From contig JAXKVY010000003.1 in NCBI GenBank assembly GCA_036172455.1, positions 1 to 64,000 on the forward strand: a stretch of 64,000 bases of DNA, given 5' to 3'. This stretch comes from Candidatus Izemoplasma sp. (GTDB taxonomy: Bacteria; Bacillota_I; Bacilli_A; Izemoplasmatales; Izemoplasmataceae). This document shows, piece after piece, positions 1 through 64,000 of this stretch. Under the pieces are notes generated by a model. It worked only from the letters and a program-made list of their open reading frames with translations. It did not search any database and was not told where the DNA came from. The position numbers and the translations under genes were made by a program. Every line of letters begins with the position of its first letter. Positions within the stretch are counted from its first letter, which is position 1.

Positions 1-111
1 ACCAATCTAAGGGGTAGAAATAGAGTAAGAAATCATATCTTACTCACTTTAGGATGTATGAATCTTAAAAAAGCAGCAAGATATCTCGAAAGATTATCAA
101 ATATGGACTAG
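1..111 (+). mobile_element. 3' end of a transposase gene (IS1182-like), truncated by window edge
   Basis: An open frame enters from the left edge and ends at the TAG at 109-111. Its last 36 residues include an Arg-rich stretch followed by LTLGCMNLKKAARYL, which resembles the C-terminal end of IS1182/IS4-type DDE transposases, where an RGxxxV...NLKK ending is common. Only the tail is visible, so the family call rests on that motif. The terminal inverted repeat is not resolved; the element probably ends within about 100 bases downstream. Confidence 0.5.
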
Positions 112-149
112 AAAAGCTTTGCTTTTCGCAATGTAGTCTAAAAATACAA

Positions 150-190
150 AAAATCGACTATGATTTGATAATCATAATCGATTTTCTTTT
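150..190 (+). terminator. Hairpin terminator after transposase remnant
   Basis: AAAATCGA pairs with TCGATTTT, extended by TATGATT/AATCATA across one mismatch, and is followed by a T-rich run. It lies about 40 bases after the transposase stop. Confidence 0.55.
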
Positions 191-217
191 ATTAATGTGG
201 TGTTTGTCAACAGTCTG

Positions 218-247
218 AGAGAATCTCTTTATGAGATTCTCTTTTTT
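218..247 (+). terminator. Strong intrinsic terminator
   Basis: A perfect 10-bp stem (AGAGAATCTC / GAGATTCTCT) with a 5-base loop is followed directly by Ts. It insulates plsC from upstream transcription and may lie just outside the IS end. Confidence 0.75.
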
Positions 248-335
248 CTATCTTTCCACAATCCCTTATCTGTGATATCATTAATCTGGATTATCATGTT
301 ATAATCAGTTTAGCTTTTAAAAAAGGATGATATGT

Positions 336-1151
336 ATGCTTACAATTGCACTACTTATAATAAATTTCATTATTGCCGGCTTTGGAATCTATTGGTTTGA
401 CTATCTACCTGATCAAATGATTAACCATCCATTGATCATAATCTCATCACTTGTACTTGGAACAATCGGTATGGTCATTGCACTACTTATGTATATTGAA
501 GTGTTTTATATACTGATTGCCAAAAGGAATCCTAAGACAAGCATGTTGAAACACAAAATAGCGAAACAGATGGTAAGTATTCCCCTTCATTTAACACACG
601 TTAAAATCACAGTAGAAGGCATGGAACATCTACCAAAAGATCCAGGGTTTACAATATTTTCTAATCACACATCATTAATGGATATTCCCGTTTTAATGTA
701 TAAATTATATGAGTACCCAGTTGCTTTTTTACAAAAAAAAGTTGTCGCTAATTTATTTAGTGTGGGTAAATGGACACCTGAACTTGGCTGTGTAAACATC
801 GATCGGACAAATCCAAGAAAAGGCGCAGAGGCGATTATTCAAACCATAAAACATGTAAAACAAGGGAGTACAATGGTCATTTTTCCAGAAGGAACAAGAG
901 GATCTGAAATAGGAGAATTATTACCCTTTAAAGACGGTGCTTTTAAAGTAGCGCTCAAAAGTAAGGCGCCATTAGTCCCGATAACAATTGTAAAGCCGAA
1001 GCGGTATAAAAAAATTATATGGCCTTTAAAAAAGCCAATCAAATTGATTATACACCCACCCCTTCAGTATAATACGTATAAGAATCTTAAGTCACAGGAA
1101 CTATCTGAACGCGTGAAAGAGATCATTAAAAAATCATTAGAAACACGATGA
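336..1151 (+). CDS. plsC: 1-acyl-sn-glycerol-3-phosphate acyltransferase (PlsC family)
   Basis: This enzyme transfers an acyl chain to the sn-2 position of lysophosphatidic acid to give phosphatidic acid at the cytoplasmic membrane. The 271-aa protein has two N-terminal hydrophobic segments (about residues 1-25 and 35-65), then the acyltransferase core with the HX4D motif (NHTSLMD) and the FPEGTRG substrate-binding motif. An ATG at 327 lies inside the Shine-Dalgarno sequence (AAAAGGATGA), so the in-frame ATG at 336 is the better start. The gene is monocistronic, closed by a perfect 15-bp hairpin. The family is certain; lysophospholipid specificity is inferred. Confidence 0.9.
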   Translation: MLTIALLIINFIIAGFGIYWFDYLPDQMINHPLIIISSLVLGTIGMVIALLMYIEVFYILIAKRNPKTSMLKHKIAKQMVSIPLHLTHVKITVEGMEHLPKDPGFTIFSNHTSLMDIPVLMYKLYEYPVAFLQKKVVANLFSVGKWTPELGCVNIDRTNPRKGAEAIIQTIKHVKQGSTMVIFPEGTRGSEIGELLPFKDGAFKVALKSKAPLVPITIVKPKRYKKIIWPLKKPIKLIIHPPLQYNTYKNLKSQELSERVKEIIKKSLETR

Positions 1152-1180
1152 GTTTTAAAAGTAAACTCATCGTGTTTCTT
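1141..1180 (+). terminator. Terminator of plsC
   Basis: A 15-bp perfect inverted repeat (AAACACGATGAGTTT at 1141-1155 with its complement at 1163-1177) overlaps the plsC stop codon and ends in a short T-rich run. Confidence 0.85.
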
Positions 1181-1576
1181 ATAAATGGACAGTTCTATCA
1201 AAGTTAAGAATCATTCACACGATTTCTGGAAGGTATTTTGTTCTACCCTCTTCTTGTTATCAACAAAACAAGCGAATGCTAAAGAAAATAATATCTTGTT
1301 TTCAAAAATCCTGAAATAAAAAAGATACCTTGTTTGTTAATACATTCAAACATAGTTGTATAGAAATGTGCTATTACATATTCGTATCCCATTAAGAACG
1401 AATTAATGTATGGTAAAACAGAAAAACTCTATTTTGAAATCTTTTTACTTTTCACATATCACTTCATTATTAAAAATTATATAAAATTACAATAATCATA
1501 TAAAATGGTTTGTATATTATTTTATATTATATATAATATCGTTATAGAAGAAAACTAAAAGGAAGGGAATACAATA
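1181..1576. other. AT-rich intergenic region, no gene seen
   Basis: About 395 bases with no plausible reading frame on either strand. The last 80 bases are extremely AT-rich and contain TATATAATAT-type sequence around 1530-1545, a plausible promoter -10 for the lipoprotein gene that begins at 1577. No repeat or RNA structure was recognised. Confidence 0.5.
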
Positions 1577-2901
1577 ATGAAAAAATTAGTTATGTGTTTT
1601 TTATTGTTAATTATTGCTACTTTATCGTCATGTTCAAATGATGTAAACAATCATTAGACCAAGATAATAATGAGGTTAATACAAAAACTGAGATGCTTGA
1701 AGTATTTGATAACTTATTGAGTAAAATGCTATCACAAGGCTTTTCTGAAGATGCTAAAGAAGTCATGAACTATTATAGGGTGTTGGAATCACATTATGAA
1801 AATTTAACTAATGATAGAGCCAAACCAGAAGACGTTAAACAACTTAATCTTAAAAATAATTTTCTTTTCAGTGTAAAATATGCACTGTATAGATCAGTTG
1901 ATAGAGCAACTGATGTATTTGAAAATGACATAGAAGAGAATACTATTTATAAAGATGGTAATAACAAATATACGGTTTACACAAATGATAATTATATTTA
2001 TTACCAAGAAGTAAACGAATATGAGAGCGAAAACATGACAACAATTCAAGTACTTAGAGCGCTAGATAAAGAAGATGGAGTTGTATTAGATTATACCGTT
2101 ATTAATCTAAATGAAGATGGATATATGATATACTTTTATGGTTATAATGGGACACAATATGAACGGATAAGTTCGCATCATCGTGATGAAAGAACAATAG
2201 ATTCCGAATCATTTCCTAGCCAAACAAACTTTAATTATCAGGTCTACAATAAATCAACTGATAAGTATCATCAAGAATTATTTGCAATTGAAGAAGATGT
2301 AGTAGGCGATTATATTTTAGATAGACTTGAGTATAGAGAATATGATTTCAAGAACAATAATTTATTCACAGTATCTCGACGTGGCTCACTTTATAAAGAA
2401 TATGAGTATGGTAAGCTATCAGATAATGCCACAAGCATTGTTCAAAGAGTTGGTCAACATGCAAACTTGCAGGATAGGGGCTATGGACCAAAACAATATC
2501 TTCTAATATATGCAGCAAAGGATCTAGAAGGATTCAGTTATGCACAGTATACAGCAAATAAGATGGAACTTTTCAATAGTGATGACGAGGCAATCACTGA
2601 ACTTCAGGGATACTATCAACTAAAATCATATAATTATTACAAATATATAATGGAAAATGCCAAAGATTTAACAAACTCTGAGTTTCAAACAATTGATAAT
2701 GTATTAGAGTATAATACATATACCTTACAAGAGCTTAGTACGTTAGAATCTGATGCAATAAGTGCACTTGATAATAGTTATATAGGTGAGTCAGCAATTT
2801 ATATTAATGGTGAAGAATACCTCATTAATGACGATATAAATACCTATTTATCCTATATGCCAGATAAAGTTGTAGATGTATACCAAGAGATAATAGAATA
2901 A
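1577..2901 (+). pseudogene. Predicted lipoprotein gene of unknown function, single-base frameshift after the signal peptide
   Basis: A good ribosome binding site (AAGGAAGGGA) precedes ATG 1577, which encodes MKKLVMCFLLLIIATLSSC, a lipoprotein signal peptide with lipobox LSSC. That frame stops at 1655-1657, 26 codons in. The rest of the protein (acidic, Tyr/Asn-rich, about 415 aa) is open in the +2 shifted frame from about 1645 to 2901, with no credible start of its own near the beginning (first ATG 1693, without a good binding site). Inserting one base near 1645-1655 would join the two frames. I do not recognise the family. It is either a recent frameshift, a phase-variable surface protein, or a sequence error. 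Confidence 0.7.
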
Positions 2902-2943
2902 AAAAACCTAGATAACATATCATAGTTGTTATCTAGGTTTTTT
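2901..2943. terminator. Bidirectional terminator between convergent genes
   Basis: A 16-bp perfect stem (2901-2916 with 2928-2943) is A-rich on the left and T-rich on the right, so it works on both strands. It overlaps the last codons of the minus-strand gene ending at 2933. Confidence 0.85.
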
Positions 2944-3115
2944 CATCATCATTATTTTGTAATAAATAAGTAAAACTATAGCTTGGATCAAGTTCAATTA
3001 ATACAATAAAGATTAACATACCGATACCACCCTGACCTTTGCCAGTCACATAGCCAAGTAATACTTGTAAGGCAATTGCAATAATTAAATACATTAAAAT
3101 TTTAAATTTCTTCAC
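2933..3115 (-). CDS. Small membrane protein of unknown function, 60 aa
   Basis: A GTG start at 3115 (protein MKKFKILMYL...) has GGCGAGG 8 bases upstream. The product has two short hydrophobic helices (about residues 4-22 and 30-42) separated by a Gly-rich turn TGKGQGGIG, then a charged tail. Its start lies 2 bases after the stop of the upstream paralogue (3118-3312), with which it shares the pattern LQ...L...TGxGQ..IG...IVL, so the two form a tandem duplication. I do not recognise the family. Confidence 0.55.
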   Translation of the reverse strand: MKKFKILMYLIIAIALQVLLGYVTGKGQGGIGMLIFIVLIELDPSYSFTYLLQNNDDEKT

Positions 3116-3117
3116 AC

Positions 3118-3312
3118 TTAAACCTCGCCTTCTTGAGATAGTTTTGTCTTTAAGTTTGGAAGGAGATAAGGCAACTTAAATCGTTGATTCGCAACCAATA
3201 CAATTAAGATAATCACACCAATATGGCGTTAACCTTGCCCTGTCCATTCATCAAGAGTAATTTGAATTAGTATGCTAATAACAACATAAATTATTAACAT
3301 AACTTTCAACAC
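3118..3312 (-). pseudogene. Tandem paralogue of the small membrane protein, with an internal TAA
   Basis: GTG 3312 has a good ribosome binding site (TAAGGAT). The frame reads through a two-helix protein resembling the downstream gene (ITLDEWTGQG...IGVIILIVLVA) and ends at TAA 3118-3120. One in-frame TAA interrupts it immediately after TGQG; in the paralogue this position is Gln, so a single CAA to TAA change would explain it. There is no frameshift: the 65-codon frame is intact apart from this codon. It was probably a functional duplicate that has been inactivated. Confidence 0.6.
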
Positions 3313-3440
3313 ATAAAATCCTTATTACCCTTATTATATCATAAATTAAGTTATTAAAACAAAGGTATAATATTTATGACTATTGTCAACGCTAAGTGAT
3401 TATGATAATATAGTAATAACAAAATAAGAGGATTCTTTAT

Positions 3441-3478
3441 AAAAGCACACACAAATTAATTTTTGTGTGTGCTTTTTT
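3441..3478. terminator. Bidirectional terminator
   Basis: A perfect AAAGCACACACAAA stem and its complement are separated by a 4-base loop and flanked by A and T runs. It terminates the minus-strand five-gene operon that ends at 3477. Confidence 0.85.
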
Positions 3479-3716
3479 AATAGTTGATGCCAGCTTTTTG
3501 GACTTTGTTAGGATTATGAGCGCTACATGGTGTAACGCCATAAACCATACTGCATTCTGGACATTTATCTTCAAAATACATCATTTCAAAATGATAGCCG
3601 CAATCACATGTGATCGGCAAGGCCATTGGCAACATACCTTCACTAAAGCCCATCATTCTAACTTTATCTACGACTTGTTGTCCATTTTCAAAACTTCCAC
3701 TACAGTTATCATGCAT
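3477..3716 (-). CDS. Small zinc-ribbon-like protein, last gene of the ABC/GTPase operon
   Basis: This 79-aa soluble protein has a metal-binding pattern CDCG (about residues 37-40), CPEC (about 52-55) and a further Cys (about 64), typical of small zinc ribbons or rubredoxin-like knuckles. Its ATG overlaps the stop of the upstream ABC ATPase, so it is translationally coupled and belongs to the same operon. I recognise no named family. Given the neighbours (Nfu-like scaffold, GTPase, ABC ATPase), a role in holding or sensing a metal is plausible but inferred. Confidence 0.75.
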   Translation of the reverse strand: MHDNCSGSFENGQQVVDKVRMMGFSEGMLPMALPITCDCGYHFEMMYFEDKCPECSMVYGVTPCSAHNPNKVQKAGINY

Positions 3717-4729
3717 TAGTATTCCTCCTTAAGTTCAATTGTTTTACCATATCGTAACTGTTGACGCAGAGTCATTAACGTTTTGTCTAGTGCTTCTAGT
3801 TTGCCTAGTATATTACGCTCTTCCTCACTTGAATTGATAATCGAATCAATACCACCATTGTTAATAACAATACGTTTGTCTCCCATAAGTGCTAAGATGG
3901 GGTCATGTGTTGACATTAATACAATTTTATCTTCACTAACAAGTAAATCAAGTGCTAGTTTCCGATCAATACCAGCATTTTCTATTTCATCGATCAAGAT
4001 TATAGGAGACGTACTCAAAATCGCTGTATCCGCAATCATTAAGGCCCTTGATTGGCCACCAGACAGTTCTGTAATTGGTGTGTCTTTTGTGAATGCTTCA
4101 CCGGCTAATGTATTGGCCTTATTAAAGATGGTTTGAATTATAGTTTCTTTGTCTTTAACCAATCTACTTGTTGCATGTAAGTCAAGGAACTCTTCAACAG
4201 TCATATCCATGACAAAGTTCATATTTTGTGATAATTGAGCGACTAGTTTATTCGATGATGAGAAGCGTTCATGAGGCTCTAGAGCTCGTCCATTTATATG
4301 AACTGTTCGTCCTGTTGGGGTATCGTCATTCGCGGCCCATTCTATGTCAGCAAGTAACCGTGATTTGCCACTACCTGTTGGCCCCACAATAGCAATGATC
4401 TCACCACTTTTAATATGGATAGAATCAAACGATTCTTTACGTCCATCTTTGTGGGTTCCGGGGTAAATTGTTATTGATGTTTGTTTTGGCTTATTAGAAA
4501 CAAAATATTGTTTCATTAAATCAATATATTCAACTAAACTTTTTGTAAATAGATCAGGATTGATGGCATTTTCTTCAATTATGTTCGGATCGAGATATTT
4601 AAAGAATGCATCTAATGTTAAATGTTCCTTCCCACGATAAGGGATTAAATGGTCTTCTAAAAAGTCCTTGACAAAGGGATACTCAGTTAATAGTTGACTA
4701 ATTGTATATTCTTGTGTGTATTTATCCAT
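3716..4729 (-). CDS. Cytosolic ABC-type ATPase with N-terminal DUF1858-like domain, no permease partner
   Basis: This 337-aa protein has two parts. Residues about 5-45 resemble DUF1858/ScdA-N (TISQLLTEYPFVKDFLEDH). Residues about 85-300 are an ABC nucleotide-binding domain with Walker A GPTGSGKS, a Q-loop, signature LSGGQ, Walker B IILIDE and H-loop STHD. A polar C-terminal extension follows. All catalytic motifs are present, so it should hydrolyse ATP. No transmembrane protein is encoded in the operon, so it is unlikely to be a classical importer. It is coupled by start/stop overlaps to the GTPase upstream and the zinc-ribbon gene downstream. Function unknown; see the cluster finding. Confidence 0.85.
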   Translation of the reverse strand: MDKYTQEYTISQLLTEYPFVKDFLEDHLIPYRGKEHLTLDAFFKYLDPNIIEENAINPDLFTKSLVEYIDLMKQYFVSNKPKQTSITIYPGTHKDGRKESFDSIHIKSGEIIAIVGPTGSGKSRLLADIEWAANDDTPTGRTVHINGRALEPHERFSSSNKLVAQLSQNMNFVMDMTVEEFLDLHATSRLVKDKETIIQTIFNKANTLAGEAFTKDTPITELSGGQSRALMIADTAILSTSPIILIDEIENAGIDRKLALDLLVSEDKIVLMSTHDPILALMGDKRIVINNGGIDSIINSSEEERNILGKLEALDKTLMTLRQQLRYGKTIELKEEY

Positions 4730-5424
4730 TATGAATCACCTAATTTGATTTTACGTACATTACCAACTTGATGCTTTTTACCAATACGTGTTTCTCCTAA
4801 ACAGTAACTACACAATGCTGATGGCATTGGATAACGTAATTGCTCACCTTCTAGGGTTGCGACATGTTTATCTTTATCATAGATTAATGTACTTAACTCA
4901 TATGCACCTTGTCCACTTAAGCCATTTACGTGCATAATAATAGCTTTTGGATTAACACTTTGAACTTTCATTGTAAATACTTCACGCTCTGCTTGTGAGA
5001 CGATATCTCCTTTTGTGATCACAACAATATCTGCACTTTTTAACATAGGGCCTATTTTTTTAGGCGTGTTAATACCACTTAAGTTGTCAATGACACAAAC
5101 TGCTTTAATATCTTTAATGTATGGACTACATCGATTACACAAACCCGCAGATTCTGTAATTAAAATATCTAAGTTTTGATTATTTCCCCACTCAACAACT
5201 TCTTCAATGTTTGAAACAAAGTAATGATCTGGACATAATGAACCCGATAATCCTTTTTTAACCGGAATATCTAGCTTGGCAAAGTAGACATCATCATCTG
5301 TGAATAGACAATCAAACTTAACCACACCGACATGAAGGCCACGTTGTTTAAAATGCTCAATTGTTCTCAGTAGAATTGATGTTTTTCCAGATGAGGGTGG
5401 TCCGCTAACTGTGATGAGATCCAT
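4729..5424 (-). CDS. SIMIBI-class GTPase, HypB/UreG/CobW-like, Cys-rich
   Basis: A 231-aa P-loop GTPase. Visible motifs: Walker A GPPSSGKTS (residues about 8-16), an ESAG switch followed by CNRC (about residues 121-128), G4 motif TKGD, and a C-terminal CSYC pair. HypB, UreG and related proteins use the same fold and ExxG/CxxC features to load nickel, cobalt or zinc into enzymes. The true start is ATG 5424 (MDLITVSG), which overlaps the preceding gene by 20 bases; the longer frame lacks a better site. Predicted role: a GTP-dependent metallochaperone or cofactor insertase for an unidentified target. The fold is certain, the substrate unknown. Confidence 0.85.
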   Translation of the reverse strand: MDLITVSGPPSSGKTSILLRTIEHFKQRGLHVGVVKFDCLFTDDDVYFAKLDIPVKKGLSGSLCPDHYFVSNIEEVVEWGNNQNLDILITESAGLCNRCSPYIKDIKAVCVIDNLSGINTPKKIGPMLKSADIVVITKGDIVSQAEREVFTMKVQSVNPKAIIMHVNGLSGQGAYELSTLIYDKDKHVATLEGEQLRYPMPSALCSYCLGETRIGKKHQVGNVRKIKLGDS

Positions 5425-6613
5425 TTTTTGCCATCCCTCTCTCAAATAACTTAGTGCAATGATTTAATGTCGCACCAATATCGTTGTTGTTAATGTAGTC
5501 CCAACCAATCCACTTAAAGGTTGGGTTATCTAACTTGTTATCAACGTCTTTATGAGTTGAAGGGAACAGTCCCTTGTGTGCTAAAATCTCTCCAACTTCT
5601 TGACTTTGGAAGTAATCTGTATAAGGTTTTAACGTCTCTTCTTTTTCTGTTTTTGTTAACATAAAGATTGGCGATATAATGGCCCCGTCTTCTGGCCATA
5701 CCGCTTGCATCACACTCCCTGGTAATGCCATCTTTGTAAAGAAATAGGGCATAATACTAATCGCAGGTTTAACACGTGATCGACTAGCGCTTTTAACCAT
5801 TTGAGAAGGATGCATACTTTCAACAAGTTGTTCACCTAATGTCTCGATGGCACCTTCACCAAATTCTTTATAAAGATGGATCATAATGGCATTGAACAAA
5901 TCAAAATCACTGACAGGTAAACTAATACTTCCTTTGAAAATAGGATCTAATATATCTTGCCATGTCTTTGGCATTGGTCTATCACCGAGTTCTTTGGTGT
6001 TGACTAAAAAGACCGCAGGAACAACGCCTATCATTGAATAATCTCCTTGAGGATCTTTTAATGAGATTGCATCATTATGAAAATCTTTGTTGAAGGGAAC
6101 ATCGTGATAGTAATCTTTAAAGACGTTTTTATTTTTATATTGCTTCATCAAATCTTCTTCAAAGAAGAGATCAAATCCAGCACTAATGTAGATATCAGCT
6201 AAATCATGTTCATCTGTTGCATTTTTAACGGAGTCTTTTAACCAATCTAATCCTTCTGCCGCAGCTTTTAACTCATGATTAACTTGTTCAAAATGCGGTA
6301 GATTATTTAATCCTTCAAGCAATGGCACCCTTACAGGGCAAGGAAGGAGACCTAATAGATCAATCGTTCCGTTAGTAGAACCTTCTTGTAAAGTGACATC
6401 TATCGATTCATCTTTTATTTGCTCTTCTAATAACTCAATAAAGACACTCACATTTTTATTCTTGAGTGTCATGAGTTCTTCTAATGTTTTATCACCAATT
6501 TGTTTTAAAATATGGGGATTATCTGTTCCTTTGATACCATGGACCTCTAATGTTGGTTGTAACTCTGGGTAGCTATCTATCAATTCTTTTAAGGTTGTTT
6601 TTGGTGTTATCAT
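5405..6613 (-). CDS. DUF1858 domain fused to a periplasmic-type solute-binding domain, without signal peptide
   Basis: A 402-aa protein. Residues 1-60 form a DUF1858-like helical domain (TLKELIDSYPELQPTLEVHGIKG). From about residue 85 the protein resembles class-II extracellular solute-binding proteins of the iron/polyamine type (VNTKELGDRPMPKTWQDILDP, then SISLPVSDFDLFNAI). There is no signal peptide or lipobox, so it should be cytosolic, which is unusual for this fold. A CPVRVP motif at about residue 92 may hold a ligand or cluster. It overlaps the Nfu-like gene upstream by 4 bases and the GTPase downstream by 20 bases. Confidence 0.8.
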   Translation of the reverse strand: MITPKTTLKELIDSYPELQPTLEVHGIKGTDNPHILKQIGDKTLEELMTLKNKNVSVFIELLEEQIKDESIDVTLQEGSTNGTIDLLGLLPCPVRVPLLEGLNNLPHFEQVNHELKAAAEGLDWLKDSVKNATDEHDLADIYISAGFDLFFEEDLMKQYKNKNVFKDYYHDVPFNKDFHNDAISLKDPQGDYSMIGVVPAVFLVNTKELGDRPMPKTWQDILDPIFKGSISLPVSDFDLFNAIMIHLYKEFGEGAIETLGEQLVESMHPSQMVKSASRSRVKPAISIMPYFFTKMALPGSVMQAVWPEDGAIISPIFMLTKTEKEETLKPYTDYFQSQEVGEILAHKGLFPSTHKDVDNKLDNPTFKWIGWDYINNNDIGATLNHCTKLFERGMAKNGSHHS

Positions 6614-6840
6614 TGTATTTCTTCAACCCCAACTACTTCAGGAACTTCTGCGAGTAATAAACTTTCGATACCGTCATATAAGGTCATATTAATCGCACTA
6701 CATCCACTACAAGCACCATGCATTTTAACATACACGATACCTTCTTTAAATTCTATAAATTCGATATCGCCACCATCTTGTTGTAAGATAAAGCGTGTTT
6801 TATCTAATACTTCTTCGATTCTTTGTTCTACAGTTTTCAT
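6610..6840 (-). CDS. NifU C-terminal-domain (Nfu-type) Fe-S scaffold protein
   Basis: A 76-aa Nfu domain with the cluster-binding CSGC motif (GACSGCSAINMTL, about residues 50-62) and the typical opening RFILQQDGGDIEFIEF. Nfu proteins carry a [4Fe-4S] cluster between two subunits and hand it to apo-enzymes. ATG 6840 is the start: AAGGAGTG precedes it, and the ATG at 6858 would put that ribosome binding site inside the gene. It is the first gene of the operon and lies 60 bases downstream of a perfect Crp/Fnr-type palindrome. Confidence 0.9.
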   Translation of the reverse strand: MKTVEQRIEEVLDKTRFILQQDGGDIEFIEFKEGIVYVKMHGACSGCSAINMTLYDGIESLLLAEVPEVVGVEEIQ

Positions 6841-6870
6841 ATCTTCACTCCTTGTCATTAATTAACCAAG

Positions 6871-6879
6871 ATTATATTA
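6871..6879 (-). promoter_or_regulatory. -10 region of the Nfu/ABC/GTPase operon
   Basis: On the minus strand the sequence reads TAATATAAT. Either overlapping hexamer (TAATAT or TATAAT) puts the transcription start near 6864-6867, 24-27 bases before the ATG at 6840. No good -35 is visible; the Fnr-type site occupies that position. Confidence 0.5.
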
Positions 6880-6900
6880 CCTTATGAAAGAAGCTTTGTA

Positions 6901-6916
6901 TGTGATTTTTATCACA
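6901..6916. promoter_or_regulatory. Perfect Crp/Fnr-type palindrome TGTGA-N6-TCACA
   Basis: TGTGA (6901-6905), six bases, TCACA (6912-6916). Its centre (6908.5) lies about 41-44 bases upstream of the start deduced from the minus-strand -10, the class II activator position. Relative to the plus-strand photolyase promoter (TATAAT 6968-6973) it is centred near -71, also an allowed activator position. A Crp/Fnr-family protein is the likely ligand; which one cannot be told from this window. Confidence 0.65.
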
Positions 6917-6967
6917 CTATGCAAACTCTTCTTAATAAGGAGTATTTCAGTCAAGTAATAAAAATGG

Positions 6968-6973
6968 TATAAT
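6968..6973 (+). promoter_or_regulatory. -10 box of the photolyase-like gene
   Basis: A consensus TATAAT, 46 bases before the ATG at 7019. The -35 is weak. Confidence 0.5.
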
Positions 6974-7018
6974 AATCATAGCGATACTTTATCACAATGA
7001 ATCATAAAGGAGGCTTTT

Positions 7019-8470
7019 ATGGAGCATTTAATTTTATTCAGTCATCAATTGAATAAACGGTATATAGATAGGGTCAAACCTGATAAAACCACTGTGTTAG
7101 TGACAAAAGAACAATTCAATAGGTTTAAATATCATCAGTTTCGAATTGTATATCATATGTCAGCAGCCAAACACTTTGCGAATGAAAAAGAGATTGATTA
7201 TATTGAATCAAAAAACTTTGATCAGTTTTTTGCATCGTGTCCTAAAGAGGATAATTATCACTTTTTTACGCCAAATGATGTGTGGATGAAAGACTGTTTA
7301 ATAGAAAAAACATCTCACCTCCACACAACTTTTTATCTTGACATTAATTATTTCTTTCCAAACATCACAAAAGAAATTAAAGAGGCACCTTATAAATTAG
7401 ATCCTATATATCGAAAATGGCGAAAACAATTGGATATTCTAATGGACGGTGATAAGCCAATAGGTGGGAAATTCTCATATGATCAAGATAATCGAAATAG
7501 ACCACCACTAACACTTGATATACCGAAGCCTTTGACGTTTGATATGGATGATTTAACGTCTTCGCTATATGAATCGATTAAGATTGATTACAATGACCAT
7601 CCTGGTTCTAACAAATCCTTTAACTATCCCGTAACCCAAGCTGATGCGAAGGAACTTCTTAACCATTTTATTGAAAAACGGTTACCATATTATGGAAAAT
7701 ATCAAGATGCGATGATGACTGATGAACCATTTATGGTTCACTCATTACTGAGTGCCTCAATCAATCTTGGCTTGCTTTTCGCAGAAGATGTGGTAAGAGA
7801 AGTAGAGAAAGCATATCATGATGGTAACGCTCCTATTGAAGCCGTTGAAGGATTTATTAGACAAATTTTAGGGTGGAGAGAATATATTAGAGGCATCTAT
7901 TTAAAAGAAATGCCTAATGGATATGGTGATTTAAACGTACTACATCATCAAAAACATAAACCACGTTTTTTATATAATGGTAAATGGTCGTTAAACTGTA
8001 TAGCAACTGTCATTACTGAAACGATAAATTATGGCTATAATCATCATATAGAGCGTTTGATGATTATTGGCAACATTCTAAATCTTTTGGGGGTATGTCC
8101 ACAAGATGTTAGAGAATGGTTCAATGAGATGTACATTGATTCATTTGATTGGGTTGTAACCCCTAATGTGATTGGAATGGCAATGTATGCAGATGGAGGC
8201 TTGATGAGTACAAAACCCTATATTTCAAGTGCCAATTATATTCATAAAATGAGTGATTATTGTAAAAAGTGCCAATTTAATCCAAATGATAAATATGGTG
8301 AACAAGCATGTCCTGTTAATGCACTTTACTATGCGTTCTTAGATCGTCACAAATTATCTTTAGAAGATAATCCGAGAATGAAGTTTATGTATATGAATTA
8401 TAAAAAATTGTCTAAAGAGCAATTAGATACATTACTATCTTATGCAAATCAGTTTATTCAAGCGATTTAG
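7019..8470 (+). CDS. Cryptochrome/photolyase-related protein, Fe-S (PhrB/CryPro) type
   Basis: This 483-aa protein belongs to the deoxyribodipyrimidine photolyase-related (FeS-BCP) family, which binds FAD and a [4Fe-4S] cluster and repairs (6-4) photoproducts or acts as a blue-light receptor. The FAD-domain signatures VEGFIRQILGWREYIRG, a WSLNC region and NVIGMAMYADGG are present. The expected cluster cysteines are visible: one near residue 347 (LNCIAT, or nearby GVCPQ) and a C-terminal set CKKCQF plus ACPVNAL. ATG 7019 has AAAGGAGG 6 bases upstream. It is monocistronic with a terminator and a light-related counterpart, heliorhodopsin, 35 kb away. Repair versus signalling cannot be told from sequence. 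Confidence 0.9.
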   Translation: MEHLILFSHQLNKRYIDRVKPDKTTVLVTKEQFNRFKYHQFRIVYHMSAAKHFANEKEIDYIESKNFDQFFASCPKEDNYHFFTPNDVWMKDCLIEKTSHLHTTFYLDINYFFPNITKEIKEAPYKLDPIYRKWRKQLDILMDGDKPIGGKFSYDQDNRNRPPLTLDIPKPLTFDMDDLTSSLYESIKIDYNDHPGSNKSFNYPVTQADAKELLNHFIEKRLPYYGKYQDAMMTDEPFMVHSLLSASINLGLLFAEDVVREVEKAYHDGNAPIEAVEGFIRQILGWREYIRGIYLKEMPNGYGDLNVLHHQKHKPRFLYNGKWSLNCIATVITETINYGYNHHIERLMIIGNILNLLGVCPQDVREWFNEMYIDSFDWVVTPNVIGMAMYADGGLMSTKPYISSANYIHKMSDYCKKCQFNPNDKYGEQACPVNALYYAFLDRHKLSLEDNPRMKFMYMNYKKLSKEQLDTLLSYANQFIQAI

Positions 8471-8471
8471 G

Positions 8472-8499
8472 ACGGTACCATATGTGGTATCGTTTTTTT
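8472..8499 (+). terminator. Terminator of the photolyase-like gene
   Basis: The stem CGGTACCA / TGGTATCG (one G-T pair) with a 4-base loop is followed by seven Ts, just after the stop codon. Confidence 0.8.
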
Positions 8500-8502
8500 G
8501 CG

Positions 8503-8559
8503 TGAAAATATTTTCATCATAAATGTACACTATGAGAATGAAAGCGCTTATGATATAAT
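8503..8559 (+). promoter_or_regulatory. Promoter region of the proline-oxidation operon, with cre site and a second palindrome
   Basis: The -10 TATAAT is at 8554-8559. Immediately upstream, 8539-8552 reads TGAAAGCGCTTATG, matching 12 of 14 positions of the CcpA cre consensus (TGWAANCGNTNWCA). Its position between -35 and -10 fits repression by CcpA when a preferred carbon source is present. A separate perfect 14-bp palindrome, TGAAAATATTTTCA, lies at 8503-8516 and could be the site of another regulator. Confidence 0.55.
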
Positions 8560-8579
8560 GATTTAAAGAGGTGAAGTCG

Positions 8580-8894
8580 ATGCGAATCAAAGAACATCCA
8601 ATATTGGACTTTAAAGAAACGAAAAAGCTTCATTTTATGTACAACGGAAAAAAAGTCTATGGGTTTGAAGGCGATACAATAGCAAGTGCGTTACATGCGC
8701 TCGGAATCAAGACATTACGGCACAGTATCGAATTGAAAAGACCCCGAGGCTTTTATTGTGCCATTGGAAATTGTGCATCTTGCAATATGGTTGTTGATGG
8801 GACACCGAATGTTAGAACATGCATTACCCCTTTAAAAGAAGGCATGCAAGTTGAGACTCAAACAGATAAGGGTGTTTACTATGCAACACGTTGA
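8580..8894 (+). CDS. [2Fe-2S] subunit of a multi-subunit proline/amino-acid dehydrogenase (HcnA/SoxA-N-like)
   Basis: A 104-aa plant-type ferredoxin-fold domain with the C-x4-C-x2-C...C pattern (CAIGNCASC, then RTC). This family is the N-terminal domain of sarcosine oxidase alpha and the small subunit of HCN synthase, octopine oxidase and hydroxyproline/proline dehydrogenases. It passes electrons between the flavin subunits. ATG 8580 has AAAGAGGTGA just upstream; the GTG at 8571 lies inside that site and is rejected. First gene of a six-gene operon. Confidence 0.85.
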   Translation: MRIKEHPILDFKETKKLHFMYNGKKVYGFEGDTIASALHALGIKTLRHSIELKRPRGFYCAIGNCASCNMVVDGTPNVRTCITPLKEGMQVETQTDKGVYYATR

Positions 8895-9975
8895 TCTATT
8901 AATTATCGGTGGGGGACCGTCAGGCCTTTCCGCGGCTAAAATGGCAGCCGAATCAGGTGTTAAATCATTAGTGATTGAACGGAATTCTAAGATCGGTGGT
9001 CAACTGGTTAAGCAAACCCATATGTTTTTTGGTAGTGAGAAACAATATGCTAAAACAAGAGGAATTAATATCGCTGAGATTTTAATTCAAGATTGTATGG
9101 AACATAAAGACATGATTTCTTTTATGACAGAAACAACAGTTGTGGGATTATATCCTGATTATGTTGTTACTGTCATGGATCGTAATCATCAATATAGCAA
9201 GATTAAAGCCAAAACCATTCTTATAGCCACAGGGGCAAGTGAGAAGGTTCTAGCATTTGAGAATAATGATTTACCAGGCATCTACGGGGCAGGAGCCGTT
9301 CAAACGTTAATGAATGTTCACGGTGTCTTACCTGGCCAAGATGTTGTGATGGTTGGCAGTGGCAATATTGGCCTCATTGTCAGTTATCAATTAATGCAAG
9401 CAGGTGTCAATGTAAAACGCGTTATTGAAGCGTCTTCAGTAATCGGCGGGTATAAAGTTCATGCGTCGAAATTAAAACGTCTCGGTGTAGATATTCAAAC
9501 ACAAACAACGATTAAGCGTGCAAATGGAAAAGAGGCGGTATCATCTATTATTGTTCAAAGATTGGATGATGACTGGACATTTGTACCAGGCACAGAAGAG
9601 GAGATTTCAGTTGATGCTGTTTGTGTTAGTGTTGGACTATCTCCCTTAAGTAATCTATTGAGTATGATGGGGTGTGAAATGAAATATGTTTCAGCCTTAG
9701 GTGGACATGTACCAGTAATTGATCAGAGTCATGAAACTTCCGTAGACAATATATTTGTTGCTGGTGATGTATGTGGTGTTGAAGAAGCTAGTAGTGCCAT
9801 TGTAGAAGGCTATTATGTTGGTCTCATTATTGGGAACAAACTTGGTAAACCACATCCGCATTATGAACATCTTATTCAAGATTTTTCACAACAGTTAGAT
9901 AACTTACGAAGTGGACCATTTGGTGAAAAAACACGTACGGGTCTAAAAGAACTAAGAGGTGATCAACATGCTTAA
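8881..9975 (+). CDS. FAD/NAD(P)-dependent alpha subunit of the dehydrogenase (HcnB/SoxA-like)
   Basis: This 364-aa flavoprotein has an N-terminal dinucleotide fold GGGPSGLSAAKMA (residues about 10-22), a second one VMVGSGNIGLIVSYQ (about 158-172) and the C-terminal FAD signature NIFVAGDVCG. This two-Rossmann arrangement is that of alpha subunits in HCN synthase, octopine oxidase and dye-linked proline dehydrogenase. The start at 8881 (MQHVDLLIIGGG) has AAGGGTG upstream and overlaps the [2Fe-2S] gene by 14 bases. The 8851 alternative start would add 10 residues of poor character. Confidence 0.85.
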   Translation: MQHVDLLIIGGGPSGLSAAKMAAESGVKSLVIERNSKIGGQLVKQTHMFFGSEKQYAKTRGINIAEILIQDCMEHKDMISFMTETTVVGLYPDYVVTVMDRNHQYSKIKAKTILIATGASEKVLAFENNDLPGIYGAGAVQTLMNVHGVLPGQDVVMVGSGNIGLIVSYQLMQAGVNVKRVIEASSVIGGYKVHASKLKRLGVDIQTQTTIKRANGKEAVSSIIVQRLDDDWTFVPGTEEEISVDAVCVSVGLSPLSNLLSMMGCEMKYVSALGGHVPVIDQSHETSVDNIFVAGDVCGVEEASSAIVEGYYVGLIIGNKLGKPHPHYEHLIQDFSQQLDNLRSGPFGEKTRTGLKELRGDQHA

Positions 9976-10447
9976 CAAAACCGGCGTACCCGAAAAATCT
10001 CTTATCTTAAGTCGTTTTCCAGATAATGTCAACCTCGGGAAACCAAAAGCAATCACTGAGTGTTATGAACCAATACCATGTAACCCATGTGAGACGAGTT
10101 GTCCTTTTGATGCAATCACTGTTGGGAAGGACATTAACACACCACCTAAAGTCGACTTTGATCAATGTACCGGATGCGGTATATGTGTGTATAGTTGTCC
10201 TGGTCTGGCAATTATTGTTGCGCAGATTAAAGAAGATCAAGCGTTCTTTAAAATAGCTTATGAGTTTAGCCCATTACCTGAAGTTGGTGAAACCGTTCAC
10301 GCAATAAACAGAGAAGGTAATATACTGGGTACTGCAAGGATTGAGAAAGTGACATTACGGAAAAAGCAAGATAAAACAGCATTAATTGATGTTTCTACAT
10401 CAAAAGACTTCTTGCATGAGTTTGTCACGATAAGGAGGATGTCATGA
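9968..10447 (+). CDS. Ferredoxin-like electron-transfer subunit with two [4Fe-4S] motifs
   Basis: A 159-aa protein with Cys motifs CNPCETSCP (about residues 37-45) and CTGCGICVYSCP (about 64-75), the pattern of a two-cluster ferredoxin domain, followed by a beta-rich tail of about 80 residues. Such a subunit is found in clostridial and archaeal versions of the HCN-synthase-like proline/hydroxyproline dehydrogenases but not in the aerobic HcnABC complex. It probably carries electrons from the flavin subunits to an acceptor. ATG 9968 is chosen on the AGAGGTG site; it overlaps the previous gene by 8 bases. Confidence 0.8.
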   Translation: MLNKTGVPEKSLILSRFPDNVNLGKPKAITECYEPIPCNPCETSCPFDAITVGKDINTPPKVDFDQCTGCGICVYSCPGLAIIVAQIKEDQAFFKIAYEFSPLPEVGETVHAINREGNILGTARIEKVTLRKKQDKTALIDVSTSKDFLHEFVTIRRMS

Positions 10448-10725
10448 ACAAAGAAGATGTTATTATATGTCGCTGTGAAGATGTCACGCTCAAACAACTT
10501 CATGACTGTTTTGAAGAGGGGTACACAACATTTGAAGAAGTTAAACGTATATTGCGTATTGGTATGGGACCTTGTCAAGCTAACACATGTAGTTTACTCG
10601 TGCAAAAAGAGATTGCGCAATTTACCAAGCAGCCATTAAATAAAGTTGATACACATGTTATACGCCCACTTATTACCGGCGTTCCTTTAGGTTCTCTCGC
10701 GAAGGAGGCTAAAGATGAAAGCTGA
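10444..10725 (+). CDS. BFD-like [2Fe-2S] subunit of the dehydrogenase
   Basis: A 93-aa protein with the bacterioferritin-associated-ferredoxin-like pattern CRCED (residues 9-13) and GPCQANTC (about 42-49), as in the central domain of HcnB/SoxA proteins. Here it is a separate gene. Preceded by AGGAGG and overlapping the ferredoxin gene by 4 bases (ATGA) and the next flavoprotein gene by 11 bases, so expression is tightly coupled. Confidence 0.85.
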   Translation: MNKEDVIICRCEDVTLKQLHDCFEEGYTTFEEVKRILRIGMGPCQANTCSLLVQKEIAQFTKQPLNKVDTHVIRPLITGVPLGSLAKEAKDES

Positions 10726-11857
10726 TATTGTAATAATTGGTGGAGGAATTAGTGGTGTCTCTATTGCCTATAATTTAGCTAAACAAGGAATGAAAAATAT
10801 TGTTGTTTTTGATGATAATTATATGACAGGTGGTGCGACGGGTCGTTGCGGAGCTGGTGTCCGCCAACAATGGGGAACAAAAATGAATTGTTTGATGGCG
10901 AAAAAAAGTATTGAATTTTTCGAACAAGCACAAGAAGAACTTAATTATCATCGTGATATTGAATTTAAACAAAAAGGCTATCTCATTGTCGCTGTTACTC
11001 AAGAAGAAGAACAAAAGTTTAAAGAAAATATTACCTTACAAAATGCCTTAGGTATTCCTTCACGATTTCTCACACAAGATGAGGCATTAGATATTGTCCC
11101 CCACCTTAATAAAGATGCTTTTTTAAGCGCAACGTACTGTCCTACAGATGGCCATCTGAATCCGTTTTTAATGACTGATGCCTATTATCATGCCGCAAAG
11201 AAATTAGGTGTCACGTTTCACTACTATGAAAAAGTCATTGACATCGTAGTTGAAAATCAACAGATAAAAGAAGTTATTACAGATAAAAGACGGGTTAAAA
11301 CACATAAAGTGGTCAATGCGGCTGGTGGCTATGCCAAAGAAGTAGGCGAACTGGCTGGTGTGGACATTCCTGTCTATAGCGAAAATCATCAAATCTTGGT
11401 CACTGAACCAATCGAACCTATGCAAGATCCAATGGTTATTTCTTTTGCCCATAATATCTATTGCCAACAAGTACCACACGGGGCATTTATCATGGGAAGA
11501 AGTCCAAACAATCCTCAGCACAATCATGATATGTCAAGTAGTTGGCAGTTCTTAGAAGAGATGGCAAAAACGGCCACAACATTATTACCAGCACTTGCTG
11601 ATTTAAGAGTGATAAGACAATGGGGAGGGTCGTATAATTGTAGTCCCGATCGCCAACCTATTATAAGCGAGTCTAACTTACCAGGATTTTACCTTGCTTG
11701 TGGTTTCAGTGGACATGGGTTTATGTTCGCACCGATGACAGGATTATTATTAAGTGAAATAATTCTTAACAAACCAACAACGATTGACATAAAAGACTTA
11801 CATGTGAATCGATTTGAAAATATGGAAAAAACAGAGTATGAAACCTCTGTCGTCTAA
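10715..11857 (+). CDS. FAD-dependent amino-acid dehydrogenase, catalytic beta subunit (DAO/SoxB/HcnC family)
   Basis: This 380-aa flavoprotein has an N-terminal FAD-binding motif IGGGISGVSIAYNLAK (residues 7-22), the GATGRCGAGVRQQWG segment typical of SoxB-like subunits, and a C-terminal GFSGHGFMFAPMTG motif. Members oxidise N-alkyl or cyclic amino acids such as sarcosine, glycine, L-proline or D-hydroxyproline. The immediately downstream P5C dehydrogenase makes L-proline the best substrate guess (proline to P5C to glutamate). Substrate is inferred from context. Confidence 0.85.
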   Translation: MKADIVIIGGGISGVSIAYNLAKQGMKNIVVFDDNYMTGGATGRCGAGVRQQWGTKMNCLMAKKSIEFFEQAQEELNYHRDIEFKQKGYLIVAVTQEEEQKFKENITLQNALGIPSRFLTQDEALDIVPHLNKDAFLSATYCPTDGHLNPFLMTDAYYHAAKKLGVTFHYYEKVIDIVVENQQIKEVITDKRRVKTHKVVNAAGGYAKEVGELAGVDIPVYSENHQILVTEPIEPMQDPMVISFAHNIYCQQVPHGAFIMGRSPNNPQHNHDMSSSWQFLEEMAKTATTLLPALADLRVIRQWGGSYNCSPDRQPIISESNLPGFYLACGFSGHGFMFAPMTGLLLSEIILNKPTTIDIKDLHVNRFENMEKTEYETSVV

Positions 11858-11879
11858 AGATTGAAAGGAGAGAATAACT

Positions 11880-13436
11880 ATGGCTATGTATCCATACAAA
11901 ACAGAACCATTGACAGATTTTTCAATTAAAGAAAACAAAACGAAATACGAAGAAGCAATTAAAGGTGTACGCTTGCGATTAGGAGAGACCTATCCGTTAC
12001 TAATTAATGGAGAGAAAGTTGAATCAGGTAAGCTGTACAAATCAGTGAATCCATCTAAAAAAGATGAGGTTATTGGACATGTTCATCAGGCAACAATAAA
12101 ACATGCTGAAAAGGCCATGGAATCAGCATTAGAAGCCTTTGAATCATGGAAGAAAGTACCCGCTAAAGTACGCGCTGATGTATTATTTAAAGCGGCTGCC
12201 ATTTTACGTAAACGTAAATTTGAGTTTAGTGCACTTATGACACTAGAAGCGGGAAAACCTTGGCCTGAGGCAGATGCCGATACAGCAGAAGCAATTGACT
12301 TTTTAGAGTATTATGGACGACAAATGCTTGAACTGAGTGAAGCCGATAAAAAAGTTCAAAGTAGAAGACATATTGAACGCAATGAATATCGTTTTATTCC
12401 GCTTGGTGTCGCCGCTGTCATTACCCCTTGGAACTTCCCACTGGCAATTCTTACAGGAATGACAAGTGCCGCAGTTGTTAGTGGCAATACTGTCTTACTA
12501 AAACCAGCTATTACAACTCAAGTGATCGCATACCATTTTATGGAAGTCTTAGAAGAAGCAGGACTACCAAAAGGTGTTGTTAATTTTATTCCTGGTAACG
12601 GTCCTGAGATTGGCGAGTTTATGGTAAAACATCCAAAGACACGATTCGTTTCCTTTACAGGAAGTAAAAAAGTTGGGCAAACGATTTATGAGAATGCCGC
12701 AAAGGTTCAAGAAGGACAAAAATGGTTGAAACGTGTCATAACTGAAATGGGTGGTAAAGATGCCATTGTTGTAGACAGCGATGCGGACTTAGACCTAGCT
12801 GCACATTCTATTGTAAAAAGTGCGTTTGGCTTCAGTGGACAAAAATGTAGCGCATGTTCACGCGCGATAATCGTAAAAGATGTGTATGATGAGGTTGTTG
12901 AAAAAGTCAAATCACTTACAGAAGATCTAACAATTGGTGATGTTCAAAACTTTGATAATTTCATGGGACCATTGACAGATCAAAAAGCCTTTGATAAGGT
13001 CACTAATTATATTGATATAGGTAAAAAAGAAGCAAAACTATTAGTTGGTGGTACTTCTAATGATGAAAAAGGATATTTTGTTGATCCGACAGTCTTTATT
13101 GATTGTGACAAAGATGCTCGCATTATGAAAGAAGAGATTTTTGGGCCAGTTCTAAGTGTGTGTAAAGTAAACGATTTTGATGAAGCAATTGAGGTTGCTA
13201 ATAATACTGAGTATGGATTAACGGGCGCTGTCATTTCTAATAATCGTATGCATTTAGAAAAAGCGCGTGAAGATTTTCATGTTGGTAATCTATACTTTAA
13301 TCGTAAATGTACCGGTGCCATTGTTGGCTATCAACCATTTGGTGGCTTTAACATGAGTGGGACTGACTCTAAAGCAGGTGGGCCTGAGTATCTAACATTA
13401 CATATGCAAGCCAAATCAATTAGCGAAATGTTATAA
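11880..13436 (+). CDS. rocA: 1-pyrroline-5-carboxylate / glutamate-gamma-semialdehyde dehydrogenase
   Basis: The 518-aa aldehyde dehydrogenase matches the RocA/PruA group in length and in its long N-terminal arm ([12 protein letters not shown]). It oxidises glutamate-gamma-semialdehyde to glutamate with NAD+. Visible motifs: [20 protein letters not shown], the Glu in [10 protein letters not shown], the catalytic Cys in [11 protein letters not shown] and EEIFGPVL. It starts 22 bases after the beta subunit with GAAAGGAGAG ahead of the ATG, and a hairpin terminator closes the operon. Its presence identifies the upstream enzyme as a likely proline dehydrogenase. Confidence 0.92.
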
Positions 13437-13466
13437 GTTCTGATTATCATTTCATAAAGATTTAAT

Positions 13467-13506
13467 AAAGCCACTCCAGACAGGTATTCTAACGGAGTGG
13501 CTTTTT
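13467..13506 (+). terminator. Terminator of the proline-oxidation operon
   Basis: The stem AAAGCCACTCC / GGAGTGGCTTT with a 16-base loop is followed by Ts. Confidence 0.8.
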
Positions 13507-13627
13507 GTATTCTCTGTCATCATCATCCAAAGTTATCTTTATGATATTGAATGCGTATAGTATATCCAATTCATCTTAATATATATCAGGTATAATAAAA
13601 ACTATTAAGGGTTTAAAGGAGAATCTG

Positions 13628-14080
13628 ATGAAAGAAGATGTAAGTACGGTAAAAGACTACATTAATGCTTTATCTCAAGAGAAGAAACACGTCATCAATC
13701 GGTTACGAAAGACTATTCAAGCTAATCTACCAAAAGGTTTTGAAGAAACTTGTCAGTATCATATGATTAGTTATGTAGTTCCGTTATCACTATATCCTAA
13801 AGGCTATCTAAATAAGAAAGATACACCGTTACCTTTACTAAGTTTGGAAGCTCAAAAACATCATATTGCCATATACCATATGGCACTATATATGTCCCCT
13901 AATCTAATGAGGTGGTTTAAACAACGATATCAAGAAACAGTAAATCACAGGTTAGATATGGGTAAAAGTTGTATTCGCTTTAAACATCTAGATGATATTC
14001 CATATGAACTAATAGGTGAACTTGTCGCAAAAATTACGCCAAAAGAATTCATCTTACAGTATGAATCAGTTCGTAAATAG
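13628..14080 (+). CDS. DUF1801 domain protein
   Basis: The 150-aa soluble protein has the family hallmarks: an N-terminal helix pair with LRKTIQANLP, a central IAIYHMALY and the C-terminal DMGKSCIRFKHLDDIPYELIGELV. DUF1801 proteins (YdhG-like) are small, widespread and of unknown biochemical role. The ATG follows GGTTTAAAGGAG. Monocistronic, with its own terminator. Confidence 0.85.
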   Translation: MKEDVSTVKDYINALSQEKKHVINRLRKTIQANLPKGFEETCQYHMISYVVPLSLYPKGYLNKKDTPLPLLSLEAQKHHIAIYHMALYMSPNLMRWFKQRYQETVNHRLDMGKSCIRFKHLDDIPYELIGELVAKITPKEFILQYESVRK

Positions 14081-14084
14081 TAAA

Positions 14085-14123
14085 AAAGAAGCCGACAAAT
14101 CATGTCAGATTTGTTGGCTTTTT
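14085..14123 (+). terminator. Terminator of the DUF1801 gene
   Basis: The stem AAGCCGACAAAT / ATTTGTTGGCTT (one G-T pair) is followed by five Ts. Confidence 0.8.
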
Positions 14124-14377
14124 CAAGGAAACGAACTGCTATACTTTACCACTCGTGTAGAGTCAGGCGTAAATATATCTATTATGGAAGGTTAGTCCGT
14201 TTGGCTCGGCTTAATCTTTGATTATATACCGAGCTTGAATATTTCAATTGTACATGTCTTTCTGTTATAGAAAAAAAGACTATATTAGTATGTTACTTAA
14301 TCTATTTTGTCAAGAATGATATAATATAATTAAGAAAGTAAAAATATTTATTTGCACAACAATAGGAGGTTGTAATT

Positions 14378-15526
14378 TTGTACGAAATTATTCAAGATTT
14401 TAATCATGAAATTTTCGAGGAGAAAGATGGACCATTTGTATCTATCTATCAGAACACACACAAAATACCGAATGACGTGCAACAAGATCTATTAACATTT
14501 AAAAATTTACTCAAGAAAGTTGAAAAATCGCTACATGAAAATTATGATGGTGATGTGGCTGAAGCTGTTTTGACACCATTAAGAGAGTTGAAAGAAGTTA
14601 ATTCATTTTGGAATACAAATACCAGTGCGTTTGCCCTACTAGCAACTCAAAATGATTTTGTTGTCTTTCGCTTAAATAAAGAAGTGAAAGAAAAGGCAAT
14701 TGTCGCAGATACTTTCCATACGAAACCATTAATTAGACATTTTCAAACACGTGGAACTTTTGATGTGCTCACATTAGACCGTGAGAAATTTGCTTTGTAT
14801 TTCTGTAATCAAGATGTTTGTCATAAAGTGGTATTTGAGGAAGGAATTCCTGTGACCAAAGAAGAGGTGCTTGGCACATTAGATAAAGATGAATACTTAT
14901 CACATGCGTCATATAATGGCGCTGGGAATCAAGCGATGTATCATGGACACGAAGACAATAAAGATATTATTGAAAAAGATACTGAGCGCTATTTCAGATA
15001 TGTTGATCACTTTATTAACGACACATACTCAAAACCAACAAATCGACCACTTGTGTTATGGGCGCTACCTGAACATCAAGGTGTATTCCGTAAGATATCT
15101 AAAAATAAGCACTTAATTGATGAAGGAGTAAACCACTCAGATAAAGAGTTAACTACTGACAAAATCCAAGAAGAAGCATGGGAAGTTGTTAAGCCGGTTT
15201 ATCACAAAGAGATTGAAGAATTGCAAAATCGGTATCAACATGCTCGATCAAAAGGATTAGGATCTGACAATATTCAAGACATTGGTAAAAAAACGATTCA
15301 AGGAAATGTTGAAGCGGCTATAATCACCGCAGAAAGGTCTATTCCAGGTAAGTTAAACGAAGTAGATGGAACAATTTTAGAAGGAAAATTAGATAATCCA
15401 CGATACGATGATGTATTAGATGATTTAGCTGAACACATTACTCAACAAGGTGGAAAAGTCTATGTATTAAAAGAAGATGAGATGCCAACTGATACTGGAA
15501 TCGCAGCTATCTACAGATATAAATAA
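14378..15526 (+). CDS. baeRF-family protein (bacterial archaeo-eukaryotic release-factor-like)
   Basis: This 382-aa protein resembles the baeRF families, bacterial relatives of eRF1 domains thought to act on stalled ribosomes or in stress. Supporting features: the opening GPFVSIYQNTHKIPND, a central TRGTFDVLTLDREKFALYFC strand pattern, and the closing TGIAAIYRY, common to these proteins. A TTG start at 14378 is supported by AGGAGG at 14365-14370 and the absence of a nearby ATG. Function is predicted by family only. Confidence 0.75.
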   Translation: MYEIIQDFNHEIFEEKDGPFVSIYQNTHKIPNDVQQDLLTFKNLLKKVEKSLHENYDGDVAEAVLTPLRELKEVNSFWNTNTSAFALLATQNDFVVFRLNKEVKEKAIVADTFHTKPLIRHFQTRGTFDVLTLDREKFALYFCNQDVCHKVVFEEGIPVTKEEVLGTLDKDEYLSHASYNGAGNQAMYHGHEDNKDIIEKDTERYFRYVDHFINDTYSKPTNRPLVLWALPEHQGVFRKISKNKHLIDEGVNHSDKELTTDKIQEEAWEVVKPVYHKEIEELQNRYQHARSKGLGSDNIQDIGKKTIQGNVEAAIITAERSIPGKLNEVDGTILEGKLDNPRYDDVLDDLAEHITQQGGKVYVLKEDEMPTDTGIAAIYRYK

Positions 15527-15538
15527 GATATAAATAAC

Positions 15539-15574
15539 AAAACCGCTTAGAGTGATTAGACTCTAAGCGGTTTT
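15539..15574. terminator. Bidirectional terminator
   Basis: A 15-bp perfect stem (AAAACCGCTTAGAGT and its complement) with a 6-base loop separates the baeRF gene from the convergent PfpI-family gene. Confidence 0.88.
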
Positions 15575-15578
15575 AAAT

Positions 15579-16085
15579 TTAAGCCATCTGTTCAATTAAC
15601 GTCTTCACAAAGACAGGCAAATCGTTTGGTGTCCGTGATGTGATTAAGTTATCATCAACCACAACTTCACGATCAACATATGTTGCACCAGCGTGTTTAA
15701 TATCATCTTGAATAGAATAAAATCCGGTTAAGGTTTTGTCAGTCAAGTCACAGCTAGAAATCATCATCCATGGACCATGACAGATTGCAGCAATAGGTTT
15801 TTTGAGAGTGTTCATCTCTTTGACAAAGTCAATCATATCAGGTGAACGGCGCATATAATCTGGTGAGTATCCACCGGGAATCACAACCGCATCATAGTCC
15901 GCTGCTTTAATATCTTTTACTGCTTTGTGACTTGTTGTGCTTTGGTCATGCTTGCTCGTATAAGCTTGTTTTGCTTTGTGACCAATAAGTTCAACAATAT
16001 AGCCAGCTTCTTGTAGTCTGTAATAAGGATAGAATAATTCATTATCCTCAAATAAGTTTGCTACTAAAATGGCGACTTTTTTCAT
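15579..16085 (-). CDS. DJ-1/PfpI family protein
   Basis: A 168-aa protein with the class-I glutamine-amidotransferase-like fold: N-terminal KKVAILVANLFED, YDAVVIPGGYSPD, and the nucleophile elbow AICHGP (Cys about residue 101). Relatives (PfpI, YhbO, YraA) are described as stress-related proteases or deglycases. ATG 16085 has AGAGGAGA 8 bases upstream; the ORF extending to 16109 is rejected for that reason. The exact activity cannot be read from sequence. Confidence 0.88.
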   Translation of the reverse strand: MKKVAILVANLFEDNELFYPYYRLQEAGYIVELIGHKAKQAYTSKHDQSTTSHKAVKDIKAADYDAVVIPGGYSPDYMRRSPDMIDFVKEMNTLKKPIAAICHGPWMMISSCDLTDKTLTGFYSIQDDIKHAGATYVDREVVVDDNLITSRTPNDLPVFVKTLIEQMA

Positions 16086-16245
16086 TATTATCTCTCCTCT
16101 TTGTTTCACGCTTTATCTTAAGCTGGTGCATCTACTTTTAGTATAGAAAATAATCATATAAATGCAACTAAGACGACTATTTAATTTGTTTGTATTGATT
16201 GTCAGAAATTTCTAATAGCGTTATAATACACGTAGGAGGTATTTT

Positions 16246-18240
16246 ATGGATAAAGAACATAATCATTCTGATAATCACGGAAATCACAATCACAAAGATC
16301 ATCATAAAATGATGATTGATGATTTTAAAAAACGGTTTTATATTGTATTAGTATTGACGATTCCTATTTTGATATTATCCCCTACTGTACAAGACTGGAT
16401 TTCTTTAACCTTTAGTTTTCCAGGAGATGCTTATCTATTGATGGGCTTATCGACCATTGCATTTTTCTATGGGGGCTGGCCATTTCTGAAAGGTAGTTAT
16501 AAAGAGATCTTTAAAGAAACCATTGGTATGATGACCCTTATTGCATTAGCACTCACAGTTGCTTATGTTTACAGTAGTGCGACAATACTTGGGTTAGAGG
16601 GTAAAGATTTCTTTTGGGAACTAGTTACTTTGATTCTCATTATGTTGCTTGGGCATTGGATAGAAATGAAGTCGGTTGTCAGTGCATCGAGTGCACTGGA
16701 TGAACTAGCTAAACTGATTCCTGATGATACCCATAGAGTAACTGATGATAGAACGGAAGATGTCTTAACCAGTGAGATTGAAGAAGATGACATTGTTTTA
16801 GTCAAGCCAAGTGAACGCATACCATTGGATGGTGTTATCGTAGAAGGCAACAGTCATATCGATGAATCTGTGCTTACAGGTGAATCTCAACCTGTTCACA
16901 AAGATGTGGGTGATGAAGTTATTGCTGGGGCGATAAACGGTAATAAAGCGATTAAAGTCAAAATCACACATAAATCTGGTGACTCTTATGTCTCGAATGT
17001 TATTAAGATTGTAGAAGAGGCCCAATCATCAAAATCAAAGACACAAAATTTTACTGATAAAGCAGCGTTTTACTTAACAGTTGTGGCTATCTCTGTCGGG
17101 ATTGGAACATTAATAACATGGTTTATTATTACAGGAGACTTAGCCTTTTCAATCACACGCATGGCTACTGTTATGATTATTACCTGTCCGCATGCTTTAG
17201 GATTAGCCATTCCCCTTGTGGTTGCAAACTCAACAACCTTAGCAGCTAAGAATGGTCTGATTATTAGAAATCGCACTGCATTTGAAAACTCACGAAATAT
17301 TACTGCGATGGTCTTTGATAAAACAGGAACATTGACCGAAGGCGAATTTGCTATTAGTGAATATAATACATTAAATGATAAACAATCAAAAGAAGATATT
17401 TTGATCATTGCAGGCAGTTTAGAGCATGCTTCTGAACATTCAATTGCCCAAGCATTTATGAAAGCAATTGATGACGCTGACCTTGATCAACGTGATGTAA
17501 AAGATTTTGAAATCATTCAAGGAAAAGGGGTCAAAGGTAAAATTGATGGAACACTATACTATGTTGTTAGTAAGAACTATCTTCAGGAACTCGATTTAAC
17601 ATTACCCGAAGATGTATCCATTGAATCTACGGGTACACAATCTTTTTTAGTCACTGAAGATTCAGTGTTAGGATATTTTGTCCTCAAAGATCAGTTAAGA
17701 GAGTCATCTAAAGAGTCAATTCAAACTCTTAAAGACCGTGGTATTGAATGTTGGATGCTTACAGGAGATAATGAAGCAGTTGCGAAAGAAGTCGCAGAAG
17801 AACTTGATTTAGATGGATATTTTGCTGAAGTGTTACCAGATCAAAAGCAAGATAAGATTAAATCATTACAAGATGATGATTATATCGTCGCAATGACTGG
17901 TGATGGTGTCAATGACGCGCCTGCTTTAGCACAAGCAGACATTGGTATTGCCGTTGGATCAGGAACAGATGTCGCAGTAGAAACCGCTGATATAATCTTA
18001 GCTAATAGTGATCCTAAAGATATCGTAGACCTACAGTATTTTGGAACGAAAACTTATCAAAAAATGATTCAAAACTTAATATGGGCAACTGCCTATAATG
18101 TTATTGCTATTCCATTAGCAGCCGGTGTGCTTTACAATCAAGGTATCCTTATCCCACCGAGTGTAGGTGCTGTTGTCATGTCATTAAGTACCGTAGTTGT
18201 AGCGATTAATGCAAAATTATTATCGTTTGACAGATCATAA
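16246..18240 (+). CDS. copB: Heavy-metal P-type ATPase, CopB-like (CPH motif), His-rich N-terminus
   Basis: This 664-aa membrane pump couples ATP hydrolysis to metal transfer. Order of features: a His-rich cytosolic start (about residues 4-22) in place of CxxC domains, paired TM helices, the actuator motif LTGES, TM6 with TCPHALGL, the phosphorylation site DKTGT and hinge GDGVNDAP. A CPH rather than CPC motif places it in the P1B-3 group, classically copper/silver exporters. AGGAGG precedes the start. Monocistronic, with no copper-responsive regulator beside it. Family certain, metal inferred. Confidence 0.9.
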   Translation: MDKEHNHSDNHGNHNHKDHHKMMIDDFKKRFYIVLVLTIPILILSPTVQDWISLTFSFPGDAYLLMGLSTIAFFYGGWPFLKGSYKEIFKETIGMMTLIALALTVAYVYSSATILGLEGKDFFWELVTLILIMLLGHWIEMKSVVSASSALDELAKLIPDDTHRVTDDRTEDVLTSEIEEDDIVLVKPSERIPLDGVIVEGNSHIDESVLTGESQPVHKDVGDEVIAGAINGNKAIKVKITHKSGDSYVSNVIKIVEEAQSSKSKTQNFTDKAAFYLTVVAISVGIGTLITWFIITGDLAFSITRMATVMIITCPHALGLAIPLVVANSTTLAAKNGLIIRNRTAFENSRNITAMVFDKTGTLTEGEFAISEYNTLNDKQSKEDILIIAGSLEHASEHSIAQAFMKAIDDADLDQRDVKDFEIIQGKGVKGKIDGTLYYVVSKNYLQELDLTLPEDVSIESTGTQSFLVTEDSVLGYFVLKDQLRESSKESIQTLKDRGIECWMLTGDNEAVAKEVAEELDLDGYFAEVLPDQKQDKIKSLQDDDYIVAMTGDGVNDAPALAQADIGIAVGSGTDVAVETADIILANSDPKDIVDLQYFGTKTYQKMIQNLIWATAYNVIAIPLAAGVLYNQGILIPPSVGAVVMSLSTVVVAINAKLLSFDRS

Positions 18241-18249
18241 CTATTCATA

Positions 18250-18290
18250 AAAAAACACGCCAATACAGATGTATTGGCGTATTTATTTTA
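18250..18290. terminator. Bidirectional terminator
   Basis: The stem ACGCCAATAC (18257-18266) / GTATTGGCGT (18271-18280) is flanked by A7 and T-rich runs. It lies between copB and the convergent aldo/keto reductase gene. Confidence 0.8.
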
Positions 18291-18299
18291 TTGTTTTCT

Positions 18300-19283
18300 T
18301 TACCACATATAATGGACGGGTTCTTTGATGTACTTATTATACACAGATTTTATTTTAGCCATTTCTTCATCGGTTAATGGGTCTAAATCAACAGCTTGAA
18401 CATTGCTTTTGACATGTTCTGTTTTACTAGCACCTGGAATAACAGTCGATACGGCATCAAACATTAATATGTAACGTAAGGCAAGTTGAGGTAATGATTT
18501 ATCTGGAAATAAAGATTTTAACTCATCAACAGCCTTTAATCCTGTTTCAAAATCTACGCCACTAAAAGTTTCACCTTTATCAAATGCTTCACCATTACGA
18601 TTAAAGTTACGGTGATCATCCTTTTTAAATGTCGTATCTTTCGAGAATTTACCTGATAATAATCCACTCGCTAATGGGACACGGACAATAACGCCAACAT
18701 TGTGCAATTTAGCTTGTTCAAAGAATAACTCAGCTGGACGTAATCGGAACATATTGAAAATAATTTCAATGGCTTCTACACCCTCATATTCCATTGCTTT
18801 TAAGCCTTCTTCTACACGTTCAACGCTCACACCATAGTGCTTAATCTTACCTTCTTCTTTAAGTGTGTCCATTAACTTAAAGACCTCAGGCATGTAGTAG
18901 ACATCTGTTGGTGGACAATGTAATAACACCATGTCTAATGCATCAACATCCATGTTTTCTCTTGAGTCATCTACATACTTACGTAAGGTTTCTTCATTAT
19001 AGGCTTCTGCAATATGCGGATTTGATTTTCTTCCGGCTTTTGTAATAACAAATGGTTTTTCTTTAAGTGTTTTAATATATCTCCCGATGGCATTTTCACT
19101 CATGCCACCTTGATAAACATCCGCTGTATCAAAACAAGTAATATCTAATTCCGTTGCCGTTTTGAGCGTCTTAAATGCTAACTCATCATCATAAGGATCG
19201 CCCCATTTACCACCTAATTGCCAACAACCAAGTGATATTTCACTAACGGATACATCTGTTTTCCCTAATTTTCTATACTTCAT
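18300..19283 (-). CDS. Aldo/keto reductase
   Basis: A 327-aa NAD(P)H-dependent oxidoreductase with a TIM-barrel fold. The family hallmarks are MKYRKLGKTDVSVSEISLGCWQLGG, the catalytic Asp and Tyr in CFDTADVYQGGMSE, the Lys in FVITKAG and the His in LLHCPP. It resembles the YghZ/IolS-like subgroup with short C-terminus. AAGGAGG precedes the ATG. Substrate unknown. Confidence 0.9.
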   Translation of the reverse strand: MKYRKLGKTDVSVSEISLGCWQLGGKWGDPYDDELAFKTLKTATELDITCFDTADVYQGGMSENAIGRYIKTLKEKPFVITKAGRKSNPHIAEAYNEETLRKYVDDSRENMDVDALDMVLLHCPPTDVYYMPEVFKLMDTLKEEGKIKHYGVSVERVEEGLKAMEYEGVEAIEIIFNMFRLRPAELFFEQAKLHNVGVIVRVPLASGLLSGKFSKDTTFKKDDHRNFNRNGEAFDKGETFSGVDFETGLKAVDELKSLFPDKSLPQLALRYILMFDAVSTVIPGASKTEHVKSNVQAVDLDPLTDEEMAKIKSVYNKYIKEPVHYMW

Positions 19284-19655
19284 AATAACCTCCTTATTCT
19301 TATTATATACGATTTAAAAGAAACCTCAAAGTTATTGCGTAAGTATCTTAACACATGGAATTCGATACTTAATACATAGTAGATTAAGGTAAAATTGTCA
19401 TATATTGATGATTGACTAAGACTTTTTAAAAATATAGGTTTTGAGGCCTTGCATCTTAAGAACTAAAGAAGAAGAGATTAAATGTTTCTAACAAGTTGAT
19501 ATAAATTTATATATGTAAAAAATTTATAAAAAAATAAATTCTATTATGATTAACCTTCATTAACAGGTGGTTTTAATTTGCTATAATCACTTGACTATTT
19601 TGTGGGATGTTGTTATTCTTAAATGTAATTTGAACTTCAAAGAAAAGGTGATTTT
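19284..19655. other. AT-rich intergenic region with a promoter for the MFS gene
   Basis: About 370 bases without a credible reading frame. Near the right end TTGACT (19591-19596) and TATTCT (19614-19619) are 17 bases apart and form a plausible promoter 37 bases before the ATG at 19656. A TATAAT at 19582-19587 is a second possible -10. No repeat or structured RNA recognised. Confidence 0.5.
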
Positions 19656-20828
19656 ATGTCATGGCTAAAAACAGATGGGAGAGTAGTAATTCCAGGGATA
19701 CTTATGATGCTTGTTATGGGAAGTGTTTATAGTTACTCAGTTTTTCGTTTACCGATTGAATCCTATTATGATGTATCAACGAGTCAAAGTGGCACACCTT
19801 ACATGCTCAGTTTGTTTTTCTATGCTGTTTTCATGGGGATTAGTGGTAAAATTTTAGAACGTATACATTTATTTTATGTGATGTTAATTGGGGTGTTTTG
19901 TATATCAATTGGCTGGTTGATTGCGTATTTCAGCTCCCTTTTTATATTGTTATCAATCGGATATGGTTTATTTATTGGAACTGGAATTGGGTTAATTTAT
20001 GGGATTCCTTTAATGGTAATAACGCAACAATTCCCCCATAAAAAAGGTCTATACCTAGGACTTGTACTGCTTGGGTTTGGATTAAGTCCATTCGTAACTG
20101 CTCCATTTTTACAATCACTTGTAGAAAACGTGGGACTTCATTCAACCTTTCTCGTGATGAGTGTATTAACATTGGTTATATTGACTGTTTTAGCGTTCTT
20201 TTATAAAGGATACTCGAATACTTCTCAGCATCTTACCTTAAAACCATTTAAAGAGACTTTAAAACAAAGCAACTACCTGTTTTTATATCTACTATTTTTT
20301 ATCGCAACCTTCATTGGACTAAGTGTTATAGGATTTAGTTCTACATATGCCGTGAATGTTTTACATTATTCATTGAAAGAAGCTGCTGTATTTGTATCAT
20401 TGTTTGCTATTTTTAATGGTGTGGGCCGTGTTATATTTGGTTTTTTAACTGACCGATATCATTTAGGGAATGTAATGCTTTTATCATTTGTATCAATTAT
20501 GATAAGCACGTTGTGTATCGTGCTCTTTGTAGAAAGTGTGATGTTTTTCATTCTTGCTTTTTCAATCCTTTGGATGAACTTGGGTGGTTGGTTAGCAATA
20601 GCACCGGCCGCAACATCTCAATTGTTTGGAAATATCGCATATCCTAGAAATTATGGATTTTTATTTAGTGCCTACGGTCTTAGTGCCTTAGCAGGAGTCT
20701 ACATTACGGGAAACTTAATCGATTACTATGGACAGTATCAATCAACATTTATGTTGTTCCTAATTTTATCAACCCTTGCACTGTTTGTCACACTGAAGTT
20801 TAAACACCAATTGAAAAATATTATATAG
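19656..20828 (+). CDS. MFS transporter, OFA (oxalate/formate antiporter)-like
   Basis: A 390-aa protein with about 12 predicted TM helices. Its opening (WLKTDGRVVIPGILMMLVMGSVYSYSVFRLPI) and the GIGLIYGIPLMVITQQFP segment resemble the OFA subfamily of MFS carriers, which exchange small carboxylates. A second-half GVGRVIFGFLTDRY matches the repeated MFS loop motif. AAAGGTGATTTTATG start. Substrate not assignable. Followed by a strong terminator. Confidence 0.8.
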   Translation: MSWLKTDGRVVIPGILMMLVMGSVYSYSVFRLPIESYYDVSTSQSGTPYMLSLFFYAVFMGISGKILERIHLFYVMLIGVFCISIGWLIAYFSSLFILLSIGYGLFIGTGIGLIYGIPLMVITQQFPHKKGLYLGLVLLGFGLSPFVTAPFLQSLVENVGLHSTFLVMSVLTLVILTVLAFFYKGYSNTSQHLTLKPFKETLKQSNYLFLYLLFFIATFIGLSVIGFSSTYAVNVLHYSLKEAAVFVSLFAIFNGVGRVIFGFLTDRYHLGNVMLLSFVSIMISTLCIVLFVESVMFFILAFSILWMNLGGWLAIAPAATSQLFGNIAYPRNYGFLFSAYGLSALAGVYITGNLIDYYGQYQSTFMLFLILSTLALFVTLKFKHQLKNII

Positions 20829-20838
20829 TGAATAGGTT

Positions 20839-20870
20839 AAACGTATAGAAAAATCTATACGTTTTTTTTT
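20839..20870 (+). terminator. Terminator of the MFS gene
   Basis: The 11-bp stem AAACGTATAGA / TCTATACGTTT is followed by nine Ts. Confidence 0.88.
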
Positions 20871-20938
20871 GCACCAATTTCCATAATTGTACTTTTAGTG
20901 ATATAATGAAAGTATCAAGGATGGATGGAGGTAAGATT

Positions 20939-21565
20939 ATGAGTTTATGGAACAAAGGTTGGTTTAATTTTTTGATTGCACCAATATATGGTTGGTTTTA
21001 TAAAGGACAATATAAGCGGTACAAAAAAGTTGTCACAGATATGCAAGAGACCTTAGATGTTACAGACTTTCATACTGCAATAGATTTGGGTTGTGGCACA
21101 GGGGCTATGTGCGCTGTTTTACATGACCTAGGATTAGACGTCACAGGTATAGACCAAGCGAAATCAATGATTAAAGTGGCTAAGAAGAAAACGAAAAACC
21201 GTGATATAACGTTTTTAGAACATGACTTACTAGAAGGTATCCCGTTCAATGATAAGCGATTTGATATAGCTATAACATCCTATGTTGCACATGGGTTAAC
21301 CATCGAAGAACGTAAAAAGCTATATCAAGAAATGTGTCGTCTTGCGACAAAATGGGTCATTATCCATGATTATAACGATGAACGTGCTTTTTATACATCA
21401 ACAGTAGAGTGGTTTGAAGGTGGCAATTACTTTACATTCATTAAGGACCCAAAACTTGAAATTGAACAACACATTCAGGAACTTGAAACATGCTTTGAGG
21501 AAGTACAAGTTGTACAAGTAGATATCCGGGCAAACTGGTATATTTGTAAACCGAAGTCATTATAG
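20939..21565 (+). CDS. Class I SAM-dependent methyltransferase
   Basis: A 208-aa protein with motif I of Rossmann-type methyltransferases, AIDLGCGTGAM (about residues 45-55), an acidic end to strand 2 (TGIDQAKSM) and motif IV-like FDIAITSYVAHG. ATG 20939 is chosen over 20906: GGAGGT lies just before it and a TATAAT at 20902-20907 means transcription starts after 20906. Probably the first gene of an operon with fetAB and the diguanylate cyclase. Substrate unknown. Confidence 0.82.
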   Translation: MSLWNKGWFNFLIAPIYGWFYKGQYKRYKKVVTDMQETLDVTDFHTAIDLGCGTGAMCAVLHDLGLDVTGIDQAKSMIKVAKKKTKNRDITFLEHDLLEGIPFNDKRFDIAITSYVAHGLTIEERKKLYQEMCRLATKWVIIHDYNDERAFYTSTVEWFEGGNYFTFIKDPKLEIEQHIQELETCFEEVQVVQVDIRANWYICKPKSL

Positions 21566-21594
21566 TTGTTACATTATAAATTAGGAGGAAATGG

Positions 21595-22236
21595 ATGCTT
21601 TACACTGGAGAAAATCTACGTTACAAAACGGTTCTTGATATCGATCAGTTTACAATAGAAGAACATCAAATAACAGTTTTATTAGGGCCAAGTGGGGGTG
21701 GAAAAACAACATTCCTCACACTGTTAAATAAAATGATTTCACCTACAGAAGGCACTTTGATGTTTCATGATAAACCCATTGATGAATTTGATTCGGTTCA
21801 ATTAAGAAAAAATGTTGTCTTATTACAACAAACCCCCTATCTTTTTAAGGAGACAGTGTTAGATAATTTTAAAATCATCGCCAAATATCACGATTTAAAG
21901 GTTGATAAAGATAAGATTCAACAATTACTTAAAGATGTTGATTTAAATAAAAAATTAGATGATCATATCAAAAATTTTTCAGGTGGCGAAAAGCAGCGCC
22001 TTGCCTTAGCAAGGCTTCTCTATTGTCATGCGGATGTAATTCTTTTAGATGAACCATCAAGCAGTTTAGATGAAAAAACTGAAGCGTTTGTAATTAAGAA
22101 GATTGTTGAGTACGTCAAAAATAATAATAAGTCACTTATTATGATTACCCACTCAACAAAGATAGCAAAGACCTATGCTGAAAAAATCATTAAAATTGAA
22201 AATGGACAGATTAAAGAGGTGATTGATAATGAATAA
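21595..22236 (+). CDS. fetA: ABC transporter ATP-binding protein, FetA-like
   Basis: A 213-aa nucleotide-binding domain with Walker A GPSGGGKT, signature FSGGEKQR, Walker B VILLDEP and H-loop ITHS. It pairs with the UPF0014 permease directly downstream, the arrangement of FetAB, which exports iron and aids oxidative-stress resistance in E. coli. The start at 21595 follows AGGAGG by 6 bases. The ATP-binding role is certain; the metal is inferred from the partner. Confidence 0.88.
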   Translation: MLYTGENLRYKTVLDIDQFTIEEHQITVLLGPSGGGKTTFLTLLNKMISPTEGTLMFHDKPIDEFDSVQLRKNVVLLQQTPYLFKETVLDNFKIIAKYHDLKVDKDKIQQLLKDVDLNKKLDDHIKNFSGGEKQRLALARLLYCHADVILLDEPSSSLDEKTEAFVIKKIVEYVKNNNKSLIMITHSTKIAKTYAEKIIKIENGQIKEVIDNE

Positions 22237-23029
22237 TGGCATAATTGAAATTGGTTATTATCAATTGGCAATTGCGTATATATTTATCATCATTATTTTA
22301 TTTTTAATGAAACGCCGTCACATTTCACGAGAAAAAGAACTATTCATTGCAACGGTCAGAATGACTGCACAATTAATTTTGGTTGGGTATATCCTTGCCT
22401 ATATTCTAAACAATCCCCATCCATTAATCAGTTTAGGTGTTATTTTACTTATGGTAACCTTTGCTATATATACGGTCTTTAGTAAGTTTAAAGGACAGTT
22501 ATCTAGACCCTTAAAACATGTCATCGCATTTGCGTTGTTTGCAGGTACATTACCCGTATTAATGTTTTTCACCTGGGCTGTCATTGGGATAGAACCATAT
22601 TATAATCCTCAGTATTTAATACCACTGACTGGGATGATTATTGGTAATTCAATGACAGGTATTAGTTTAGGTATTAAGACTTTGGTTGAAGGATTTACGA
22701 CCCAAAAAGATGAGGTTGTAGAGGCTTTAATTCTTGGCGCGAGTGCTAAAGAGGCTTCGAATAATATTATTAATTCTGCCTTTGATTCAGCTATTATGCC
22801 AACCATTAATTCAATGCTTGGTATGGGCATTATATTTCTACCAGGTATGATGACAGGTCAAATATTATCTGGCGTAGATCCTAGATTATCTGTTTTATAT
22901 CAAATAGCAATTATGCTAGGCATTTTAGGTGGCGTAAGTTTAACAACATATATTGCTTTAATAGTCGGCTATAAAACATATTTTAATCATCAAGTACAAT
23001 TAATTGACTTTTCATACCTTGACGAATAA
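22229..23029 (+). CDS. fetB: UPF0014 / FetB-like permease (iron exporter subunit)
   Basis: This 266-aa integral membrane protein with about seven TM segments carries UPF0014 family motifs: REKELFIATVRMTAQLILVGYIL, the PLTGMIIGNSMTGISLG segment and GATAKEA-like GASAKEASNN. ATG 22229 overlaps the fetA stop by 8 bases and has AGAGGTGA upstream, so the two are translationally coupled. Confidence 0.9.
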   Translation: MNNGIIEIGYYQLAIAYIFIIIILFLMKRRHISREKELFIATVRMTAQLILVGYILAYILNNPHPLISLGVILLMVTFAIYTVFSKFKGQLSRPLKHVIAFALFAGTLPVLMFFTWAVIGIEPYYNPQYLIPLTGMIIGNSMTGISLGIKTLVEGFTTQKDEVVEALILGASAKEASNNIINSAFDSAIMPTINSMLGMGIIFLPGMMTGQILSGVDPRLSVLYQIAIMLGILGGVSLTTYIALIVGYKTYFNHQVQLIDFSYLDE

Positions 23030-23043
23030 GAGGAGATAATTAT

Positions 23044-24009
23044 ATGGCAAAAGACCTTAGGAATATGACAAAAGAAGCACTCATCCAACATGTTCATGAT
23101 TTAGAAGACACTATTAGTAAAATGTTAAAAGAAAAAGAAGATACATTTTCAGTTAACTTTCCTTGGGCAGGCAATTTGGGACAATGGGAGTGGTTTTATG
23201 ATAAGGATCTCGTTGTTTATAATGACAAAAAAGCTACGCAAATAGGTTAAGATCCAGAAAAAATAGGGACGGTTGGCTTTGAGTTTTTCACAGAAAAACT
23301 ACATGAAGATGACTATGAACGTGTGATGGATAATATGCGTAAACACCTTTAAGGTGAAACAGATGCCTATGAAGTTGAGTATCGCATCCAACATAAAGAT
23401 GGGCACTATTTATGGTACTATGACCGTGGCATTGTAACGAAACGAGATCACGATGGCAAACCATTACTCTTACAAGGGATTGTCTTTGATATTTCTAAGT
23501 CTAAAAAAATGGAAGAACGCTTAAGAGAATTATTAGAACAAGATGACTTAACTAAAGCCTATAATCGTCGTGAACTATATAATGTATTAAATGGATTGAT
23601 CGAACAATACAATAAAACAGGCGAAAGATTCTCCTTAATTATGTATGATATTGATCATTTTAAAAAGATCAATGATCAACATGGACATTTAATAGGAGAT
23701 AAAATATTAAAAGAATTGTCACAATATATCATAGATCACAAACGGTCAAAAGACACACTCTTTCGATATGGTGGAGAAGAGTTTATTATTACCTTAGGTG
23801 ATACCAAGTTAGACGGTGCTAAGCAATTAGCAAAACGCTTTAAAGAGGGTATTTCTGAAGTAGATTTTACTGATGTAAGTGAAATGACTGTCAGTATGGG
23901 TGTGGTTGAGTACCATGACAATGAAAGACCAGATGATTTATTAAAACGTGTAGATGAGTTTATGTATAAAGCTAAAGAAGCTGGCCGAGACCAAATTAAA
24001 TTTGAATAA
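23044..24009 (+). pseudogene. PAS-GGDEF diguanylate cyclase gene interrupted by two in-frame TAA codons
   Basis: The frame is intact from ATG 23044 (GAGGAG upstream) to TAA 24007-24009 except for TAA at 23248-23250 and at 23350-23352; no indels. Encoded parts: a short coiled N-terminus, a PAS domain (WEWFYDKDLVVYNDKKATQ, EYRIQHKDGHYLWYYDRG), then a GGDEF domain with active-site GGEEF and an RSKD inhibitory-site motif five residues before it. The contexts (ATQIG-stop-DPEKIG and RKHL-stop-GETDAYE) suggest the lost residues were something like Tyr and Glu/Gln/Lys. A GGDEF-only product could start near 23509, but it lacks a clear ribosome binding site. It sits 14 bases after fetB. Confidence 0.8.
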
Positions 24010-24012
24010 TTC

Positions 24013-24052
24013 AAAAGCCTATGACAGATTTTCATTGTCATAGGCTTTTATT
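24013..24052. terminator. Bidirectional terminator
   Basis: The 14-bp perfect stem AAAAGCCTATGACA / TGTCATAGGCTTTT separates the GGDEF gene from the convergent fbp operon and overlaps the last codon of the latter. Confidence 0.88.
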
Positions 24053-24665
24053 ATATATTTACGATACGCGCTTCAAGCGCAAGGGCATCATTTATATCAT
24101 GTGTTACTAAGATTGTTGTAATATGTAATGATTGTAACACACGTTTAATATCAAATTGAATCTGTGATTTTAATTCGGCATCAAGTGCGCTAAAAGGTTC
24201 ATCAAGTAACAATACCTTCGGTTCAGTCACCAATGTTCTTGCGATAGCTACGCGCTGTTTTTGTCCACCGCTTATTTCATGAGGATACCGTTTTAGTAAT
24301 TCAATAATATCTAACTTTTTAGCAATCTTCTGAATTCTTTTTTGTTGCTCATTACGGGATAGATTATAAATACCATATGCAATATTTTTCTCGACAGTTA
24401 AATGGGGAAATAAAGCATTGTTTTGAAAGACATATCCAACTTCACGTTTATGAGCTGGCACATCGTTTATACATACACCATCTAAGAAAATATGACCTGA
24501 ATCAGGTGTTTCCAGTCCTGCGATGAGACGAAGAACTGTTGATTTTCCGATGCCACTTTTCCCCTGAACTGCGATTATCTCACCCGGCTTCAAGGTTAAG
24601 TTAAAGTCGTTTAAAACAGGTGTTTTTATGTCATATGAAAATGTAATATCTTTTAATTGAATCAT
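24051..24665 (-). CDS. fbpC: ABC transporter ATP-binding protein, Fe3+ uptake (FbpC-like, minimal)
   Basis: A 204-aa nucleotide-binding domain: Walker A GKSGIGKST, signature ISGGQKQR, Walker B VLLLDEPFSALDAEL, H-loop THD. It lacks the C-terminal TOBE/regulatory region found in typical FbpC (about 340 aa), ending soon after the H-loop like ThiQ-type subunits. The ATG overlaps the fbpB stop by 4 bases. Third gene of the fbpABC operon. Confidence 0.85.
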   Translation of the reverse strand: MIQLKDITFSYDIKTPVLNDFNLTLKPGEIIAVQGKSGIGKSTVLRLIAGLETPDSGHIFLDGVCINDVPAHKREVGYVFQNNALFPHLTVEKNIAYGIYNLSRNEQQKRIQKIAKKLDIIELLKRYPHEISGGQKQRVAIARTLVTEPKVLLLDEPFSALDAELKSQIQFDIKRVLQSLHITTILVTHDINDALALEARIVNI

Positions 24666-26260
24666 CGTTTATTACCTTCTTCCAAATAAATAATTAATCC
24701 AGTACACAATAAAATGATGATGAGTGAAGGGAATGCGGCGATACTGATCATTTCATTCCCGGCATACCGATAAACTTCTGTCGACAGCGTTTTAAAATTA
24801 AACGGCCTTAGACTATATACAATCGTTAATTCTTTCACCATATCTATAAAAAGGATAATAGCTACGGCGAAAATAGACCGTTTTAATACTGGAATGGTTA
24901 CTCTAATTAAGGTAGAAAATTTAGTCTCACCTAAATTCTCAGAAGCTTCTAATAACGCATAGTCCATGCGGTTATAGGCAGACAAGAGGTTTGAATAAGC
25001 AATTGAAAAAAACTTGATAAAGAACCCAATAATTAAAATTGTTATGGTCGATGTGATGAGCATTTTATTTAGGCCAATAGGATTAAATAATCGGTAGAGG
25101 AATTGATCAAAACGAATAAATAATAGATACAACCCCAGTGCTAGTACCATCGAAGGGATAGCATACCCGATCACTGAGACACTGGCGAGTACCTGTTTCT
25201 TACGTCCTTTAATATGGACAGTAATTGTCGTTAAAATAAGCGCAACCAAAATAATCAGTACAATCGTAATAGATGTTATTAACAAGGTATTAAATGTAAT
25301 GGTTAAAATATCTAAGTTAGGTAAGTAACGATAGTTGCTGATCACAGAAACGATCATTTGTGTAATTGGCAATAAAGCGCCTAAAGAGATGATTGTAATA
25401 ATAAAGCCATAGGTAGCTAATCCTTGAATGAAATTAGGGGTTCTTAAAGCTAAGTGTCCATGCGTACTATCTGCGCTAGAATACCGTTTGTTTACCCTGC
25501 TTCGACGTTCTACAAAGATCAAAACAAACATAATAACAAGGATGTATAAGGCAAACCGTGCAGCACTGACAAAGTCACCTTGACCAAACCATGCTAGATT
25601 AACATACCTAGATAAGGTTAATACTCCATAATATTCCACAACCGCAAAGTCCGATAATGTTTCAAATAAAGCAAAAAGCATGGATCCAATAATCACTGGA
25701 CGAGATAATGGTAAAATCAGTTTAAAAAACATTCTAAAATGTGATTGTCCGAGTGTTAAAGATGCTTCTACATAATCCGTTAAGTTTTTCTTCAAATAGG
25801 ACTTTGAGGCAAGATACACATAAGGGTATAAGAATAGACTATAAATAAATACAGCACCATTCATAAAGAAGGGTTGTTTAATTAAAGTCTCTAAAAAAGG
25901 TAAGTAGTAAAAAATGTTTGTATATGTATACGCCGCAACATAAACAGGTATGGCTAAGGGTAATATAATAAGTATATTAACGACACGCCTATACTTAATA
26001 TTAAAAAATGTCATTAAGTAAGCTAATAAGAAACCAATTATTGATGAGAAGAGGCCGACTTTAACAATAAGTTCAACTGTTTTGATGATCCCCTCTAATA
26101 AGGCTTTGCTTTCCCATAGTGTTTGAAAATATAATGAACTTTCTCCAAAAGATTTAATAACTAATTGAATAAGTGGTAATAACACAAAAAATGGGATAAT
26201 TAACCCCATTATTGTGAATATGAACTTGTCATTAGTTTTACGTAAGAGAGGTAATATCAT
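24662..26260 (-). CDS. fbpB: Fe3+ ABC transporter permease with duplicated domains (FbpB-like)
   Basis: A 532-aa membrane protein with about 12 TM segments in two homologous halves. Each half carries an EAA-type loop (YVEASLTLGQSHFRMFFKLILPLSRP and LLEASENLGETKFSTLIRV). This fused-permease layout is typical of the AfuB/FbpB iron importers. Preceded by GGAGGGAG. It depends on the lipoprotein and ATPase genes on either side. Confidence 0.88.
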   Translation of the reverse strand: MILPLLRKTNDKFIFTIMGLIIPFFVLLPLIQLVIKSFGESSLYFQTLWESKALLEGIIKTVELIVKVGLFSSIIGFLLAYLMTFFNIKYRRVVNILIILPLAIPVYVAAYTYTNIFYYLPFLETLIKQPFFMNGAVFIYSLFLYPYVYLASKSYLKKNLTDYVEASLTLGQSHFRMFFKLILPLSRPVIIGSMLFALFETLSDFAVVEYYGVLTLSRYVNLAWFGQGDFVSAARFALYILVIMFVLIFVERRSRVNKRYSSADSTHGHLALRTPNFIQGLATYGFIITIISLGALLPITQMIVSVISNYRYLPNLDILTITFNTLLITSITIVLIILVALILTTITVHIKGRKKQVLASVSVIGYAIPSMVLALGLYLLFIRFDQFLYRLFNPIGLNKMLITSTITILIIGFFIKFFSIAYSNLLSAYNRMDYALLEASENLGETKFSTLIRVTIPVLKRSIFAVAIILFIDMVKELTIVYSLRPFNFKTLSTEVYRYAGNEMISIAAFPSLIIILLCTGLIIYLEEGNKR

Positions 26261-26287
26261 AACTACTCCCTCCTTTTGTTGTGAGAA

Positions 26288-26307
26288 AAGAGAGCATCTG
26301 CTCTCTT
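26288..26307 (-). terminator. Intercistronic hairpin between fbpA and fbpB
   Basis: On the minus strand, AAGAGAGCA and TGCTCTCTT form a compact stem with TTTTCTC beyond it. It lies in the only gap of the operon. It could act as a partial terminator or an RNA-stabilising hairpin that raises binding-protein levels over the permease; inferred. Confidence 0.5.
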
Positions 26308-26309
26308 GT

Positions 26310-27374
26310 TTACTCAGTTAAGTGGGATGGATTATCCCAGTTTGCATTTGTCATAATAATTAACGCTGTTTCATTATACTCACCAAGGACAGATAATTGA
26401 ATATCTTGTTCTTTTATTGCGGATAATCCTTGATCGGTTAACCAACTTTGTAATAGGTCACTCATATCAGCTTCAGGATTCACAGGGAACTCATAGTTTG
26501 CTGCCGAGAAAGTTTCTTGGACAGATATACTAGATAAGAATTCAATTAATTTGATGGCATTTTCTTTGTTCTGTGCATTGTTGATAACACCAGCACCACT
26601 AACATTTACGTGAGCGCCAGATTCGTTTTCACCTTGGCTAGGGAAGTAAATACCCACTTCATCAGCAACACCATAATAACTTGATGTTTGATCAGTTTCA
26701 TTCACTAGTTTACCATAGTAATATGAATTTGCAATAGCTATTTTAGCTTCACCATTCGCAATGGCTACAGCTTGATCTCGGTCATTTCCTTCAGGTACAC
26801 GAGCCATGTTGTTAACAATTCCTTCAACCCATTCAGTTGTTTCAGTTTCTCCCCATAAAGCGACAAATGAAGCAACTAATGACTGGTTGTAAATGTTTGA
26901 TGATGACCGTGCAATAATGTCATTAGGATATTCATCAGCAACATTTTGATAGGTTAAACCAGTAGGATCAATTGAGTTATCATATAAGAAAACTCGAGCC
27001 CGTTTGGTTAAACCAAACCACATATTATCAGCATCTTGATATTTGGCAGGCACATTAGATTCTAATGTGTCACTATCGATAGACTGTAAGATACCTTCTG
27101 ATTTAGCGAGTGCTAGATAACCAGCATCAGCAGAAAAGAATACATCTGCTTGAGGCACATCGCCTTCAGCTTTTACTTTTTCGATAAGCGCAGGCGCATT
27201 ATCATTAATAATGTTTACTTTGATTCCTGTTTCTTCAGTGAATTTCTCATATAATGCATCATCACTGTCATAATGTCTTGTTGTGTAAACATTAACGACT
27301 TCCTCAGTTCCTGAGCAAGCAGATAACGTAACAATTGTTAATGCTAAAACAACAAACATAAATAATTTTTTCAT
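26310..27374 (-). CDS. fbpA: Fe3+ ABC transporter substrate-binding lipoprotein (FbpA/AfuA-like)
   Basis: The 354-aa protein has a lipoprotein signal peptide with lipobox LSAC (Cys about residue 20) and the FbpA-type mature start VNVYTTRHYDSDDALYEKFTEETG. It binds ferric iron (or an iron chelate) outside the membrane for the FbpB permease. The YYG motif ANSYYYGKL supplies the expected iron-coordinating tyrosines. AAGGAGAATTACTCG precedes the ATG. First gene of the operon; no clear Fur box was seen in the AT-rich leader. Confidence 0.9.
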   Translation of the reverse strand: MKKLFMFVVLALTIVTLSACSGTEEVVNVYTTRHYDSDDALYEKFTEETGIKVNIINDNAPALIEKVKAEGDVPQADVFFSADAGYLALAKSEGILQSIDSDTLESNVPAKYQDADNMWFGLTKRARVFLYDNSIDPTGLTYQNVADEYPNDIIARSSSNIYNQSLVASFVALWGETETTEWVEGIVNNMARVPEGNDRDQAVAIANGEAKIAIANSYYYGKLVNETDQTSSYYGVADEVGIYFPSQGENESGAHVNVSGAGVINNAQNKENAIKLIEFLSSISVQETFSAANYEFPVNPEADMSDLLQSWLTDQGLSAIKEQDIQLSVLGEYNETALIIMTNANWDNPSHLTE

Positions 27375-27515
27375 CGAGTAATTCTCCTTTTCATTTTTTT
27401 AGTACATCGCCATTAAAACATACAAAAAAAGGATTTTCAATCATATCAATAATTTTTATAAATAATAACTATTTTTATAAAAAACATACTTAAAAAGTAT
27501 CACAGCAGCTATGTT

Positions 27516-28907
27516 CTAAGTACCACAATAAGTTACGTATTTTTCATCGTTAGGATTAGGAGTCTGAAATTTTTCAGGTAGCTCAACTTGATAATTAAAA
27601 GGATTTTTAACGAATGTGAGAAGATGTTGGAATAAGGTATCATCATCGTTAAAAGCAAATGACGACAATGCTTCTTCAACAACATGATTTCTAGGGATAA
27701 TAATTGGATTATGTTTAGTCATTAACGTAGTCGCTTTATCGAAATCTTTAATAGCTTTTTGCCAAGAATTATACCATATGTCAAATCCCTCTTTTTCTAA
27801 CAAATCATTTACTTGGTTTTTGGTTAGTTTGATAAAAGTGTTAGTATAATCTAATGTGTGAACCTCCATCAAATGAAGTAAGTCATGAACAAGTTGGTTA
27901 TGAGGTGACTTAAAACCAAGTTTATACGACATCTCTTGGTGATAATAATAAGTATAAATATCTTCAAATGATGTAATCAATTTATTGGCTTTTTCTATAG
28001 CTAAATCTTGATTATCATCAAATAATGGATACAGTGTTTCTGCAAGTTTAGAGATATTCCATGACGTTATGATTGGTTGTTGTGAATACTTATATCTACC
28101 TAGTCGGTCAATTGAACTGTATACTGTATTTGGATCATAATAATCCATAAAAGCACATGGACCGAAATCAAGCGACTCGCCACTAATGAAGACATTATCA
28201 GTATTTAGTACACCATGGATAAAACCAATGCTTTGCCACTTCGCAATTAATTGTGCCTGACGTTTGATTACCTCATGAAAGAAACCATAATAATCCCCAA
28301 TATGTTTTGGAAAAAGTTGCTCAATCGCGTAATCAGCTAATCTTTTTACAAGCGGTATACCACCTTTTACATAAGCATATTGAAAAGTACCAATACGTAA
28401 GTGTGAACGCGCTATACGTGAAGCGATAGCGCCTTTATGTGTACGCGCTCTTATAACTTTTTCACCGGTACCTATGATAGAGAGTGTTCTAGATGTAGGA
28501 ACATTTAATGCATAAAGCGCTTCACCTATAAGGTACTCTCTAAGCATACTATAAAGTGTTGCTTTTCCATCTCCGCTTCGAGAATACGGGGTGTGTCCGG
28601 ATCCTTTTAACTGAACATCATACAAAGTATTATCTTTTTCAATCTCACCTACATTGAGTGCTCGACCATCGCCTAAAGTAGTAAAATGACCAAATTGATG
28701 ACCAGAGTATGCTTGTGAGAAGTAGTCAACGCTATCTGAACCACCAGATAATACATGTTTGCCTCTATCTGAATGCAATCTATTTAATGCTAAATTATCA
28801 GCTAAATCATGGTTAAACAATACCCATTTTAGATTCTCATATGACTTACTTTCTACACGACGATATAATATATTTGGTAAGGTTAAATAACTATGTTGTT
28901 TGATCAT
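27516..28907 (-). CDS. selO: Protein adenylyltransferase SelO (YdiU/UPF0061)
   Basis: A 463-aa pseudokinase-fold enzyme that transfers AMP from ATP to protein Ser/Thr/Tyr residues, linked to redox stress. Family signatures include YSGHQFGHFTTLGDGRA, QLKGSGHTPYSRSGDGKAT, REYLIGEA, GVLNTDN and FGPCAFMDYYDP. The C-terminus ends in CGT with cysteine, not selenocysteine. ATG 28907 is favoured by AAAGGTGA; the GTG at 28916 overlaps that site. Slightly shorter than the E. coli protein (478 aa). Confidence 0.92.
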   Translation of the reverse strand: MIKQHSYLTLPNILYRRVESKSYENLKWVLFNHDLADNLALNRLHSDRGKHVLSGGSDSVDYFSQAYSGHQFGHFTTLGDGRALNVGEIEKDNTLYDVQLKGSGHTPYSRSGDGKATLYSMLREYLIGEALYALNVPTSRTLSIIGTGEKVIRARTHKGAIASRIARSHLRIGTFQYAYVKGGIPLVKRLADYAIEQLFPKHIGDYYGFFHEVIKRQAQLIAKWQSIGFIHGVLNTDNVFISGESLDFGPCAFMDYYDPNTVYSSIDRLGRYKYSQQPIITSWNISKLAETLYPLFDDNQDLAIEKANKLITSFEDIYTYYYHQEMSYKLGFKSPHNQLVHDLLHLMEVHTLDYTNTFIKLTKNQVNDLLEKEGFDIWYNSWQKAIKDFDKATTLMTKHNPIIIPRNHVVEEALSSFAFNDDDTLFQHLLTFVKNPFNYQVELPEKFQTPNPNDEKYVTYCGT

Positions 28908-29055
28908 ATGTATCACCTTTCTATTTATAGTTTACCGAATAATGTTAATCTTACAAACCAGGATGCATTCTGAGATATGTTTTTCTTAAAATGATTTCAT
29001 TCAAAGACGTTTTTTGATATAATCAACAGTAGTTAAGAAATAAAGGTAGATAGAA

Positions 29056-30078
29056 ATGAAAACAAAGATATTCCATAGTGAAAAAGATGATTTCAACTCA
29101 CTCATCACATATTCAGCTCAAATTATCCAACAAGGTGGACTTGTTGTTTTTCCTACTGAAACAGTCTATGGGATTGGTGCGAATGCATTAGACCCTAATG
29201 CGGCCAGTAAAATATATCGTGTTAAAGGTCGTCCGTCTGATAATCCCTTAATTGTTCACATTGCAAATCAACAAGATTTAAATACGTATGCAAAAAACAT
29301 TACAAGCGATGCCAAGTTATTAATCGATGCGTTTTGGCCGGGTCCACTTACGATTGTATTTGACAAACAGACAGTTGTACCAAGCGCTATTACAGGCGGA
29401 TTAGATACTGTTGCTATTAGAATGCCAAGTAATCCTATTGCACATGCTTTAATCAAATCTGCTAATGTGCCAATCTGTGCACCTAGTGCGAATATAAGTG
29501 GGACACCATCTTCAACGATATTTAAGCATGTCTACAATGATTTATTTGGTAAAGTCGATGTGATTATTGATGGTGGACAATCTGCTGTTGGGCTAGAATC
29601 GACAGTCCTTGATATGACAGGCGATATACCAGTTGTTTTAAGACCAGGAGCGATAACAAAATCAATGATTGAAACAATCATTAAACATTCGGTAATCGAC
29701 ACCACTGAACATATCACTGACAATACAATTCCAAAGGCACCGGGGATGAAGTATAAGCATTATGCGCCAAAAGGAGAGGTTATCTTATTGAAAGGTACCC
29801 AGGACGATATTATTAATTACATTAAGCAACAGGATCCATCGATAGGTATCATTGCGAGTAATGAACTTTGTCAATACTTAGAGACATATCATACCTACCC
29901 TCTAGGTCCTAAAAATGATCCATCTCTCATTGCAAGAAATATCTTTTTAGCTTTAAGAACGATGGATGAACATAACATAAAACACATTTATGTAGAAGCG
30001 TTTGAGGATAAAGAATTAGGACAAGCTATTATGAATAGATTGTTAAAAGCAAGCAACTATAATCTTATTAAACTATAA
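29056..30078 (+). CDS. tsaC: Threonylcarbamoyl-AMP synthase (Sua5/TsaC)
   Basis: A 340-aa enzyme making threonylcarbamoyl-AMP for the t6A37 modification of ANN-decoding tRNAs. The N-terminal YrdC domain is recognised by VFPTETVYGIGANA, KGRPSDNPLIVHI and CAPSANISG; the C-terminal Sua5 domain begins after PKAPGMKYKHYAPKG. The length is that of the two-domain Sua5 form. Divergent from selO, about 150 bases apart. Partners (tsaB/D/E) are not in this window. Confidence 0.93.
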   Translation: MKTKIFHSEKDDFNSLITYSAQIIQQGGLVVFPTETVYGIGANALDPNAASKIYRVKGRPSDNPLIVHIANQQDLNTYAKNITSDAKLLIDAFWPGPLTIVFDKQTVVPSAITGGLDTVAIRMPSNPIAHALIKSANVPICAPSANISGTPSSTIFKHVYNDLFGKVDVIIDGGQSAVGLESTVLDMTGDIPVVLRPGAITKSMIETIIKHSVIDTTEHITDNTIPKAPGMKYKHYAPKGEVILLKGTQDDIINYIKQQDPSIGIIASNELCQYLETYHTYPLGPKNDPSLIARNIFLALRTMDEHNIKHIYVEAFEDKELGQAIMNRLLKASNYNLIKL

Positions 30079-30114
30079 AAAAACACCGACTAGTAAGATA
30101 CTAGCGGTGTTTAG
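30079..30114. terminator. Bidirectional terminator
   Basis: The stem AAACACCG(A)CTAGTA / TACTAGCGGTGTTT with one bulged base separates tsaC from the convergent cupin gene. Confidence 0.75.
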
Positions 30115-30118
30115 TATA

Positions 30119-30436
30119 TTATTGAATACCGGGGGTTTTGATATTTAGGAATGTCAGACCATCATCGTCTGCCTTTAGTGACATTGGAGTATTTGGTGGA
30201 CAAAGAATGATATCATTTTTCACAATTGTTTGGTCACTTTTACCAATAGTAATGGTACCAGAACCACTTAAAATAAAAAATGTTACATCAACGGGGACTT
30301 GATGTGGTGGAATAGTTTCATTTGGTTTCATAATTAAGTTTTTAATCGTGGCTGTTTTGTGACTCACAACAGTTTTTGTTGATATACCACGCTTATTAAT
30401 AAATGTCTCTAAATCACTTAAATTTTTATGATTCAT
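30119..30436 (-). CDS. Small cupin-domain protein
   Basis: A 105-aa single-domain cupin. Motif 1 is altered (IPPHQVPVDVTFFILSGSGTI): one His is present and a second is replaced. Motif 2 is NDIILCPPNTPMSL, lacking a clear third His. Metal binding may therefore be weak. ATG 30436 has AAAGGGTGAT upstream; the ORF extension to 30472 is discarded. The gene has a Crp/Fnr-type palindrome at about -41 from its probable start. Function unknown. Confidence 0.85.
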   Translation of the reverse strand: MNHKNLSDLETFINKRGISTKTVVSHKTATIKNLIMKPNETIPPHQVPVDVTFFILSGSGTITIGKSDQTIVKNDIILCPPNTPMSLKADDDGLTFLNIKTPGIQ

Positions 30437-30457
30437 CGGATCACCCTTTCTAAATAT

Positions 30458-30463
30458 AGTATA
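30458..30463 (-). promoter_or_regulatory. -10 box of the cupin gene
   Basis: TATACT on the minus strand, putting transcription start near 30451, 15 bases before the ATG. Confidence 0.5.
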
Positions 30464-30483
30464 ACACACCAAAATACTTTCGC

Positions 30484-30499
30484 TGTGATATGGGTCACA
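30484..30499. promoter_or_regulatory. Perfect Crp/Fnr-type palindrome TGTGA-N6-TCACA
   Basis: TGTGA (30484-30488), six bases, TCACA (30495-30499). The centre is about 41 bases from the start deduced for the cupin gene on the minus strand, the class II activator position. It is also 30 bases before the plus-strand membrane-protein start at 30529, where it could instead block transcription. Confidence 0.65.
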
Positions 30500-30528
30500 T
30501 ATCGTAGAAAAACAAGGAGTTTGATAAC

Positions 30529-31167
30529 ATGCGCAAGGATTTAATTATCTCAACTTTAATTACATTACTTATCGGAGTATTGATATATGTTTTAACTTTA
30601 CCGAGTATTCTTAATACAGCGGATCAATATCCATTATTAAGTAGTTTTATAAAGTTTTTCTTGCTTGCATCTATCGGTGATATTATTGGATACCGCCTTC
30701 AAACGGGTACTTGGCATAGACCACCTAAATTACTTGCAAAAGCGATTGTATGGGGTATCATTGGGAGTATCATCTATATGATCTTTCAAATATACTCAGA
30801 AGGTATTAGATTATTACAAGTTAATAACATCTTACCTTTTGCTGGTAGTAAACTAGCGTTTGCATTGTTCGTGTCTATCATTATGAATTACACATTCGCA
30901 CCGACAATGATGAGTGTACATCGAATGAGCGATACGTATTTTAACTTACAAAAAGAGGGTATGAAGCCATCTTTTAAAGATGCAGTAGGGGCAATTGATT
31001 GGAGCGCGTTTTATCATATGACACTATTAAGGACAATCCCATTATTCTGGATACCTGCCCATACAATCACCTTTTTGTTACCAGAAGACTATCGTATCAT
31101 TTTTGCGGCTAGCCTGGGGATAATTTTAGGCATTTTATTACGATTTACAGATAAATTAAAACAATAA
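30529..31167 (+). CDS. Integral membrane protein with Mpv17/PMP22-like C-terminal motif
   Basis: This 212-aa protein has four to five TM segments (about residues 5-25, 40-58, 75-95, 105-125, 165-205). The C-terminal part, RTIPLFWIPAHTITFLLPEDYRIIFAASLGI, resembles the Mpv17/PMP22 family signature (W.P....NF..VP..YR), known mostly from eukaryotic organelles. AAGGAG lies 8 bases before the ATG. Monocistronic with a strong terminator. The family call is by eye and moderate. Confidence 0.6.
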   Translation: MRKDLIISTLITLLIGVLIYVLTLPSILNTADQYPLLSSFIKFFLLASIGDIIGYRLQTGTWHRPPKLLAKAIVWGIIGSIIYMIFQIYSEGIRLLQVNNILPFAGSKLAFALFVSIIMNYTFAPTMMSVHRMSDTYFNLQKEGMKPSFKDAVGAIDWSAFYHMTLLRTIPLFWIPAHTITFLLPEDYRIIFAASLGIILGILLRFTDKLKQ

Positions 31168-31204
31168 TTTATCGCTATTAACATCACAAAAGACTTCATT
31201 ATGA

Positions 31205-31241
31205 AAAAGAGCGTTCCATGTAATGATTGGAACGCTCTTTT
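31205..31241. terminator. Bidirectional terminator
   Basis: The 14-bp perfect stem AAAAGAGCGTTCCA and complement, with a 9-base loop and T tail. It separates the Mpv17-like gene from convergent patA. Confidence 0.88.
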
Positions 31242-31305
31242 AATATGCGTTATAAAGGATGGTGCATTGTTTATTAAAATGACTGAAATTAGCTCTGGTG
31301 ACTGG

Positions 31306-32427
31306 TTATCGCGATTCATGCATTGCTTTGATCCGATTTAATGCCTCTTCTAGTGTAGATAAGTTAGCCGTATATGAGAGTCTGACGTAGTTATCATGGT
31401 TACCAAGGAATGCGCTCCCTGGGATTAATGCGACACCATAATCTTTAACAAGTTTTTTACAATAGTCTAGTGAGTTAAAACCTGTATCTGCAATACTGTA
31501 AAAAACATAAAAAGCTCCATCAGGATGTATATAAGATATCCCTAGTGTCTCCAGTTTTTTTATAACATAATCGCGTCTGTGTTTTAAACTATCAATCATG
31601 TCGTCATAAGTGAAGTCTATTGCTTCTAATGCAGCATATTGGCTGATGGTTGAAGTAGATGTTACGGTATATTGGTGAACTTTTAAAAACGCTTTAATCA
31701 ATGTCTGATGTGATATGATATAACCAATCCGAAAACCAGTCATCGCATGACTTTTTGAAAACCCTCCTAAGACAACTAATCGATCTTTGAGTGAGACAAC
31801 ATCTCGAAATGTACGGGATTGCTCAAAACTGATATCTTGATATATTTCATCACTAATCAGTAACAAGTCATAATCTGTGACAAACTGAGTCACAATTGCC
31901 ATTTCTTCAGTACTAAGGACATGTCCTGTTGGATTGTTTGGTGATGTGACAAGTAAAGCTTTAGTTTTATCAGTATAGGCTTTTTCTAAGGCTTCTTTTG
32001 TTATTGTGTGATTGGTTTGTGTGGTATCAACTTCAACTACCTTACCCCCTTCTAGATGTATTAATGGCGCGTATCCAACATAACCTGGAGTGGGAATGAT
32101 GACTTCATCACCATCATCTACAATACTTTTTAATACAATAGCCAACCCTTCAGTGGTGCCGACAGTTAGGATGACATCATCTTCATTATAGAGTGTGTCT
32201 TGTGTAATTTTTTGTCTTAATGCGCTTATGCCCTGATTAGTAGTATAAGTTGTTTTATTTTGATTAATTGCTTCAATGGCCTTGTCTTTGATTCGCTTGG
32301 GAGTGTGAAAATCTAATTCACCTAAGGTAAGTTTAATGGTATTCGGAAATTGATTAGCATAAGTATTAAATTGGCGAATACCAGAGATGTCAATGTCTTT
32401 AATAGAGGATTTAATAAAATTATTCAT
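31306..32427 (-). CDS. patA: Class I/II aminotransferase, N-acetyl-L,L-DAP aminotransferase (PatA)
   Basis: A 373-aa PLP enzyme with SPNNPTGHVL, the cofactor Lys in GGFSKSHAMTGFRIGY, and a C-terminal Arg region (YVRLSYT). With the deacetylase upstream and the acetyltransferase at the end of the facing lysine operon, its likely step is converting N-acetyl-2-amino-6-oxopimelate to N-acetyl-L,L-diaminopimelate. It overlaps dapL by 8 bases. Aminotransferase certain; this substrate is from context. Confidence 0.88.
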   Translation of the reverse strand: MNNFIKSSIKDIDISGIRQFNTYANQFPNTIKLTLGELDFHTPKRIKDKAIEAINQNKTTYTTNQGISALRQKITQDTLYNEDDVILTVGTTEGLAIVLKSIVDDGDEVIIPTPGYVGYAPLIHLEGGKVVEVDTTQTNHTITKEALEKAYTDKTKALLVTSPNNPTGHVLSTEEMAIVTQFVTDYDLLLISDEIYQDISFEQSRTFRDVVSLKDRLVVLGGFSKSHAMTGFRIGYIISHQTLIKAFLKVHQYTVTSTSTISQYAALEAIDFTYDDMIDSLKHRRDYVIKKLETLGISYIHPDGAFYVFYSIADTGFNSLDYCKKLVKDYGVALIPGSAFLGNHDNYVRLSYTANLSTLEEALNRIKAMHESR

Positions 32428-33553
32428 TCAGAACCTCCATTTCCTTAAGGACAGCTTGATAAGCCTTAAGTCCTGTTTCTAAAACCGTTTCATCAAAATT
32501 AAATTTAGGATGGTGTAAAGAATGGGTATATCCTAAGGATGTATTTTTTGTGCCCACATAGAAAAATACACCAGGGACATTGTCTTGATAAAAGCTAAAG
32601 TCTTCCGCAATCATTAGGGGTTTTTCAAACGTATATGTTTCAAAAGATGATGTGGCATTTTGCCAACGTTTATATAAGATTGGATCATTTATAACAGGTA
32701 AATATCCCTCTGTAATTGCGACATCTATTTGACAATCATAGCTTATTTCATATTGTTTACAGAGTTGTCTGATAGATGATTTTATGGTTTGAAATGTATC
32801 GACACTAAATGCACGAATAGTTCCTTCCATAAAAGCGTAGTCTGATACAGCATTTCTAACGGTACCACCACCGATTTTTCCAAAGGTTATAATCGAATAC
32901 TCGAGTGGTGAAAGTTGGCGCGTTTGAATGGTTTGAAAATCGATTAACAATTTACTTAAAATAAGATTCGCATCAACACCTAAATGGGGCATTGCACCAT
33001 GCGCAGATTTGCCGTTTACAGTAATTGTCACTTCACTCGCCATAGCCATAAATTCATTAGGTTTAGAGGCTAGGATGCCTTCGTCAATCTCAGGATATAA
33101 ATGAATACCAAATATTGCTTTCACATTGTATTTATCTAAGAATCCTGTATCACATAGTAATTTTGCTCCGCCGATACTTTCTTCTGCAGGCTGAAAAATG
33201 AGTAAAATATTTTTCTTGAGTTGACTTTTTTTGCTAGAAAGATACTTCGCTAAACCAAGAAGCATACTCATGTGACCATCGTGTCCACATGCATGCATAT
33301 TGCCTGGATGTTTACTTTTAAAATCAAGGCCAGTTTCTTCATTTACTGGTAAAGCATCAATATCACTTCTAAAAGCAATAGTCTCTTCACTACTTGCATC
33401 AATAAAAACCAAGACATCTGTTTCTAATAACGAAAAAGGTTGATATCCCATATCCTCCAATGCTTGCTTTAAATAAGAACTGGTTTTCTGTTCTTGTAAA
33501 CTCAGTTCAGGGATTTGATGTAAGTCGCGTCTGAATTTTTTTAATTCTTTCAT
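32420..33553 (-). CDS. dapL: N-acetyldiaminopimelate deacetylase (M20 family)
   Basis: A 377-aa zinc-dependent amidohydrolase of the M20D group. Metal-binding elements: HACGHDGHMSMLLG (about residues 95-108), QPAEESIGGAK, and IHLYPE. It removes the acetyl group to give L,L-diaminopimelate in the acetylase lysine pathway. ATG 33553 is chosen over the frame's 33565 GTG because GGTGGTGA precedes it. Followed by patA in an overlapping pair, read divergently from the lysA operon. B. subtilis uses the same genes. Confidence 0.88.
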   Translation of the reverse strand: MKELKKFRRDLHQIPELSLQEQKTSSYLKQALEDMGYQPFSLLETDVLVFIDASSEETIAFRSDIDALPVNEETGLDFKSKHPGNMHACGHDGHMSMLLGLAKYLSSKKSQLKKNILLIFQPAEESIGGAKLLCDTGFLDKYNVKAIFGIHLYPEIDEGILASKPNEFMAMASEVTITVNGKSAHGAMPHLGVDANLILSKLLIDFQTIQTRQLSPLEYSIITFGKIGGGTVRNAVSDYAFMEGTIRAFSVDTFQTIKSSIRQLCKQYEISYDCQIDVAITEGYLPVINDPILYKRWQNATSSFETYTFEKPLMIAEDFSFYQDNVPGVFFYVGTKNTSLGYTHSLHHPKFNFDETVLETGLKAYQAVLKEMEVLNE

Positions 33554-33575
33554 ATGTTTCACCACCGTTTACATT

Positions 33576-33604
33576 AGATTACATTAATTATGAAAAATTT
33601 TCAA
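33576..33604 (-). promoter_or_regulatory. Promoter of the dapL-patA pair
   Basis: On the minus strand TTGAAA (33599-33604) and TAATCT (33576-33581) are separated by exactly 17 bases. Transcription starts about 15-20 bases before the ATG, so this pair does not carry the riboswitch. Confidence 0.6.
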
Positions 33605-33612
33605 CGTATTTG

Positions 33613-33641
33613 TTTACAAAGCATTTTTCATATGGTATAGT
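33613..33641 (+). promoter_or_regulatory. Promoter of the lysine riboswitch-operon
   Basis: TTTACA (33613-33618), 17 bases, TATAGT (33636-33641). Transcription would start near 33648, just before the riboswitch. Confidence 0.75.
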
Positions 33642-33652
33642 GACATGTAATA

Positions 33653-33820
33653 AGTATAGAGGCGCATTTGACAAGAGTACTGCCCATTCACTGATCAATT
33701 GAGTAGGTACGAAAGGGGAAAATGCCGAAGGTTAATACGATCTGATCAATCGGTTGACTTGGGACTAAGGAAAATATCTTTAGTACTCCATTATCTTGAT
33801 AATGAGGCGCTAATACTATT
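33653..33820 (+). promoter_or_regulatory. Lysine riboswitch (L-box)
   Basis: The segment carries L-box landmarks: 5' AGAGGCGC...AAGAGTA, the central GGGGAAAATGCCGAAGG, then GGGACTAAGGAAA and a closing ATGAGGCGCTAAT. The ends AGTAT (33653-33657) and ATACT (33813-33817) can pair as P1. Lysine binding would favour the terminator that follows and so reduce transcription of lysA-lysC-dapFABH. The class is well known; recognised by its conserved core sequence. Confidence 0.92.
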
Positions 33821-33836
33821 GAATATAATGTATTCA

Positions 33837-33866
33837 ATCAGTAGGCTTGCCTACTGGTTTTTTTAT
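33837..33866 (+). terminator. Riboswitch-controlled terminator
   Basis: CAGTAGGC / GCCTACTG followed by eight Ts, placed directly between the L-box and lysA. Confidence 0.88.
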
Positions 33867-33883
33867 TAATTGAGGTGAAATAA

Positions 33884-35176
33884 ATGGAATTTGGAACACA
33901 AGAAAATAAAGAAGGGGTTTTACATATTGGTGGGTTATCTACAAAGGAACTTGTTAAGCATTATGGTACGCCACTATATGTCTACGATGAATCGTATATT
34001 GAATCACGGCTAGATACGTTTAAGACGGTTTTTACAAGTACACAGTTTAATGCCAACATTGCCTATGCATCAAAAGCATTATTAAATAAAAAGATTGTTA
34101 AGATGATCCAATCACATAATCTTTATATGGATAGTGTGAGTGGCGGGGAATTATATGTTATTAAAGAAAGTGGCTTTGACATGTCTAGAGTCCTCTTCCA
34201 TGGTAACAACAAAAGCATTCAGGAGTTATCTCAAGCCATTGCGTATGGCGTTGGATTAATTGTCGTTGATAATGTAAGTGAGTTAGAGGTGTTATCAAAT
34301 TTAGCAAAGACAAAAGACCATGAGATTCATACGTTATTAAGAGTTAATCCAGGTATTGAGGCACATACGCATGAATATATTGAAACAGCGCGTTTAACGT
34401 CTAAATTTGGAGAGAGTATTTTTGATGATGACATGATCAATCGTATTATGACAATTTACAAGTCTTCAGTTAATCTCAAGCTTGATGGGTTTCATTGTCA
34501 TATTGGTTCACAGGTCTTTGGACAAAAACCATTTATTAAAACGATTGATGTTATGAGTGAGTTTATCTCTCGTATAGAGAAAGCATATCGTGTTACCGTC
34601 AAGACATTAAATATAGGGGGTGGATTTGGGGTGCAATATACCACCGATGATACCCCAGAACCACTAGACGAGTTGTTAAGTGAATTAGTTACCCATGCAG
34701 AAAAGACCTTTAATGATTATGCGTTATCAATTGAAAATGTATTTATTGAACCTGGAAGAAGTATCGTCGCAAATGCTGGGGTTGGCTTATACGAAGTTGG
34801 CTATATTAAAGAGACCTATGGAAAAAAAGACTATGTGTTTGTTAACGGAGGAATGAGTGATAATATTCGTCCTGCATTATATCAAGCAAAGTATACTTGT
34901 GATATAGCGAACAAGCTAAATCAACCAAGAAATAAAGTGTACACTGTGGCTGGTAAGTTATGTGAAAGTGGGGATGTTCTTGTTCATAATGCCAAATTAC
35001 CAACACCAGAACAAGGGGACATTCTTGCTATATATACAACAGGTGCTTATGGGTATTCAATGAGTAGCCATTATAATAAAATGCCGAGACCAGCTATTGT
35101 ATTTGTCAAAGATGGACAGTCAGAATGTGTTGTTAGACGTGAAACATATAGAGACTTGTTCCGATTGGATCAGTGA
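33884..35176 (+). CDS. lysA: Diaminopimelate decarboxylase
   Basis: A 430-aa PLP enzyme converting meso-DAP to L-lysine, the last pathway step. Features: the cofactor Lys in IAYASKALLNKK (Lys64), GFHCHIGSQ, NIGGGFGVQY, EPGRSIVA and the CESGDVL motif that completes the active site at the dimer interface. TTGAGGTGA precedes the ATG. First gene of the riboswitch-controlled operon lysA-lysC-dapF-dapA-dapB-dapH. Confidence 0.95.
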   Translation: MEFGTQENKEGVLHIGGLSTKELVKHYGTPLYVYDESYIESRLDTFKTVFTSTQFNANIAYASKALLNKKIVKMIQSHNLYMDSVSGGELYVIKESGFDMSRVLFHGNNKSIQELSQAIAYGVGLIVVDNVSELEVLSNLAKTKDHEIHTLLRVNPGIEAHTHEYIETARLTSKFGESIFDDDMINRIMTIYKSSVNLKLDGFHCHIGSQVFGQKPFIKTIDVMSEFISRIEKAYRVTVKTLNIGGGFGVQYTTDDTPEPLDELLSELVTHAEKTFNDYALSIENVFIEPGRSIVANAGVGLYEVGYIKETYGKKDYVFVNGGMSDNIRPALYQAKYTCDIANKLNQPRNKVYTVAGKLCESGDVLVHNAKLPTPEQGDILAIYTTGAYGYSMSSHYNKMPRPAIVFVKDGQSECVVRRETYRDLFRLDQ

Positions 35177-35180
35177 TTCG

Positions 35181-36386
35181 ATGGGTGTCGTTATGAAATA
35201 CGGTGGTACCAGTGTTGGTACCATAGAACAATTAAACAACATAGTTGATTATGTTAAAATACGCAAGAAAGAAGATAAAGATATTGTGCTTGTTGTTAGT
35301 GCAATGGGAAAACAAACAGATCACTTATTATCACTCGCAAAAACAATCACATCATCCATTGATAAACGTGAAATGGATACCCTATTAGCAACAGGTGAAC
35401 AACAAACCATAGCGTTACTTACTATAGCGCTTAAATCAGCGCAGGTTGATGCGATTAGTTTAACAGGCTTCCAAGCCGGTGTAAAAACGACAAGTAGCCA
35501 TACTAAAGGAATTATCATGGATGTAGACATCTCGCGTGTTACGCAACATCTCAAAGAAAACAAAGTCGTTGTTGTGGCGGGATTCCAAGGTATTACGGAA
35601 ACGGGAGATATATCCACATTAGGTCGAGGTGGTAGTGATACAAGCGCTGTAGCCTTAGCCGCAAAACTCGGATTTCCATGTGAAATATATACCGATGTAT
35701 CAGGTATTTACCGTGTCGACCCAAGACGTTACAAAGACGCCAAAAAACTGGATCATATTTCCTATGATGAGTTAATGGAAATGTCAAGTTTAGGCGCTGG
35801 GGTAATAGAAACTCGGAGTGTCGAACTCGCAAAGAAATATAATGTGCCGTTATATATCGCCAAAAGCTTAAGTAAGAAAGGAAGTGGCACAACGATTATG
35901 AATCAATCATATATGTTTGAAGAAAAACCGATCACAGGATTATCTGTCACGGATAATGTTGTGATGGTCACATTAGAAAATATCGAAAATAATTTAACGA
36001 CTGTCACAGACGTTTTTAATCATCTCAGTGCGAATAATATTAACCTTGATATGATTAGTCAAACAGTCGATAAACATAATCAATTAGTCATATCTTTTAG
36101 TATTGATGGGCATGATTTAGATGCGCTTTATGACACAATTGAGTCAGAAAAATTATTATTTAAGTCAGTGAAATATAACGTGACAACTGAGTTAGTCAAG
36201 TTATCACTCGTTGGCGTTGGTATGGCAAGTCATTTTGGGGTTGCCGCAAAGGTTTTTCATTTATTAGCTAAAGAAAATATTACATTTACAACCGTCTCAA
36301 CCTCTGAAATATCGATTAGTTGTACCATCTCACAAAAAGATCAAGCAAAAGCCATCCAGACATTAGCAAATGGCTTTGGACTGTAG
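35181..36386 (+). CDS. lysC: Aspartate kinase
   Basis: A 401-aa monofunctional kinase phosphorylating aspartate. The N-terminal MKYGGTSVG motif, GGSDTSAVALAA, the YTDVSGIYRVDPR segment and two C-terminal ACT domains (about residues 265-400) are visible; the ACT domains normally bind lysine or threonine for feedback. Start is ATG 35181 (four residues before MKYGG) or ATG 35193; no ribosome binding site decides. It begins 4 bases after lysA. No asd gene follows, so that step is encoded elsewhere. Confidence 0.93.
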   Translation: MGVVMKYGGTSVGTIEQLNNIVDYVKIRKKEDKDIVLVVSAMGKQTDHLLSLAKTITSSIDKREMDTLLATGEQQTIALLTIALKSAQVDAISLTGFQAGVKTTSSHTKGIIMDVDISRVTQHLKENKVVVVAGFQGITETGDISTLGRGGSDTSAVALAAKLGFPCEIYTDVSGIYRVDPRRYKDAKKLDHISYDELMEMSSLGAGVIETRSVELAKKYNVPLYIAKSLSKKGSGTTIMNQSYMFEEKPITGLSVTDNVVMVTLENIENNLTTVTDVFNHLSANNINLDMISQTVDKHNQLVISFSIDGHDLDALYDTIESEKLLFKSVKYNVTTELVKLSLVGVGMASHFGVAAKVFHLLAKENITFTTVSTSEISISCTISQKDQAKAIQTLANGFGL

Positions 36387-36394
36387 GTGAGTGT

Positions 36395-37225
36395 ATGCGA
36401 TTATCAAAATATCATGGGTTAGGAAACGATTTTATAATTGGACATTATGATGAGTTAAAGCATTTAGAGTTTAGTCATTTTGCCAAAAAGGTATGTCACC
36501 GCCATACAGGAGTTGGCGCAGATGGACTTATCATTGTAAAACAATCCCCTTTAGAAATGATCTATTATAATAGTGACGGTAGCCTGGCTGAAATGTGTGG
36601 AAATGGAATTAGATGTTTCGCAGCCTACTGCTTAGATGAAAAACTCGTACAAACACAGGATTTAACAGTTCAAACACTCGCAGGTGAGTACCAACTTAGG
36701 ATTAAAGACACCTATCCTTATCACATTACAGTCGACATGGGAAAAGTTAATTATGACCCAAAAAGTTTTGGGGCTACAACACATGAACCCATCCATAATA
36801 AAGCAATACAATTAGAAGAAACAACCTATCATATTCATGCTGCGTTGATGGGGGTACCGCATATGGCGATACCACTAGATACCTTTAATAATGAAACCCT
36901 AACGTATCTTGGTAAAAGATTAACAAATCACACCTTATTTTTAGATGGCGTAAACGTAAACTTTTACGAAATACTCTCAAAGGATACAATTAAGATGCAG
37001 ACATATGAACGAGGAGCTGGATTGACATTGGCGTGTGGCACTGGTGCTTGCGCTACTGTTGCGATGCTTCATCATCAAGAATTAATCAATAATCAAGTCA
37101 CAGTTCAGTTACCATTAGGAGAACTTGTGATTACAGTTAATGACAATGATCATGTCATTATGACAGGACCAGCCGAGAAAATCGCTGATCTGATTATCTC
37201 AGAAAGGAGCCAATACTATGTTTAA
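36395..37225 (+). CDS. dapF: Diaminopimelate epimerase
   Basis: A 276-aa cofactor-independent epimerase interconverting L,L- and meso-DAP. Both catalytic cysteines are in standard motifs: EMCGNGIRCFA (about residue 70) and TLACGTGACATV (about 215). ATG 36395 follows TAGGTGAG and starts 8 bases after lysC; the longer frame from 36320 would overlap lysC. Confidence 0.95.
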   Translation: MRLSKYHGLGNDFIIGHYDELKHLEFSHFAKKVCHRHTGVGADGLIIVKQSPLEMIYYNSDGSLAEMCGNGIRCFAAYCLDEKLVQTQDLTVQTLAGEYQLRIKDTYPYHITVDMGKVNYDPKSFGATTHEPIHNKAIQLEETTYHIHAALMGVPHMAIPLDTFNNETLTYLGKRLTNHTLFLDGVNVNFYEILSKDTIKMQTYERGAGLTLACGTGACATVAMLHHQELINNQVTVQLPLGELVITVNDNDHVIMTGPAEKIADLIISERSQYYV

Positions 37226-38090
37226 AGGATCACTTGTTGCTATTGTTACGCCATTTGATCAACAAGGTGGCGTGCATTATGAAAAATTAACGGAATTACT
37301 TAACTGGCATGTTGAACAAAAAACAGACGGTATTATTATTTTAGGAACTACGGGAGAAGCACCAACTCTATCAAAAACAGAAAAACTCGCTGTATTTGAA
37401 CACACTGTTAAAGTTATTGATGGGCGTATTCCAGTCATTGCCGGGACAGGATCAAACAATACGTCTGCGACGATTCAGTTTTCACAAGAAACAGAAAAAC
37501 TAGGGGTTGATGGATTGTTAGTGGTTACCCCATATTACAATAAAGGAAATAGACAAGGTATTATTGAACATTATAAAGCAATCAATAATGCTGTTAATAT
37601 CCCCATTATTGTATACAATGTCCCATCACGTACAGGGGTTAATCTAGAAGTAGATGTGGTTAAAGAACTATCATCATTCTCTCATATTGTAGGGTTAAAA
37701 GAAGCTAGTGGAGATCTCTCATATTTTGGTCAGATCCAGGCAGCGACCCCAAAAGAGTTTCTTTTGTTTAGTGGAAACGATGATGTTGTTTTACCAACAT
37801 TAAGCCTAGGGGGCAGTGGTGTTATTAGTGTTGCAGCCAATGTGATACCAAGACCATTTCACGATATGGTAGAGGCATTCTTAAATAATGATTTACAAAA
37901 GGCAATAGAACTCCAACTTCATTACATGGATTTAATTAATGGATTATTTGTTGAAGTCAATCCTGTTCCCGTAAAAGCAGTACTTAATTTGATGGGGAAA
38001 AACGTTGGTGAATATCGTTTACCATTAGCTCCGCCTACTAACGATACATTAACCTTATTACAAGACCTTGTTCGGAGGTATGACCTATGA
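37218..38090 (+). CDS. dapA: 4-hydroxy-tetrahydrodipicolinate synthase
   Basis: A 290-aa TIM-barrel aldolase condensing pyruvate with aspartate semialdehyde. Motifs: GTTGEAPTLS, VTPYYNKGNRQG (catalytic Tyr), YNVPSRTG and the Schiff-base Lys in GLKEASGD. It overlaps dapF by 8 bases, with AGAAAGGAG before the ATG. Confidence 0.95.
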   Translation: MFKGSLVAIVTPFDQQGGVHYEKLTELLNWHVEQKTDGIIILGTTGEAPTLSKTEKLAVFEHTVKVIDGRIPVIAGTGSNNTSATIQFSQETEKLGVDGLLVVTPYYNKGNRQGIIEHYKAINNAVNIPIIVYNVPSRTGVNLEVDVVKELSSFSHIVGLKEASGDLSYFGQIQAATPKEFLLFSGNDDVVLPTLSLGGSGVISVAANVIPRPFHDMVEAFLNNDLQKAIELQLHYMDLINGLFVEVNPVPVKAVLNLMGKNVGEYRLPLAPPTNDTLTLLQDLVRRYDL

Positions 38091-38821
38091 ATATCATTAT
38101 CAGTGGATACGGTGCAATGGGTAAAACCTTATTAGATGAAATAGGTAACGTTAAAGCTTTTGGTGTGTGTGGAGTTGTTGATATGCAACAAGAATATGGT
38201 GTATCAGATTTTTCACAAATTGAAACATCTTGTGATGTTGTGATTGATTTTTCTCACCCAGATCAATTACATACCGTACTTGACTATGGTTTAGACACTA
38301 AAACGCCTTTAGTCATCGCTACAACAGGGATGTCTCATGAACAAGAAAAAGCGATTGAAACAGCCAGCAAACACATCCCCATTTTATACACAGGAAATAC
38401 CTCACTAGGAATCAATGTTATGAATCATATTGTAAAACATATGACAGATGTACTAGACGACTTTGATATCGAGATCATCGAAAAACATCATAATCAAAAA
38501 ATAGATGCTCCTAGTGGAACAGCTAAAATGCTGCTTTCTTCAGTGCAAGAAAGAAGAAATATTAAGGCTGTATATGGTCGGAACGGTGTATCAAAACGAG
38601 ACAAAAATGATATTACGATACATGCCCTTAGGGGAGGCACTATACCTGGGGAACATAGTGTTATTTATGCCGGTGATGATGAGCTGATCGAAATCAAACA
38701 TACCGCATTAAGTAAACGTATCTTTGCTAAAGGGGCATTAAAAGCCGCACAATATATTATAAAACAACCATCAGGATTATATGATATGACTGATGTATTA
38801 AAGAAAGGTGACGTATCATGA
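38087..38821 (+). CDS. dapB: 4-hydroxy-tetrahydrodipicolinate reductase
   Basis: A 244-aa NAD(P)H-dependent reductase. The nucleotide-binding GYGAMGKTL is N-terminal; the family signature [18 protein letters not shown] holds the catalytic His and Lys. Overlaps dapA (ATGA) and dapH by 4 bases each. Confidence 0.95.
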
Positions 38822-39510
38822 ATGCACAAGAAATTATCGCGTTTATCAGTAACTCAACAAAAACAACACCCGTAAAAGTCTATGTCAATGGGAATCTAAA
38901 GGATGTAATATTTCCCAATTGCCAAGTTTTTGGAACAGACAATTCAAAAACTGTATTCGGAGACTACAAAGACATACAACCTGTTCTTATTAAACATAAT
39001 TTAACAGATTATGTTATCGAACAAGACCGGCGTAATAGTGCTATACCAATGAAAGACTTATTAAATGAATCTTCACGCATTGAACCAGGTGCGATCATTC
39101 GTGATCAAGTTGAAATAGGAAGAAATGTTGTTATTATGATGAATGCCACAATTAATATTGGCGCATCCATCGGTGATGGGACAATGATTGATATGAACGT
39201 AGTACTTGGCGGACGCGCAACGGTTGGTAAAAACTGCCATATTGGTGCAGGGACTGTTTTAGCAGGTGTGATTGAACCACCAAGTGCAACACCTGTTATA
39301 ATTGAAGATAATGTTGTTATTGGCGCTAATGCTGTTGTATTAGAAGGCGTAAAAGTGGGTGAAGGTGCTGTCGTTGCTGCAGGTGCAGTAGTAACTAAAG
39401 ATGTCCCAGCAAACGCCGTTGTCGCAGGAACACCAGCGCGCATCATTAAACAGAAGGATACCAAAACGCAATCTAAAACTGAGATTGTAGACGCATTAAG
39501 AAAACTATAA
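38818..39510 (+). CDS. dapH: Tetrahydrodipicolinate N-acetyltransferase
   Basis: This 230-aa left-handed beta-helix acyltransferase acetylates tetrahydrodipicolinate using acetyl-CoA. The hexapeptide repeats run from about residue 85 ([16 protein letters not shown]) to 205; the ending [12 protein letters not shown] is standard. It defines the acetylase version of the DAP route, consistent with patA and dapL nearby. Last gene of the operon, followed by a terminator overlapping its stop. Confidence 0.93.
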
Positions 39511-39537
39511 AAAAATCCATTCATGGATTTTTTTATT
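39508..39537 (+). terminator. Terminator of the lysine operon
   Basis: AAAAAATCCA / TGGATTTTTTT with a 4-base loop starts at the dapH stop codon. Confidence 0.8.
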
Positions 39538-39597
39538 TTGTATTATGTTTTCTTAACGAAAAAACATGCGATATAATGATGATAGAGGTGAAAAAGA

Positions 39598-40335
39598 ATG
39601 AAAGATCGAACAGTTCTAGTGACAGGCGGTTCTGGGGGGATTGGGCAAGAGATTGTAAAACGCTTTGTCCATGATGGTTATTTTACAATAATCCATTATC
39701 ATTCTCATGCAAAAAGAGCAGAAGCTTTACAAAAAGAACTCTTTACTAAGGGATATGAGAACACAATGGTTGTAGGGGCAGACTTAACCAATCCTAAAGA
39801 AATTGATGACCTTATCTCAACATTAGAAGAGAAGCATATTATTGTGGATATACTAATTAATAATGCTGGAATCAAGGATGATGACAGATTGGAAGATATG
39901 TCAGATCAGCAGTTTAAAAAAGTCATTGAAATCAATGTTAGTGCACCATTTATGTTGACGAAACGTATTGTTCCGATGATGAAAAATCAGCGCTATGGAA
40001 GAATCATTAATATTTCAAGCGGTCTTGCACAACATGGCGGTATCGGAAAGATTAATTATGGGGCATCCAAAGCTGCCATTGAGAATATGACAAAGAACCT
40101 TGCAAAAGAATTAGGCCCTAGTGGGATTACTGTTAATACTGTTGCCCCTGGATTAATCGAAACAGAGATGACAGAAGATGTGACAGATAAAGCAAAAGAA
40201 GAATATATAAGTCGAGTACCAATTAGACGATTAGTTGAAGCAAAGGATGTTGCTCATGCATGCGCGTTTTTTGCAGATGAGCGGAGTTCTGCCATCAGTA
40301 ATCAAGTGATTGGCGTGAATGGTGGATTACGGTAA
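39598..40335 (+). CDS. Short-chain dehydrogenase/reductase, FabG-like
   Basis: A 245-aa SDR with TGGSGGIG cofactor motif (residues about 9-16), NNAG, the catalytic Ser in INISSGLA, the YGASK Tyr/Lys pair and the C-terminal VNGGLR. It is closest to 3-oxoacyl-ACP reductases but has no fatty-acid genes beside it, so other beta-keto substrates are possible. GAGGTGA precedes the ATG. Monocistronic, with a terminator. Confidence 0.85.
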   Translation: MKDRTVLVTGGSGGIGQEIVKRFVHDGYFTIIHYHSHAKRAEALQKELFTKGYENTMVVGADLTNPKEIDDLISTLEEKHIIVDILINNAGIKDDDRLEDMSDQQFKKVIEINVSAPFMLTKRIVPMMKNQRYGRIINISSGLAQHGGIGKINYGASKAAIENMTKNLAKELGPSGITVNTVAPGLIETEMTEDVTDKAKEEYISRVPIRRLVEAKDVAHACAFFADERSSAISNQVIGVNGGLR

Positions 40336-40341
40336 ATTAAG

Positions 40342-40367
40342 AAGCACATCGATTGATGTGCTTTTTT
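40342..40367 (+). terminator. Terminator of the SDR gene
   Basis: AAGCACATC / GATGTGCTT with GATT loop and a six-T tail. Confidence 0.85.
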
Positions 40368-40441
40368 GTTATTTATAAAATTCTATATTAATGATATAAT
40401 AGATAGAGAAACGGTTATAAGATGGTAAAAAAGGAGGAAAC

Positions 40442-40834
40442 ATGTATACAATTGAAGTAAGAACGACAGAATCAGACCAGTTTGTTGATATTACTAAACA
40501 AGTACGTAATATTGTCAAAAAGATGCAAATTGATCATGGGATCGTTGTTGTCTTTACCCCGCACACAACAGCAGGGATTACAATTAATGAAAATGCTGAT
40601 CCAGATGTCACATCAGATATGATCAAGGGATTAAATGATGGTATTAAAGATTTGGAGAGTTTTGAGCACAGTGAGGGAAATTCACAAGCACACATAAAAT
40701 CTTCAGTCATTGGCGCAAGTGAAACAGTCTTAATCGAAGATAGTGATTTGGTATTAGGGACTTGGCAAGGTATTTATTTTTGTGAATTTGATGGCCCTAG
40801 AAATCGCCAAATTATGATTCAAGTAATCCAATAA
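40442..40834 (+). CDS. YjbQ / UPF0047 family protein
   Basis: A 130-aa protein with family motifs VVVFTPHTTAGITINENADP, EGNSQAHIKSSVIG and GTWQGIYFCEFDGPR. Members are annotated as a secondary thiamine-phosphate synthase on the basis of genetic work, but the physiological role is uncertain. AAAGGAGG precedes the ATG. Monocistronic. Confidence 0.9.
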   Translation: MYTIEVRTTESDQFVDITKQVRNIVKKMQIDHGIVVVFTPHTTAGITINENADPDVTSDMIKGLNDGIKDLESFEHSEGNSQAHIKSSVIGASETVLIEDSDLVLGTWQGIYFCEFDGPRNRQIMIQVIQ

Positions 40835-40858
40835 AAAAGCACTTTAAGTGCTTTTTTT
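40833..40858. terminator. Bidirectional terminator
   Basis: AAAAAAGCACTT / AAGTGCTTTTTTT lies between yjbQ and convergent zupT, overlapping both stops. Confidence 0.8.
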
Positions 40859-41666
40859 ATACGAACAATACTAAACTTGTCGCCATAACAATCATGCCAA
40901 GTATCACACCAGTAATCGCGATATGGTGTTTTCCATACTTTTCAGCAGTAGGTAACAACTCATCAAGTGAAATATAAACCATAATACCGGCTACAGCTGC
41001 AAAGACTATCCCAAATAATGCCTCTGATAAAAAGTTATACAATAGAAAATATCCAATAAAAGCCCCAATTGGTTCAGATAAACCGCTTAAAAATGAGTAA
41101 TAAAAGGCTTTTTTCTTACTTCCTGTGGCGTAAAAAATAGGCACACTAACGCTAATACCTTCTGGTATATTGTGAATAGCAATTGCAACAGCAATAGAAA
41201 TACCGAGAGATGGATCTTGTAATGCCGCCATAAAGGTAGCTAATCCTTCGGGAAAGTTATGAATAGCAATTGCTAAGGCACTAAATAATCCCATTCTAAG
41301 TAATGTTTTATTACGTCTATTAGTATTTAACATATCATCCGTATCATGTACCTCATGAGGGTTTTCTGCATTTGGAACTAGCCGATCGATTAATGCAATT
41401 AAAGCAATCCCTATGAAAAAGGATAAGGTCGTAATCAAGTAACCATGGGAAGCATTTCCATAATATATCTCTAACGAATCTCTTGCCTTTACAAATATTT
41501 CAATCATAGACACATAGATCATAACTCCAGCACTAAAGCCTAGGGCACCACTCAAAAAGCTTGCATTGGTTTTCTTTGTATAAAATGCTAATGCACTTCC
41601 TATTCCTGTAGAAAGGCCTGCAAACAGTGTTAACCCAAATGCGAAAAAAATTGTTTGTGTATCCAT
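40857..41666 (-). CDS. zupT: ZIP-family metal transporter (ZupT)
   Basis: A 269-aa protein with eight TM helices that imports zinc and other divalent cations. The two metal-binding helices carry [10 protein letters not shown] and [12 protein letters not shown], diagnostic of ZupT. AAGGAGTG precedes the ATG. Divergent from marR. Confidence 0.93.
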
Positions 41667-41758
41667 ATCTAGGCACTCCTTTATAAATTATGTGGCTTCA
41701 TATAGTAATATTTTAACAAAACTTTCTCTCTATTGCTATAAATTTTAGAGTAAAGTAC

Positions 41759-41787
41759 TTGATTTTACAAAAACATTAGGATAAGAT
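41759..41787 (+). promoter_or_regulatory. Promoter of the marR-heliorhodopsin operon
   Basis: TTGATT (41759-41764), 17 bases, TAAGAT (41782-41787). An imperfect inverted repeat, GTAAA (41750-41754) and TTTAC (41764-41768), spans the -35 and could be a MarR operator for autoregulation. The promoter is well spaced; the operator is a guess. Confidence 0.5.
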
Positions 41788-41825
41788 TAAAATATCATTA
41801 GGGTACAAATAATAGAGGTGATAAA

Positions 41826-42296
41826 ATGATTAGTAAAGATTATGACTCAGAAGATATACTTAAATTAGACAATCAACTATGTTTTAGACTATATTCAGTT
41901 TCACGTAAAATGACAAAAACCTATCAACCATATTTAAATAAGTATAATCTTACATATCCACAATATATTATTATGTTAGTTGTATTTGAGAAAAAAGTAA
42001 TCGACTTTAAAGAACTCAGTGAGAAAGTAAATTTAAGAACGGGAACTTTAACACCGATTTTAAAAAAATTAGAACAACTGGGTTATATTAATCGTGTAAC
42101 TAACCAAGAAGACAAGCGTAAATTAGATGTTATATTGTCTGAAAAGGGTGAAGTATTAAAAGAACATATTGTTGAGGTGCCAATAGGACTAGCAAAAGAC
42201 TTACAAGTCTCACTAGATATGTATCATACGTTAGTTGAACAACTTGATGCATTGGATAAAAAATTAGATGAGGTCATTGATGCTTATGAAAAATAG
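41826..42296 (+). CDS. MarR-family transcriptional regulator
   Basis: A 156-aa winged-helix protein. The DNA-binding part is LSEKVNLRTGTLTPILKKLEQLGYINRVTNQEDKRKLDVILS (about residues 60-100), with the typical wing DKRK. It resembles the OhrR/SarZ subgroup, which often senses peroxides; a Cys at about residue 18 (QLCFRLYSVSR) matches the OhrR sensing position. GAGGTGA precedes the ATG. It heads an operon with a membrane protein, heliorhodopsin and a glutathione peroxidase, suggesting oxidative or light stress. Confidence 0.88.
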   Translation: MISKDYDSEDILKLDNQLCFRLYSVSRKMTKTYQPYLNKYNLTYPQYIIMLVVFEKKVIDFKELSEKVNLRTGTLTPILKKLEQLGYINRVTNQEDKRKLDVILSEKGEVLKEHIVEVPIGLAKDLQVSLDMYHTLVEQLDALDKKLDEVIDAYEK

Positions 42297-42639
42297 AATC
42301 ATTGTTGGGCTGATCACGGGTGCTATTCTAGGTGTTTTATGTATCATTGGTGCCAACTTAAGATACTCAAACTCATTAAGTAATGCTTACTTATTTGCTT
42401 TTTGGTATAACCGGCTCATTATGGGATTTGTCATTGCTTTATTACCTAAGAATAAGAATGTAGTATTAAGATTAGTTAGAGGGTTGATAATTGGCGTTTT
42501 AATCTCGTTTATGTTCTATAGTTCGACTGATTTTATGGATGTGACGGGATTTCTCGCAGGAGGCGTTTATGGCATTATCATAACCTTAGCTATAGATTAT
42601 TGGGATAAATTTAAAGAAGGAGAGAAAAAAAATGAATGA
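42280..42639 (+). CDS. Small membrane protein of unknown function in the heliorhodopsin operon
   Basis: A 119-aa protein with about four TM segments (residues about 6-25, 38-58, 66-84, 92-110) and short charged ends. It overlaps marR by 17 bases and heliorhodopsin by 8, so the three are translationally coupled. GAGGTC precedes ATG 42280; ATG 42286 is also possible. No family recognised; the position between regulator and rhodopsin is its main clue. Confidence 0.75.
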   Translation: MLMKNRIIVGLITGAILGVLCIIGANLRYSNSLSNAYLFAFWYNRLIMGFVIALLPKNKNVVLRLVRGLIIGVLISFMFYSSTDFMDVTGFLAGGVYGIIITLAIDYWDKFKEGEKKNE

Positions 42640-43438
42640 GATTTCGTTTCAAAAGTTAAGAAAATTTAACTTGATTATGGGAGGGTTACATCTCTTCCAA
42701 GGCATTTTGATGATTGTTTTGGGATTAATCATCACTGATTTAGGCAATTTTAAAATGAAGGTTTTCCAACATTACTTAACGTATGTTGAAACAGGACCGG
42801 ACAGTGGCTATCTTGCATTTGATCGCAGTGAGATTTTCACCTTACCATTTTTTGTATTAGTAGCCGCATTCTTACTTATTAGTGCGATTGCACATGCTTT
42901 AGTATCAATCCCTGATAAGCTAAATTCAATTTACAATGATGATCTTGAAAAAGGCATTAACCGTTTTAGATGGTTTGAATATGCATTAAGCTCATCTATT
43001 ATGATTGTATTAATTGCTTATCTATTTGGTGTATGGGATATTGCATCTTTAATCCTGATCTTTATCGTCAATGCATCAATGAATCTCTTTGGACTTGTTA
43101 TGGAACAACTTAATAGCGGAAAAGAAAAAACAGATGTAGATTGGGGACCATTTATTTGGGGAACCATAGCTGGTTTAGCACCATGGATTGCTATTATATT
43201 GTACCTAAGTGGACAATCCCCAGAAGCAACCGCAGAAGTTCCGTGGTTTGTTTGGGCAATTGTCGGAACGTATTTTGTCGCATTCAATAGTTTCCCTGTC
43301 AATATGGTCTTACAATATTGGCGAAAAGGAAAATGGACAAACTATATGTATGGAGAACGGGGATATATCGTATTAAGTTTAGTCGCAAAAACTGTACTCG
43401 CTTGGCTCGTCCTTGTCGGGGCATTACAACCTAATTAA
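42632..43438 (+). CDS. Heliorhodopsin
   Basis: This 268-aa, seven-TM protein matches heliorhodopsins (type-3 rhodopsins with inverted membrane orientation). Key segments: RKFNLIMGGLHLFQGI in TM1, RWFEYALSSSIMIVLIAYLFG in TM3, NASMNLFGLVMEQ in TM4, and TM7 YIVLSLVAKTVLAW with the retinal-binding Lys253. Heliorhodopsins do not pump ions in known cases and are thought to signal. No carotenoid cleavage gene is in the window, so retinal may come from elsewhere. GGAGAG precedes the ATG. The family call is strong. Confidence 0.92.
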   Translation: MNEISFQKLRKFNLIMGGLHLFQGILMIVLGLIITDLGNFKMKVFQHYLTYVETGPDSGYLAFDRSEIFTLPFFVLVAAFLLISAIAHALVSIPDKLNSIYNDDLEKGINRFRWFEYALSSSIMIVLIAYLFGVWDIASLILIFIVNASMNLFGLVMEQLNSGKEKTDVDWGPFIWGTIAGLAPWIAIILYLSGQSPEATAEVPWFVWAIVGTYFVAFNSFPVNMVLQYWRKGKWTNYMYGERGYIVLSLVAKTVLAWLVLVGALQPN

Positions 43439-43448
43439 GAAGTTCTTA

Positions 43449-43921
43449 ATGAATTTATTTGACATAGAAGTAGAAGATTATCAAGGTAAAGTGACCACAC
43501 TAAAAGAGCATAAAGGCAAAGTTATTTTAATTGTTAATACCGCTAGTAAATGTGGTACACACCGCAACTAGCTGGTTTACAAGATCTATATAAAACCTAT
43601 AAAGATCAAGACTTTGTCGTACTCGGGTTTCCATGTAACCAATTTTTAAAGCAAGAGCCTGGATCAATGGGAGAAATCCTCGATTTCTGTCAAACAAACT
43701 ATGGCGTCAGTTTTCCAATTTATGCAAAACTAAAAGTTAAAGGAAGACATCAAGCAAAGTTGTATGACTATTTAGTTAATTACTCTCCAGAGCGTAAAGG
43801 CAAAAAAATCAAGTGGAACTTTGAGAAATTCTTAATCAACCGAGAGGGTGAAATTATCCATCGGTATAAACCCAAAGTGACACCTGAAGACATAAAAGAA
43901 GATATCGAAAACCTCCTATAG
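43449..43921 (+). pseudogene. Glutathione peroxidase-family gene with single-base frameshift at the catalytic Cys
   Basis: ATG 43449 opens a thioredoxin-fold peroxidase, FDIEVEDYQGKVTTLKEHKG then LIVNTASKCG, the normal Gpx/BsaA active-site motif. That frame stops at 43569. The remainder (TPQLAGLQDLYKTYKDQ, FVVLGFPCNQF, KIKWNFEKFLI) is open in the next frame to 43921. One missing base at 43550-43557, within or just after the SKCG codons, explains this. It starts 10 bases after heliorhodopsin and would be its operon partner. Either decayed or a sequence error. Confidence 0.85.
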
Positions 43922-43931
43922 TTCTTTTTAA

Positions 43932-43966
43932 AACAAGCAGGCCAAGCGCCTGCTTGATTTATTTTA
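43932..43966 (+). terminator. Terminator of the heliorhodopsin operon
   Basis: CAAGCAGGC (43934-43942) / GCCTGCTTG (43948-43956) with a 5-base loop and T-rich tail. Confidence 0.8.
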
Positions 43967-43985
43967 TAAATCTTAATCAAACCAC

Positions 43986-44017
43986 TTGCAGGAATGTTTT
44001 AAGTATGTTAATATACT
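43986..44017 (+). promoter_or_regulatory. Promoter of the histidine operon
   Basis: TTGCAG (43986-43991), 17 bases, TAATAT (44009-44014). An inverted repeat AAGTAT...ATACTT overlaps the -10 and might be an operator. Transcription would start near 44021 and so include the leader peptide. Confidence 0.55.
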
Positions 44018-44059
44018 TATGATACTTTAACGATGTAAAGCAATAAAGAGGTGCGAACT

Positions 44060-44101
44060 ATGAAGTCAATAAATTTAGTACAAGTACATCATCATTGGTA
44101 A
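44060..44101 (+). CDS. hisL: Histidine operon leader peptide (three consecutive His codons)
   Basis: A 13-codon reading frame, MKSINLVQVHHHW, ends at TAA 44099-44101 and has a strong ribosome binding site AAGAGGTG 6-7 bases before its ATG. The His codons are at 44087-44095. This is the layout of a ribosome-mediated attenuator: ribosomes stall at the His codons when charged tRNA-His is scarce. It lies within the leader of an intact his operon. Too short for gene callers. Confidence 0.85.
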   Translation: MKSINLVQVHHHW

Positions 44102-44112
44102 AAACGGGCTCT

Positions 44113-44211
44113 ATTTATAAACACAGTTTATAGATACAAGCCTATTTAATGATGAATGCTTGTATCTATCTAAAAGGTAACTTTAACTAGGTAGATAAAC
44201 CTAGTTTTTTT
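44113..44211 (+). promoter_or_regulatory. Histidine attenuator: mutually exclusive hairpins
   Basis: Four competing stems can be drawn. A:B pairs 44113-44122 with 44126-44135; B:C pairs 44130-44141 with 44158-44169 (12 bp perfect); C:D pairs 44163-44171 with 44189-44197; D:E pairs 44185-44191 with 44200-44206 and is the terminator with seven Ts. A ribosome stalled at His codons leaves A free, so A:B and then C:D form and transcription continues. A ribosome at the leader stop covers A, so B:C and D:E form and transcription stops. Drawn by eye; energies not computed. Confidence 0.75.
44185..44211 (+). terminator. Attenuator terminator of the his leader
   Basis: AACTAGG / CCTAGTT with an 8-base loop and a run of seven Ts, 20 bases before hisZ. 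Confidence 0.75.
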
Positions 44212-44230
44212 AATGGAAAGGACGATTAAT

Positions 44231-45163
44231 ATGATTAATATAAAAGAAGAACTAACATTTATTAAAGCACGGAACACGATTTTAAAACAGTTTGATAATC
44301 TTGCTGAAGAGAAAGGTTTTATTAAAGTTGAAAGTGATTATTTTGAGAATTATGATGATTTTAAAGAATTGAATCAACGACAAAACACAAAAGAATTCAT
44401 TAAAGTACAAGATTTAAGAGGGAATCTATTCTTATTACAACCTGATATAACTTCGAATATTATCAAACAAGTTATTCCAAGAATTGAATCGGATATGACA
44501 CTTGAGTTATTTTACTCTGATAATATCTTTTATTATGATGCTGGTGAAATTGTAACAAAACGACAATTTGGTGTAGAAGTCATCGGTGAAGAAGCTTTAG
44601 ATGCAGATGTTAAGATGATTCGATTTATTAAAGATATATTTGAAATTTATGAGATTGATTATGCGATTGAGATTGGTAATCAAGCGGTCATTAATATCAT
44701 CATACAAAATATGAATTTATCCCAAAAAGATGCCAACCAGTTGAAGCGGTTATTAATTGACAAAAACAAGCACGATTTAAAACGCTATTTGAGATCTAAA
44801 AACACAACAAACTACAATACGTTTTTACTTGCTTGCATAGATAAACAGAATCAATTAGATGAGTTAATTGATGATGTTAAGCGACTTCATTTAGATGAAC
44901 GTCTTTTATTAGAACTACAAAAACTAAATGATATAGCAAATGAGATAAAACAAGATAATGTATGGTTTGATTTGTCAATCGTAAATCAGTATGATTACTA
45001 TAATGGTCCCATTTATAAAGGCTATATTAAAGGATATAAAGAAGAAGTATTAAGTGGTGGAAGATATGACTACTTAACTGTTGAATTTGGATCTCTGACA
45101 AGAGCGCTTGGATTTAGTCTTGATATGAATGTCTTTATCAATGAGGTGATTAACAATGGCTAG
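44231..45163 (+). CDS. hisZ: ATP phosphoribosyltransferase regulatory subunit HisZ
   Basis: A 310-aa class-II tRNA synthetase paralogue that activates the short-form HisG and mediates histidine feedback. It resembles HisRS catalytic domains (LFLLQPDITSNIIKQV; SGGRYDYLTVEFG; RALGFSLDMN) but lacks the anticodon-binding domain. ATG 44231 follows AAAGGA; the ATG at 44213 is inside the terminator tail. Presence of HisZ agrees with the short HisG downstream. Confidence 0.92.
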   Translation: MINIKEELTFIKARNTILKQFDNLAEEKGFIKVESDYFENYDDFKELNQRQNTKEFIKVQDLRGNLFLLQPDITSNIIKQVIPRIESDMTLELFYSDNIFYYDAGEIVTKRQFGVEVIGEEALDADVKMIRFIKDIFEIYEIDYAIEIGNQAVINIIIQNMNLSQKDANQLKRLLIDKNKHDLKRYLRSKNTTNYNTFLLACIDKQNQLDELIDDVKRLHLDERLLLELQKLNDIANEIKQDNVWFDLSIVNQYDYYNGPIYKGYIKGYKEEVLSGGRYDYLTVEFGSLTRALGFSLDMNVFINEVINNG

Positions 45164-45776
45164 ATATTTAAAGTTTGCATTACCAAAAGGTCGACTAGCG
45201 GACAGTGTATTTAGTGTATTAGAAAAAGCTGGATACAAAATAGAAGTACCAAAGAAGACACGTAAACTTGTCGTCACAGATGAGGCGAATCAATTCAAGT
45301 ATTACTTTGTGAAGCCAAGTGATGTCGTGACCTATGTAGATGAAGGTGTTTGTGATATTGGTGTGGTCGGTAAAGATACCATTTTAGAAAGTAGTGCTTC
45401 AGTCTATGAGTTGTTCGACTTAGGAATAGGTAAGTGTAAAATGGTTGTTGCCGGGTTGCCAAACTATACCTATCAAGGAGAGTTACGCGTCGCAACAAAA
45501 TATCCAAAAATTGCTAGAGAATATTATGCAAAAACCAATCAAACAGTGAATATTGTAAAGTTAAACGGTAGTGTTGAGTTAGGTCCAATATTAGGCTTAA
45601 GTGATGTTATTGTAGACATATATGAAACCGGTAGAACACTTAGAGCCAATGGTCTTGAAGTCATTGACGACTTCTTAGATATATCCAGTCGTGTCATTGC
45701 GAACAAAGCGAGTTATAGACAAAAATACACCGAAATAAAAACCCTACTGAATCGCTTAGAACAAGAAGGTGAATAG
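45156..45776 (+). CDS. hisG: ATP phosphoribosyltransferase, short form
   Basis: A 206-aa enzyme catalysing the first step of histidine synthesis, ATP plus PRPP. Motifs: FALPKGRLADSV, the TYVDEGVCDIGVVGKDTI region and the PRPP-binding DVIVDIYETGRTLRANGL. The C-terminal regulatory domain of long-form HisG is absent, so activity needs HisZ. Overlaps hisZ by 8 bases. Confidence 0.95.
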   Translation: MARYLKFALPKGRLADSVFSVLEKAGYKIEVPKKTRKLVVTDEANQFKYYFVKPSDVVTYVDEGVCDIGVVGKDTILESSASVYELFDLGIGKCKMVVAGLPNYTYQGELRVATKYPKIAREYYAKTNQTVNIVKLNGSVELGPILGLSDVIVDIYETGRTLRANGLEVIDDFLDISSRVIANKASYRQKYTEIKTLLNRLEQEGE

Positions 45777-45777
45777 A

Positions 45778-47052
45778 ATGTTAACACAAATATTATTAGA
45801 AGATTTAGAAGAAACATTAGATATAGTCAATCAAAACGTTGAAGAAGAAACGCGTGTTGTAAAAGAGATTATTAAAAATATACGCTTGAACGGTGACTTA
45901 GCGCTTAAAGCCTATACAAAAAAATTTGATCATGTATCAATACAAGATTTTCGAGTGTCAGACAAAGAAATTAATGATGCGTATAATCGCTGTAGTAAGG
46001 AACTTATTGATGACCTTAAAACTGCGTATCAAAACATTACACTTTTTCACGAGGCACAAATCTCAGAAGGATATAAATTAAGCGTAAGTCAAGACAGTTA
46101 TGTCGGTCAAAAAGTCGTTCCGATTCAAGAAGTTGGATTATATGTTCCTGGGGGAACAGCTGCCTATCCATCAACAGTATTAATGAATGCCGCTCCTGCC
46201 AAGATTGCTGGTGTCAAAAGAATTGTCATGATCAGTCCCCCAGATAAAAAGGGAAATATTAAAGATATCATTCTAGCTGCGGCAAAAGTAGCTGGCATTG
46301 ATGAAGTCTATCGCTGTGGAGGAGCGCAAGGGGTTGCTGCACTAGCTTACGGTACAGAATCTATTCAACCTGTTAATAAGATTGTTGGACCAGGTAATAT
46401 CTTTGTTGCCTTGGCTAAAAAAGAAGTTTTTGGCAAAGTTGGTATTGATATGATCGCAGGCCCTAGTGAAATTTTAGTTTACGCAGAAGCATCTACTAAC
46501 CCTGAGTTCGTAGCCGCTGATCTATTATCACAAGCAGAACATGATATTAGAGCCCGTTCTATTTTAGTCTCAACATCACAATCATTAATAGACCAAGTGA
46601 ACAAGGTGTTAAGACAACAAACCGATAAATTAGAACGGAAGGCGTTTATCGAACAAGCATTGAAAACAGGGGGTATGGCTATTTTAGTAGATGATGATGA
46701 CGAAGCAATCGAAGTAATCAATCAAGTTGCCCCAGAACATTTAGAACTCTTAACAGATAACGCCGAAGCATTATCAAATGAAGTCATTAATGCAGGTGCA
46801 ATCTTTATTGGCCCATATTCTCCTGAACCGCTTGGTGATTATATCGCAGGTCCAAACCACACATTACCAACAAGTGGTACAGCGACATTCTCTCAGGCAT
46901 TAGGCGTTGATGATTTTGTGAAAAAGATGTCGTTGATTAAATATAGTAAAGAGAACTTATTTGACTATAAAGACAGCATTATGAGACTTGCTGACATCGA
47001 AGGACTAACGGCTCATAAAAATGCGATCAAGGTGCGATATGATGAAAATTAA
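45778..47052 (+). CDS. hisD: Histidinol dehydrogenase
   Basis: A 424-aa zinc enzyme performing the final two oxidations from histidinol to histidine. Signatures: VGLYVPGGTAAYPSTVLM, DMIAGPSEILVYA, DLLSQAEHD, and the C-terminal AGPNHTLPTSGTA. ATG 45778 follows GAAGGTGA and is 1 base after hisG; the GTG at 45769 lies in that site. Confidence 0.95.
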   Translation: MLTQILLEDLEETLDIVNQNVEEETRVVKEIIKNIRLNGDLALKAYTKKFDHVSIQDFRVSDKEINDAYNRCSKELIDDLKTAYQNITLFHEAQISEGYKLSVSQDSYVGQKVVPIQEVGLYVPGGTAAYPSTVLMNAAPAKIAGVKRIVMISPPDKKGNIKDIILAAAKVAGIDEVYRCGGAQGVAALAYGTESIQPVNKIVGPGNIFVALAKKEVFGKVGIDMIAGPSEILVYAEASTNPEFVAADLLSQAEHDIRARSILVSTSQSLIDQVNKVLRQQTDKLERKAFIEQALKTGGMAILVDDDDEAIEVINQVAPEHLELLTDNAEALSNEVINAGAIFIGPYSPEPLGDYIAGPNHTLPTSGTATFSQALGVDDFVKKMSLIKYSKENLFDYKDSIMRLADIEGLTAHKNAIKVRYDEN

Positions 47053-48064
47053 ACAAGCCATTCAAGCACTCAGACCTTATCAAGTTAATGACCTACAAGC
47101 AGATATTATTTTAAATGCCAATGAAACTAAAAACTACTTGTTTGATAAGGGCATTACACTCGATTTTAATACCAGTAAATATCCGAATACATTTGCTGAT
47201 TCACTAAGAGAGTCGCTGAGTAAGCAATACGCATTAGCACCAGAAAACTTTGTATTAGGTAATGGATCAACCGAATTATTAGAAATACTTGTAAAAACAT
47301 TCAGTGAAAAAAACGATACAGTACTTACATTCTCACCAACATTTTCAATGTATCAAATTTATGCTCAAATACATGAAGTAAAATACGAAACCATTCCGTT
47401 ACATTCTGATATGACATTGTCAATACAGACGTTAATTGAAGCAGATGACAAACTAAAACCAAGTATCATCTTTGTCTGTAATCCCAATAACCCAACAGGA
47501 ACATTAATTCCGAAAGAAGATATCATTCAGCTATTAAATAACACACAAGCACTTGTTGTTGTAGATGAAGCCTATATGGAGTTTGCTGATGAACAAGAAA
47601 GCCTTGTCGCAGAAATTGGTACGTATGATAATTTGATTATTGCAAGAACATTCTCAAAAGCATATGGACTGGCTGGATTGCGAATTGGCTATATGATAGG
47701 AAATACACAACTTATTGATACACTTTTCAAAGTGAAATTACCCTACAGTTTAAACCAAGCATCAATTCAATATGGGTTAAAAGCTCTTTCAAAAACGACG
47801 CAAGTGAAACAGTTTATTCGTAATTTAATCAAAGAAAGAGACATCTTATACAATCAACTAAAAGCATTAGATTTAACTGTGTATCCAAGCTCAACGAATT
47901 TTCTTTACATTAAAGCCAACCAACCCCTGGATGCACTATTATTAAAAAAAGGAATATTAATACGATCATTTAACAATGGGTACTACCGTATAACCATCGG
48001 TAATGCCACAGAAAATCAACGTGTGATTCAAGCATTAAAGGAGGTTTATCATGAGACAAAGTAG
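47039..48064 (+). CDS. hisC: Histidinol-phosphate aminotransferase
   Basis: A 341-aa class-II PLP aminotransferase. Motifs: LNANETKN, CNPNNPTGTLI, VVDEAYMEF and the cofactor Lys in RTFSKAYGLAGLRIGY. ATG 47039 (or 47042) follows AAGGTGCG and overlaps hisD by 14 bases. Confidence 0.94.
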   Translation: MMKIKQAIQALRPYQVNDLQADIILNANETKNYLFDKGITLDFNTSKYPNTFADSLRESLSKQYALAPENFVLGNGSTELLEILVKTFSEKNDTVLTFSPTFSMYQIYAQIHEVKYETIPLHSDMTLSIQTLIEADDKLKPSIIFVCNPNNPTGTLIPKEDIIQLLNNTQALVVVDEAYMEFADEQESLVAEIGTYDNLIIARTFSKAYGLAGLRIGYMIGNTQLIDTLFKVKLPYSLNQASIQYGLKALSKTTQVKQFIRNLIKERDILYNQLKALDLTVYPSSTNFLYIKANQPLDALLLKKGILIRSFNNGYYRITIGNATENQRVIQALKEVYHETK

Positions 48065-48629
48065 TTTAAATAGACAAACGAAAGAAACAGATATTAACGC
48101 AACGCTGAAATTAGATGGTAGTGGTAAAACTAAAATAAATACAGGGATAGGTTTCTTTGATCACATGCTGACAGCCTTTGCCTTCTATGCGAAGATCGAT
48201 TTAACAATTATGGTTAAAGGAGACTTAGCGGTAGATGATCACCACACAGTTGAAGATGTCGGGATTGTGATTGGTCAATTGATTAATAAGAGTCTAGGTG
48301 ACAAAAACGGTATCGCCCGATTTGCGTCGACTTTGACACCGATGGATGATGCTTTAGCAGACATCGCACTAGACATATCTAATCGTCCCTACTTAACCTT
48401 TAATGCTACGTTTACCCGTGAAAAAATAGGACAGTTATCACTTGAAAATGTTCAAGAGTTTTTCTATGCATTGATGATCGAAAGTCGTATGACATGCCAC
48501 ATCAATTTACGTTATTTTGAAAACAATCATCATGCGGTTGAAGCTATTTTTAAAGGATTCGGAAGAGCTTTAAATATGGCTAAAAGTATCACCGGTAATA
48601 CTGTTTCATCAACTAAAGGTGTTTTATAA
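48051..48629 (+). CDS. hisB: Imidazoleglycerol-phosphate dehydratase
   Basis: A 192-aa Mn-dependent dehydratase with the paired metal motifs GFFDHMLTAFA, DDHHTVEDVGI and FENNHHAVEAIFK. It is the monofunctional form; the phosphatase of enteric HisB is supplied by the PHP protein at the end of the operon. AAAGGAGG precedes the ATG; overlaps hisC by 14 bases. Confidence 0.95.
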   Translation: MRQSSLNRQTKETDINATLKLDGSGKTKINTGIGFFDHMLTAFAFYAKIDLTIMVKGDLAVDDHHTVEDVGIVIGQLINKSLGDKNGIARFASTLTPMDDALADIALDISNRPYLTFNATFTREKIGQLSLENVQEFFYALMIESRMTCHINLRYFENNHHAVEAIFKGFGRALNMAKSITGNTVSSTKGVL

Positions 48630-49231
48630 TGAATGTTATAATTGATTATAAAGTTGGTAATATTGGCTCAATATCACGTGGATTAGAACGTGCTGGTATT
48701 GAAGCGAAAATCAGTTCAGAAGCCAGTGACATCGAACAAGCAGATATCTTGTTTTTACCGGGTGTTGGCGCATTTAAAGATGCAATGCAAGATTTAGAGA
48801 AAACGGGGTTGATTCCACTGATTAAAACCCATGTAAAAAACGGTAAATTATTAGTAGGGATCTGTTTGGGTATGCAGTTATTATTTGATAGTAGTACTGA
48901 GTATGGTCAAACAGAGGGATTAGGGTTCATAACGGGGAATGTTATTTATTTAGATATCAATAAAAAAGTCCCACACATGGGATGGAATGAACTGCTGTTT
49001 AATCAAGAGGATAATATATTAAAAAATATTAATGAATCAGATTATGTGTATTTTGTCCACTCCTATTATGCTGATACGCCTTCTGAAAATGTTATTGCGT
49101 ATACAGACTATGAGATAAACATTCCTGCTATCGTAAGAAAAGATAATGTCATTGGCATGCAGTTTCATCCTGAAAAAAGTGGCCAAGTGGGACTGAAATT
49201 ACTACAGGCAATTAAGGAGATGGGACAATGA
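48629..49231 (+). CDS. hisH: Imidazole glycerol phosphate synthase, glutaminase subunit
   Basis: A 200-aa class-I glutaminase supplying ammonia to HisF. Nucleophile elbow GICLGMQLLF (Cys about residue 79) and catalytic His/Glu in MQFHPEKSG are present. Overlaps hisB by one base and hisA by 4. Confidence 0.95.
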   Translation: MNVIIDYKVGNIGSISRGLERAGIEAKISSEASDIEQADILFLPGVGAFKDAMQDLEKTGLIPLIKTHVKNGKLLVGICLGMQLLFDSSTEYGQTEGLGFITGNVIYLDINKKVPHMGWNELLFNQEDNILKNINESDYVYFVHSYYADTPSENVIAYTDYEINIPAIVRKDNVIGMQFHPEKSGQVGLKLLQAIKEMGQ

Positions 49232-49959
49232 TTATTTTTCCAGCCATAGATCTAATGGGGGGTAATGTTGTTCGATTACAACAAGGTGACTTTAAAGAAA
49301 AGACTATTTATAGCAGTAAGCCTGTTGAGATTGCCAAAGCCTATGAAAAAGCTGGTGCTACATGGCTTCATGTGATTGATTTGGATGGTGCAAAAACTGG
49401 TTCTCAGAAAAATGATGCTGTTGTAAAAACTATCATTGCAAACACATCATTAAAGCTTCAAGTAGGTGGTGGGATACGCTCTGTGAAACGGATTGAAACG
49501 TTACTAAACATGGGTGTTAACCGCGTTATATTGGGCACCTTTGCGATAAAAGAAATGGCTCTTTTACCGAGTTTAACAAAACGTTTCTCAGATCAAATCA
49601 TTGTGTCAATTGATGCGAAAGATGGCTATGTTACCTATCATGGATGGCAAGAAACATCTGCCAAAAGAACCATTGATTTTTGTCAAGATTTAAGTCAGGC
49701 AGGAATCAAAACCATTGTATATACCGATATTGCGAAAGATGGTATGATGGCAGGGCCTAATTTCAATGACTATCAAATACTTTCAGAAAAGACTAACTTA
49801 AATGTTATCGCTTCTGGTGGTGTGAGTACTTATAACGATGTTATAAAATTAAGTCAAATGGACTTATATGGTGCCATTATAGGGAAAGCACTATACACAG
49901 AAGATATCAGTATAAAGGAGGCAATTCTATGCTCGCAAGACGCATCATCCCCTGTCTAG
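49228..49959 (+). CDS. hisA: ProFAR isomerase
   Basis: The 243-aa TIM barrel isomerises the aminoaldose ProFAR to PRFAR. The start [14 protein letters not shown] carries the catalytic Asp (residue 8) and [14 protein letters not shown] the second Asp. Its C-terminus overlaps hisF by 31 bases. Confidence 0.94.
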
Positions 49960-50690
49960 ATGTTAAAGATGGACGTGTGGTAAAGGGATCACAATTTCAA
50001 GATTTAAAAGATGTCGATGATGCTAAAAAACTCGGAAAACGGTATAGCCTTGAAGGAGCAGATGAACTTGTATTTTATGACATCACAGCTTCGCATGAAG
50101 CACGAGAAATATCCTTACAATTCGTAGAAAAAGTAGCTGAAGAAATTAATATTCCATTTTGTGTAGGTGGTGGATTAAAAACGATAGATGATATTGCTAA
50201 TGTGTTGAATAAAGGAGCTGACAAAGTTTCGATAAACTCAGCCGCAATCGATAATCCCAATTTGATTAAAGAAGCATCAGAAAAATATGGTGCTCAATGC
50301 ATTGTACTATCAATGGATGTTAAACAAATCGATAATGAGTATATTGTCTTTAAAAACGGCGGACGTGTAAATACAGGTCTAGATGCACTTGAGTGGGCTA
50401 AAAAGGGTGTTAAACTGGGTGCTGGAGAACTTGTCATTAACAGTATGAATCATGATGGCATGAAACAAGGTTTTGATATGCCATTATTAAAGAAGATTAC
50501 TCAACTTGTATCTGTTCCAGTAATCGCATCAGGTGGCGCTGGAAGCATTCAAGATTTTGTCGAATTAGCTAAATCAACAGATGTGGATGGCTACTTAGCC
50601 GCTAGTGTGTTCCACTATAAGGAAATCGCAATCGATAATTTAAAAGAAACATTAAAACAAAACAATATACCAATACGTATAGAGAGGTGA
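49929..50690 (+). CDS. hisF: Imidazole glycerol phosphate synthase, cyclase subunit
   Basis: A 253-aa TIM barrel partner of HisH, making imidazole glycerol phosphate and AICAR. Signatures: [16 protein letters not shown] (catalytic Asp11), [34 protein letters not shown] precedes the ATG, inside hisA. Confidence 0.96.
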
Positions 50691-50694
50691 CACT

Positions 50695-51294
50695 ATGACA
50701 CTACAATTTAATAAAGATGGGTTAATCCCAGTTATTGTACAAGATGTTTATACGAATGAAGTGCTTATGTTAGCTTATATGAATCAAGAGGCTTACACTA
50801 AAACAATAGATACAAAAGAAATGGTCTACTATAGTCGAAGTAGACAAACACTATGGAAAAAAGGTGAAACATCAGGGAATATTCAACGGTTAACGAGTCT
50901 ATCATATGATTGTGATGAAGATACCTTGCTAGCTAAAGTGGAACAAGTTGGCGCAGCTTGTCATACAGGTAATAAAACGTGTTTTTACCGTGATGTTTAT
51001 AATAATAATCGGGTGGCAAACGATACCATCTTACCCATTTTATTCAACGTTATAAAACAAAAGCAACAAAACCCTGATGGTGGGTATACCAACTATTTAT
51101 TTGAAAAAGGGATTGATAAAATTCTTAAAAAGGTCGGTGAAGAAGCGAGTGAAGTGATTATCGCATCTAAAAATAACAATGAAGAAACGATTTATGAAAT
51201 TAGCGATTTATTTTACCACTTGCTGGTATTAATGGTGAATAATGGCATCGAACTTAGTGATATCTTTAAGGAACTGAGTAGTCGGAGAAAATGA
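50695..51294 (+). CDS. hisIE: Bifunctional phosphoribosyl-AMP cyclohydrolase / phosphoribosyl-ATP diphosphatase
   Basis: A 199-aa fusion. The HisI half has [20 protein letters not shown], the zinc-binding DCDEDT region and CHTG; the HisE half (from about residue 110) has [15 protein letters not shown] and [10 protein letters not shown]. It carries out steps two and three of the pathway. Starts 4 bases after hisF with GAGAGGTGA. Confidence 0.95.
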
Positions 51295-52070
51295 TCCATT
51301 TTACAAAAGACTCACACATTCACACCCACTATTCTCCAGATGCTGATCAAGAAGCAACTTTTTCAAAATACATCAAAGCTGCCGAAAAAATAGGATTAAG
51401 TGAAATTACCTTTACCGATCATGTTGACTTTGATGCGAAACATCCACTTTTTTACGATATGATCGATTATGATAATTATATCAATGCATTTAATCAAGCA
51501 AAAAAAGAAGCCAAAATCAGAGTTCGTTTAGGGGTAGAAATAGGGTATCAATCACATATGGCAAAGACCATCAATGCATTTATAAAAACCTATCCTTTTG
51601 AGTTTGTCATTTTATCAATTCACTATGTTGAACAGAAAGATCTCTATACACAAGAGTATTTTGAATCTAAAACAAAACAAAAGGCTTATCAAATGTATTT
51701 TGATACTGTCCTTGATGCGATTAATAACATTGAACAATTTGATGTTATTGGTCATTTAGATTATATTACACGATATAGTCCATTTGGTGATTATGATTAT
51801 CCCATATATAAAAAACAGATTGATTACATTTTAAAAGCTTTAATTGAAAGAAAAAAAGGAATTGAAATTAATACATCGGGTCTTATCAAAGAAAACAGAC
51901 CTTATCCTAAAATTTCTGTTATTAAGCGGTTCATTGAATTAGGTGGTCAAACCATTACACTCGGTTCTGACAGTCATCAAATATCAGAGTTAGCTCGTGG
52001 ATTCGATCACATAAATACATTATATAATAATGAGATTAAAGGCATGCTGTTCAAAAACAATAGCAATTAA
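51291..52070 (+). CDS. hisK: Histidinol-phosphatase, PHP family
   Basis: A 259-aa metal-dependent phosphatase hydrolysing histidinol phosphate. PHP-domain metal ligands: [32 protein letters not shown] and GSDSHQ. It supplies the step missing from the monofunctional HisB and completes the pathway. Overlaps hisIE by 4 bases; last gene of the operon. Confidence 0.92.
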
Positions 52071-52080
52071 GTGACTCAGT

Positions 52081-52126
52081 AAGATGTTAGTAGACGCAAA
52101 AAGAACTGTGTTTACTAACATCTTTT
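52081..52126 (+). terminator. Terminator of the histidine operon
   Basis: AAGATGTTAGTA (52081-52092) / TACTAACATCTT (52113-52124) with a 20-base loop and T-rich tail, 11 bases after the last his gene. Confidence 0.75.
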
Positions 52127-52137
52127 GTGTAATAATA

Positions 52138-52312
52138 AGAGATGACAATATACCTATAGCTAGTATGAAGAATAAACTTGGCATCTCTAATTTAGCTATG
52201 AGATTAGTCATAACCTTCAGGTGATATTGAAGGAAAGATTATCGATGCAGATAACAAAATGTATGAACACAAAGCTAAAATGAAAAACTATAAACGTCGT
52301 AAAACAGATTAA
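52138..52312 (+). pseudogene. Decayed C-terminal remnant of a GGDEF-domain gene
   Basis: A fragment ending at TAA 52310-52312 reads DADNKMYEHKAKMKNYKRR, the canonical last helix of GGDEF domains. Just before it, in another frame (52138-52224), is RDDNIPIASMKNKLGISNLA, which could be the preceding part. No start, no active site and at least one frame change, so it is non-functional. The remaining bases to 52500 show no gene, only an inverted repeat TTTTCCAAAT / ATTTGGAAAA at 52322-52345. Confidence 0.55.
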
Positions 52313-52515
52313 AGTTTGGATTTTCCAAATTTTTATTTGGAAAAAGGAGAAAATCTTTCTTCAATAATGTATATATGAATGAAAGGTAATGTGTCTTTGG
52401 GTGATAAGAATCAAGTAATCTAGCCCAGTCTTGTTACTATTGAACATACAACCTTTCTACAATAATATTCTAATACCTTTTGGATTCCTTTAATTTAAGA
52501 ATCCTCCCTTAGTTT

Positions 52516-52552
52516 AAAGATGATATACATGCCCTTGTATATCATCTTTTTT
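52516..52552 (+). terminator. Strong terminator with no intact gene upstream
   Basis: AAAGATGATATACA / TGTATATCATCTTT with a 6-base loop and a run of Ts. The nearest preceding gene is the GGDEF remnant, so it probably belonged to a lost transcription unit. Confidence 0.8.
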
Positions 52553-52614
52553 ATTGCTTATTAATTTCATTAGGGCACTTATAGTGTATAATGAAATTAA
52601 CTGAGGTGAGGAAG

Positions 52615-54867
52615 ATGTTAAAACTTAAGAACATAGCAAAAGATTATAAAGTTGGTGAACGATATTTTCGTGCAGTAAATAATATCAATATTGAAATGCA
52701 TCCAGGAGAGTTTGTTGCGATTTTAGGACCGAGTGGGTGTGGGAAAACAACGTTGTTAAATATTATTGGTGGATTAGATCGATATAGTGAAGGTGACTTG
52801 TTAATTAATGGTGTGAGTACAAAAGATTTTAAAGAATCGGATTGGAACGCATACCGTAATCACAGTATTGGTTTTGTATTTCAGAGTTATAATTTAATTA
52901 ACCATTTATCAGTGTTAGATAATGTTGAATTAGGTATGACTTTATCAGGTGTTACTGCTCAAGAACGTAAGGAGCGAGCACTAGAGGTACTTGATCGGGT
53001 AGGCTTGTCATCACATATTCATAAACGGCCAACAAAACTATCTGGTGGAGAGAAACAGCGCGTTGCGATTGCTCGTGCATTAGTGAATAATCCAGATGTT
53101 ATTTTAGCCGATGAACCAACCGGTGCTCTCGATAGTGAGACAGCACGAGAAATTTTATCTTTAATACAAGAAGTAGGAAAAGACAAATTAGTTATCATGG
53201 TGACGCATGCAAAAATGTACGCCGATGAGTTTGCTTCACGAACGATCGAGTTAAAAGATGGCGAAGTGATTCATGAAACAACACATAAGGATATTGCAAA
53301 AAGCGAAGGAGAATATCACCCAACCCAAACATCGATGAGTTTTTTAACTGCGCTCAAACTCTCCTTTAATAATCTGAGAACCAAAAAACTTAGAACAATT
53401 ATAACTGCGTTAGCTGCCAGTGTTGGTATCATTGGCATCGGTCTTGTATTATCAATAAGCAATGGATTTCGTGAACAAATCTCTGAAATAGAAACCGATC
53501 AGCTTGTTAACTTGCCTATTTTAATAGGACGTGAAGAAATGGAAGTAGGGTTTGATCGGGCTGGCGCAACCACGTATGTCCCGGAGGATTATGAAGATAA
53601 TGAAATTGTTATATATGATCCCAATCAAGATACCCATACCAACCTTTTAACCCAAGAATTTATCAACTATTTAGAAACAATGGATGATGATATCTATACG
53701 AATATTCATTATGAATATGGCTATGTACCAACAGTGCTCACAGAAAGAGATGGCACAGTAGAAAGAATGGATTTACAAAACATCGGATTTAGTCCATTTG
53801 TCATTAGCCAAGAGAAAATCACAGACTACTATACAGTTAAGGCTGGTAGACTGCCATCAACTACAAATGAAGTCGTTCTATTGATGGATGAATGGAGTGT
53901 TGTTGAAAAGGATATTATTGAAGCCTTAGGATATGACGCCGACCAAACATTGTATTATGAAGATGTCTTAGGAAAAGAGCTTTACATCGCCTTAAATGAT
54001 GATTTATATATCGAACAAGGAGAAATCTTTTTACCGAATTATAATAATTTAGATACTGTAGCTGATAACGGTATAACGATGACTATCGTTGGTCTTGTAG
54101 AAGCAAGTGATGACGCCCTTGAATATGGCAATGGGGGTATTAAATATTTATATGAATTAAAAGAAGAATTGCTTACGATTAATGCACAGTCTAATATATG
54201 TACAGTACAAGAGAATCAAGATCAATCCGTATTTGACTTAGTGAACTTAACGGATGAAGAAAAAGAACAGGTATTAAGTTTCATCGGCTGTAATACAACC
54301 CATCCCTTTTTAATTCAAATATATACTGATAGTGTTGAACATAAAGATGCGATTAAAACACATATCGCAGAATATAATGAAAACCAACCACTTGAAAGTA
54401 AAATATTTGAAACAGACTTAGCTGCAGCAATAGGAGACACACTCAGTACATTGATCACTTCAATTAGTGTGGTATTAACTGCCTTTGCGGCAATATCACT
54501 GGTAGTGTCTAGTATAATGATTGGTGTCATAATATATATTAGTGTATTAGAGCGGACAAAAGAGATAGGTATCATTCGGTCTCTTGGAGGTTCAAAACGT
54601 GATATAGGACGCGTATTTAATGCGGAAAGTATCATCATCGGGACATTTGCTGGACTCATTGGAATTGCGTTAACTTATATTTTAACCTTCCCAATTAATT
54701 ACTTTGCAGGTAACTATGATGAAGCCTTATCAACTGTCGCTCAAGTGAACATCCTTCATTTAATTGGTCTCGTCCTCATTTCTGCATTCTTAACCTTTGT
54801 TGGTGGCCTTATTCCTTCTCGGATTGCGGCCAAAAAAGATCCTGTTGACGCGTTAAGAGTTGAATAA
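52615..54867 (+). CDS. MacB-like ABC exporter, ATPase fused to FtsX-type permease
   Basis: A 750-aa protein. Residues about 1-225 are a nucleotide-binding domain with GPSGCGKTTLLN, LSGGEKQR and VILADEPTGALD. A TM helix follows at about 270-290, then a large extracytoplasmic domain (about 300-600) and three TM helices to the end, with the ERTKEIGIIRSLGGSKRDI FtsX loop. This architecture exports peptides or lipids or drives envelope enzymes. ATG 52615 follows GAGGTGAGG; a TATAAT at 52587-52592 rules out the earlier ATG. Substrate unknown. Confidence 0.85.
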   Translation: MLKLKNIAKDYKVGERYFRAVNNINIEMHPGEFVAILGPSGCGKTTLLNIIGGLDRYSEGDLLINGVSTKDFKESDWNAYRNHSIGFVFQSYNLINHLSVLDNVELGMTLSGVTAQERKERALEVLDRVGLSSHIHKRPTKLSGGEKQRVAIARALVNNPDVILADEPTGALDSETAREILSLIQEVGKDKLVIMVTHAKMYADEFASRTIELKDGEVIHETTHKDIAKSEGEYHPTQTSMSFLTALKLSFNNLRTKKLRTIITALAASVGIIGIGLVLSISNGFREQISEIETDQLVNLPILIGREEMEVGFDRAGATTYVPEDYEDNEIVIYDPNQDTHTNLLTQEFINYLETMDDDIYTNIHYEYGYVPTVLTERDGTVERMDLQNIGFSPFVISQEKITDYYTVKAGRLPSTTNEVVLLMDEWSVVEKDIIEALGYDADQTLYYEDVLGKELYIALNDDLYIEQGEIFLPNYNNLDTVADNGITMTIVGLVEASDDALEYGNGGIKYLYELKEELLTINAQSNICTVQENQDQSVFDLVNLTDEEKEQVLSFIGCNTTHPFLIQIYTDSVEHKDAIKTHIAEYNENQPLESKIFETDLAAAIGDTLSTLITSISVVLTAFAAISLVVSSIMIGVIIYISVLERTKEIGIIRSLGGSKRDIGRVFNAESIIIGTFAGLIGIALTYILTFPINYFAGNYDEALSTVAQVNILHLIGLVLISAFLTFVGGLIPSRIAAKKDPVDALRVE

Positions 54868-54868
54868 T

Positions 54869-55540
54869 ATGAAAGACCTTTTTAAAGATATTGTGGATGA
54901 GTTAATCTTTGTACTAAAAGGAAACACCTTAGATATATTGATTCCACCTATCTTGTTTTATGTGGGCTTACGGTTCTTTGACTTGTTTATAGCCTTACTT
55001 TTCTCCTTAATGTTTGCGTGTATCATGCTTGGGATTCGTTTACACAAAAAAGAAAAATGGTATTATGCAGTTGGTGGCATAATTGGGACACTGGTAGCGG
55101 CTGTAATGGTCTATATCAATACCAATGCCTCTAACTTCTTTTTACCAGATTTAATTGGAACAGGCGTGTTTATCGTCGTAACAGCCCTATCTATCCTCAT
55201 AAAAAAACCTCTTGCGATGTTTGCATCTCACATCACAAGAGGGTGGGATATTGATTGGTTTCTTAGAAAAGATATTTATCCTGCCTACTTAGAAGTAACT
55301 ATTTTCTGGCTAGGGTTTTTCATTCTCCGTTTTATTGTCGAGTTAACCCTATATCTAACATCAACAACGGAAGAACTTGTAGTTGCTAATATTATCATGG
55401 GGCTACCCTTATTAATTTTTGTTTTAACTATTAGTTATATTTATGGTATCTGGCGTTTAAAAACACTAAATGGACCAGGTATCGATGAATATCATGATGA
55501 AAAAACCCCACCCTACAAAGGGCAACGTAAAGGATTCTAA
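54869..55540 (+). CDS. Membrane protein, DUF3159-like, coupled to the MacB-like exporter
   Basis: A 223-aa protein with about six TM segments. The motif ASHITRGWDIDWFLRKDIYPAYLEVTIFWLGFFILRF resembles DUF3159 proteins. It starts one base after the exporter stop and probably depends on it for translation. Its 3' end overlaps the convergent gene by 4 bases with no terminator between them. Family call by motif only. Confidence 0.6.
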   Translation: MKDLFKDIVDELIFVLKGNTLDILIPPILFYVGLRFFDLFIALLFSLMFACIMLGIRLHKKEKWYYAVGGIIGTLVAAVMVYINTNASNFFLPDLIGTGVFIVVTALSILIKKPLAMFASHITRGWDIDWFLRKDIYPAYLEVTIFWLGFFILRFIVELTLYLTSTTEELVVANIIMGLPLLIFVLTISYIYGIWRLKTLNGPGIDEYHDEKTPPYKGQRKGF

Positions 55541-56118
55541 TTTATATTAGCACGGTGATATTCATTACGTTTATTTGTATCGATAATCACCTGTCTTATA
55601 AACAGTGCTTTAAAGAGTATAATGATAATTAAAGTGATTGACGTCAGTAAAGTAACATTTCCAATCGCTGGAATAACAAACGGCATGTTAAAGAGATCAA
55701 TCAGATATACATAAATCTCATGAAACAATAAGATATAATGTGTACTTAGGCCAAAGCCTACAAGAATAGCAAATGTTGTTACTAATAATTGTGTGTAGTG
55801 TTCAATCACCAAAGTAATACTTACTATAAAGATTAAAAGTAATAATACTTGTCGAATAAAGTTTAAGTTATAGACCATAGAATACACTTCTGTTGTTGTA
55901 TTTAAGTAGATTATTAAAATACTCGAACTGATGGTATATACTAGAAATATGAAAGCTAAAACTATCTTATAGTAAGATCGTTTTTTCATCGTGAAAAGCA
56001 CCGTTAAAATATAGATATCCATGATGATAAGGACATAGGTGTTAGTGATACCAAATAAAATAGGTATGATACTTATCCCTGCAATGAGTAATCCGGTATT
56101 AGCCTTTGTTTGTCTCAC
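55537..56118 (-). CDS. Membrane protein of unknown function
   Basis: A 193-aa protein with about six TM segments and little polar sequence. GTG 56118 is preferred: AAAGGAG lies 8 bases upstream, whereas GTG 56127 would overlap it. No family recognised. Its end overlaps the convergent DUF3159-like gene. Confidence 0.65.
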   Translation of the reverse strand: MRQTKANTGLLIAGISIIPILFGITNTYVLIIMDIYILTVLFTMKKRSYYKIVLAFIFLVYTISSSILIIYLNTTTEVYSMVYNLNFIRQVLLLLIFIVSITLVIEHYTQLLVTTFAILVGFGLSTHYILLFHEIYVYLIDLFNMPFVIPAIGNVTLLTSITLIIIILFKALFIRQVIIDTNKRNEYHRANIN

Positions 56119-56155
56119 AGTATCCACTCCTTTTGTCTATTATAACAAGTAGCAT

Positions 56156-56190
56156 AAAAAAATCACGTTCAAATTAACGTGATTTTTTGT
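56156..56190 (-). terminator. Terminator of lctP
   Basis: AATCACGTT (56161-56169) / AACGTGATT (56176-56184) with A and T runs on the two sides; on the minus strand it ends in seven Ts just after the lctP stop. Confidence 0.8.
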
Positions 56191-56192
56191 TA

Positions 56193-57761
56193 TTAGAATA
56201 AGATAAATGCACTTAGTCCAACAAGGAACCCATATAGTAATGCAGGTAATAAGGTTTTATTAATGATGTTTCCTTCTTCACCTTCCACACCAACAACCGT
56301 TGCGACACTGACAACATTATGCACGCAAATCATATTTCCTGCGGCACCACCAAGTAATTGTAATGCGAGTATAACAGTACCATTTAGTCCGTAATCTAAC
56401 GCAATTTGATATTGTACAGGACTAAATGTGAGTGTTGATACAGTCGCACTTCCTGTGATAAAGGATCCTAGTTCTCCAATATAAGGTGCTAAAAATACCC
56501 AAATACCACTCAAATGCTCTCCTAGAAATGTTGCTAGATAGACCGGCATACTTTCAAGATCACTTAAGTTAATGCCAGAGTTTGAAAAGATTTGTACCAT
56601 TGATAAGGTTGGCACTAATGCAAGGGCGGCACCTTTGACCGTATTGAGACTTAATAAACTCGCAGCTTTAATGTTCTTAGTACTTGATTTTTGAATGAAT
56701 ACACTGCTGATTGCAACAACAATTAAAATAAATCCTGGTGAATACAAAAGTTGTAATGAAGATGAAATTTCAGCAATACCTAATATATTATTGATTGATA
56801 AGTCAATAGCTGATTGGAAGAATGTTTTAACAGGTGCAATCACCCGTGAAATGATAAGTAACAGGATAACTATTGCATAGGGTAACCACGCGCGAATGAT
56901 TGACATGTCACTCTCTGTTAAGTCTTCTTCGCGTTCATTAGCATTTTGCCATTTATGTTTAGGAATTAAAAATCCTAGTTTAATCGAAGCAATTGATATA
57001 GCTAACATAATTAATACCGTGATGATGGTCACGAATTCATATCCTAAAGTAATTGAGACGAGTTTCGCAACAAGGGTGTAAGTGAATCCGATAAACAATG
57101 TCCAAGGGAGAATTTCGAAATAGTCTTGTTTTTTACTATCTTTAGCAAAGAAGAACAGTAACATAAATACAATAATGGTTGGCATAAATGCACCAGCTAA
57201 AAACTCAATACTTGTAATTGTTCTCGCAACTTCATTAAGAAAATCAGTTGATGTTGAGATATTACCTAAACCAATTTTTATGGGCGTACCTACAGCGGCG
57301 AAAGGGACAGGCACACTGTTTGATACAAGTGCAAGTGCTGCGGCTGTTATGGGTTTAAATCCTAATGCAACAAGTAGTGGCGCAACAACAACGGCAGGAG
57401 TACCAAATCCAGCCACTCCTTCAATTAAACCGCCGAAGATAAATGCGATTAAAATAGCTTGTATACGCATATCCTGTGTAAGTTCATCAAACCATAAATT
57501 AATACGGTCAATTGCCCCATTCATCTGTAATATATTCATCATAATAATGGCACCAAATAATATAATTAAGATACCAAATGCTTTATGAGTACCTTGGATA
57601 ATGGATGCAAGTAGTGTAACTTGACTCATATCCCAGAAAAAGTAGGCACCTATTAAGACAATTAAAAAGCTTAATGTCATTCCTTTTTTAGCTGGCATTT
57701 TTAACAGAACTAAAAATAAAAAGGGTAGTAATATGGGTAATAAGGAAACAAATAAGTTCAT
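56193..57761 (-). CDS. lctP: L-lactate permease (LctP/LldP family)
   Basis: A 522-aa carrier with about 13 TM segments, importing lactate or glycolate with protons. Typical segments: GGLIEGVAGFGTPAVVVAP, NSVPVPFAAVGTPI and the C-terminal FITGSATVSTLTFSPVQ with GGAAGNMICVHNVV. AAGGAGG precedes the ATG. Monocistronic; no lactate dehydrogenase beside it. Confidence 0.93.
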   Translation of the reverse strand: MNLFVSLLPILLPFLFLVLLKMPAKKGMTLSFLIVLIGAYFFWDMSQVTLLASIIQGTHKAFGILIILFGAIIMMNILQMNGAIDRINLWFDELTQDMRIQAILIAFIFGGLIEGVAGFGTPAVVVAPLLVALGFKPITAAALALVSNSVPVPFAAVGTPIKIGLGNISTSTDFLNEVARTITSIEFLAGAFMPTIIVFMLLFFFAKDSKKQDYFEILPWTLFIGFTYTLVAKLVSITLGYEFVTIITVLIMLAISIASIKLGFLIPKHKWQNANEREEDLTESDMSIIRAWLPYAIVILLLIISRVIAPVKTFFQSAIDLSINNILGIAEISSSLQLLYSPGFILIVVAISSVFIQKSSTKNIKAASLLSLNTVKGAALALVPTLSMVQIFSNSGINLSDLESMPVYLATFLGEHLSGIWVFLAPYIGELGSFITGSATVSTLTFSPVQYQIALDYGLNGTVILALQLLGGAAGNMICVHNVVSVATVVGVEGEEGNIINKTLLPALLYGFLVGLSAFILF

Positions 57762-57829
57762 AGTAACCTCCTTGAGTCATGTGCTCATAAAGATTTTACA
57801 ATATGATGGATTTTATTTCTAACGAAATG

Positions 57830-58375
57830 TTAGTTTTTTTTATCTAGTAGGGTAGTTTTTAAGTTTGTTAGTTGTTGTTTTAAAGTGTCATCAATTGCTT
57901 CTTTATTATCTGTATCAGTAAACGCAAAGACATGTGTCTTTGCATCAAACAGTTTACCAAGAATCCTTGCTATATAATAAATTCCTTCATGCATATAAGG
58001 TTTATCACTTCCTTGTGATACCATAAATATAATATGATCAAGTGTTGTTAATTGGTTGTTGTTCATAAACTTTTGATTATAATAAACTTGTAATCGATTT
58101 ATCACTTGCATAGTTTGATCTGTTAAGGTTCCAAAATATATCGGGCTAGAAATAATGAGCACATCACTATTGTCCAGTGTGTGATAAAAAGATGTGACAT
58201 CATCTTTAAACTTGCATCTAGGCGTATGCGTACATAATTTACAATCATCACATGAGTTTACCTGCATATCGTATGCATCAAACTGTGATAGTGATGTATG
58301 TCCCTCTAATAAGATATTTGTCCCCATCATCGTTTTACCTTTTTTATGGGGTGACCCATTTAAAATAGTAATCAT
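57830..58375 (-). CDS. Flavodoxin-fold NADPH-dependent FMN reductase (iron-sulfur flavoprotein-like)
   Basis: A 181-aa protein with the FMN-phosphate loop ILNGSPHKKGKT (about residues 3-14) and SSPIYFGTLTDQ. A cysteine cluster CDDCKLCTHTPRC (about residues 46-58) resembles the motif of iron-sulfur flavoproteins, though spacing is not the classic CX2CX2CX(4-7)C exactly. ATG 58375 follows GAGGTTT. Substrate unknown. Confidence 0.85.
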   Translation of the reverse strand: MITILNGSPHKKGKTMMGTNILLEGHTSLSQFDAYDMQVNSCDDCKLCTHTPRCKFKDDVTSFYHTLDNSDVLIISSPIYFGTLTDQTMQVINRLQVYYNQKFMNNNQLTTLDHIIFMVSQGSDKPYMHEGIYYIARILGKLFDAKTHVFAFTDTDNKEAIDDTLKQQLTNLKTTLLDKKN

Positions 58376-58504
58376 AATAAACCTCATTTCTTATTATCTA
58401 CTTGTCATTATAGTATGGATAGCGATAAAAATCTAGCATTGTCTTATTATTATAATATGATAAAATATAGATAAACCATTAGCAACTAACAGGGAGAGAA
58501 AAAT

Positions 58505-59191
58505 ATGAACTTAAAGCGCTTTTTAATTTTATTTGGGGGATTAATCATTTTCATTACCATTGCATTAACAACGTCGTTTGCGACTGAGAAAATTGACGGC
58601 AAACGGCATTGGTATAGTTCAACATATCAATTTGTCGATGGGCATATGTTATATCGAGATGTTACCAATACAACTTGCCTTCAAGGTGATGAAACTGTGA
58701 CCCATTCTCTTTTATATAGAGATGAAGATACCATCTATCTAACTGATGAATTGTACACAGAAGAACCATGTCTATCAACCTATTATATTAAAGATGGAGA
58801 CAAGATGATTACCATTGCCTTAGCTCAAGAGCGCCAGGTGTTATCTACGAGCAGTTTAAATAATCATAACTTTAAAGTAGATGTAGAGATGGCGTATAAC
58901 TTTACACCATTGAATCATCATGTCGATAGTTTCCGGCCTTTTACGGTTGAGGATATTGGAATAGAACTTGGAGAAAAATATGAACCAGGTGATCAGTATT
59001 TTGCTACTATTTCAACACACATTATGTATCGTCCGTTTTATAATGATACACCAGACACGTCAGAGTTCATTGAATCATTACGTGTATCATTTAGTAATGG
59101 AGAAACGCGAACATTCTTATTGTATGAAGATTATATTGAAGATGAAAAAACGGGCACTATTGCTTATTTTACTGAACGTTTTATGAAATAA
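58505..59191 (+). CDS. Predicted membrane-anchored protein of unknown function
   Basis: A 228-aa protein with one N-terminal hydrophobic segment (about residues 5-26) and an otherwise polar, Tyr- and Thr-rich, probably extracellular region containing a possible CLQG...CLST cysteine pair. GGGAGAG precedes the ATG. No family recognised. Confidence 0.7.
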   Translation: MNLKRFLILFGGLIIFITIALTTSFATEKIDGKRHWYSSTYQFVDGHMLYRDVTNTTCLQGDETVTHSLLYRDEDTIYLTDELYTEEPCLSTYYIKDGDKMITIALAQERQVLSTSSLNNHNFKVDVEMAYNFTPLNHHVDSFRPFTVEDIGIELGEKYEPGDQYFATISTHIMYRPFYNDTPDTSEFIESLRVSFSNGETRTFLLYEDYIEDEKTGTIAYFTERFMK

Positions 59192-59196
59192 ATTTT

Positions 59197-59219
59197 AGCC
59201 CGTATATCACGGGCTTTTT
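59197..59219 (+). terminator. Terminator of the anchored-protein gene
   Basis: AGCCCGT / ACGGGCT with a 5-base loop and T5 tail. Confidence 0.85.
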
Positions 59220-59239
59220 AATACAAGAAGGTGACTGAG

Positions 59240-59911
59240 ATGTTAAAAAGAAATGTTATCGAAACACTAACAATCATAGGATTTTTCAGCATAATCTCTA
59301 TTTTTACAACAATGATTACTAACGATCTTATCCATGTCATAATGATATGGAATATTTGGCTTAGTGCACTTGTATATCTATTAGCTACTTATGCCAATAG
59401 TACGGTGATACAAAAGATTGCTATGCCAGTATTTATCATCTATGCATTAGCGTGGCTTTTTATGTTTCCAAACACCTTTTATGTCATCACAGATATATTA
59501 CATCTCACACCCTATGATTTTTATGTATCTACTGGGTACTGGACTTATACATTTGTGACAGATATGTCCATGTATGTGGCATTAGGGCATCTATTTATGA
59601 CATCTCTGATTGGCATCTATTTTGGATACCAGTCACTTGTTTTAATGCATCGAGCACTTGTACTAAGAGATTTCAAGGTATCGCGTATTATCTTTTTTGC
59701 TACAGTATCATTTTTATCGAGTATTGGGATTGTAATTGGTCGCTTCCTCAGATTTAATTCGTGGGATATTCTCTTACCGTGGCATATCATACAACGCGTG
59801 TGGTCCGAGTGGTCAGACTTCTATACACAGTTTGTTATACTGTTCTTTATGGTGCATTTATGTATTATTTTTAGTTTTGAGTACCTATCACATAAACGAA
59901 GTGATTTCTAA
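59240..59911 (+). CDS. DUF1361 family membrane protein
   Basis: A 223-aa protein with about six TM segments. The family motifs FMFPNTFYVITDILHL and IGRFLRFNSWDI are clear. The role of DUF1361 is unknown. ATG 59240 follows AGAAGGTGA; the GTG at 59231 is part of that site. Overlaps the thpR start (TAATG). Confidence 0.85.
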   Translation: MLKRNVIETLTIIGFFSIISIFTTMITNDLIHVIMIWNIWLSALVYLLATYANSTVIQKIAMPVFIIYALAWLFMFPNTFYVITDILHLTPYDFYVSTGYWTYTFVTDMSMYVALGHLFMTSLIGIYFGYQSLVLMHRALVLRDFKVSRIIFFATVSFLSSIGIVIGRFLRFNSWDILLPWHIIQRVWSEWSDFYTQFVILFFMVHLCIIFSFEYLSHKRSDF

Positions 59912-60447
59912 TGCGCATCTTTTTTGCAATTACATTTGATGAACATATTAAAAATCAGATTAAGAACCGATTTGATCATATAAAAAAAGATATTGAACAG
60001 GCAAATATCACTACCCCTAGCAACTACCATATTACATTAAAATATATTGGTGAGAGCAATCAAGGTGAGATTGATAAAATGAGTGAGGTTATTCAAGCAA
60101 GCCTAAAAACAGTAAACTCTTTTGATTTAAAACTCACTCATTTTGATACCTTTAGACAAAGAACCAAAAACATTATCTATCTTGGCGTTCACTATAATAA
60201 GGCATTATATCAATTATATCAAACACTTGAAGAAAACTTGAACAGATTAGGATATCAAAAAGAAACTAGACCTTTTACACCACATGTAACCTTAGCAAAG
60301 AAAGCTAGGATTAAAAGAACACTACCATCTATTGCATCCTTAAGATTCAAAGTCACTTCTGTGTCATTAATGTTAAGTCACAGAGTAGATGGTGAATTAA
60401 CCTATACTCCACTAAAACAATTTTCATTAAAAACCACCAAAGATTAG
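59911..60447 (+). CDS. thpR: RNA 2',3'-cyclic phosphodiesterase ThpR (2'-5' RNA ligase family)
   Basis: A 178-aa 2H phosphoesterase hydrolysing 2',3'-cyclic phosphate ends. Both catalytic HxTx motifs are present: YHITLKYIG (about residues 41-49) and PHVTLAKKA (about 126-134). The N-terminal MRIFFAITFDEHIK is standard. Coupled to the DUF1361 gene; convergent with panE over 4 bases. Confidence 0.92.
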   Translation: MRIFFAITFDEHIKNQIKNRFDHIKKDIEQANITTPSNYHITLKYIGESNQGEIDKMSEVIQASLKTVNSFDLKLTHFDTFRQRTKNIIYLGVHYNKALYQLYQTLEENLNRLGYQKETRPFTPHVTLAKKARIKRTLPSIASLRFKVTSVSLMLSHRVDGELTYTPLKQFSLKTTKD

Positions 60448-60466
60448 CGGATCTTTGGTGTTTTAA
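60428..60466. terminator. Bidirectional terminator between thpR and panE
   Basis: CACCAAAGAT (60435-60444) / ATCTTTGGTG (60451-60460) flanked by A and T runs, inside the overlapping gene ends. Confidence 0.8.
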
Positions 60467-61469
60467 ATAACTGGATATTATCAAACTGAACATTGCGATC
60501 TCCCTGTTCAATCTCTTTAACTAAATGGACGACTAAGTCATTCAGCGGTGTTGGAATATTATATTGTTTGCCATAATCAGTAATAATGCCATTGATATAT
60601 AAAATCTCTGTTTCTCTACCGCGTTTTAAATCCCGTAACATACCTGAACGAATGTTTTTATGTTTACGCATTGCTATGGGTAATATCGATAAACTGAGTT
60701 GTTGTTTAAACCAGTTGGTATAATACATAAGTTTTGTAATGTCATGCCCTTGTAAGGGTTCAATCTTAATGTCAGCTTTCATGGCAACATCAATACATTC
60801 ATTCATAATATCTAAAGCGACTTTACGAGATGTCCGGTTTTTGGCGATTGTACCGAATGTCTGACCTGTAATCACGCTTAGGCCACTAAACGCTGCATTA
60901 ATAATGAGTTTAGCATATCTAGCACCAATAAAATTATCCTCGATTGTGACATCACCCATGGTACTAAGATAAGTGACAATGTGATCAAATAAGGCTTGAT
61001 TCACATTACCATATTTACCAACACTAAATGTTAGGGCTTCTCTTGAAGGCTTCGACGTTAATTCACTAATCCCCTTACCATGGAAAGTAGCACCCCAACT
61101 CATCGTTGCGCCAGCTACACGATCTTTACCAATAATTTTTGCAATTTTGGGCTCAGGAATCCCATTTTGCATTGTGCATAAAATACCAGTTGGGGCAAGG
61201 TAATCGTTTAAAAACGTCACAATGTCGGCATTATATTTTTGTTTGGTCATGAGGAAAATAATATCATACGTTTTAGTCATTTGATCAGGTGTTAATGCGG
61301 TAACGGGCTGTGTAAACTCAGTCGTTCCGATAATCTTTGCTCCAGCATCATTGAGAGCTTTAACGTGCGCTTGATTACGGTTAATCAAGTCTATATCATA
61401 ACCTGCTTTTGTCATATAGGCACCTAGGATAGTTCCCATTGCTCCAGCACCATAAATTGCTACATTCAT
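60444..61469 (-). CDS. Ketopantoate reductase family protein (PanE/ApbA-like)
   Basis: A 341-aa NADPH-dependent 2-dehydropantoate 2-reductase fold: GAGAMGTILGAYM cofactor motif, MTKQKYN, MQNGIPEPKIA and the C-terminal helical domain with NAAFSGLSVITG. At 341 aa it is longer than E. coli PanE (303 aa), and no pantothenate genes are close, so another 2-oxo acid substrate is possible. ATG 61469 is chosen by spacing to AGAGGTGA; ATG 61472 is nearly as good. Confidence 0.8.
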   Translation of the reverse strand: MNVAIYGAGAMGTILGAYMTKAGYDIDLINRNQAHVKALNDAGAKIIGTTEFTQPVTALTPDQMTKTYDIIFLMTKQKYNADIVTFLNDYLAPTGILCTMQNGIPEPKIAKIIGKDRVAGATMSWGATFHGKGISELTSKPSREALTFSVGKYGNVNQALFDHIVTYLSTMGDVTIEDNFIGARYAKLIINAAFSGLSVITGQTFGTIAKNRTSRKVALDIMNECIDVAMKADIKIEPLQGHDITKLMYYTNWFKQQLSLSILPIAMRKHKNIRSGMLRDLKRGRETEILYINGIITDYGKQYNIPTPLNDLVVHLVKEIEQGDRNVQFDNIQLFKTPKIR

Positions 61470-61575
61470 CATATCACCTCTTGTCATAGTATATCATAGT
61501 TCTTAAGAGATAAACATTGAAAAAAAATTGTATCTCAAGGGTGAACACGGTATAATAAAAATAGGATGTGAGAAC

Positions 61576-62340
61576 ATGAGTCTGTTAACTTACACAGTTG
61601 GACCCGTTGATACGCTATGGCCAATGATCTTTATTTTATTAATAACAATTATCCTATTACAATTTAAAGCAGTGATTCGCCATTCCATATTGAAGACAAT
61701 TATCCCCTATTTTCTATTAGCTATGATGATTGTTTTAGAGTTGCGAACCTTTGGTAATATGGTAATTGGTTTTTACTATAGCGAAATGTCTGGGTTAGCC
61801 TATTTACCCCTACATCTTTGTTCAACTAGTGCATTGTTAGTTATCATATATTTAAGTACACAGAAAGAACTCTTTTTAGATATTCTCATCATTCAAGGGA
61901 TTGTTGGTGCTATTGTGACCTTTATTTTTCCATCAACCACAGCCCCACCGACATCATTTGAATATTGGCGCTTTTTCTTTTCCCATACATTATTATATAT
62001 CACACCTGTTTACTATATCATTATTGAGAACAAACGGATTAATAAACGTACGCTAGTCATAGCCTTTATAAGTGTGCATCTGATTGCGGCTGTTGCGGTT
62101 AGTTTAAATCTAACGATTGGTACGAATTATATGTATTTATCTCCAGATAATAGCCACAATTTGTTTGCCTTTATTCCAATTCATCAAGTATTTCCTGCAT
62201 TAGCTGATTGGCCTGGGGTCATTCTATTTGGTGAGATATTAACTTTTCCAGTGTATTTTAGTGTATATTATATCATTAAATGGGGACAAAAACATTTAGA
62301 TGAAGGAGGAGAATATGTCAAAATTAGAGAACAATTTTAA
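61576..62340 (+). CDS. YwaF / TIGR02206 family membrane protein
   Basis: A 254-aa protein with about seven TM segments. The motif LPLHLCSTSALLVI and the YMYLSPDNSHNLFAFIP segment match the family; function is unknown. ATG 61576 follows AGGATGTGAG. A TATAAT at about 61550 excludes the frame's upstream start. Confidence 0.82.
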   Translation: MSLLTYTVGPVDTLWPMIFILLITIILLQFKAVIRHSILKTIIPYFLLAMMIVLELRTFGNMVIGFYYSEMSGLAYLPLHLCSTSALLVIIYLSTQKELFLDILIIQGIVGAIVTFIFPSTTAPPTSFEYWRFFFSHTLLYITPVYYIIIENKRINKRTLVIAFISVHLIAAVAVSLNLTIGTNYMYLSPDNSHNLFAFIPIHQVFPALADWPGVILFGEILTFPVYFSVYYIIKWGQKHLDEGGEYVKIREQF

Positions 62341-62716
62341 CGCGTTAAAGAAAATGGTAAGAAGACCTATCCAAATCACCTTAGTGTTTATTTTAGTGTG
62401 TACCTCTGGGATCATAATCTTCTTTCAAACTGGCGCAGAAATCTTTTTTGCTGTAATGATTGTGATACTTGCCATTAACCTAATCCCTAAAATGCGTGAG
62501 CACCGTAAAATATTACATATTGAACAAAGTTATTTACAACATCCAAAAGATGCCATCGGATCGATTAGTGATATGGTTAATAAACTCACTAAAGAATATA
62601 AATCCACTCAACATGGGTCTGAAGAAGGTGGCGTTGATCATTCTAAATTACGCCGATTAAAGAAAAAAATAACCTTACTTGAAGAAATTAAATCGCATAT
62701 TAAACGTCAGTCTTAG
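62315..62716 (+). CDS. Small membrane protein with cytosolic coiled-coil tail, unknown
   Basis: A 133-aa protein with two TM segments (about residues 20-38 and 42-60) and a charged, helical C-terminal region (KLRRLKKKITLLEEIKSHI) that could form a coiled coil. AGGAGG precedes ATG 62315, inside the ywaF-like gene. No family recognised. Confidence 0.7.
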   Translation: MSKLENNFNALKKMVRRPIQITLVFILVCTSGIIIFFQTGAEIFFAVMIVILAINLIPKMREHRKILHIEQSYLQHPKDAIGSISDMVNKLTKEYKSTQHGSEEGGVDHSKLRRLKKKITLLEEIKSHIKRQS

Positions 62717-62732
62717 AACTGGCGTTTTTTAA
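62702..62732 (+). terminator. Terminator overlapping the coiled-coil protein stop
   Basis: AAACGTCAGT / ACTGGCGTTT (one mismatch) followed by six Ts. Confidence 0.7.
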
Positions 62733-62785
62733 TAGGGTTTTAAAAAAACGTATTTAGGTGTAAACTATAGATAGGGAGGCATCTT

Positions 62786-63652
62786 ATGGAAGCATTACGT
62801 TATGAAACGTTACAAAATGGTGTTTTGCGATGTCAAGTGTGTCCTCATTATTGTGTTATTCCAAAGGGATCATCAGGCATATGCAAAATTCGGTATAATA
62901 ATAATGGGAAACTTTTAGTAAGGAATTATGGCAGAGTAATCACAACGCACATTGATCCTATTGAAAAGAAACCAATATATCATTACCTAAAAGGAACGAA
63001 AACATATTCATTTGCCTGCATGGGCTGTAATATGCGGTGTCCATGGTGTCAAAATTATCAAATTTCTCAGATTACAGATGCGACTCAATTTGATAAAGGA
63101 ATTGCGTATCAGCCGATGGACCATATCAAGATGGTGAAAAAGTATGCGTTGCCATCCATTGCATATACCTATACGGAACCTACAATGTATATTGAGTATG
63201 CGTTAGACGTTATGAGATTAGCTCATGAACACGACATTAAAAATATCTGGGTCAGTAATGGATTTATCTCTGAAGAATCTCGAGAGAAACTAATTCCATT
63301 CGTCGATGCGGCCAATATAGACTATAAAGGTGATGAGTCTGTCTATCGAGAGTTTTCCTTGGGGCATGAAGACCATATATTATCAACTATGAAGGCCTTT
63401 AAGGATGCTGGTATACATCTTGAAGTAACAACGCTTTTAATTCCTGGCATTAATACAAGTCATGAGATGATTAACCATATGATTGATCAGTTGATTAAAT
63501 ATACAGGAAAAGAGACAATTTGGCATATATCGCGTTTCTATCCAGCATATAAGGAACAAGACCGTGATATAACACCTTATGAGATTTTAGAGTACGCCAA
63601 AGAAACTGCTCTAGACAAAGGATTAAAGCATGTTTATTTAGGAAATATTTAG
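62786..63652 (+). CDS. amrS: AmmeMemoRadiSam system radical SAM enzyme
   Basis: A 288-aa radical SAM protein related to pyruvate formate-lyase activating enzymes. The cluster motif is CNMRCPWC (about residues 75-82) within CMGCNMRCPWCQN; N-terminal CQVCPHYCVIPKGSSGIC forms a second Cys-rich site. The typical VSNGFISEE segment is present. The gene is commonly next to AMMECR1 and Memo genes, as here. GGGAGG precedes the ATG. Substrate not established. Confidence 0.92.
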   Translation: MEALRYETLQNGVLRCQVCPHYCVIPKGSSGICKIRYNNNGKLLVRNYGRVITTHIDPIEKKPIYHYLKGTKTYSFACMGCNMRCPWCQNYQISQITDATQFDKGIAYQPMDHIKMVKKYALPSIAYTYTEPTMYIEYALDVMRLAHEHDIKNIWVSNGFISEESREKLIPFVDAANIDYKGDESVYREFSLGHEDHILSTMKAFKDAGIHLEVTTLLIPGINTSHEMINHMIDQLIKYTGKETIWHISRFYPAYKEQDRDITPYEILEYAKETALDKGLKHVYLGNI

Positions 63653-63663
63653 GAGGTTATAAG

Positions 63664-64000
63664 ATGAGCATTTTAGCAGGATATGTAGTTCCCCATCCGC
63701 CCATCATTGTCGATGACGTTGGCTCGGAAGACACAAGCGCTGCGAAAAAGACCATTGAGGCTTATCATCAAGTTGCAAAAGATATTCAAAGATTAAAGCC
63801 AGACACCATAATTGTGTCATCACCACATGGTAAACTTTATAGAGACTATTTCCATGTCTCATCAGGGATTGGAACACGTGGTGATTTTGGTCAGTTTGGG
63901 GCTAAGGATGTATCTTTTGCGGTATCTTATGATACAAAATTAGTGAAGGAAATATCGGATCAAGCACACCATAACAATTTACCGGTTGGTACATTGGGCG
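63664..64000 (+). CDS. LigB/Memo-like domain protein (AmmeMemoRadiSam system), cut by window end
   Basis: The first 112 residues are visible. The start MSILAGYVVPHPPIIV and DTIIVSSPHGKLYRDYF are typical of the class-III extradiol-dioxygenase/Memo fold that opens AmmeMemoRadiSam protein A or B. Conserved metal-type His residues (VPHPP, SPHG) are present. It starts 11 bases after amrS with TTAGGAGG. The C-terminal part, possibly an AMMECR1 domain, lies outside the window. Confidence 0.82.
   Translation, partial: MSILAGYVVPHPPIIVDDVGSEDTSAAKKTIEAYHQVAKDIQRLKPDTIIVSSPHGKLYRDYFHVSSGIGTRGDFGQFGAKDVSFAVSYDTKLVKEISDQAHHNNLPVGTLG

Follow-up and report, generated by a model that had tools for sequence, protein, structure and literature searches.

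Control of the his operon at this locus raises a simple question: does a short peptide with three successive His codons, encoded just upstream of hisZ, set the level of transcription through ribosome-mediated attenuation, and if so, does it act alone? We addressed this for a stretch of 64,000 nucleotides (the window), which forms part of the 1.69-Mb genome (G000) of a wall-less-type bacterium, an Izemoplasma relative, in family f1. An earlier note on this DNA had proposed such an attenuator, and our analysis makes it very probable that control of the his operon combines a six-segment (P, A, B, C, D, E) ribosome-mediated transcription attenuator with a site for the HisR repressor at the promoter.

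Leader peptide and RNA stems upstream of hisZ

The leader ORF with three consecutive His codons and the strong ribosome binding site described in the earlier note were both present as claimed (Table 1). Short ORFs bearing HHH are by themselves not rare (seven on the two strands of the 64-kb window), and the weight in favor of an attenuator lies in the combination of features and their conservation rather than in this ORF alone. The -35 and -10 elements were read by eye and were not returned by a consensus promoter scan, and we therefore grade this promoter as weak; transcription from the putative his promoter would be expected to start near 44021. The hisZ start lies 20 bases 3' of the terminator T-run and 129 nt from the leader stop codon, while the ORF listing gives a longer hisZ frame beginning at 44213. 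The attenuator precedes hisZGDCB(H)AF(IE), a complete his operon reaching to about 52 kb. We take the genes after hisG to be hisD, C, B, H, A, F and IE, and the PHP-type phosphatase in the operon is presumably HisK, with these names drawn from knowledge of the families. Elsewhere in the window, a lysine riboswitch (RF00168, 80.8 bits) was observed at 33649-33821 on the forward strand.

Table 1. Features of the his leader and operon in the window (positions are those of the window).
Feature	Position	Strand	Basis or remark
Putative promoter: TTGCAG (43986-43991), 17-nt spacer, extended -10 TGtTAATAT, hexamer 44009-44014	43986-44014	+	Read by eye; inference
Putative HisR operator TACTTTAACGATGTAAAGCA	44023-44042	.	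11/14 matches, core 8/8; at expected transcription start
Shine-Dalgarno AAAGAGGTG of leader peptide	44045-44053	+	Read from sequence
Leader peptide ORF MKSINLVQVHHHW, then stop	44060-44101	+	Translation; stop TAA 44099-44101
Segment P, GTACAAGTA + CATCATCAT; partner 44148-44166 without ribosome on leader	44078-44095	+	Folding; own-versus-swapped test
His codons CAT CAT CAT	44087-44095	+	Read from sequence
Segment A; partner B	44106-44122	+	Folding
Segment B, contains ATAGATACAAGCC; partner A or C	44126-44143	+	Folding, covariation
Segment C, GCTTGTATCTAT, hub; partner P, B or D	44158-44169	+	B:C compensatory changes
Segment D; partner 44163-44171 (antiterminator) or E	44189-44197	+	Own-versus-swapped test
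Stem A:B	44106-44122/44126-44143		
Stem B:C	44130-44141/44158-44169		12 bp, perfect
Stem C:D	44163-44171/44189-44197		
Stem D:E	44185-44192/44199-44206		
Intrinsic terminator D:E, stem 44185-44206 (8 bp, loop 6), T-run 44207-44211	44185-44211	+	Computed
hisZ, first gene of controlled operon	44231-45163	+	TIGR00443 is best family, score under curated cut-off
Rest of his operon, hisG onward	45156-52070	+	Overlapping or adjacent ORFs; hisG is TIGR00070

Folding of the region gave z-scores of -3.6 (44103-44212) and -5.0 (44040-44212), and none of 200 shuffles was equally stable in either case. The four mutually exclusive stems, the U-tailed terminator and its distance of 20 bases from hisZ all held up, while a further pairing had been missed in the earlier note. 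In the fold of the whole leader, the His-coding segment P pairs with the loop and core of C and thereby encloses the hairpin A:B, so that C has three partners (P, B and D), B has two (A and C) and D has two (C and E).

We sought hisZ in 49 genomes of family f1 and could read the upstream DNA at 22 of the hisZ loci. At 20 of these, a His-run leader ORF was followed by the same downstream arrangement. The attenuator was absent at the other two (G026 and G028), and a HisR-type gene was found in both of these genomes. A search of genome contigs with hisG returned a single close MAG, 'Bacillales bacterium KhS_metabat.25' (HisG 85% identical), whose contig begins within hisZ. In the 29 leaders compared below, 108 of the 473 codons encode His.

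A first RNAalifold analysis of a plain MAFFT alignment recovered only a 5-bp helix, owing to the three partners of C and the variable spacing, and the stems were therefore tested individually. For each stem we compared the pairing energy of a segment with its own partner to that with a partner swapped between leaders (29 leaders, 5000 permutations, kinship ignored). Own partners paired better in P:C (-13.7 versus -10.3 kcal/mol), B:C (-12.5 versus -10.0), C:D (-8.6 versus -6.4) and D:E (-15.2 versus -5.4), and for none of the four stems did any of the 5000 permutations do as well. Restricting the permutation to the same copy class again gave 0 of 5000 for P:C, B:C and C:D. Taken leader by leader, P:C was weak (z above -2) in 8 of the 29, including L005 of the cultured relative, and C:D, the weakest stem singly, reached z < -2 in just 8 of these leaders. 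Covariation in B:C was measured in 42 leaders aligned with the model, of which 14 had played no part in building it. Compensatory changes were observed in six of nine pairs (0 of 500 shuffles) and 90.7% of cells were paired, compared with 30-41% in slid versions, in an alignment that was fitted to B:C, is hence favorable to this stem, and ignores kinship. The His codons and the stems B:C and C:D are thus conserved in relatives with covariation, the opposite of the lack of conservation that the earlier note had named as speaking against its reading. The loop between B and C (44142-44157 in the window) is also conserved in sequence in the 29 leaders, as GCCTTTATnnnCGTG or GCCTATTT..., to a degree not fully explained by pairing, and could be a pause or tertiary motif.

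Ribosome position and the choice of stem

A ribosome with a given codon in its A site has its front edge about 12-13 nt further on. The first His codon was located 16-27 nt and the last 9-16 nt 5' of segment A in all 29 leaders, and in the window A begins 13 nt past the first base of the last His codon, so that A is masked once the ribosome reaches the stop codon. In every one of the 29 leaders, A is left free by a stall at the first His codon and loses at least 4 nt to the footprint of a ribosome that has arrived at the stop codon. Folding with the ribosome masked gave leader averages of 0.80 for A:B and 0.16 for B:C with the ribosome at the first His codon, and of 0.07 and 0.86, respectively, with the ribosome at the stop. 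Geometry and masked folding therefore both agree with the order of stems proposed earlier, in which a stall at the His codons favors readthrough and a completed leader favors termination.

Removal of the ribosome footprint, suggested earlier as a check, reproduced the switch between A:B and B:C, but the terminator probability at equilibrium moved modestly in the window (0.75-0.82 stalled, 0.99 at the stop, 0.95 without a ribosome). Averaged over leaders it rose from 0.86 stalled to 0.98 at the stop, a shift that was right in direction and small in size. The strong terminator won in every state at equilibrium in many relatives, and terminator probabilities at equilibrium did not on their own reproduce the switch in all leaders. 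Given this modest shift, we infer that switching must rely on the order of stem formation.

When histidyl-tRNA is ample, the ribosome would pass through the His codons, reach the stop codon and cover A; B would then pair with C, leaving D free for E, and transcription would terminate 5' of hisZ. When histidyl-tRNA is short, the ribosome would stall at the His codons, blocking the pairing of P and leaving A free, so that A would pair with B, C would be freed for D, no terminator would form and the operon would be transcribed. With no ribosome on the leader, P:C would form around A:B and the terminator would form as well. In genomes with HisR, the histidine-bound repressor would additionally block the promoter.

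The conserved sequence of the B:C loop (GCCTTTATnnnCGTG and similar), which goes beyond base pairing, would suit a leader that acts as a riboswitch or binds a protein, sensing histidine directly and yielding the peptide as a by-product. We consider this improbable, since the His run is in frame and has a Shine-Dalgarno sequence, the spacing matches the ribosome footprint in 29 of 29 leaders, and the stems are simple and mutually exclusive. Regulation could also fall mainly to HisR, with the leader serving for translational coupling (reinitiation) or as a plain terminator without a histidine response, as the HisR box and gene in G000 and the strength of the terminator at equilibrium might suggest. 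We rate this lower still, because 25 attenuator genomes without HisR and its box keep the full structure with covariation, and because the distance from the leader stop to hisZ is too far for simple coupling. A His-specific T-box sensing uncharged tRNA-His, next to an accidental HHH ORF, has practically no standing: T-boxes are abundant in family f1, and his genes of Lactobacillales and some Erysipelotrichales are under T-box control (PMC9413887), but the RF00230 model gave no match at the locus at the gathering or a relaxed threshold, and conservation in the 29 leaders extends to the His-codon ORF, its ribosome site and the distance to A. The RF00230 model had 15 matches elsewhere in the 1.69 Mb of G000, a positive control that bears out the earlier note in seeing no T-box consensus here; the his operon of this genome is nonetheless ribosome-attenuated. 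No Rfam family reached its gathering score at the locus and a relaxed search gave chance-level matches only, and the covariance model of the enteric His leader (RF00514) had no match there, relaxed threshold included.

Putative HisR operators and tandem attenuators

The earlier note had overlooked not only the pairing of the His codons but also the HisR operator and the presence of tandem copies in some relatives. The published consensus of the HisR operator is cacTTTAnnnnnnTAAAgtg, a 20-bp palindrome (PMC9413887), and the operator-like box of the window contains an exact ACTTTA-N6-TAAAG at 44024-44040. A HisR-type gene is located at C1:184700-184954 of G000 (PF01371, 92.6 bits; TIGR02531, 126 bits). 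Its product falls within TIGR02531 (YerC/YecD family) and under the TrpR equivalog cut-off, and has 3frw, 3kor and 3g1c as PDB relatives.

Among 34 attenuator genomes, we scored boxes that lay 5' of the leader ORF and matched the consensus at 11/14 positions or better, and counted as HisR genes those encoding a PF01371 protein above cut-off. The box was observed in all nine genomes with a HisR gene (G000, G001, G044, G045, G048, G070, G376, G129 and G146) and in none of the 25 others (Fisher 2e-8, kinship ignored). Boxes of at least 11/14 occur at 7 of about 64,000 window positions, which corresponds to a chance of about 1% per 120-nt region. This exact co-occurrence of box and gene suggests a repressor plus an attenuator as in E. 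coli trp, with the his operon of the window under predicted HisR binding in addition to attenuation. Histidine-dependent binding to a HisR site has been shown for the R. gnavus HisR only (PMC9413887). The cultured relative that carries both HisR box and attenuator is most likely Xianfuyuplasma coldseepsis zrk13 (PMC8397711).

Genomes with HisR contained about seven ACTTTA-N6-TAAAG sites each, compared with about three for the reversed pattern; a recurring site near a phosphoesterase and a surE-like gene was inspected and dropped. At L089 (G026:C3), hisZ lacks an attenuator and has a HisR-type gene directly upstream, and the DNA between the two genes contains a perfect HisR box; in this arrangement the repressor would appear to take the place of the attenuator.

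In 9 of the 20 family loci (L007, L010, L011, L012, L013, L014, L016, L017 and L018), hisZ is preceded by a serial pair of complete His attenuators. The peptides at one such locus are MQSINNVQVHHHLTKV in the first copy and MKTLQTLMHHHHMNRFAI in the second, and second copies encode MHHHH or YTHH types, compared with VQVHHH in first copies. On a tree of leader copies the second ('b') copies mostly group together, and at least two changes are needed on the tree. Swapping partners between the two copies within a genome gave worse pairing of P:C in 9 of 9, B:C in 7 of 9 and C:D in 8 of 9 tandem loci, and each copy is therefore largely self-contained. All nine tandem loci belong to genomes without a detected HisR gene, but as this is likewise true of six single-copy family loci, the link between doubling and lack of HisR is only suggestive.

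A limited search of the open-access literature found nothing closer for tandem amino-acid attenuators or for HisR combined with attenuation. As far as that search shows, a serial pair of amino-acid-specific ribosome-mediated attenuators before one operon is undescribed, and both the tandem attenuators and the pairing of HisR operator with attenuator look new.

Distribution in the class and known systems

We used a core covariance model (R1) to search the family, the order, the class and a sample of the phylum. R1 matched at hisZ in 20 genomes of family f1 and, beyond it, in one genome of a second family in the order and in genomes of families f10, f12 and f15 in the class. All 14 places inspected outside f1 (L070-L083) were located 5' of hisZ with a His-run ORF, and one more match, in G184, lay outside the inspected set. 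No match outside the class was found in the sample of 392 phylum genomes with this model, which may be too narrow for other classes. A weak match in G012 (E 0.002) proved not to be a leader, and a minus-strand match at 44132-44224 of the window was no second element but the element's own palindromes read backwards. At L075 (G146), a group II intron (RF02001/RF01998) was observed at 1727-2008, between the attenuator terminator and hisZ.

Comparable leaders have been reported before. Ashniev et al. (2022, PMC9413887) describe His-leader attenuators in the B. cereus group, Peptostreptococcaceae/Lutispora and Erysipelotrichales; attenuators were sought there only where HisR and T-box control were missing, tandem T-boxes are discussed and tandem attenuators go unmentioned in the available text, and Izemoplasmatales, the order to which f1 most likely belongs, is not among the orders listed. 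A His leader peptide was also reported before hisZ and before a hisS paralogue (hisS*) in bacilli (Naville & Gautheret 2010, PMC2965389). Like the window element, the Firmicutes His leaders of PMC9413887 have a short peptide with three to five consecutive His codons, followed upstream of the his operon by hairpins that serve as attenuator, antiterminator and terminator, and our class-level matches, f15 above all, may correspond to its Erysipelotrichales group. With these reports, and with an architecture common to the class that precedes hisZ in at least five families, the earlier proposal of an independent occurrence in this lineage is unsupported. An origin independent of enteric hisL is plausible, given that RF00514 does not match.

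The classic enteric his leader has six segments, with the second pairing with the third and the fourth with the fifth upon a stall, and the third with the fourth, along with the terminator, when the ribosome reaches the stop. The window element would adopt the same states (A:B and C:D upon a stall, B:C and D:E at the stop), but sequence kinship is not detectable, and without a ribosome it would form the long-range P:C around A:B where enteric hisL pairs neighboring segments. To our knowledge, enteric his has no HisR-type repressor. The his operon of the window also resembles E. coli trp, a single biosynthetic operon governed both by a TrpR-family repressor acting at the promoter and by a leader-peptide attenuator located behind it, although the amino acid and leader RNA differ and the repressor here is of the HisR/YerC subfamily, with predicted binding. 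In Salmonella mgtCBR, the two ORFs sense different signals. Tandem T-boxes and mgtCBR (PMC3641672) share with the tandem his loci two serial terminators before one operon, but tandem T-boxes bind tRNA directly, whereas both his copies are His-codon ribosome-mediated attenuators.

A T-box-preceded trpB-like gene was observed divergently beside the attenuated his operon in the cultured relative (L130, G045) and in G010 (L131). The two amino-acid sensing systems adjoin in these genomes, and the his attenuator persists beside abundant T-boxes.

The element is a real attenuator of a known type, and what is new is its combination with HisR and its doubling in relatives. Across at least five families of this low-GC Gram-positive class, ribosome-mediated his attenuation rests on a single covarying RNA element that is widely shared, as opposed to scattered inventions. 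For histidine biosynthesis in the class we moderately favor a modular stack built on this shared six-segment His attenuator, with a HisR operator as the added layer in some lineages and another complete attenuator in others; doubling may then compensate for a lost repressor. The contribution of repressor and attenuator layers is now under study in E. coli trp (PMC13178558). The three natural arrangements seen here, attenuator alone, HisR plus attenuator, and attenuator twice, would allow a comparison of what each layer brings to control in range, sharpness and burst size.
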